Part shown: piece by piece, positions 1 through 23,198 of the stretch
Layout: the number at the start of each line of letters is the position of its first letter
Position numbering within the stretch: position 1 is the stretch's first letter
DNA from: a virus
Direction: 5' to 3' (one strand)
IMG/VR virus record: IMGVR_UViG_3300009375_001133
Location: 1-23,198 of that record
Length of the DNA: 23,198 nt
Notes under the pieces: generated by a model
The model's database searches: none
What the model was told of the DNA's origin: nothing
Seen by the model: only the letters and a program-made list of their open reading frames with translations
Position numbers and translations under genes: made by a program

Positions 1-3000
1 AGTAGTTACAGGAGTGTATATAAATCCGTGAGTTAATGGATTATTCTGCCAGTCAGTTTTGTTTTCCCAATCAGCATCATATGTCACTTCATATTCGTGA
101 TAATGGGCAGAAGTAATTTGTCCGTGGATATTCGTGATTATGCCACCTTGAGTTACATCATATTCATCAACAACAGGGTGGCCGTCATTTAACCAACCAA
201 CATTATCATAAAGCGTAACAGAAGTGATATCACCATCAATTAATTGTCGTGCTTGTTCTCTTGAAAGTGGGTCAGCAGTACGTCCTCTTTGTCTATCAAC
301 TACTTGCCCCTTTTCAAAATATGAGGCGTGTCCTTTCAGTGGAGGTAATGATTCGAGCGTGAAATATCCCCAAGAACTTTCATTTGCGTGACAAGTCGTT
401 TCATCAGGTGAAGTTTGATCAGAACACATTGGACTCATCCAGAACATTGGGTTACCAAAGAACGCCACGCAAGATGCTTCGTCTGTGTATTGTGAATTGA
501 AACATTCTCCAACTCCATTATATCTTGGATCGTGTACCGAGTCAACCCAATCTCCCCAAAGAGGAGGAGTCATAATTCCACCACAAACGAGATTCGCACC
601 ATAAAATTCTGGAATTTCAAATGCTTCTCTATCCATCAGAGCACGGCCTTCTGCATAAGACATGCCTCTAGCGGTTACTTCTTTACCATGAACTACTAAA
701 TTCTTGATTTGCTCGCTATTGAAATCATGTCCGTGGAAGGCAGAAATACCAACATTCATTTGAGGTAGTTCAAAGCCTTTCGTGATGTTTGTTTCTACAA
801 GAGGAGCAAATCCGCCTTTCTGTCCATGCGAGTGAATATTTACGCCATCGTTTGCTTCAAACGATCCGATCGGCACAGAGTCGATAACGTCACAACCTAA
901 ACCATATACGTGCTGTACTTTTGAGTTTTCTCTGTTTGCTTCCCAATCTTTATATGATTTCTCTGGAGCATATTCTGCTTCTGAAACAAATGTAGACAAC
1001 CACTTGAGGATTGTCTCCATACCCCTCGAAACAATAAGCTCCCAAACTTCACAACCAACCATAGCACCATCAGTGGCTGCATCAATACCGTCAAAGATTT
1101 CAAGCATTGTGGTTGCAGATGGAAGCGTTTCGAAGTCTAGTACACGTAATTGTCTAGTGAATTCTAAGACTGTAGTTTCAGGGAACGCGTCCATGAAGTT
1201 ACGAATCTCATCATTCATTGTAGAGATTGTATATAACTTCTCTTGTATTCGGTTACCAATGAAGTGTGGCTTTGGAGATTGGTATGTGATACTCAGGTGA
1301 TCTTCAGGATGTGTGGCTTTTTGAACCCAATCAGTATGTCCCCACATAGGTGCGTCTACAAGAGCAGATCGTACCTCAAGTCCTTTCATAATCTCGATTA
1401 CATAATCTTCATATCCTTCTTCAAGGAATAAGCCAAACCCTTGGTGGTCGTGGCTAGTAAACTCTTCATCAACAGAGTATATATCAGGAATCTTGTATTG
1501 TGGTTGTAAATAAGTCCACTCGTCAGTAGCATTACCCCACTGACTGTGCATTGGTTTGTTAGTAGTTGGATCTATAGTACCGTAATTCTGTCTTTCTTTT
1601 CCATCTGAAAGAGTACTGTCAATCATCGTTCCAGCAGGAATAGTTAATGCAGCATTAGAAATGGAACCGTCCCACAACAACGCGCCCATTGGAATTATTA
1701 AGTCTTCTTGAAGCTCAAAAGTATCTGGTCGAGTCCAAATATAGTTCTTACCATGATGCACGCCATATGGCTGACCTGGTTGCCATATATCCATTGCAAC
1801 ATCAAGATAACCAAATATTGAGATTAGATAATGTGCATATTTCTCTGGTAGTTCAACAGACATTTCCACATCTGATGTGAACATATATTCAGCAAACAGC
1901 TTCAGACCAACTGGATGAACTAGTTTCTTTAATACTTCGCGGTATGCTTGTACAGGAACGTCTGATCTAATTACATATGAGAAATCTTGGTAGTAATCAT
2001 TGTCTTGTAGTTTTCTATCTGATGATAAGAAACCACCTGAATCAAGCCAGTAACCACTTGCTAACCAAACAACTGTTGCAACATCAGGCTGACCTTTCCA
2101 TGCTTCACAATCAACACGGCTCTCAGGAGCAGCATCACCCATATTCGCTTCAGACCAAGCAACGCCGTTGATGTAACAAGTACCTGGTGTTACAATACCC
2201 TCTGAGTTACATTTTACTTTACGTGGTATATTTCCAGACGTGCCAACATCCTCACGAATTTCTTCATCTTTGATGAAGTTACCATTCAACTCTGTTAGTA
2301 ATAACTTTCCTGCATCAGGCAAACGCATAGAAGCGTCGATGTCAACAAATGCAGTAGCACCAGATATCTGACCAACAATCTTCTTGTCATATAGTTTGTA
2401 GACGTTTTCTTTTTCAGCCTCAAGAGTCCAATCCAACATAATCTCTGTTGGTTGTACAAGAGATGGAGTATTAACAGTGTCAGTGTGACTTAAACGAAGA
2501 GGAGTGTTCACACCGTCTATTTCGTGAATGAAAATATCACCGTCACGTGCTTCTTCTGTTAAAGTGTTAAACTCATCAGCATACATCATGTATCCTGTTT
2601 GAGTCCAAGCATTATTTTCCTGTACGTCAAAATAATACTCACGATATGTCTTTGATATGATTTCTGAGTTGTGGATTACAAGATATCTTTCATCGTTGAT
2701 ATTCTGCACTTCCCAGTAGAGCGTCTCTGTTCCGTAGTTAGGAGTTGTATCTCCTTGAGCAACATAAGGTATTAATTCGCCACCAACGAATAGTTTAGTG
2801 TCAGCCGTGTTTCTTGGTTCTTCCTCAGCAGGAATTGCAAACCATTCAGCTTGAACAGATGTTGGATCATTAACTAATATGTGTTTATGCTCTTCTTGAA
2901 CAATAGTGTGTCCTTCTACAGTAATCCACTTTGGTTCATACCACACAGAACCAGATGCTTTCATCATCCATTGTTTTGGATATATGATATCTGCAGAAGA

Positions 3001-3402
3001 GTCAAAATCTCTTCTGAATAAGAAGTCTAATGCGTTTGTTGTGCCTTTCTCTGTATAAGTTTCTTTAATGTTCTTTGCAAGAAAAGCTTTGTCTGTAGTA
3101 GGTACGGTAGGATCAATTGCCGTCTTTGGAACATTGGCAAGATACTGCTTCTCAAATTCAGGAATAAACTGATCCAAAGCGTGGTCAACGTCGACGTTTT
3201 GAATTAAGTCTGATAATTGCTTATATTCGCCAAGCTCACCATTAACATCAGTCTCACGCTCCAAATACTCAAAGTATTTGCGTAAGAAGGTAACAAACAT
3301 TGGATGGTCTTCGCGGATATGATCCGGAACCATCCTCTCAACGAAGATAGATAAGAACTTCGCAGGATTTGTTGTAAACTGGTGATCGTTTGGATTAGAC
3401 AT
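1..3402 (-). CDS. Large structural protein in the gp7 position, partial (runs off left edge)
   Basis: I read an uninterrupted frame of 1134 codons from an ATG at 3402 to the first base of the window with no stop, so the C-terminus lies outside. The start is 2 nt after the gp6 stop, suggesting coupled translation. By position (gp25, gp6, then this) and size it matches T4 gp7, the 1032-residue baseplate wedge initiator, but I do not recognise gp7 sequence. The N-terminus (about residues 24-47, including DHPMFVTFLRKYFEYLE) resembles large virion proteins next to gp6 in marine T4-like phages. Cysteine pairs followed by Trp occur at C398/C409/W416, C967/C978 and C993/C1004/W1011, the same module as in the 645-residue protein at 5897-7834. 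Histidine-rich stretches (AFHGHDF, AHYHEYE) lie in the C-terminal third. It could instead be a fibre-attachment or fibre-like baseplate protein. Confidence 0.85.
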   Translation of the reverse strand, partial: MSNPNDHQFTTNPAKFLSIFVERMVPDHIREDHPMFVTFLRKYFEYLERETDVNGELGEYKQLSDLIQNVDVDHALDQFIPEFEKQYLANVPKTAIDPTVPTTDKAFLAKNIKETYTEKGTTNALDFLFRRDFDSSADIIYPKQWMMKASGSVWYEPKWITVEGHTIVQEEHKHILVNDPTSVQAEWFAIPAEEEPRNTADTKLFVGGELIPYVAQGDTTPNYGTETLYWEVQNINDERYLVIHNSEIISKTYREYYFDVQENNAWTQTGYMMYADEFNTLTEEARDGDIFIHEIDGVNTPLRLSHTDTVNTPSLVQPTEIMLDWTLEAEKENVYKLYDKKIVGQISGATAFVDIDASMRLPDAGKLLLTELNGNFIKDEEIREDVGTSGNIPRKVKCNSEGIVTPGTCYINGVAWSEANMGDAAPESRVDCEAWKGQPDVATVVWLASGYWLDSGGFLSSDRKLQDNDYYQDFSYVIRSDVPVQAYREVLKKLVHPVGLKLFAEYMFTSDVEMSVELPEKYAHYLISIFGYLDVAMDIWQPGQPYGVHHGKNYIWTRPDTFELQEDLIIPMGALLWDGSISNAALTIPAGTMIDSTLSDGKERQNYGTIDPTTNKPMHSQWGNATDEWTYLQPQYKIPDIYSVDEEFTSHDHQGFGLFLEEGYEDYVIEIMKGLEVRSALVDAPMWGHTDWVQKATHPEDHLSITYQSPKPHFIGNRIQEKLYTISTMNDEIRNFMDAFPETTVLEFTRQLRVLDFETLPSATTMLEIFDGIDAATDGAMVGCEVWELIVSRGMETILKWLSTFVSEAEYAPEKSYKDWEANRENSKVQHVYGLGCDVIDSVPIGSFEANDGVNIHSHGQKGGFAPLVETNITKGFELPQMNVGISAFHGHDFNSEQIKNLVVHGKEVTARGMSYAEGRALMDREAFEIPEFYGANLVCGGIMTPPLWGDWVDSVHDPRYNGVGECFNSQYTDEASCVAFFGNPMFWMSPMCSDQTSPDETTCHANESSWGYFTLESLPPLKGHASYFEKGQVVDRQRGRTADPLSREQARQLIDGDITSVTLYDNVGWLNDGHPVVDEYDVTQGGIITNIHGQITSAHYHEYEVTYDADWENKTDWQNNPLTHGFIYTPVTT

Positions 3403-3404
3403 TT

Positions 3405-5153
3405 TTAGATAGCCTGCATTGAAACATTACTACTATTTAGAACCAATAGATTGTTTCGGATAGTAGTAATATCGTTTGATTTAGGCGTACTGTATAAACT
3501 AATTACAGTGTTATTATCTATAACTGGATTGAATCCGTTTAGCTCAATTGTTCCTTCATCATAGTCGATAGTTCCTTGCTTTGTATTCAAAAATGCTTCG
3601 TTTACAATATCATATAAAAGAATGTTGCCTTGACCATCATCAAGCAATGCCATTTGCGAACCGGAAGAAGTAGCTCCAAATACAGATGATACTGCAGAAC
3701 CTGGTGTTAATGGATTGTTAAACTTGAATTGATAGTTACCAATTGTATTAGAAACTTGCAAATAGAATTTCTTATACATTTTGATGGTTGTTAGGTTGTT
3801 TGAAATTGACACATCTGTTTTATCAATAGTTTCCGTTAGACGAGAGTAACGTAGTGTTGATTTAAATTGACTAATTTCTCGTTTAAAGAAAGCGTCAATA
3901 TTATCAATAATACGACCCTCAATCTCACCAGCAGATAGTGAAGTCTCTAGTGGATTATATTTAACATCAGTGTTAACATCAATAAATGTGTATTCAGGAG
4001 AAGTGATAATTGGATTTACAGCAAGAATATTATACTTTGCTAAAATCTCATCAGTGATCTTCTGTTTGTTTAGTGGCGATAACTCAAGTCCGTGTTTAGG
4101 TTTGATGGAAATAAACACAGCACCATATTGAGGAGGATCATTATCTTCACCACCCCACACCGAAATAGAGTCGATGTTTGGATACTTCTCAAGAAGGATT
4201 GCTTTATAGTCTTCTGCTGTTACAGCACGATTTTGTCTCTCATATGTTTTTGGAGCTGTCAGACGAATAGACTCTGTGGATTCTGGATTATCACCGTAAG
4301 AGGAAATATTAACAGTTTCTACAATCACTCTATCTGCGTTATAGTTAGATCCAATTGTAGCATCTAGTGAGAACACTTGATCTACAAGTGTTGATTTGTA
4401 GTTGCCTGTTTCCCCTTGTGTTGATATATATGTCGCTTTAACTGACTGCCCGTCTAATGGAATGTATCCGAAGATTCCATTACCGAAATATAACTCTGTT
4501 ACTGCATCTAATCCTTCTTGCATAAAGTAAATATTAGAAGTGTTGTCAATCTCCGATAGCCTTTCATTGTGAATCCAAGGGATATCGTTTACAAGTAGTT
4601 GAATAGATTCTCTGTCACAACCTGCATCTCTAATGAAGAATTGCTGCGCTTCGTTATCACGGTCAAAAGTCCATTCAGTTTGTTTCATAGTACCTTGATA
4701 CAGTTTAATTTCACCAGAAAATTCACCTTCTTCATCTGGTGTAATGTTTGTAGTTTCTGATATAACGAACGGCATTGGAACACCATTTACGCTTGATGTA
4801 AATGTAGTGCCTCTATCAACAGTAATATATGAAGGATCGAGCCCATCAGTATTAAATGTTAACTTTACAATAGCTTCAGCAGATTTTATTGAGGATGGAG
4901 TATATCCTAAAGTCTTCGCATGAGATACTACAGAATTTCGTAGCGTGGCAGTGTCAAGAAATGTTTCGTTGATTGCCATATTTGTGTAATAGTTCATATA
5001 ATGAGTTGTATATGCCATTACATCAAGCATAACACTCATACCAGAACCTTCAAAATCATAGTCTACAAATTCGTTTTGTCCTTTTAGAAAAGATTTGAGG
5101 TTGGTTTTGATATCTCCAAACTCAATACTCGATATGTCTAATTTCTCTGCCAT
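3405..5153 (-). CDS. gp6: Baseplate wedge protein gp6
   Basis: A 582-residue protein of the gp6/gpJ-like baseplate wedge family. Two gp6 copies per wedge form the continuous ring around the hub that opens on sheath contraction. The N-terminal region (about 20-80, with DVMAYTTHYMNYYTNMAINETFLDTA) and the central stretch (TAPKTYERQNRAVTAEDYKAILLEKYPNIDSISVWGGED, about residues 300-340, cited in pieces as TAPKTYERQNRAVTAEDYK) are typical of this family. The length is close to T4 gp6 (660 residues). It begins 4 nt after the gp25 stop and is followed 2 nt later by the next structural gene, so the three are tightly coupled. Family assignment is by recognised sequence pattern and synteny. Confidence 0.92.
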   Translation of the reverse strand: MAEKLDISSIEFGDIKTNLKSFLKGQNEFVDYDFEGSGMSVMLDVMAYTTHYMNYYTNMAINETFLDTATLRNSVVSHAKTLGYTPSSIKSAEAIVKLTFNTDGLDPSYITVDRGTTFTSSVNGVPMPFVISETTNITPDEEGEFSGEIKLYQGTMKQTEWTFDRDNEAQQFFIRDAGCDRESIQLLVNDIPWIHNERLSEIDNTSNIYFMQEGLDAVTELYFGNGIFGYIPLDGQSVKATYISTQGETGNYKSTLVDQVFSLDATIGSNYNADRVIVETVNISSYGDNPESTESIRLTAPKTYERQNRAVTAEDYKAILLEKYPNIDSISVWGGEDNDPPQYGAVFISIKPKHGLELSPLNKQKITDEILAKYNILAVNPIITSPEYTFIDVNTDVKYNPLETSLSAGEIEGRIIDNIDAFFKREISQFKSTLRYSRLTETIDKTDVSISNNLTTIKMYKKFYLQVSNTIGNYQFKFNNPLTPGSAVSSVFGATSSGSQMALLDDGQGNILLYDIVNEAFLNTKQGTIDYDEGTIELNGFNPVIDNNTVISLYSTPKSNDITTIRNNLLVLNSSNVSMQAI

Positions 5154-5157
5154 GTTT

Positions 5158-5565
5158 TTACCTCAACCTTTCTAAAAAGAAGTCTAATTCAACAAGTTGT
5201 GACTCGTTAACTGGATTATATACAATAAAAACATCATATCCATTTCTATCAGGATCTGCTTTTACTGTAACATTTCTCAGCGTTATTCTTGGTTCTTGTG
5301 TTTGAAGTGCGTTCTCTATCTGCACTTCAATTGCAACACGAGTAGCAATACTCATTGGTTCGAATAATGAGTTGTATATGGTTGAACCAAATTGCGGATT
5401 AAAAAGACGCTCTCCCTTCTTTGTTTTAATTATATTCATAACAGCCCCATTAATCGCATTAATATCCTCTCTGCCCACAATATCATGAGTTAGGGGGTGC
5501 ACTATCATATCTAAGTCGATATCTCTATAGCGTCTATTAAGTTTTCGATTAATTGGTGCTGGCAT
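5158..5565 (-). CDS. gp25: Baseplate wedge protein gp25
   Basis: A 135-residue protein of the gp25 family, related to T6SS TssE. It connects the wedge to the first sheath ring and is needed for sheath nucleation. The family pattern is visible: an N-terminal DIDL segment, DINAINGAVMNIIKTKKGERLF near residues 34-55, then NPQFGSTIYNSLFEPMS and an acidic C-terminal beta region. The length matches T4 gp25 (132 residues). It lies directly upstream of gp6 as in T4-like genomes. A TATAAATA late-type element sits 25 bp upstream of the ATG, so this gene and gp6 may have their own late transcript. Confidence 0.95.
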   Translation of the reverse strand: MPAPINRKLNRRYRDIDLDMIVHPLTHDIVGREDINAINGAVMNIIKTKKGERLFNPQFGSTIYNSLFEPMSIATRVAIEVQIENALQTQEPRITLRNVTVKADPDRNGYDVFIVYNPVNESQLVELDFFLERLR

Positions 5566-5589
5566 GATTGTTTCTCATATGTTCAGTGA

Positions 5590-5597
5590 TATTTATA
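5590..5597 (-). promoter_or_regulatory. Candidate T4-type late promoter element upstream of gp25
   Basis: An exact TATAAATA on the minus strand lies in the short gap between the PAAR gene and gp25, 25 bp before the gp25 ATG. In T4 this octamer alone defines late promoters recognised by gp55-bearing RNA polymerase with gp33. The octamer is expected several times by chance in AT-rich DNA of this size, so its support is the intergenic placement. Confidence 0.5.
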
Positions 5598-5885
5598 TTA
5601 ATTTACAATAACATCTGAAGAACCAGACGAATTCATACTACCACAATCTATAGCATCTCCAATTCTAGCAAGAGGCATTCCGTTTACTAATACATCAGGC
5701 GATCCAGATGCTTGAGCAGCTCCATGAGGCGGACAAACAGCGCACCCGTGACTATCCCACGCATCTCCTACTCTATGTGCTCCTCTACTATTAATGTAAA
5801 CATCAGGAGAGGCAGAAACGTTTGCCCTACTTCCATAACATCCGTGTCCTGTACACACATCATTTAATCTAACTGCTCCTGGCAT
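5598..5885 (-). CDS. PAAR-domain spike tip protein
   Basis: A 95-residue PAAR protein, the metal-binding cone that caps the central spike (gp5.4 in T4) and helps pierce the outer membrane. Visible features are the N-terminal PGAVRLNDVCTGHGC, a repeated beta unit SPDVYINSRGAHRVGD (near 26-41) and SPDVLVNGMPLARIGD (near 62-77), and a final SSDVIVN. His and Cys residues (H14, C11, C16, H46, C48, C51, H54, C80) include the likely metal ligands. The ATG has a good ribosome binding site (TAGGAGAAAATATT). It sits between the 645-residue protein and gp25, within one spike/baseplate operon with the gp5-like gene. Confidence 0.93.
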   Translation of the reverse strand: MPGAVRLNDVCTGHGCYGSRANVSASPDVYINSRGAHRVGDAWDSHGCAVCPPHGAAQASGSPDVLVNGMPLARIGDAIDCGSMNSSGSSDVIVN

Positions 5886-5896
5886 AATATTTTCTC

Positions 5897-7834
5897 CTAT
5901 ACGATTTTTGAAACATCAAACGCTTTGTTTGTAGGCAATATTGAGGATAGCTCTTTGTTTTTCTTGGTGCTGTTTGTTCCTCCTGATAATATAGATCGAG
6001 CAAAACGGGTGTTAGCTTCTGTTCCAGGCTGACACTTCCAACGACCGCCTCCTGCTTTACACGCAGCTTCTGTGCTTGCCATAAAATCTGATCCGCCGTG
6101 ACAATTACAAGTTTCAATATTACTATAATCGCCAGTAGCTTCAGCAGTTTTTATCTTATCTAATGTATCGTTGAATCCGCCAGATAGTGCATCATTACCA
6201 AATTGAAACTTCGCTCCATCTCCTGCTTTATTAAAAATACCAGTAGCTAACTCTGCAAAATCTATTGGAATATCTGGTGCACTTGCAGCAGATCGAGACG
6301 GAGATGATGGATGTTTAACTGGTGTGATTTTTGCAACTGGTGATGAAGAAGCTGCTCCAACAACAGCTGGAGCACGAGGTTTAGTAGCAGCAACAGGTTT
6401 TAGAGCAGGTGCGTCTTTACCTGACCCTGCGCCTCCACCGCTGAATGTAGAACTTGCAATACCTTCAGGAGACGTCATCTCTTTGAATTCGTTAGCAGTC
6501 ATCGTGTTAACGCTCCACGTGCCTCCGCTCTCTTCACAACCAGCTTTATCGTTCCGAGACATAAATTGAGAAGCATCACCACCACTACAATTACCAACTG
6601 CTACCGTTCCTCCGTTATTGCCAATACCTCCCGCAAGTTCTGGTGCAAAATCCACAAGCTCTTTATTAGAAGCAAACTGAGCAACTGCATCATTTAATGG
6701 GTTATTTCCTCCTAAAATTTTATCTGCGAATCCAACTGGAGACACTGGCATTCCAGCAACTGCCCCATTAGGAGCTTCATTAGCTGTATCTGGTATCTCC
6801 CATTTTCCACTATCTGAATCAAACTCCATCGGCACTGTTTTAGTTTCAGTGCAAACCCATCTACCACCGTTTGCTAAACAGTCCCCTTCGTTAGTGTCCA
6901 TTGGATCACCACCGTGACAAACACAGCTTTTACCTGATCCGCCAAATGCAGGTAATGCATTCAGGTAATTAGAAAACGGCATAGCGCCTTCCTGTGCAGC
7001 TTGTCTAAAGTTTGGATTTGTGATAGCAGCTTCAGGTGAAAATGCAGGAGCTGCAACATCTGTTACATCAGCCAACGCAGGTAATCCAGAAGTTGCGTCT
7101 TTATACAAACTGATAATATCATCCATCACTGGTTCAGTGATATGAGAAAGCATCTTATTATTGTTTACAAGTCCACAAGGATCTGATGTTGCCATTTTTG
7201 CAAATGCTGCCCATTGCGACAGCTTATTCATTGTGTCAATTATTGTTGCGAGGTCTTTGGATATAAGTTTGTCCATTCCGCTATGAATTGAATCACATAT
7301 ACCTTGCGCATCACCCAACAATCCTTGGATGATGTCCATATTCATTATAACGTTGCTTAATTTTGCTGGGTTAGTTGCGTCATTGATAACTTGTTGAACA
7401 CGGTCTTGAATCTGTGGAAGATCGGCAAGCCCCATTGCATCATCTAAAACACCTTTCGAATCAAATAATGTAGCGAAACCAGCCACACAATCAAGCATAT
7501 CTGATCCTTTACCTAACTTATTTGATAATTCTCTACCTGCTTGCTGAATACCTGTGTTTTTAATGAAGTCTGTTGTTGCTGCTTGTAACGCATCCCCTGC
7601 ATAGTCACCACATTTGGTTAGATCAGCTGATAATTGATCAACTGCACCAATTGTATCTGCAAATGATGAATAGTCGTCAGGAAACGCTTGTTGCATAGCA
7701 TAAGAATCAATTCGCGATCCCATTTGCATGGCGGTAGCTGCACTTTTAATACTATCGACACTGCTCCATGCAGGTGATTTTAGTTCTTTACCAATTCCAC
7801 CTAATGCATCATTTATGTCGTTAAAAAAGCCCAT
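5897..7834 (-). CDS. Unrecognised structural protein with three Cys-Trp modules
   Basis: A 645-residue protein that I cannot assign to a T4 gene. Residues 1-290 look mostly helical (many short amphipathic Asp/Ala/Leu stretches). The rest is Gly/Ala/Pro/Ser-rich with three copies of a cysteine module: C304-V-C306-H-G-G ... C319-x6-W326-V-C328, C416 ... C433-x6-W440, and C576-N-C578-H-G-G ... C592-x6-W599-K-C601. Copies 1 and 3 are complete; copy 2 has lost the leading C-x-C and the trailing Cys. A flexible Ala/Pro/Ser linker spans about 465-522. It lies between the gp5-like spike gene (13-nt gap) and the PAAR tip gene, so a virion role at the hub, spike or distal baseplate is likely by context. 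T4 has no obvious counterpart at this position. Confidence 0.9.
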   Translation of the reverse strand: MGFFNDINDALGGIGKELKSPAWSSVDSIKSAATAMQMGSRIDSYAMQQAFPDDYSSFADTIGAVDQLSADLTKCGDYAGDALQAATTDFIKNTGIQQAGRELSNKLGKGSDMLDCVAGFATLFDSKGVLDDAMGLADLPQIQDRVQQVINDATNPAKLSNVIMNMDIIQGLLGDAQGICDSIHSGMDKLISKDLATIIDTMNKLSQWAAFAKMATSDPCGLVNNNKMLSHITEPVMDDIISLYKDATSGLPALADVTDVAAPAFSPEAAITNPNFRQAAQEGAMPFSNYLNALPAFGGSGKSCVCHGGDPMDTNEGDCLANGGRWVCTETKTVPMEFDSDSGKWEIPDTANEAPNGAVAGMPVSPVGFADKILGGNNPLNDAVAQFASNKELVDFAPELAGGIGNNGGTVAVGNCSGGDASQFMSRNDKAGCEESGGTWSVNTMTANEFKEMTSPEGIASSTFSGGGAGSGKDAPALKPVAATKPRAPAVVGAASSSPVAKITPVKHPSSPSRSAASAPDIPIDFAELATGIFNKAGDGAKFQFGNDALSGGFNDTLDKIKTAEATGDYSNIETCNCHGGSDFMASTEAACKAGGGRWKCQPGTEANTRFARSILSGGTNSTKKNKELSSILPTNKAFDVSKIV

Positions 7835-7846
7835 CAGTGTTCTCCA

Positions 7847-8854
7847 TTAAGGGTTTAATGTAATAGGATTACCTACAATCTTTGTAGTAGCGAATGATTC
7901 GCTTGTAAAGTTCTCTGCTGTCTCCATAGTAGTGTTACCAAACACCTGTACATTCCAATCGCCACCAACGTCCATATTAACATCGCCAGCAATCTGTAAA
8001 TCATAATCGCCTTCAACTTTGAGTGCACAATCACCATCAACTGTAACTGAAAGGTCGCCGCCTAAACCAGGTGTTCCATCAACATCAATAGCTTGTTTAA
8101 TATGGATAAAAGAGTCACCAGCAACGATTTCGTAATTATCATTAACAATCTTTTTGACGCGCGTTCCGTTAGGATGAATTTCTTCAAAGGTACCAGACTT
8201 ATGCTTTCTCATTAATCTTTCTGCATCAGGAGTATCATCCCACTCTTCAACATGACCAGATTCTGATTCTCTTACGTGGTTGTATGGATATTCTGCAGCA
8301 TATGGGTTCGTGGGCTCAGACCACTTGGAATTACCACCTTCTCCAGTTCCGTTGGCCACTTCAACCAACAGATCATGCGATCTTTCATCCAAATGATGTT
8401 CTGGTGTTGGCCACATATCCCCATTAATAGGATCATCAAAATCTTGATGAGCACGTCTATTAGTGTCTGGTTCCATTGCATATTTTGGATACTTCTTGTT
8501 AGGATCATTGAATCCTGATTCACCTGCGGGCATTACAGGAAATCCGCCTATAGTTCCCATTATAATCGGATCTTGACAATTCTTTCCATCTCTAAAGAAC
8601 CCAACAACGTGAGTGCCTTCTACTGGACCTAATGGAGTTGTTCCTACGCCAGAAATAGCTGCTGATGTTATTGGCTGCATTGGATATGCCCATGGCAGAT
8701 CATCAGTAGGAATACCTGTCGTTACCCCCTTCTCTTTCTTGTCTGTGTGTAAACCAAACACACGCACTCTAACACGGCCAAGACGCATTGGATCGTCTCT
8801 ATCCTCTACAACGCCTGTAAACCAAATAAAACCATCAAATCCCATAAAATTCAT
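7847..8854 (-). CDS. gp5: gp5-like central spike protein lacking a lysozyme domain
   Basis: A 335-residue protein homologous to T4 gp5 / VgrG spikes. The N-terminal OB-fold is clear (about residues 8-105: GFIWFTGVVEDRDDPMRLGR, RVRVFGLHT, then FFRDGKNCQDPIIMGTIGG). The C-terminal part (about 220-312) is a triple-stranded beta-helix of short GD-x-x-hydrophobic repeats (GDLSVTVDGDCALKVEGDYD and following), the membrane-piercing needle. T4 gp5 is 575 residues and carries a lysozyme domain between these parts; here residues 106-215 show no lysozyme-like sequence. Lysozyme-less spikes are known among marine T4-like phages. The neighbours fit: a gp27-like hub upstream and a PAAR tip downstream. It starts 10 nt after the hub gene stop. 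Confidence 0.92.
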   Translation of the reverse strand: MNFMGFDGFIWFTGVVEDRDDPMRLGRVRVRVFGLHTDKKEKGVTTGIPTDDLPWAYPMQPITSAAISGVGTTPLGPVEGTHVVGFFRDGKNCQDPIIMGTIGGFPVMPAGESGFNDPNKKYPKYAMEPDTNRRAHQDFDDPINGDMWPTPEHHLDERSHDLLVEVANGTGEGGNSKWSEPTNPYAAEYPYNHVRESESGHVEEWDDTPDAERLMRKHKSGTFEEIHPNGTRVKKIVNDNYEIVAGDSFIHIKQAIDVDGTPGLGGDLSVTVDGDCALKVEGDYDLQIAGDVNMDVGGDWNVQVFGNTTMETAENFTSESFATTKIVGNPITLNP

Positions 8855-8864
8855 AATCTACTCC

Positions 8865-10187
8865 TTATGGCATTTCTTCAAAACCATCTTTCATGCACTC
8901 TAATGTGCACACATACTCAGTGTTGTTGATCTTATGATGAATTGCGGTAACAATCCACTCACCTGATATGAAAATATCTTCTTCTCGATCAGAGTCTTTC
9001 ATGTTAGTAGGAACGTGGATAAATATTTTATCTCCAGCCCATACGTTGGTGTCGCCAGCAATATCAAACTTAATATTATTGGCTTTCGTTTCAGATATCT
9101 TCATATCACGATATGCATAGAAGGACTTCATTTCTTTATCGTGGATTGCATACATATATTCATCAGGCATGAATCCAACATGAGCTTCAGGTGATGGTAA
9201 AAACTGACCAGCACCGTTTAAACCAGCCATCCCTAACGCTACTTCATCATTATCATATTCAATATCATAGGTGTTTAGTTGTTTGGTTAATATATTATGC
9301 GCAAACATTCTTCCACCATATAAACCACTCTGTTGTCCTCTTGCATGATCAAATCGTGTAGTGTTTTCAAATTGCTCTGTCAAATCAGTACGGATATTAA
9401 TATGTCCTGGATTTCCGCCTTGAACACTCTTTGATAAATCGAGATTAATACCAACAGTATATGTTCTCATCACTTCTTTACTCTTCATATTATCAATAGT
9501 ATTAAAGTGAAACCCTTCATTATTTTCGTAGAAAAAGTAATTTGAAGATCCATCTGATGATACAGTGTTGCTGCATAAGAAATTCATCAACTTAAAAGGA
9601 TTCCAACTTGGCACTACAATATCTTTTAAGTGTTTACTCTCAACATTAGTTACCAAATCATCCCAATCTAATGCAAATGATTGACCAAGTTTTAATATAT
9701 CATATGTTACATAATCAACAATCTCAGAGGACGTCATCGCAGAAAAAGATCGACTTATTCTAGTCGCATTGTTTAAGAATAAATAAGGCGACACGAACCC
9801 AAGATGACTATATACCATTCCAGTACCGTCTGATGTATATACTGCATTACTGTATGAATTTACACGAAAGACTTTATCAAGGTTAGATCCGCCTCCACGA
9901 TTACCAGGAGTTTCAATTTCAACGTGAATAGTTTCATGTCCTGCGCCAATAATGTTATGTCTCTCGCTGAATCCTTGTCCGTCTTTTAATATAACTTCTC
10001 CAAACATACAGTTGTTGTATATTGATTCATAGATAGACAGCTGATCAATAATATTACCAATCTCAACTTGATCTCCGTATTGGTTTGTAAACATACACTT
10101 CCACTCACTCCTAGTCCTTGGATTAAGAGATTGTGTAACACCTTCAGGAGCTAATCCGCCAATTGATGGCGCAGGACAACCACCCAT
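8865..10187 (-). CDS. gp27: Baseplate central hub protein, gp27-like
   Basis: A 440-residue tail protein placed immediately before the gp5-like spike, where the gp27 partner is expected. gp27 forms the trimeric hub ring that joins the spike to the tail tube. Sequence features fit the gp27/gpD hub family: an N-terminal beta domain opening with a tube-like module (QLSIYESIYNNCMFGEVILK near residues 49-68), a middle domain containing WNPFKLMNFLCSNTVSSDG, and a closing beta strand region (ISGEWIVTAIHHKINNTEYV). T4 gp27 is 391 residues. The start ATG immediately follows the gp53 stop. The call rests on pattern and synteny; a generic hub call is safer than strict orthology. Confidence 0.78.
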   Translation of the reverse strand: MGGCPAPSIGGLAPEGVTQSLNPRTRSEWKCMFTNQYGDQVEIGNIIDQLSIYESIYNNCMFGEVILKDGQGFSERHNIIGAGHETIHVEIETPGNRGGGSNLDKVFRVNSYSNAVYTSDGTGMVYSHLGFVSPYLFLNNATRISRSFSAMTSSEIVDYVTYDILKLGQSFALDWDDLVTNVESKHLKDIVVPSWNPFKLMNFLCSNTVSSDGSSNYFFYENNEGFHFNTIDNMKSKEVMRTYTVGINLDLSKSVQGGNPGHINIRTDLTEQFENTTRFDHARGQQSGLYGGRMFAHNILTKQLNTYDIEYDNDEVALGMAGLNGAGQFLPSPEAHVGFMPDEYMYAIHDKEMKSFYAYRDMKISETKANNIKFDIAGDTNVWAGDKIFIHVPTNMKDSDREEDIFISGEWIVTAIHHKINNTEYVCTLECMKDGFEEMP

Positions 10188-10694
10188 TTAAGAGACCTCC
10201 TGCGCTTGTGGTATAATTGCTTTTCTTACCACATTCAATTCTGCTACTACTTGATTGAGATACTTTTTTTGGATGATGTTAACTCTTCTCTTTTTGTCGT
10301 TAAGATGTAAGTGCCACTCCATATTAGTAACCGGCAGCAACGTGCCTTCTGGATTGTTTTCGTTATAATATACAAAGTCTTCATCCTCATAATGGTGAAT
10401 GCTGTTTATATCATCATAAAGAGATTCGCAATAACGAATTACTTCTTCATCCGTCATTAGCCAATCATATAGTGGATCAACAATTTCGTTTACAGCTAAT
10501 ATTAACCACCAATATTTGGTTGTTCCATACGCTTTTAAAGAAACCCTCTCTGGCGTGTCATGAGCATCAATGTTAATATTGTATAGAGTTGTTGAATAGT
10601 CACCAACATTATTTAACAACTTAAATCTGTGAGTTATGTCTGCAATAGTATGACCGTTATAGTCTATCTTTGGAAAGAAGTCTTTATAGTTCAT
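10188..10694 (-). CDS. gp53: Baseplate wedge protein gp53
   Basis: A 168-residue gp53-family wedge protein, which joins the wedges to the hub and has a LysM-like fold in T4. The family signature is clear: RVSLKAYGTTKYWWLILAVN followed by EIVDPLYDWLMTDEEVIRYCES (about residues 50-91). T4 gp53 is 196 residues. Its start is one base after the tube-cap gene stop and its stop directly precedes the hub gene, so the three are translated as a tight unit. Confidence 0.93.
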   Translation of the reverse strand: MNYKDFFPKIDYNGHTIADITHRFKLLNNVGDYSTTLYNINIDAHDTPERVSLKAYGTTKYWWLILAVNEIVDPLYDWLMTDEEVIRYCESLYDDINSIHHYEDEDFVYYNENNPEGTLLPVTNMEWHLHLNDKKRRVNIIQKKYLNQVVAELNVVRKAIIPQAQEVS

Positions 10695-10695
10695 T

Positions 10696-11637
10696 TTAGT
10701 ATCCTGCTCCTATTCCCTGCGCGTAAATAGCTTCAATCTCTTTAAGAGTTATTGTGATTGTGGTTTCCATAGGAGTGCCGTCCATATGAGCCTGCCAATG
10801 TCCGTTAGGAGTGTAATTCACTTCAAAGGCAGTAATAAATGATGGTGCGATTTTGAACAACGAGTGGTTGACAGTTCCATCAACGAGGAATTCTACCTTA
10901 ACTGTTGGAGGAATAGTTAAGGTTGATATGTTTTCATTAGCCCAGTTAACAGCATCTTCTCCATATTCAACCAAAGAGTCCCACATTCCCTTTTCTTCTT
11001 TATCAGTGGCAGCAGCTGCAGCGTCTTTCTGCCCTTGTGCTTTTGCATCTTCGCCGCTTTCAATTAACCCTTTAACATCCGCAGGACTTAGATTTTCTTT
11101 GGCAGGTGTAGCAGCAGCTTTTATTGCTGTCACAATACTCATAACATCTCTTTGTTCAGAAGCTGATCTAGGAGTTAGTTTCCACGAGAATGTATGTTCT
11201 CTTAGTTGCGCACCCTTATATTCTACACCAGCTTTGTTGTTCAAGATACTTCTTTGTGCCATTGCCGCTGATGCATTACCAGCAACAACTGCATTCGCCA
11301 TTCTTGAGATTTGTGTCACACCAGCAGCTGCATGACCTTTTGCTGCTGCTAAAGCTACTTCTCCAGCATACCCCAACTTAGTGTCGCTTGGTGTGATGTT
11401 GTTTCTAAAGTAATCCATTCCATCAACATCATCAAAAAGACCACGATATGCTGTACCAATTTGTTCTGGATATGGTAGAAAAAGTCCTACCATAGGAGAG
11501 CTCGTCATAGTTTCGTTACCACATTCGCCTGACGCAAGCGGAATAGACGACACTGCTTTCTGCCAACCTTCGAATATAATCTGTGTTTGAAATCCGCCAG
11601 TCGAATCTAAATCTGCTGGAAAAGTGTATGTTTTCAT
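10696..11637 (-). CDS. gp48: Baseplate tail-tube cap, gp48/gp54 family
   Basis: A 313-residue protein of the T4 gp48/gp54 family, tube-fold proteins that sit on the hub and start tail tube growth. The family pattern is strong at the C-terminus (FEVNYTPNGHWQAHMDGTP followed by METTITITLKEIEAI, residues 271-305) and in REHTFSWKLTPRSASEQRDV near 146-165. An Ala/Lys/Glu-rich insert lies at about 174-225. I favour gp48 because a second, shorter tube-family gene at 12879 better fits gp54, but the two could be swapped. It is the first gene of the leftward operon, with a 36-nt leader from the palindromic late promoter and an AGGA ribosome site before ATG. Confidence 0.82.
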   Translation of the reverse strand: MKTYTFPADLDSTGGFQTQIIFEGWQKAVSSIPLASGECGNETMTSSPMVGLFLPYPEQIGTAYRGLFDDVDGMDYFRNNITPSDTKLGYAGEVALAAAKGHAAAGVTQISRMANAVVAGNASAAMAQRSILNNKAGVEYKGAQLREHTFSWKLTPRSASEQRDVMSIVTAIKAAATPAKENLSPADVKGLIESGEDAKAQGQKDAAAAATDKEEKGMWDSLVEYGEDAVNWANENISTLTIPPTVKVEFLVDGTVNHSLFKIAPSFITAFEVNYTPNGHWQAHMDGTPMETTITITLKEIEAIYAQGIGAGY

Positions 11638-11672
11638 ATGATGTCCTGATTGCTATGAAAAGTGTATGAGAC

Positions 11673-11686
11673 TATTTATATAAATA
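11673..11686. promoter_or_regulatory. Divergent overlapping late promoters in one 14-bp palindrome
   Basis: TATTTATATAAATA is perfectly self-complementary, so TATAAATA (the T4 late promoter -10 element) reads on the plus strand at 11679-11686 and on the minus strand at 11680-11673. It lies in the 55-bp spacer between the divergent starts of the leftward baseplate operon (11637) and the rightward operon (11693). No other promoter-like element was seen in the spacer. Leftward, the start site would lie about 30 nt before the tube-cap ATG. Rightward, it would fall almost at the gp4 ATG. Confidence 0.75.
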
Positions 11687-11692
11687 TCTAGG

Positions 11693-12133
11693 ATGGCACA
11701 TAAAGGAAAATATCGCGTTAGAAACCGCGAGAAATATGTTGGAAATGTTGATAGCGTTACTTATAGATCGTCTTGGGAGAGAAGGTTTATGGTATATTGT
11801 GACAACAATCCCTCCATAATTCAGTGGAACAGTGAAGAGGTAGTAATTCCTTACTTTAGCCCAGTTGATAATAAAATGCATAGGTATTTTGTGGATTTTC
11901 TTATCAAGCTGCAAAAAGTTGATGGATCGTTTCAACATGTATTGATTGAAGTGAAGCCTGATAAAGAAACGCGTCCTCCTGTGATGGGAAAGACAAAGAA
12001 AAGCAGATACAGATATTTAAGAGAGTTGCGCACTTGGAAGGTAAACGAAGCGAAGTGGGCAGCAGCGGAGGAATTCTGCGAAGATAGAAAGTGGGATTTT
12101 AAGATTTTAACAGAACATCATTTAGTTAAGTAG
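11693..12133 (+). CDS. gp4: Head completion protein gp4 (gp50/4)
   Basis: A 146-residue protein of the T4 gp4 head-completion family, which finishes the filled head before tail joining. The family N-terminus is clear (KGKYRVRNREKYVG, SVTYRSSWERRFMVYCDNN), then IQWNSEEVVIPYFSPVDNK and VDFLIKLQ, VLIEVKPDKE. The acidic/Lys pattern (D ... E-V-K) resembles TnsA-like/PD-(D/E)XK nuclease folds, which have been noted for this family; activity is inferred. The length agrees with T4 gp4 (150 residues). The ATG follows the late -10 element by only 6 bp, so the message may be leaderless or nearly so; AGG directly abuts the ATG. Confidence 0.93.
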   Translation: MAHKGKYRVRNREKYVGNVDSVTYRSSWERRFMVYCDNNPSIIQWNSEEVVIPYFSPVDNKMHRYFVDFLIKLQKVDGSFQHVLIEVKPDKETRPPVMGKTKKSRYRYLRELRTWKVNEAKWAAAEEFCEDRKWDFKILTEHHLVK

Positions 12134-12135
12134 AT

Positions 12136-12879
12136 ATGCCAAAGATTTCAATACCTAAAGGAATGACTATGCGAGCTAGTGACGGTAATACGTATCGTTG
12201 GCTTGGTGCGCAGTGGCTGAAAGTATCGGCTGTAACCAATAAAACCTCGCGTATTGCTGCTAGACGAATTGGAAAAGAGCTCACTGATAGAGCATTAACG
12301 CCAAAACAAAAAGGCAATATTAGAAGGCTGAAAAAAGCGTACACCTCAACAAAAAAAGGAATCAAGACCGCCAAAAAACTTAGTACTGCAGCAAGGCGGC
12401 GGGCATCTGCGGCGTGGTTTGAAATAAAAGTAGGAGAGATGGCAAGAGGGTTTAATCCAACCAAGTCCTTATCTCCTGGTTCAATGTACACGTTTGCATA
12501 TAGTGCAAAACATAAGAAAACACTTCCTTATTGGGATAAGTTTCCGCTAATAGTTGTGTTAGACGTGACTAAGGATGGGTTCCTTGGTTTAAATTTTCAT
12601 TATCTACGTCCTGTACAAAGAGAGGCGTTCTTGAATAGTATATTAAAGTTTGCTACCGAAAAAGGGGATCCAACTCAATTTTCCTCCAAAGCTCAGTTTA
12701 ATATAACGTGGGGGGCTGTTAAAAGTATTGCAGGGGCTGATAAGATGATACATAAATATCTTTACAGTCACGTAAAATCTTCGATGTTAGAATCGCCGCC
12801 TAGTGAATGGGAAAATGTAATTTATATGCCTTACCAAAAGTTTGTTGGTGAAAGCGCAAAAACTATTTGGAGTAAATAA
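12136..12879 (+). CDS. gp2: gp2-like DNA end protector (tentative)
   Basis: A 247-residue protein directly after gp4 (2-nt gap), where T4 places gene 2 beside gene 4. T4 gp2 binds packaged DNA ends and shields them from RecBCD. The C-terminal half has a pattern I associate with gp2-annotated proteins of T4-like phages: LSPGSMYTFAYSAKHKKTLP, then YWDKFPLIVVLD and GFLGLNFHYLRP (about residues 113-158). The N-terminal 28 residues (ASDGNTYRWLGAQW) form a separate small motif, followed by a very basic region (about 40-100, many Lys/Arg) suited to nucleic acid binding. The gene is certain; the gp2 name rests on context and partial recognition. Confidence 0.6.
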   Translation: MPKISIPKGMTMRASDGNTYRWLGAQWLKVSAVTNKTSRIAARRIGKELTDRALTPKQKGNIRRLKKAYTSTKKGIKTAKKLSTAARRRASAAWFEIKVGEMARGFNPTKSLSPGSMYTFAYSAKHKKTLPYWDKFPLIVVLDVTKDGFLGLNFHYLRPVQREAFLNSILKFATEKGDPTQFSSKAQFNITWGAVKSIAGADKMIHKYLYSHVKSSMLESPPSEWENVIYMPYQKFVGESAKTIWSK

Positions 12880-13448
12880 TGAAAGTTGATAATTTTGCCA
12901 ATCAATTTCAAGCAGGGGATCTTGCTCGAAACAATCTATTTGAAGTGTCTATTGGTCTGCACAGCCGTCACGCTCAGCAAGACTTTTACAACAGTGGAGA
13001 TAGTACAGATATTGACGATCTTAGATTCATGATCAAAGACGCCCAACTTCCTGGCAAGAGTCTTGGTGTTGTAGAAAGTAGGAGGTTTGGTGCTGTAGAT
13101 AAACACGCAAATGATGTTATTTTAGATAATGCCACGTGGACAGTGATGTGCTCAGAAGATTTAAGAGAACGTGCATTTTTTGAAGGATGGATAAATTGGA
13201 TTCATGGACGTGGGGTTAGAGACTCATCGTCTGCTCTGTATAGATATAGGTATCACGACGAGTACGTTTCTAACATAAATATACAGATGTTTAACAGAAG
13301 AGGAGAGCCTTCTACCGGTGTTACGTTATATGAGGCCTTTCCTGTAAACATAGGAGCAGTTGAATTGTCGTGGGTCAATGAGGGATCGTTTTCAACTTTT
13401 ACCGTATCAATAGCGTTTAAAGATTGGAAAGAATTTGGCGCTGACTGA
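12879..13448 (+). CDS. gp54: Tail-tube fold protein, gp19/gp54 family (likely gp54 initiator)
   Basis: A 189-residue protein of the T4 gp19 superfamily. The N-terminus (NFANQFQAGDLARNNLFEVSI) and the order DAQLPGKSLGVVESRRFG, then TWTVMCSEDLRERAFFEGWI, then VTLYEAFPVNIGAVELSW and FTVSIAFKDWKEF match tube and tube-initiator proteins. Tail sheath and capsid genes are absent nearby and a hub assembly gene follows, so I prefer the baseplate-tube initiator gp54 over the major tube gp19. T4 gp19 is 163 residues and gp54 is 320, so length alone favours gp19. The start overlaps the previous stop by one base (TAATG). Confidence 0.75.
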   Translation: MKVDNFANQFQAGDLARNNLFEVSIGLHSRHAQQDFYNSGDSTDIDDLRFMIKDAQLPGKSLGVVESRRFGAVDKHANDVILDNATWTVMCSEDLRERAFFEGWINWIHGRGVRDSSSALYRYRYHDEYVSNINIQMFNRRGEPSTGVTLYEAFPVNIGAVELSWVNEGSFSTFTVSIAFKDWKEFGAD

Positions 13449-13476
13449 TGTTTTTATAATATAGGATGAATAAATT

Positions 13477-14217
13477 ATGTTACCAAAATTAGATATACCA
13501 ACTTATAAGTTACAAGTACCATCAACTAATAAAACAGTTGAATATAGACCCTTCTTAGTTAAGGAAGAGAAAGTTCTTTTAACTATGATGGAAGGACTTG
13601 ATGAGGATAATGCAGATGCAGTTGTTAAAGAAGCAATTGAGAAGGTTATTACTAATTGTATTATTACAGACGGTTTAAATATCAAGAAGTTGACGCTGTT
13701 TGATCAAGATTATATGTTCTTACAAATTAGATCTAAATCGCGAGGAGAGTCGATAGATCCCGTGTTTGAGTGTGTTAACGAGGTTGGTGGAAAACGATGT
13801 GGGCATGAAAACACTGTTCATATCGACCTAAATGATGTTGGAGTCGTGTTTCCAGAGGAAGACCTTTCAAAGGTTGAAATTACAGATTCAATTGGTATTC
13901 AGTTTAAATACCTTGATTCAGCAACGGCTTCTCAGCACGATAAAATAGAGGACACGGTTGATAGACTATTTAAGATTATGGTAGATTCGATTGATTATAT
14001 CTACGACAACGAACAGATTTATAAGGGGTCAGAAACTCCTAAAAAAGAGCTGTTAGATTTTATTGAGAATCTAACAGAAGATGCGTTTAAGAGGGTGAAG
14101 CAATTTTTCGACGAGCAGCCTGTTGTTAAACACATCGCGCATTATAAATGCGAAAAATGCGGTTATGAAGAGGATATTCCTTTTATAGGATCAGAGGCTT
14201 TTTTCGGTTATGCATGA
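13477..14217 (+). CDS. gp26: Baseplate hub assembly protein gp26-like
   Basis: A 246-residue protein of the T4 baseplate family PF12322 (T4 gp26), acting in hub assembly. Features are the N-terminal LPKLDIPTYKLQVPSTNKTV, a helical region TMMEGLDEDNADAVVKEAIE, and two cysteine pairs likely to bind zinc: C99 with C108 (CVNEVGGKRCGH) and C225-E-K-C228-G near the C-terminus. An AGGATG ribosome site precedes the ATG. The last codons read GAG GCT TTT TTC GGT TAT GCA TGA. They contain a T TTT TTC slippery heptamer in the correct register, and the next ORF lies in the -1 frame, so part of the product is probably extended into the 14214-14378 ORF. Position between a tube protein and the tape-measure candidate matches a tail assembly chaperone. 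Confidence 0.9.
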   Translation: MLPKLDIPTYKLQVPSTNKTVEYRPFLVKEEKVLLTMMEGLDEDNADAVVKEAIEKVITNCIITDGLNIKKLTLFDQDYMFLQIRSKSRGESIDPVFECVNEVGGKRCGHENTVHIDLNDVGVVFPEEDLSKVEITDSIGIQFKYLDSATASQHDKIEDTVDRLFKIMVDSIDYIYDNEQIYKGSETPKKELLDFIENLTEDAFKRVKQFFDEQPVVKHIAHYKCEKCGYEEDIPFIGSEAFFGYA

Positions 14218-14266
14218 GTCAAGATAATTTGATGAATTATTATCAAACTAACTTTCAACTCATGCA
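14199..14266 (+). promoter_or_regulatory. Candidate -1 programmed ribosomal frameshift site
   Basis: The heptamer T TTT TTC occupies 14199-14205 with gp26-like codons TTT (14200) and TTC (14203), the X XXY YYZ register. After a 5-nt spacer, TGCATGAGT (14211-14219) can pair without mismatch with ACTCATGCA (14258-14266). The 38-nt loop contains a second stem GATAAT/ATTATC (14223-14228 with 14239-14244). Slippage gives ...EAFF-RLC-MSQDN..., continuing with no stop into the 54-codon ORF and yielding a protein of about 300 residues. Spacer length, stem and frame all fit bacterial -1 frameshift signals. Confidence 0.75.
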
Positions 14267-14378
14267 GCACCATAATTATTCTTTGACAGACATTGAAGGC
14301 ATGCTTCCTTATGAGCGTGAAATATATGTAGGATTACTTTCAAACTTTTTGAAAGAACAAAGAGATAATACGTTATAG
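14214..14378 (+). CDS. 54-codon ORF in -1 frame after gp26-like gene (chaperone extension)
   Basis: An open frame of 54 codons beginning ATGAGTCAAGAT, overlapping the gp26-like stop by 4 bases (ATGA). No Shine-Dalgarno sequence precedes it (TTTTTTCGGTTATGC), so independent initiation looks poor. The peptide is MSQDNLMNYYQTNF..., with YSLTDIEGMLPYEREIYVGL at residues 23-42. That compact motif, with a buried Pro-Tyr-Glu-Arg helix start, resembles the small proteins (GT-type extension, Mu gp42-like, P2 E') encoded after tail assembly chaperones and before tape measures. It is most likely expressed as a -1 frameshift fusion to the gp26-like protein, with termination-reinitiation as the alternative. 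The position corresponds to T4 gene 51, a much longer unrelated-looking hub assembly factor. Confidence 0.82.
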   Translation: MSQDNLMNYYQTNFQLMQHHNYSLTDIEGMLPYEREIYVGLLSNFLKEQRDNTL

Positions 14379-14390
14379 AGGTGTAAGACC

Positions 14391-17300
14391 ATGCCAGACC
14401 AGTCAGAACAAGAACAAGTAAATGCTTTACAAGGCGTTATTGATGAATTAAAAATTATCAATCAACGAGAGGTTCATCGCTCAAAGTCCACCGATTCTAT
14501 TCGAGCGACTGGTCGAAAAAGACAACGTACTGTCAATGATGCTAAACTACTAGCTGGAGAAATTTCAGCAGCGCAGCTAAATGGCATGACGCCTGAGGTT
14601 CGTGCACGGTGGGAAACAGCTGTCGGTGACGCTGAAATCGGAACAGAAGAAAATACTTCTGATATTGCAAAAGAGCTGAGAGACCACACTGGATTGATGA
14701 TCGAGCATCATGGTCGTCAATCAAAGTTACAGCGATGGTTAAACGGGATTCAAGGGGTTCAAATGGCTCGTCGCCGTGCACGCGAGCAACAAGAAAGTGT
14801 TCAGTACAGAGCACAAATCCACACGGCGAACCAAAACTATGTGATGTTGGATTTAATATCACAACAATTAGGCTCGATTCATAGTACTTTACGAAACGAA
14901 ACAGCAGAACAAGCGCAATATAGACAAAAGCATCTTAAAATTACACAACATGAAATGTTGGAGAGAGAAGCTGGTCTTCAGGCAACTTTAGAAAAGCTGT
15001 CGCCTGAAAAGTACTTGCTTGGTTTTAATAATTGGTTCACAAAGGGCTCTGGTCTGTCTGCATTATCTTCAATGATGGTTGGTAGCCATGAATCTGTTGT
15101 AACGCGTTCTGATCTTACCAAACAAATTAAAGAACAAGCAGAGAAGCAACATGTAAAAACTGAAAAGGGGGTAGATAAAGATGGCAACCCTATAGTTGAT
15201 GTAAATCATCAAGAGTGGGGCGATCTTACAAAAGAACAAAAAGGGTTCTTAGGCATTAAAGGCGCTTACAGAGAACTTCGTAACAGAAAAGGTGGATCCA
15301 AAGACATCAACGAGCTTATAGAGATGGAAGAGGAGATGCTTAAGGAGGGCATCAAAACAAGCCTTGAAACGAAACAGCGAATCTTTAAAAAGGGGTTAGA
15401 TGAAGGATACCAAACTGAAATACTAAACGACAACCAGAAAGCTGATTGGATGATCGAAACTGGCACATCAATGCCAATAGGTAAGGATGGTGCAGGACCT
15501 TATAATTTAGGGCCTGGAGGTAATAGCGGTTTTTCTAAAGTAACAGAATGTTGTGAAGCAACTCAAGACATATTAGCAGACATTTTAGACGTTAATAAAG
15601 ACGATCTTAATTTTGCAAGAAAAGGAGACAAGAGGGACGAAAAGAGAGCTCGAAGAGAGCTTGAAGATCGCCGTGATAAACTTCAAGATTATGCAAAAAA
15701 TACAGGACCTATGTCTGAGGCTTTGTATAAATCTAACCGTAGCAAAGGCGGTCAACCAAAAGATCAAGCTGATGGGTTGGCTTGGGAGATGTTGGCAGGC
15801 GGAGGAGTCAGTGCTGGTGTTGTAGGTTGGGGAGTTAAAAAATATAAAGACGTTGTAGCGAATAAAGACGTTGTAGCGAAAGGCGCACAGAAACCTGCGA
15901 AAGGAAAACCAAGTGCGAAAGGTGCAGGCAAAGGTGGCGATAAGGCTGCGAAAAAAGCTCAAGAAGGAATAGTCAAACGCATTAAGAAAATTCTAAAAAA
16001 GAAGGGCGGCAAAGGCGCTGCAATGTGGTTATATAAGAAATTAGTTACCAAAGTAGGTATCACTACTGCTCTAGCAGCCATGAGTGGCTTTTTACCGACT
16101 GGTGTTACTCAAATTATCGCTGCTGGTGCAATCGCTTATTCAGCGTATGAAATTTACAACGCACTGGATGAAATTGAAAAAGAGTTGGAGGAAGAGTCTG
16201 TTGTTACAGGATCATCTACCGTTAGTGTTGAATCTATATCTCCAAAAGACAGACAGAGAATAGCTAAGATTGTAAAAGATAGTAATAGTGATACTGGCGG
16301 TCTTGATTACTTGGGTATTAAAGATCCAAATGTAGATCCTGCTCGCAAAAGGCAAGGGAATGAATCTTTTTCTGATTATGTTGGAAGACGTAAAAAAGAA
16401 GTAGGATTTAAACATGATGATGTACCAACAGTAGCAGCTCAAACTTCTAAGAAGTCTCTTTGGTCTAAAGTTGATGAAAAGACATTAAAAGATGCAACAG
16501 TTGCTTATCATCTAGCTAATAATCAGTTAACAGAGTTTGAGTCTAAGAACAAATTTTCAGCAGGATATAATGATTGGTTGGATTATGGGATATTGTCTGG
16601 AGAAGATGCACCTAGTGCATTTGATGATCCTAAATTGGATGAAGAATATGATCAGTTGCTTGGCAAAAGAGGCGCTGCACAAACAACGAAGAAAACACAG
16701 TTGGAAAAATATAAACAACACAAGTTTGGCATTCATCCAAAAGAGAGAGGTTCCAGAGCTTGGATTAGATCGCTTAACCGAAAAAAATATAACACCCATA
16801 TGGATCATGCAACTGGTCGTTGGTGGAACAGGAGTCAAGGGATTGAAGATGGCACATCAGCTCCGTGGGGCAAGGACCAGAAAAAAGCTGCACAAGATGC
16901 ACTACAGAGGGAAGCAATGGGTGGATTATCTGTAGAGGATTTAGTACAAGGAATTGATTCAGTCACTGGCGACACAGGAATGATCGATAAAGCTAATCAA
17001 GCATTGGTACATGCTGATGATGGTCCTAACAACTCTCTTGGTGTTAATCTTCATAATCCTGAAGATATTGCAAAACATATTGCTGAAAAGTTCCCACGTG
17101 ACCCTAATAAGCCTGGTAAGTATAAACCTGATGGTTGGTTGAATTCCAAAGATTATAGTGATTTCCAAAGGTCTCAGGGCGGTAAAGAAGCTGAATATCG
17201 TAAGTGGTTGGAAATTCAACGCAAGAAAGATGTGCAGCAAGCTCGTATGCATGAAAAGGGTATGCAGGGCGGTAAAGGGCAGAAATGGGGAGTTCCAGAA

Positions 17301-18272
17301 GGCGACCGTAAATTCCTTCGCACAACTAATCCTCTAACAGCTCAGAAGTTACCACCTGTAAATGGCATCCCACAACATATGTCAACAGAAGAGAAGTTGA
17401 GAATATTGGACAATGCAAAGGGACGTCCGATGAAGCAGTTAGGGTTTGACTTCGCAGGTGATAGAGGAGGTCCTACTAGATACGCTAGTGAGTACGGCGT
17501 ACCTAAAACAAAAACTCCAACGTGGTTGAAAGTTTTAAAGTGGCTAGGTCCAATTGGCGTTGGTGCTGAAATTGGTGATGCAACAGCTCCTTACTTCTTT
17601 GAGAAAACCGGATCTGTTGTGGATGAGGGTGGCAGAAAGACGGGATTTGAAAGAACGCAAGAATCTATAAAAGAGTCTATTACAGAATTGTTGTCTGGAG
17701 TGGGAGATGGTGAAGGATTTAATGAATCTTCAGGTGGTCTTCTTGCAGCATCTTTATTAGGAGCGTCTTTGGGCAACGAAGAGTGGGTATATAGAGGCAA
17801 ACAAGGTAAGCCTATGAGCCCTGATGAGTTAAAAACTGCTAAAGCAAAAGCCAAATCAATGTCATTTAGAAAAGCACTTGAAGCTGACAAGGCTCATAAA
17901 TTCGATCCACATTATAAGGGTCCTGGTAAAACATATAATCCACTCAAGTACGCGCAAACTGGTGGTACACCAGCTAGCAGAACTTTGTTTGAAAAAGGTA
18001 AATTAAAAGGTGGTAAACTGGGTACATTACTAGCAGTGTTCACTCTTGCTACTCAGTTCGGTGAAGAGGGCGACAAATACGTTAGACAATTAATGACTGA
18101 TATAGGTGTTAAGTATAACGAATTAACGAATACGCAAGAGACAAATACAAATGCTTCTCAACAACCAGTGATTGTTAATAATACAAGCAACGTAAGCAAT
18201 GGATCGACTGCAGTTGTTACACCATCTACTGCTCATGCACCAGGAGCCCCTGCAGGACTTAATCCGTTCTAG
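14391..18272 (+). CDS. Very large tail protein, tape-measure candidate (gp29 position)
   Basis: A 1293-residue protein, the largest complete one here, starting 12 nt after the 54-codon ORF with a GAGGTG ribosome site. The N-terminal third is highly charged and helical, with Gln/Glu/Arg-rich likely coiled coil (about residues 1-230). A Lys/Ala/Gly-rich segment (about 495-550) precedes a hydrophobic stretch at about 554-582 (VGITTALAAMSGFLPTGVTQ and following). Further hydrophobic patches lie near 465, 1053, 1114-1128 and 1210-1225. The tail is Asn/Ser/Thr-rich (QPVIVNNTSNVSNGSTAV). Coiled coil plus hydrophobic patches plus its place after a chaperone pair fits a tape measure, the role of T4 gp29 (590 residues). 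I see no enzymatic motif. An internal virion protein ejected with DNA is the main alternative. Confidence 0.7.
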   Translation: MPDQSEQEQVNALQGVIDELKIINQREVHRSKSTDSIRATGRKRQRTVNDAKLLAGEISAAQLNGMTPEVRARWETAVGDAEIGTEENTSDIAKELRDHTGLMIEHHGRQSKLQRWLNGIQGVQMARRRAREQQESVQYRAQIHTANQNYVMLDLISQQLGSIHSTLRNETAEQAQYRQKHLKITQHEMLEREAGLQATLEKLSPEKYLLGFNNWFTKGSGLSALSSMMVGSHESVVTRSDLTKQIKEQAEKQHVKTEKGVDKDGNPIVDVNHQEWGDLTKEQKGFLGIKGAYRELRNRKGGSKDINELIEMEEEMLKEGIKTSLETKQRIFKKGLDEGYQTEILNDNQKADWMIETGTSMPIGKDGAGPYNLGPGGNSGFSKVTECCEATQDILADILDVNKDDLNFARKGDKRDEKRARRELEDRRDKLQDYAKNTGPMSEALYKSNRSKGGQPKDQADGLAWEMLAGGGVSAGVVGWGVKKYKDVVANKDVVAKGAQKPAKGKPSAKGAGKGGDKAAKKAQEGIVKRIKKILKKKGGKGAAMWLYKKLVTKVGITTALAAMSGFLPTGVTQIIAAGAIAYSAYEIYNALDEIEKELEEESVVTGSSTVSVESISPKDRQRIAKIVKDSNSDTGGLDYLGIKDPNVDPARKRQGNESFSDYVGRRKKEVGFKHDDVPTVAAQTSKKSLWSKVDEKTLKDATVAYHLANNQLTEFESKNKFSAGYNDWLDYGILSGEDAPSAFDDPKLDEEYDQLLGKRGAAQTTKKTQLEKYKQHKFGIHPKERGSRAWIRSLNRKKYNTHMDHATGRWWNRSQGIEDGTSAPWGKDQKKAAQDALQREAMGGLSVEDLVQGIDSVTGDTGMIDKANQALVHADDGPNNSLGVNLHNPEDIAKHIAEKFPRDPNKPGKYKPDGWLNSKDYSDFQRSQGGKEAEYRKWLEIQRKKDVQQARMHEKGMQGGKGQKWGVPEGDRKFLRTTNPLTAQKLPPVNGIPQHMSTEEKLRILDNAKGRPMKQLGFDFAGDRGGPTRYASEYGVPKTKTPTWLKVLKWLGPIGVGAEIGDATAPYFFEKTGSVVDEGGRKTGFERTQESIKESITELLSGVGDGEGFNESSGGLLAASLLGASLGNEEWVYRGKQGKPMSPDELKTAKAKAKSMSFRKALEADKAHKFDPHYKGPGKTYNPLKYAQTGGTPASRTLFEKGKLKGGKLGTLLAVFTLATQFGEEGDKYVRQLMTDIGVKYNELTNTQETNTNASQQPVIVNNTSNVSNGSTAVVTPSTAHAPGAPAGLNPF
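15845..15880 (+). repeat. Perfect 18-bp tandem direct repeat inside the tape-measure candidate
   Basis: TAAAGACGTTGTAGCGAA occurs twice back to back (15845-15862 and 15863-15880). The unit is a multiple of three and encodes KDVVAN then KDVVAK at the start of the Lys/Ala-rich linker. It looks like an in-frame duplication. Confidence 0.9.
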
Positions 18273-18280
18273 TTGGAATA

Positions 18281-18307
18281 AAAAAGGCCCCTAAAAGGGG
18301 CCTTTTT
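18281..18307. terminator. Bidirectional intrinsic terminator between convergent operons
   Basis: A perfect 11-bp inverted repeat AAAAAGGCCCC / GGGGCCTTTTT with a TAAAA loop lies 8 nt after the tape-measure stop and 22 nt from the gp32 stop on the other strand. The A-run on one side and T-run on the other give a GC core followed by a U-tract in both directions, so it can end both the rightward tail operon and the leftward gp32 transcript. Confidence 0.95.
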
Positions 18308-18329
18308 CGACTAAGGTGTACTTTATAAC

Positions 18330-19238
18330 CTATTCTGCTGCTAATTTCGCAAAATAACTCATCGTATCATCTTCATCCTCATCAACAGTCGTCGACTCTG
18401 CTGATGGTGAGCTAAAAGGAATTTCGTCCGCGTCACTTACATCTGCTACTGGTGCAGAAACAGACTCAGCAGTGAAGTTAGCTGTTGCAGGAGCTGTCGC
18501 TCCAGTCACGCGCATAAACTTCTTCTGCAATTCATCATATGACTTAAACTTATCCTCAGCGATCTCTGCTTGAAGAGAGTATAGACCATTATACAATGAC
18601 TCCATTTCATCTTCATCCTTCAACCACTGTGACGGCTCTTCAAAACCAGACTTATCATATTTGATAAAACCTGCATCCTTACGAGCCTTCATCTTGAAGT
18701 TCGCTCCATTGAACAAGTCAAAAACATTCACTGGTGTCTCATCATCAAAATCCGGATTACCCGCTGCCATAATCATATCAAAGATGCTCTTGCCATACTT
18801 GAACAAGAATACCTTACCTTCATTAGCAGGATTGTTTGGATCCTTTACCACATAGATGTTTGAGATGTACTGTAGTCGACGCTTACGAGCGCGCGCAATG
18901 TTCTTGTTATCTTCAATCCCACTATTCCACAATTCAGAATTCGATTCAGATACTGGATCGTTTTCACCAATTGTAGTACGAGAATTTTCGATATACCAAC
19001 CACCTTGACCTTTGAAACCGTGTGAGTACATCTTAACAAATGGAAAGTCTTCGCCATCAGGTGCATCCAAGAAACGAATCACAGCCATACCATTGCCGCT
19101 TTTGTCTCTATCCAACTTCCAATAACGATCATCTACATATGAATTAGATTGATTGCCTCCTGCGGCATTCAACTTTTCCATCATTGATGATACGTTCTTT
19201 TTTGACTTACTTCTTTTCTTTAGAGCTGAAAAACCCAT
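18330..19238 (-). CDS. gp32: Single-stranded DNA-binding protein gp32, zinc-less form
   Basis: A 302-residue T4 gp32 homologue, the replication and recombination SSB. The N-terminus has a basic/Ser LAST-type motif (KKRSKSKK, residues 7-14) used for cooperative binding. The OB-fold core is clear: YWKLDRDKSGNGMAVIRFLD, GGWYIENSRTTIG (79-91), and YVVKDPNNPANEGKVFLFKY (129-148). The acidic C-terminal tail (VDEDEDDTMSYF) is the protein-partner arm that contacts gp59 and polymerase. There is no cysteine anywhere in the protein; the T4 zinc ligands C77, C87 and C90 have no counterpart in the region after WYIEN. It has a good ribosome site (TAGGAG) and a 90-nt leader containing a possible pseudoknot. 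Confidence 0.95.
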   Translation of the reverse strand: MGFSALKKRSKSKKNVSSMMEKLNAAGGNQSNSYVDDRYWKLDRDKSGNGMAVIRFLDAPDGEDFPFVKMYSHGFKGQGGWYIENSRTTIGENDPVSESNSELWNSGIEDNKNIARARKRRLQYISNIYVVKDPNNPANEGKVFLFKYGKSIFDMIMAAGNPDFDDETPVNVFDLFNGANFKMKARKDAGFIKYDKSGFEEPSQWLKDEDEMESLYNGLYSLQAEIAEDKFKSYDELQKKFMRVTGATAPATANFTAESVSAPVADVSDADEIPFSSPSAESTTVDEDEDDTMSYFAKLAAE

Positions 19239-19297
19239 ATTACTTCTCCTATATTGATTTGAGGTGCATTTTACTGCTTACCTATTTAACGATTTAT

Positions 19298-19320
19298 GTG
19301 GATTAGAGTGACCACCCACT
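19298..19320 (-). promoter_or_regulatory. Possible pseudoknot operator upstream of gp32
   Basis: In the minus-strand RNA, AGUG (19320-19317) can pair with CACU (19310-19307), and GUGG in the loop (19315-19312) can pair with CCAC (19301-19298), forming an H-type pseudoknot. It ends 60 nt before the gp32 ATG, and an A/U-rich stretch with little structure follows. T4 gp32 represses its own mRNA by nucleating on a pseudoknot at a similar place. The stems are only 4 bp each, so this is a candidate. Confidence 0.4.
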
Positions 19321-19328
19321 ATGACTTT

Positions 19329-19556
19329 TTACTCCGCAGAATCCTCATCTGCAACTGGAGCAGGTGCGTCATCACCTTCCATAGACGTTTTAACTGCTTG
19401 CGCAAAACCTGCACGTGCCATCTCCAAACGCTGCTGCTCCTTATCAATTGCAACCAAATGTTCAATTGCAACACGAGCAATATCTGGTAGAGAATCTACT
19501 TCATAATTCTTACCGTCAATCTTTACAGTGTTCTGTACTTCTACTGTCTCACTCAT
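19329..19556 (-). CDS. DUF6447-like small phage protein
   Basis: A 75-residue protein whose pattern VKIDGKNYEVDSLPDIARVA, then LVAIDKEQQRLEMARAGFAQ, matches small DUF6447-type proteins common in marine T4-like phages (an IDGK-Y-LDSL motif, then a helix rich in Glu/Gln/Leu). The function is unknown. I chose the ATG at 19556 (MSETVEVQ) because AAGGAGAG lies 8-10 nt upstream; an ATG 30 bases further upstream lacks such a site. It lies just upstream of gp32 in the same direction. The C-terminal 15 residues are Ala/Pro/Asp/Glu-rich and probably disordered. Confidence 0.82.
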   Translation of the reverse strand: MSETVEVQNTVKIDGKNYEVDSLPDIARVAIEHLVAIDKEQQRLEMARAGFAQAVKTSMEGDDAPAPVADEDSAE

Positions 19557-19578
19557 TATATACTCTCCTTGAGTTATA

Positions 19579-19758
19579 TTATACAAATTCTCTTTCGAGT
19601 TCCATAACCAACTGAATCATACTATCTATCCTATGACTCAAATCAGTATCGCCGCCACCATCAGACTGCTTATTTATATCACGAACCAACTTGCATTCGT
19701 CCATAAGCGCTCTTAATTTAATTACGCATTGTTGTTCATTGTGTAATTTACCGTCCAT
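19579..19758 (-). CDS. Small hypothetical protein, 59 residues
   Basis: A short ORF starting MDGKLHNEQQ and ending MIQLVMELEREFV, not recognised. A strong ribosome site (GGGAGGAG) is placed 8 nt before the ATG and the frame fills the gap between thyX (6-nt gap) and the DUF6447-like gene, so it is probably real. It looks all-helical with a Gly/Asp turn (SDGGGDTD) in the middle. The ATG is embedded in the TATAAT box of a near-consensus promoter, so transcripts from that promoter would start inside this gene and could not encode the full protein. It would be translated from upstream read-through. Confidence 0.75.
   Translation of the reverse strand: MDGKLHNEQQCVIKLRALMDECKLVRDINKQSDGGGDTDLSHRIDSMIQLVMELEREFV
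19671..19678 (-). promoter_or_regulatory. Weak candidate late promoter element inside the 59-residue ORF
   Basis: An exact TATAAATA on the minus strand lies 115 bp upstream of the DUF6447-like start and could give a late transcript of that gene and gp32. It is inside coding sequence and such octamers occur by chance at this base composition. Confidence 0.2.
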
Positions 19759-19785
19759 TATACTCTACTCCTCCCTAAAAGTCAA
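19757..19785 (-). promoter_or_regulatory. sigma70-type promoter at the thyX end, toward gp32
   Basis: On the minus strand, TTGACT (19785-19780), a 17-bp spacer and TATAAT (19762-19757). This is one mismatch from the full consensus with ideal spacing. It overlaps the 3' end of thyX and the first base pairs of the 59-residue ORF. The expected start near 19750 would give a transcript for the DUF6447-like gene and gp32 separate from thyX. Confidence 0.75.
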
Positions 19786-20736
19786 CAGTTTCTTGATACT
19801 TTTTGCATATCTTTGAATCTCTAGCTGCGCATGCGAATCAGTACGAAGACCTACTAGTCGTTTGTACGCACTTACTGATGCAGTCTCAACAAATTCTGTA
19901 TACATTGATTGAGGTAGTATAGAACGCGATTGTTCAGGACACACACTCTCCTCATTCATAAGTTCATTGTATTTGTCAAGCACCTCGCTGGTCACAAAAC
20001 TAATGTACAGTTGGAGGTCTTTCGTGTACTCATGAATTTCGCTCGACGATCCCTGCTTTACATTATCAGCACGAAGTCTCCAGTCACTCGGAACGAAAAA
20101 CTCTGGCATATCATCAACATATCTTCGGGACACTTCGTTTCGAGTGAATCCAATTTGATGCTTGTACCACTGACGGGCAATGAAAATGGGCATCTTGATT
20201 CTGAAAGATGCTACTTGAAGTTTATCAACATCCTCTTCTTTCACGTTCTGCTTCCACCACATAGAATCAGGCTCAGAAAGTTTAGGTGTATAGTCTGCTA
20301 CGAGATAAGAGTCTGTTATTTTATCCATCATATCAAACGCTTGAACAGAAAGTGGATTCTGACTCTTCATCGTATCAGTAACAATACCGTTCTTCAAGAA
20401 GGCGAAGAGTGAACCGCGTTCAAAGAAACGGACAGAGGTAGAACCAATCTGAACGATTGATCTAACAAACTGTTCATTAGTGGAGTTATTAACCCAATCA
20501 ATATATTCGTTCTTATTCATTATTCGTTCAAGTAGATATTGAACGTGAGAGAATGGTGTCCAGTGGTCGTGTTTTGCTAGATAGTTGATAAGACCTTTAT
20601 CTTTCTCCATATCAATCTTATTATGGAATTTATGCATTGACACACGAGCTGCATTAACAACTGTTAAATCTGATGGTTTAATTGGGAGCGCTTCTACAGA
20701 GGATGTCCCATCTCTTAATGGATCAAGCTGACTCAT
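19765..20736 (-). CDS. thyX: Flavin-dependent thymidylate synthase ThyX
   Basis: A 323-residue ThyX, which makes dTMP from dUMP using FAD, NADPH and methylene-THF for phage DNA synthesis. Family features: HDHWTPFSHVQYLLERI (56-72) with the conserved TPFxH, SVRFFERG, the signature region FIARQWYKHQIGFTRNEVSR (185-204), and the C-terminal SRSILPQSMYTEFVETASVS, then LRTDSHAQLEIQRYAKSI. The usual RHR-x7-S signature appears here as K192-H193-Q194-x8-S203. It is longer than typical bacterial ThyX (about 220-250 residues), with an insertion around 105-170. The start overlaps the preceding gene by 14 nt and has GGAG 7 nt upstream. It sits between 59 and 32; T4 instead has the unrelated td beyond gene 32. 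Confidence 0.96.
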   Translation of the reverse strand: MSQLDPLRDGTSSVEALPIKPSDLTVVNAARVSMHKFHNKIDMEKDKGLINYLAKHDHWTPFSHVQYLLERIMNKNEYIDWVNNSTNEQFVRSIVQIGSTSVRFFERGSLFAFLKNGIVTDTMKSQNPLSVQAFDMMDKITDSYLVADYTPKLSEPDSMWWKQNVKEEDVDKLQVASFRIKMPIFIARQWYKHQIGFTRNEVSRRYVDDMPEFFVPSDWRLRADNVKQGSSSEIHEYTKDLQLYISFVTSEVLDKYNELMNEESVCPEQSRSILPQSMYTEFVETASVSAYKRLVGLRTDSHAQLEIQRYAKSIKKLLTFREE

Positions 20737-20956
20737 TTAGCAACTCCATTTGAACGCCAGTCGCGTTTAGCATGTCGATTATCATTTCATAATCCTGCTG
20801 TGCTACATAACTTGAATCGTAATGTAATCTTGTCTCTACCGTCACTCCTACCAGCGAGTATTTAAGATCAAGACAATCCCTTCCTTGGTAAACAACGCCT
20901 TCGAGTGTATTCCTTGTGAGGTTTAAATCGGTGGCTTGGTTATCATTCATTTGCAT
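20723..20956 (-). CDS. Small hypothetical protein, 77 residues
   Basis: Unrecognised. It overlaps gp59 upstream and thyX downstream, each by 14 nt, the compact packing typical of phage operons. I keep the ATG at 20956 because AGGAG lies 9 nt upstream, although the second ATG (20950) is also possible. The protein looks like a small alpha/beta fold: LEGVVYQGRDCLDLKYSLVG and VTVETRLHYDSSY strands, then a helix DYEMIIDMLNATG. No catalytic motif is seen. Confidence 0.85.
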   Translation of the reverse strand: MQMNDNQATDLNLTRNTLEGVVYQGRDCLDLKYSLVGVTVETRLHYDSSYVAQQDYEMIIDMLNATGVQMELLNESA

Positions 20957-21560
20957 TTACAAACACTCCTTTCATTATTTTTTCATACTGTTTCACATTG
21001 AAATTCATAAACTCTGCATATCTATCACATTTGTATTGCAATTCAGGATATACATATCGTTCAGTGATTTTCTTTTTAAACATCTCACTGAATCCTAATA
21101 CTTTATCAAGCAGTATATAGGTTTCAATTGATATCATTTTTTGAAGAAGAAACCTGAATACCACAGGATGCTCTCCTTCATTCACTTTAAACAACTCGTC
21201 AAACGTAATATCCCTATCTCTAACAAATTGTTTTATATCTTTCGCTTCTTGCTCAAACAAATACGAAAGACTTTGAACTCTCTTTTTCCACTCAACATAA
21301 TGAGTTTCTGATGTGCTTGAATCCATGTCACCGACCCACATCGTTTCTTCCTCCACAAAATTAGCTACATAAAATTGCAGTAAGTCTGTTGGTCTCTTCT
21401 GTCCTAACTTCTCAAAGAAGTACCTGTCTCTTCGATTCTGGTAAGTTGACACCTTCGGGGTGCGTGTTTTACCTCCATATTTTACATAATTGTAATCATT
21501 ATTAGAATCAAAATGACTCTTTACACTAAGATAGAGTTTATATGCTTCAAATCCATTCAC
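20943..21560 (-). CDS. gp59: Replicative helicase loader gp59
   Basis: A 205-residue homologue of T4 gp59, which loads the gp41 helicase onto gp32-coated forked DNA. Matching segments are AYKLYLSVKSHF (6-17), YNYVKYGGKTR, YQNRRDRYFFEKLGQK (40-55), then VANFVEEETMWVGDM and FRFLLQKMISIETYILLDKV in the C-terminal domain. T4 gp59 is 217 residues. The start codon is GTG at 21560 and overlaps the gp33 stop as GTGA, so translation is coupled. The order gp33-gp59-(thyX)-gp32 follows T4, and gp59 binds gp32 directly. Confidence 0.95.
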   Translation of the reverse strand: MNGFEAYKLYLSVKSHFDSNNDYNYVKYGGKTRTPKVSTYQNRRDRYFFEKLGQKRPTDLLQFYVANFVEEETMWVGDMDSSTSETHYVEWKKRVQSLSYLFEQEAKDIKQFVRDRDITFDELFKVNEGEHPVVFRFLLQKMISIETYILLDKVLGFSEMFKKKITERYVYPELQYKCDRYAEFMNFNVKQYEKIMKGVFVNANE

Positions 21561-21793
21561 AGAGGCAAGGTCGCTGTATCACAATCTTTACTCAAGAGAT
21601 TCGCTTTTGTACATTCAACCAATAGTTTTTCTTCAAGTATTGGAGATATCAGCTTTCTGACATGATGAGGTTCGACTTGGTTCTCCTCCATATACTCGCA
21701 AATTGCTTCTATATATGTTATACCGCCTCTTACCATCTTCTCTATCATAAACTGAAATTGCTGCTGTTTACTTGCTTTCTTTGTTTGAGCCAT
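21557..21793 (-). CDS. gp33: Late transcription coactivator gp33
   Basis: A 78-residue gp33-type protein that bridges RNA polymerase and the gp45 sliding clamp to activate late promoters. The pattern matches gp33 of marine T4-like phages: FMIEKMVRGGITYIEAICEY (15-34), then EPHHVRKLISPILEEKLLVE, and the LL...LP[IL] C-terminus ending TATLPL, the clamp-binding motif region. T4 gp33 is 112 residues. The ribosome site is GGGGAGA. Together with the TATAAATA elements this implies a T4-type late transcription programme; gp55 must lie elsewhere. Confidence 0.9.
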   Translation of the reverse strand: MAQTKKASKQQQFQFMIEKMVRGGITYIEAICEYMEENQVEPHHVRKLISPILEEKLLVECTKANLLSKDCDTATLPL

Positions 21794-21811
21794 GCTATAT
21801 TTCGTTCTCCC

Positions 21812-21991
21812 CTAACGATCTAATAATTGTTCACATATCTCTCTGCGCTCTTCTGCATCGAGTTGAAACCACTCTTTCTTTTCTTCATCTGTTCGTTTAC
21901 AGATTGTACATTGACCGTCTACGGAATTACAATTATTCGTACACGGTGATCCTGCTACACATTGTGATACAAAATATTCTTTACTACTCAT
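21812..21991 (-). CDS. DUF1289-like small cysteine protein, 59 residues
   Basis: A 59-residue protein starting MSSKEYFVSQ and ending EICEQLLDR. It carries the DUF1289 pattern: SPCTNNCNSVDGQCTICKRT (15-34), then EEKKEWFQLDAEERREICEQ (36-55). The family has SPC-x3-C ... C-x2-C-x-R-T ... E-x2-W ... ER-x-I. The cysteines C11, C17, C21, C28 and C31 probably bind a metal ion. The function is unknown; bacterial DUF1289 proteins are small putative Fe-S or zinc proteins. The start overlaps the metallopeptidase-like gene stop as ATGA, and gp33 starts 18 nt after it. Confidence 0.88.
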   Translation of the reverse strand: MSSKEYFVSQCVAGSPCTNNCNSVDGQCTICKRTDEEKKEWFQLDAEERREICEQLLDR

Positions 21992-22605
21992 GATACTACC
22001 CTCTTCATTGCTTTTTTAACTATTGTTTTGACGATGTCGCTGTCATAACCAAACATGTCAATATATTCACAAAGAATGGGACTCTCTTCTTGAGTAATCT
22101 TATTATATTGCGATAACATTTTTGCAACACCAAGACTATTATACTTAACTTTCAAGTCTAATACAATATCATTGGCATAAGCATCTATCTCATCTGGATC
22201 ACTTAAATAAATGATACGTTTTTGCTGTTCAGTCATACCATCTTCATAAAACGGCATAGAAACTAAACCATTACGTTTCTTAATCTGTTCTCTGTGAATC
22301 ATTTCGTGCTCTAGTGTTTGACGTGTTTGGTGTTCTAAGAACGACCAACTCTCACTATTTATATTGATCATAGATTCTTCATCATTTACGATCAACACTA
22401 GCTCAATGTTTATCTCATCTTCCCAGTCGAACGAATTAAAATACCCATTTACAGTAGCCATGTCTTCTGGCACATCATCATGTGATGTGACCGTGACTTC
22501 AATACCAAACTCTGATAGATGGCTCTGAAAAACGGTTGCCAAATCTATTCCATCCATAGGGATGTTTAGAACTTCATTTTTAATGTTTGCAATAACCTTT
22601 TCCAT
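21988..22605 (-). CDS. HExxH metallopeptidase-like phage protein
   Basis: A protein of 205 residues (208 if started at 22614). It contains HEMIH at residues 103-107 in the longer numbering, preceded by a helix (TRQTLE), and a downstream DEIDAYAND (141-149) that could supply the third acidic ligand, as in gluzincin-type zinc proteases. Similar HExxH proteins occur in marine T4-like phages; the substrate is unknown. I choose MEKVIAN (22605): the upper ATG at 22614 lies inside the TATAAT box, so a transcript from that promoter would not contain it. Neither ATG has a clear ribosome site, so the message may be leaderless. It is not a T4 gene. Confidence 0.85.
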   Translation of the reverse strand: MEKVIANIKNEVLNIPMDGIDLATVFQSHLSEFGIEVTVTSHDDVPEDMATVNGYFNSFDWEDEINIELVLIVNDEESMININSESWSFLEHQTRQTLEHEMIHREQIKKRNGLVSMPFYEDGMTEQQKRIIYLSDPDEIDAYANDIVLDLKVKYNSLGVAKMLSQYNKITQEESPILCEYIDMFGYDSDIVKTIVKKAMKRVVS

Positions 22606-22612
22606 ACCTACC

Positions 22613-22640
22613 ATTATACACGAATTTGATAAGAAGTCAA
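22613..22640 (-). promoter_or_regulatory. sigma70-type promoter for the metallopeptidase-like operon
   Basis: On the minus strand, TTGACT (22640-22635), a 16-bp spacer and TATAAT (22618-22613) lie in the gap after dsbA. The expected start, about 7 bp past the box, coincides with the ATG at 22605. The box merges into an upstream ATG (TATAATG). It likely drives the metallopeptidase-like gene, the DUF1289-like gene, gp33 and gp59. Confidence 0.8.
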
Positions 22641-22656
22641 CGCTTTTTAGTAAATT

Positions 22657-22938
22657 TTATAGTTGCTCTAACTGCTTGTTTACAGTAGTAATTGCTTCGT
22701 ATGCCTCTTGGAAATCTTCTTGATGAGAAACTTCCTCAGCAAAATTACGCATATGCCATACTTTTGCTAATTGGCGAATCAGTTTCTTTGGTAGTCCGTG
22801 GTCATCATAAATTGCTTGAACCACGTCCTTGATATGTTCTTGTTCTGCTTCAATACGAGTCTTTGAGTCAGAAATCTGTTGAAGTGCTGTATCAATTTTC
22901 TTTAGATCAGCTGGGTTTGATGGCATCATTACGCTCAT
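22657..22938 (-). CDS. dsbA: Double-stranded DNA-binding protein DsbA-like
   Basis: A 93-residue protein resembling T4 DsbA (89 residues), a small dsDNA-binding protein that enhances late transcription in T4. Similar pattern: a helix with a polar repeat (QQISDSKTRIEAEQEHIKDV), a short turn (DDHGLPKKLIRQLAKVWHMR), then an acidic C-terminal helix (EDFQEAYEAITTVN). The order dsbA-(inserts)-33-59-32 equals the T4 order, which is the best support. It starts at the ATG preceded by AGGAGAAAATGC, with a near-consensus promoter 34 bp upstream. Confidence 0.75.
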   Translation of the reverse strand: MSVMMPSNPADLKKIDTALQQISDSKTRIEAEQEHIKDVVQAIYDDHGLPKKLIRQLAKVWHMRNFAEEVSHQEDFQEAYEAITTVNKQLEQL

Positions 22939-22971
22939 GCATTTTCTCCTATTTGTTGAAATGATGAGGGT

Positions 22972-23000
22972 ATTATACTAGATTTTGTTGTTAAGGTCAA
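22972..23000 (-). promoter_or_regulatory. sigma70-type promoter for dsbA
   Basis: On the minus strand, TTGACC (23000-22995), a 17-bp spacer and TATAAT (22977-22972) give near-perfect consensus. The leader to the dsbA ATG is about 27 nt and holds an AGGAGAA ribosome site. Confidence 0.85.
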
Positions 23001-23008
23001 CATTAATC

Positions 23009-23028
23009 CCCCCACATTTCTGTGGGGG
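23009..23028 (-). other. GC-rich hairpin with GAAA loop upstream of the dsbA promoter
   Basis: On the minus strand, CCCCCACA / TGTGGGGG pair perfectly (8 bp) around a GAAA tetraloop, 17 nt after the stop of the edge ORF and 8 bp before the dsbA -35 box. No U-tract follows, so it is not a standard intrinsic terminator. It could stabilise the 3' end of the upstream message or separate the two units. Confidence 0.7.
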
Positions 23029-23045
23029 CGTTACGCAACAATTAG

Positions 23046-23198
23046 TTATTCTACTTCCATCTCCTGTAGAATCTCTTCATTTGTTTTTGCTTTATGATGT
23101 TCAACAGGACAACCACAAGAATATCCTTCTTGATTCTCGTGCTTATCTGCTTGTTCCATATGCCATTTTGCGATGGCTCTGTGTTGTTCTGGTTTCAT
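23046..23198 (-). CDS. Small Cys/His protein at right edge, possibly partial
   Basis: An open frame of 50 codons ending in TAA at 23046. The highest ATG coincides with the last base of the window, so the true start may lie outside. The sequence begins MKPEQHRAIAKWHMEQADKH and continues through a CGC-PVEHH segment, where C28, C30, H34 and H35 could form a metal site; the C-terminus is acidic (EEILQEMEVE). I do not recognise it. It reads in the same direction as dsbA. Confidence 0.6.
   Translation of the reverse strand: MKPEQHRAIAKWHMEQADKHENQEGYSCGCPVEHHKAKTNEEILQEMEVE

Follow-up and report, generated by a model that had tools for sequence, protein, structure and literature searches.

The window, a viral DNA stretch of 23,198 nucleotides, is organised in gene blocks that run leftward up to position 11637, rightward from 11693 to 18272 and leftward again from 18330. 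The first two are separated by a 55-bp spacer, which is the only divergent one, as the preliminary description held; there is no evident second divergent spacer in the window, nor any evident divergent gene in 22939-23198. Downstream of the tail-tube-cap gene, the left block encodes baseplate-wedge, hub/lysozyme, PAAR and additional wedge proteins. The right block encodes gp4, gp2, a tube-like protein, a hub protein and a 1293-residue protein. The view that each side carries one half of a baseplate/tail set needs correction: the first genes of the right operon serve head completion and DNA-end protection, not the baseplate. The 1293-residue ORF (14391-18272) and a 645-residue ORF (5897-7834), both within structural blocks, have no PHROG or Pfam match. 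The gp4 protein matches the Pfam family Tn7_TnsA-like_N (E 4e-26), and thus the head-completion protein has, by profile, an endonuclease-like fold. Rfam and tRNA scans of the window returned zero matches, and a sigma-70 scan gave no match at the spacer. The features discussed below are listed in Table 1.

Table 1 Features of the divergent spacer, its flanking genes and the late-transcription functions in the window
Feature	Coordinates	Strand	Evidence or remark
Single late octamer, 24 nt upstream of a gp25-like gene, inside the leftward operon (putative internal promoter)	5590..5597	-	octamer match
Tail-tube-cap gene (T4_tail_cap), opens the leftward operon	10696..11637	-	phrog_230, PF11091
Divergent spacer, 55 bp	11638..11692	.	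between - ORF 10696-11637 and + ORF 11693-12133
AGGA, Shine-Dalgarno-like, ahead of the tube-cap gene	11644..11647	-	sequence
Perfect 14-bp palindrome TATTTATATAAATA, two T4-type late promoter octamers joined back to back	11673..11686	.	49/49 clade loci
Leftward late octamer TATAAATA	11673..11680	-	predicted start near 11667; predicted leader about 30 nt
Rightward late octamer TATAAATA	11679..11686	+	ends 6 nt before gp4 ATG; predicted start 11692
gp4 head-completion gene, opens the rightward operon, without Shine-Dalgarno	11693..12133	+	phrog_218
gp2, DNA end protector, second in the rightward operon after gp4	12136..12879	+	phrog_429
gp33, late-transcription co-activator	21557..21793	-	phrog_254
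DsbA-like late-promoter-associated DNA-binding protein	22657..22938	-	phrog_639, PF11126

The spacer contains an exact, fully self-complementary match to TATTTATATAAATA, the longest perfect palindrome in the window. Its halves are T4-type late promoter octamers, as TATAAATA occurs exactly on both strands (NATAAATA is the cyanophage form), with an overlap of 2 bp. The structure proposed in the preliminary description was thus reproduced in full. Both octamers lie upstream of virion genes, one encoding the tube cap and the other gp4. Late-transcription functions are also represented: gp33 is encoded in the window, and gp55 homologues are present in the four longest contigs of the clade defined below (E 1e-22 to 1e-25), the phage's own gp55 lying outside the fragment. 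The palindrome had been proposed to control both structural operons as a single site. This is only partly right, since a late-type octamer also occurs inside the left operon (Table 1). A lone TATAAATA is found at 19671-19678 (minus strand), inside a 526-bp stretch without a convincing gene (19239-19764) located between gp32 and a thymidylate-synthase-like ORF. In clade contigs, most of the other octamers are found 15-100 nt ahead of a gene bearing a Shine-Dalgarno sequence. An upstream TATTTA was considered as a part of every clade late promoter and rejected, as most other octamers of these contigs have differing upstream sequences.

Relatives of gp4 were gathered by protein homology only, together with database records, keeping the best 80 per query, so that the clade is sampled and not exhausted. 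The resulting set comprises 179 distinct proteins with at least 60 nt of upstream DNA. The clade was delimited where identity to the query proteins is discontinuous: its members have at least 66.9%, all others at most 62.5%. Gene starts in the relatives were assigned by simple rules. Loci found by the palindrome pattern itself were left out of the conservation count because they had been selected for the palindrome. Among the best 80 relatives per query, the exact palindrome is present upstream of all 49 distinct clade gp4 genes and of none of the 130 genes outside the clade; between the tube-cap and gp4 genes of clade members, where the preliminary description had suggested looking for conservation, the site is therefore invariant, and the outcome named there as a refutation, loss of the palindrome beside conserved flanking genes, was not observed. 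On the gp4 tree, the palindrome requires one change, corresponding to a single origin (SH-aLRT 99). When the clade was collapsed at 90% gp4 DNA identity into 32 clusters, 14/14 palindrome columns were invariant, in contrast to 0/13 four-fold-degenerate gp4 columns with invariant amino acids. Likewise, the tube-cap protein and the remainder of the spacer have diverged in the clade, whereas the palindrome has not. Perfect symmetry extends beyond 14 bp in 23 of the 49 clade members, reaching 28 bp. Twenty-six clade contigs were scanned for copies of the palindrome, and each carries one, except for a single contig with two. The second copy (L110:1429-1442, on the contig of L001) is located 23 nt from the beginning of a 147-residue ORF preceded by GGAGG.

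These data leave hardly any room for a functionless AT-rich palindrome arisen by chance. The count of octamers, 5 in the window against 1.6 expected, would by itself be compatible with chance; such modest enrichment is weak evidence for a promoter, as had been said of a lone octamer in the preliminary description. In contrast, only 0.00045 copies of the palindrome are expected in the window under a first-order Markov model, its repeated unit is the known late octamer, and it is kept in 49 distinct genes with a strict placement at the gp4 start. At the level of sequence comparison the palindrome is not a chance product, and conservation is what decides. Very probably it acts as a late promoter in both directions; its sequence is the same throughout a whole group of related viruses.

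The T4 late octamer occupies positions -13 to -6 relative to the start (PMC1524935). The same spacing predicts a leftward start near 11667 and a rightward start at 11692, in agreement with the 5' ends (11666 and 11692) proposed in the preliminary description. The two sides differ, however, in a way that the description, while arriving at what remains the best reading, two divergent late promoters, had missed: on the plus strand, transcription is predicted to begin right at the gp4 start codon, 1 nt ahead of the ATG. The distance from octamer end to gp4 ATG is 6 nt in 45 of the 49 clade genes, and 5, 7, 7 and 8 nt in the others. The intervening gap features 20 different 6-mers, and in 44 of the 49 genes a purine occupies the sixth position past the octamer. 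Such a gap, constant in length but not in sequence, would be needed if transcription started at the AUG. None of the 49 clade genes has a 4-nt Shine-Dalgarno match before gp4. With the T4 start-site spacing applied to an octamer 6 nt from the ATG, the gp4 mRNA is predicted to be leaderless, or nearly so. Placement of the gp4 start elsewhere was rejected, as the N-terminal A-Y/H-K/S-G-K motif recurs in T4 gp4 and, in the window, the palindrome includes an in-frame TAA. A two-way late promoter might also serve a gp4 gene that is not leaderless, with transcription starting elsewhere (e.g., -1 to -3 further upstream) or with gp4 translated mainly from leadered read-through transcripts. The start-site distance is borrowed from T4, and the four deviating clade spacings could be taken in this sense. 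Yet any start downstream of an octamer placed 6 nt before the ATG would leave few nucleotides and no room for a Shine-Dalgarno sequence, and a fixed spacing of variable sequence is hard to explain without a start at the AUG. We regard this alternative as improbable.

On the leftward side, the predicted leader ranges from 22 to 54 nt across the clade, and a Shine-Dalgarno match of at least 4 nt precedes 40 of 46 clade left genes. No relatives were retrieved when viral contigs were searched with the tube-cap protein, whose divergence is too rapid for this. We dropped the idea that the left gene differs from one relative to the next, as the left ORFs resemble divergent tube caps with changing N-termini, a likeness judged by eye from shared motifs and not by profile search.

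In long clade contigs, an octamer abuts the start codon of a second gene type, which encodes a phrog_45 tail-tube relative and is located between gp23 and uvsY. Identification of this gene as the main tail tube gene (gp19) is disfavoured, since another phrog_45 protein is encoded between the sheath and portal genes; that second protein, the gp23-uvsY position and cyanophage matches that are often annotated as gp3 led us to prefer the designation gp3-like. Homologues were fetched by protein similarity, and 41 distinct proteins had at least 50% identity. TATAAATA ends exactly 5 nt before the ATG in 36 of the 41, 8 nt before it in 2, and is absent in 3. In distant homologues (about 30% identity), late-like elements are found 17-28 nt away, or none at all. 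Among the gp3-like genes (for instance L107:7822-8304 and homologues among L450-L520), the abutting octamer often comes straight after an intrinsic terminator. In a distinct gp4 lineage (L040, L053, L055, L056, L065, L066, L076 and L080), CTAAATA lies 4-5 nt before the ATG and there is no palindrome. Given this lineage and the gp3-like case, the abutting design probably arose more than once, as far as the sequences tell, and with this second gene, late mRNAs without a leader would seem to form a conserved class. Fused octamers also occur in other forms. Upstream of gp4 in L278, they are joined the opposite way, toe to toe (TATAAATATTTATA), and are followed by AAAGG and a leader, while in L270 the octamers are fused back to back in a shorter form (TATTTATAAATA), 4 nt ahead of the gp4 ATG.

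The gp3-like genes also bear on a reading in which the leftward octamer is the sole promoter, the right half is kept for another reason, such as the binding of a dimeric regulator (e.g., the DsbA-like protein) over the promoter, and gp4 is transcribed from farther upstream. The arrangement in outgroups, where a leftward element adjoins gp4 and the gp4 promoter lies 25-45 nt upstream, is in line with this possibility, which we nonetheless consider rather unlikely. Against it, the right half matches the late octamer exactly and keeps its distance from the ATG while the sequence in the gap varies, a purine occupies the predicted start, and the gp3-like gene has the same kind of abutting octamer with neither a palindrome nor a divergent gene. 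Moreover, no shared alternative plus-strand element is seen upstream of clade gp4: [ACT]TAAATA occurs on the plus strand within 250 nt of the gene in 22 of 49 clade members, at no shared short distance. We therefore favour, with good though not full confidence, the palindrome as a two-way T4-type late promoter from which gp4 mRNA would start at the AUG or one base before it and be leaderless.

From these features we infer the 5' ends, the use of gp55, mutual exclusion and leaderless translation. A gp55-carrying polymerase would bind the palindrome in one of two orientations. In the leftward one, it would produce a leadered mRNA with a Shine-Dalgarno sequence for the tube-cap/baseplate operon; in the rightward one, the message would begin at or beside the gp4 AUG and be translated without a leader. 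The two orientations would exclude each other because the octamers overlap by 2 bp. At bidirectional promoters of E. coli, the two directions compete to noticeable effect mainly where one of them is under strong activation (PMC12825309), and mutual exclusion is accordingly no more than plausible. Leaderless mRNAs are usually less well translated, and thus gp4 could additionally be carried on a longer transcript from upstream. More broadly, we lean towards the view that, across a large T4-like phage clade, fusion of a late promoter to the start codons of two assembly-completion genes, gp4 and the gp3-like gene, defines a conserved leaderless class, and that the gp4 palindrome, by giving leadered and leaderless mRNAs, sets an unequal output of the two operons. 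If this is true, one polymerase site would give unequal output of two virion operons. A clade-wide two-way late promoter abutting a start codon, along with a second abutting promoter, predicts leaderless late mRNAs in T4-like phages, and would tie promoter geometry to the translation level of low-copy head and tail completion proteins. In addition, the 14 bp of the palindrome provide a natural system in which to study how polymerases compete at a symmetrical promoter with no need of a -35 element.

T4 late transcription is a textbook system, the promoters of which are described as simple octamers. The preliminary description used T4, with its generally single promoters, as a simple contrast, but the 47-bp T4 gp4/gp53 spacer holds two divergent late octamers. 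As in the window, TATAAATA is found on each strand and gp4 faces a divergent tail gene. In T4, however, the octamers are separate and face to face (TATAAATA-TATTATC-TATTTATA), whereas those in the window are fused back to back; furthermore, T4 gp4 has a leader with AAGGAG, and the gp4 side in the window is predicted to have none. The marine T4-like phages Melnitz, P-SSM2 and S-PM2 are similar in that gp4 opens a plus-strand block next to a divergent gene, with late-like elements on both strands of a short spacer. Here too the elements are separate, toe to toe, and the plus element is located 25-43 nt before gp4. By simple motif match within 75 nt, the toe-to-toe order was found at 52 of the 130 outgroup gp4 genes, including those of T4, Melnitz and P-SSM2. 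It seems that in the clade the leftward element stayed beside gp4 and the rightward one is fused behind it, a direction of change that we infer.

Known leaderless mRNAs of phages and bacteria share with gp4 a 5' end at or beside the AUG, which is predicted here, and the lack of a Shine-Dalgarno sequence; in the open-access literature, we found none driven by a T4-type late promoter. In bacteria, symmetrical sigma-70 -10 elements give bidirectional promoters (Warman et al.; PMC10268837, PMC12825309), and divergent starts 7-25 bp apart are counted as one such promoter (PMC10268837, PMC12825309), a range that the 25 bp predicted for the window just reaches. The likeness lies in a single symmetrical core element with two mutually exclusive polymerase orientations, which in the window are predicted. 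The element differs, being a phage late octamer in the window and TATAAT in the sigma-70 promoters, as does the distance between starts, predicted to be 25 bp in the window compared with the usual 18. Unlike its sigma-70 counterparts, the window palindrome is perfect, clade-wide and placed with one side abutting a start codon.
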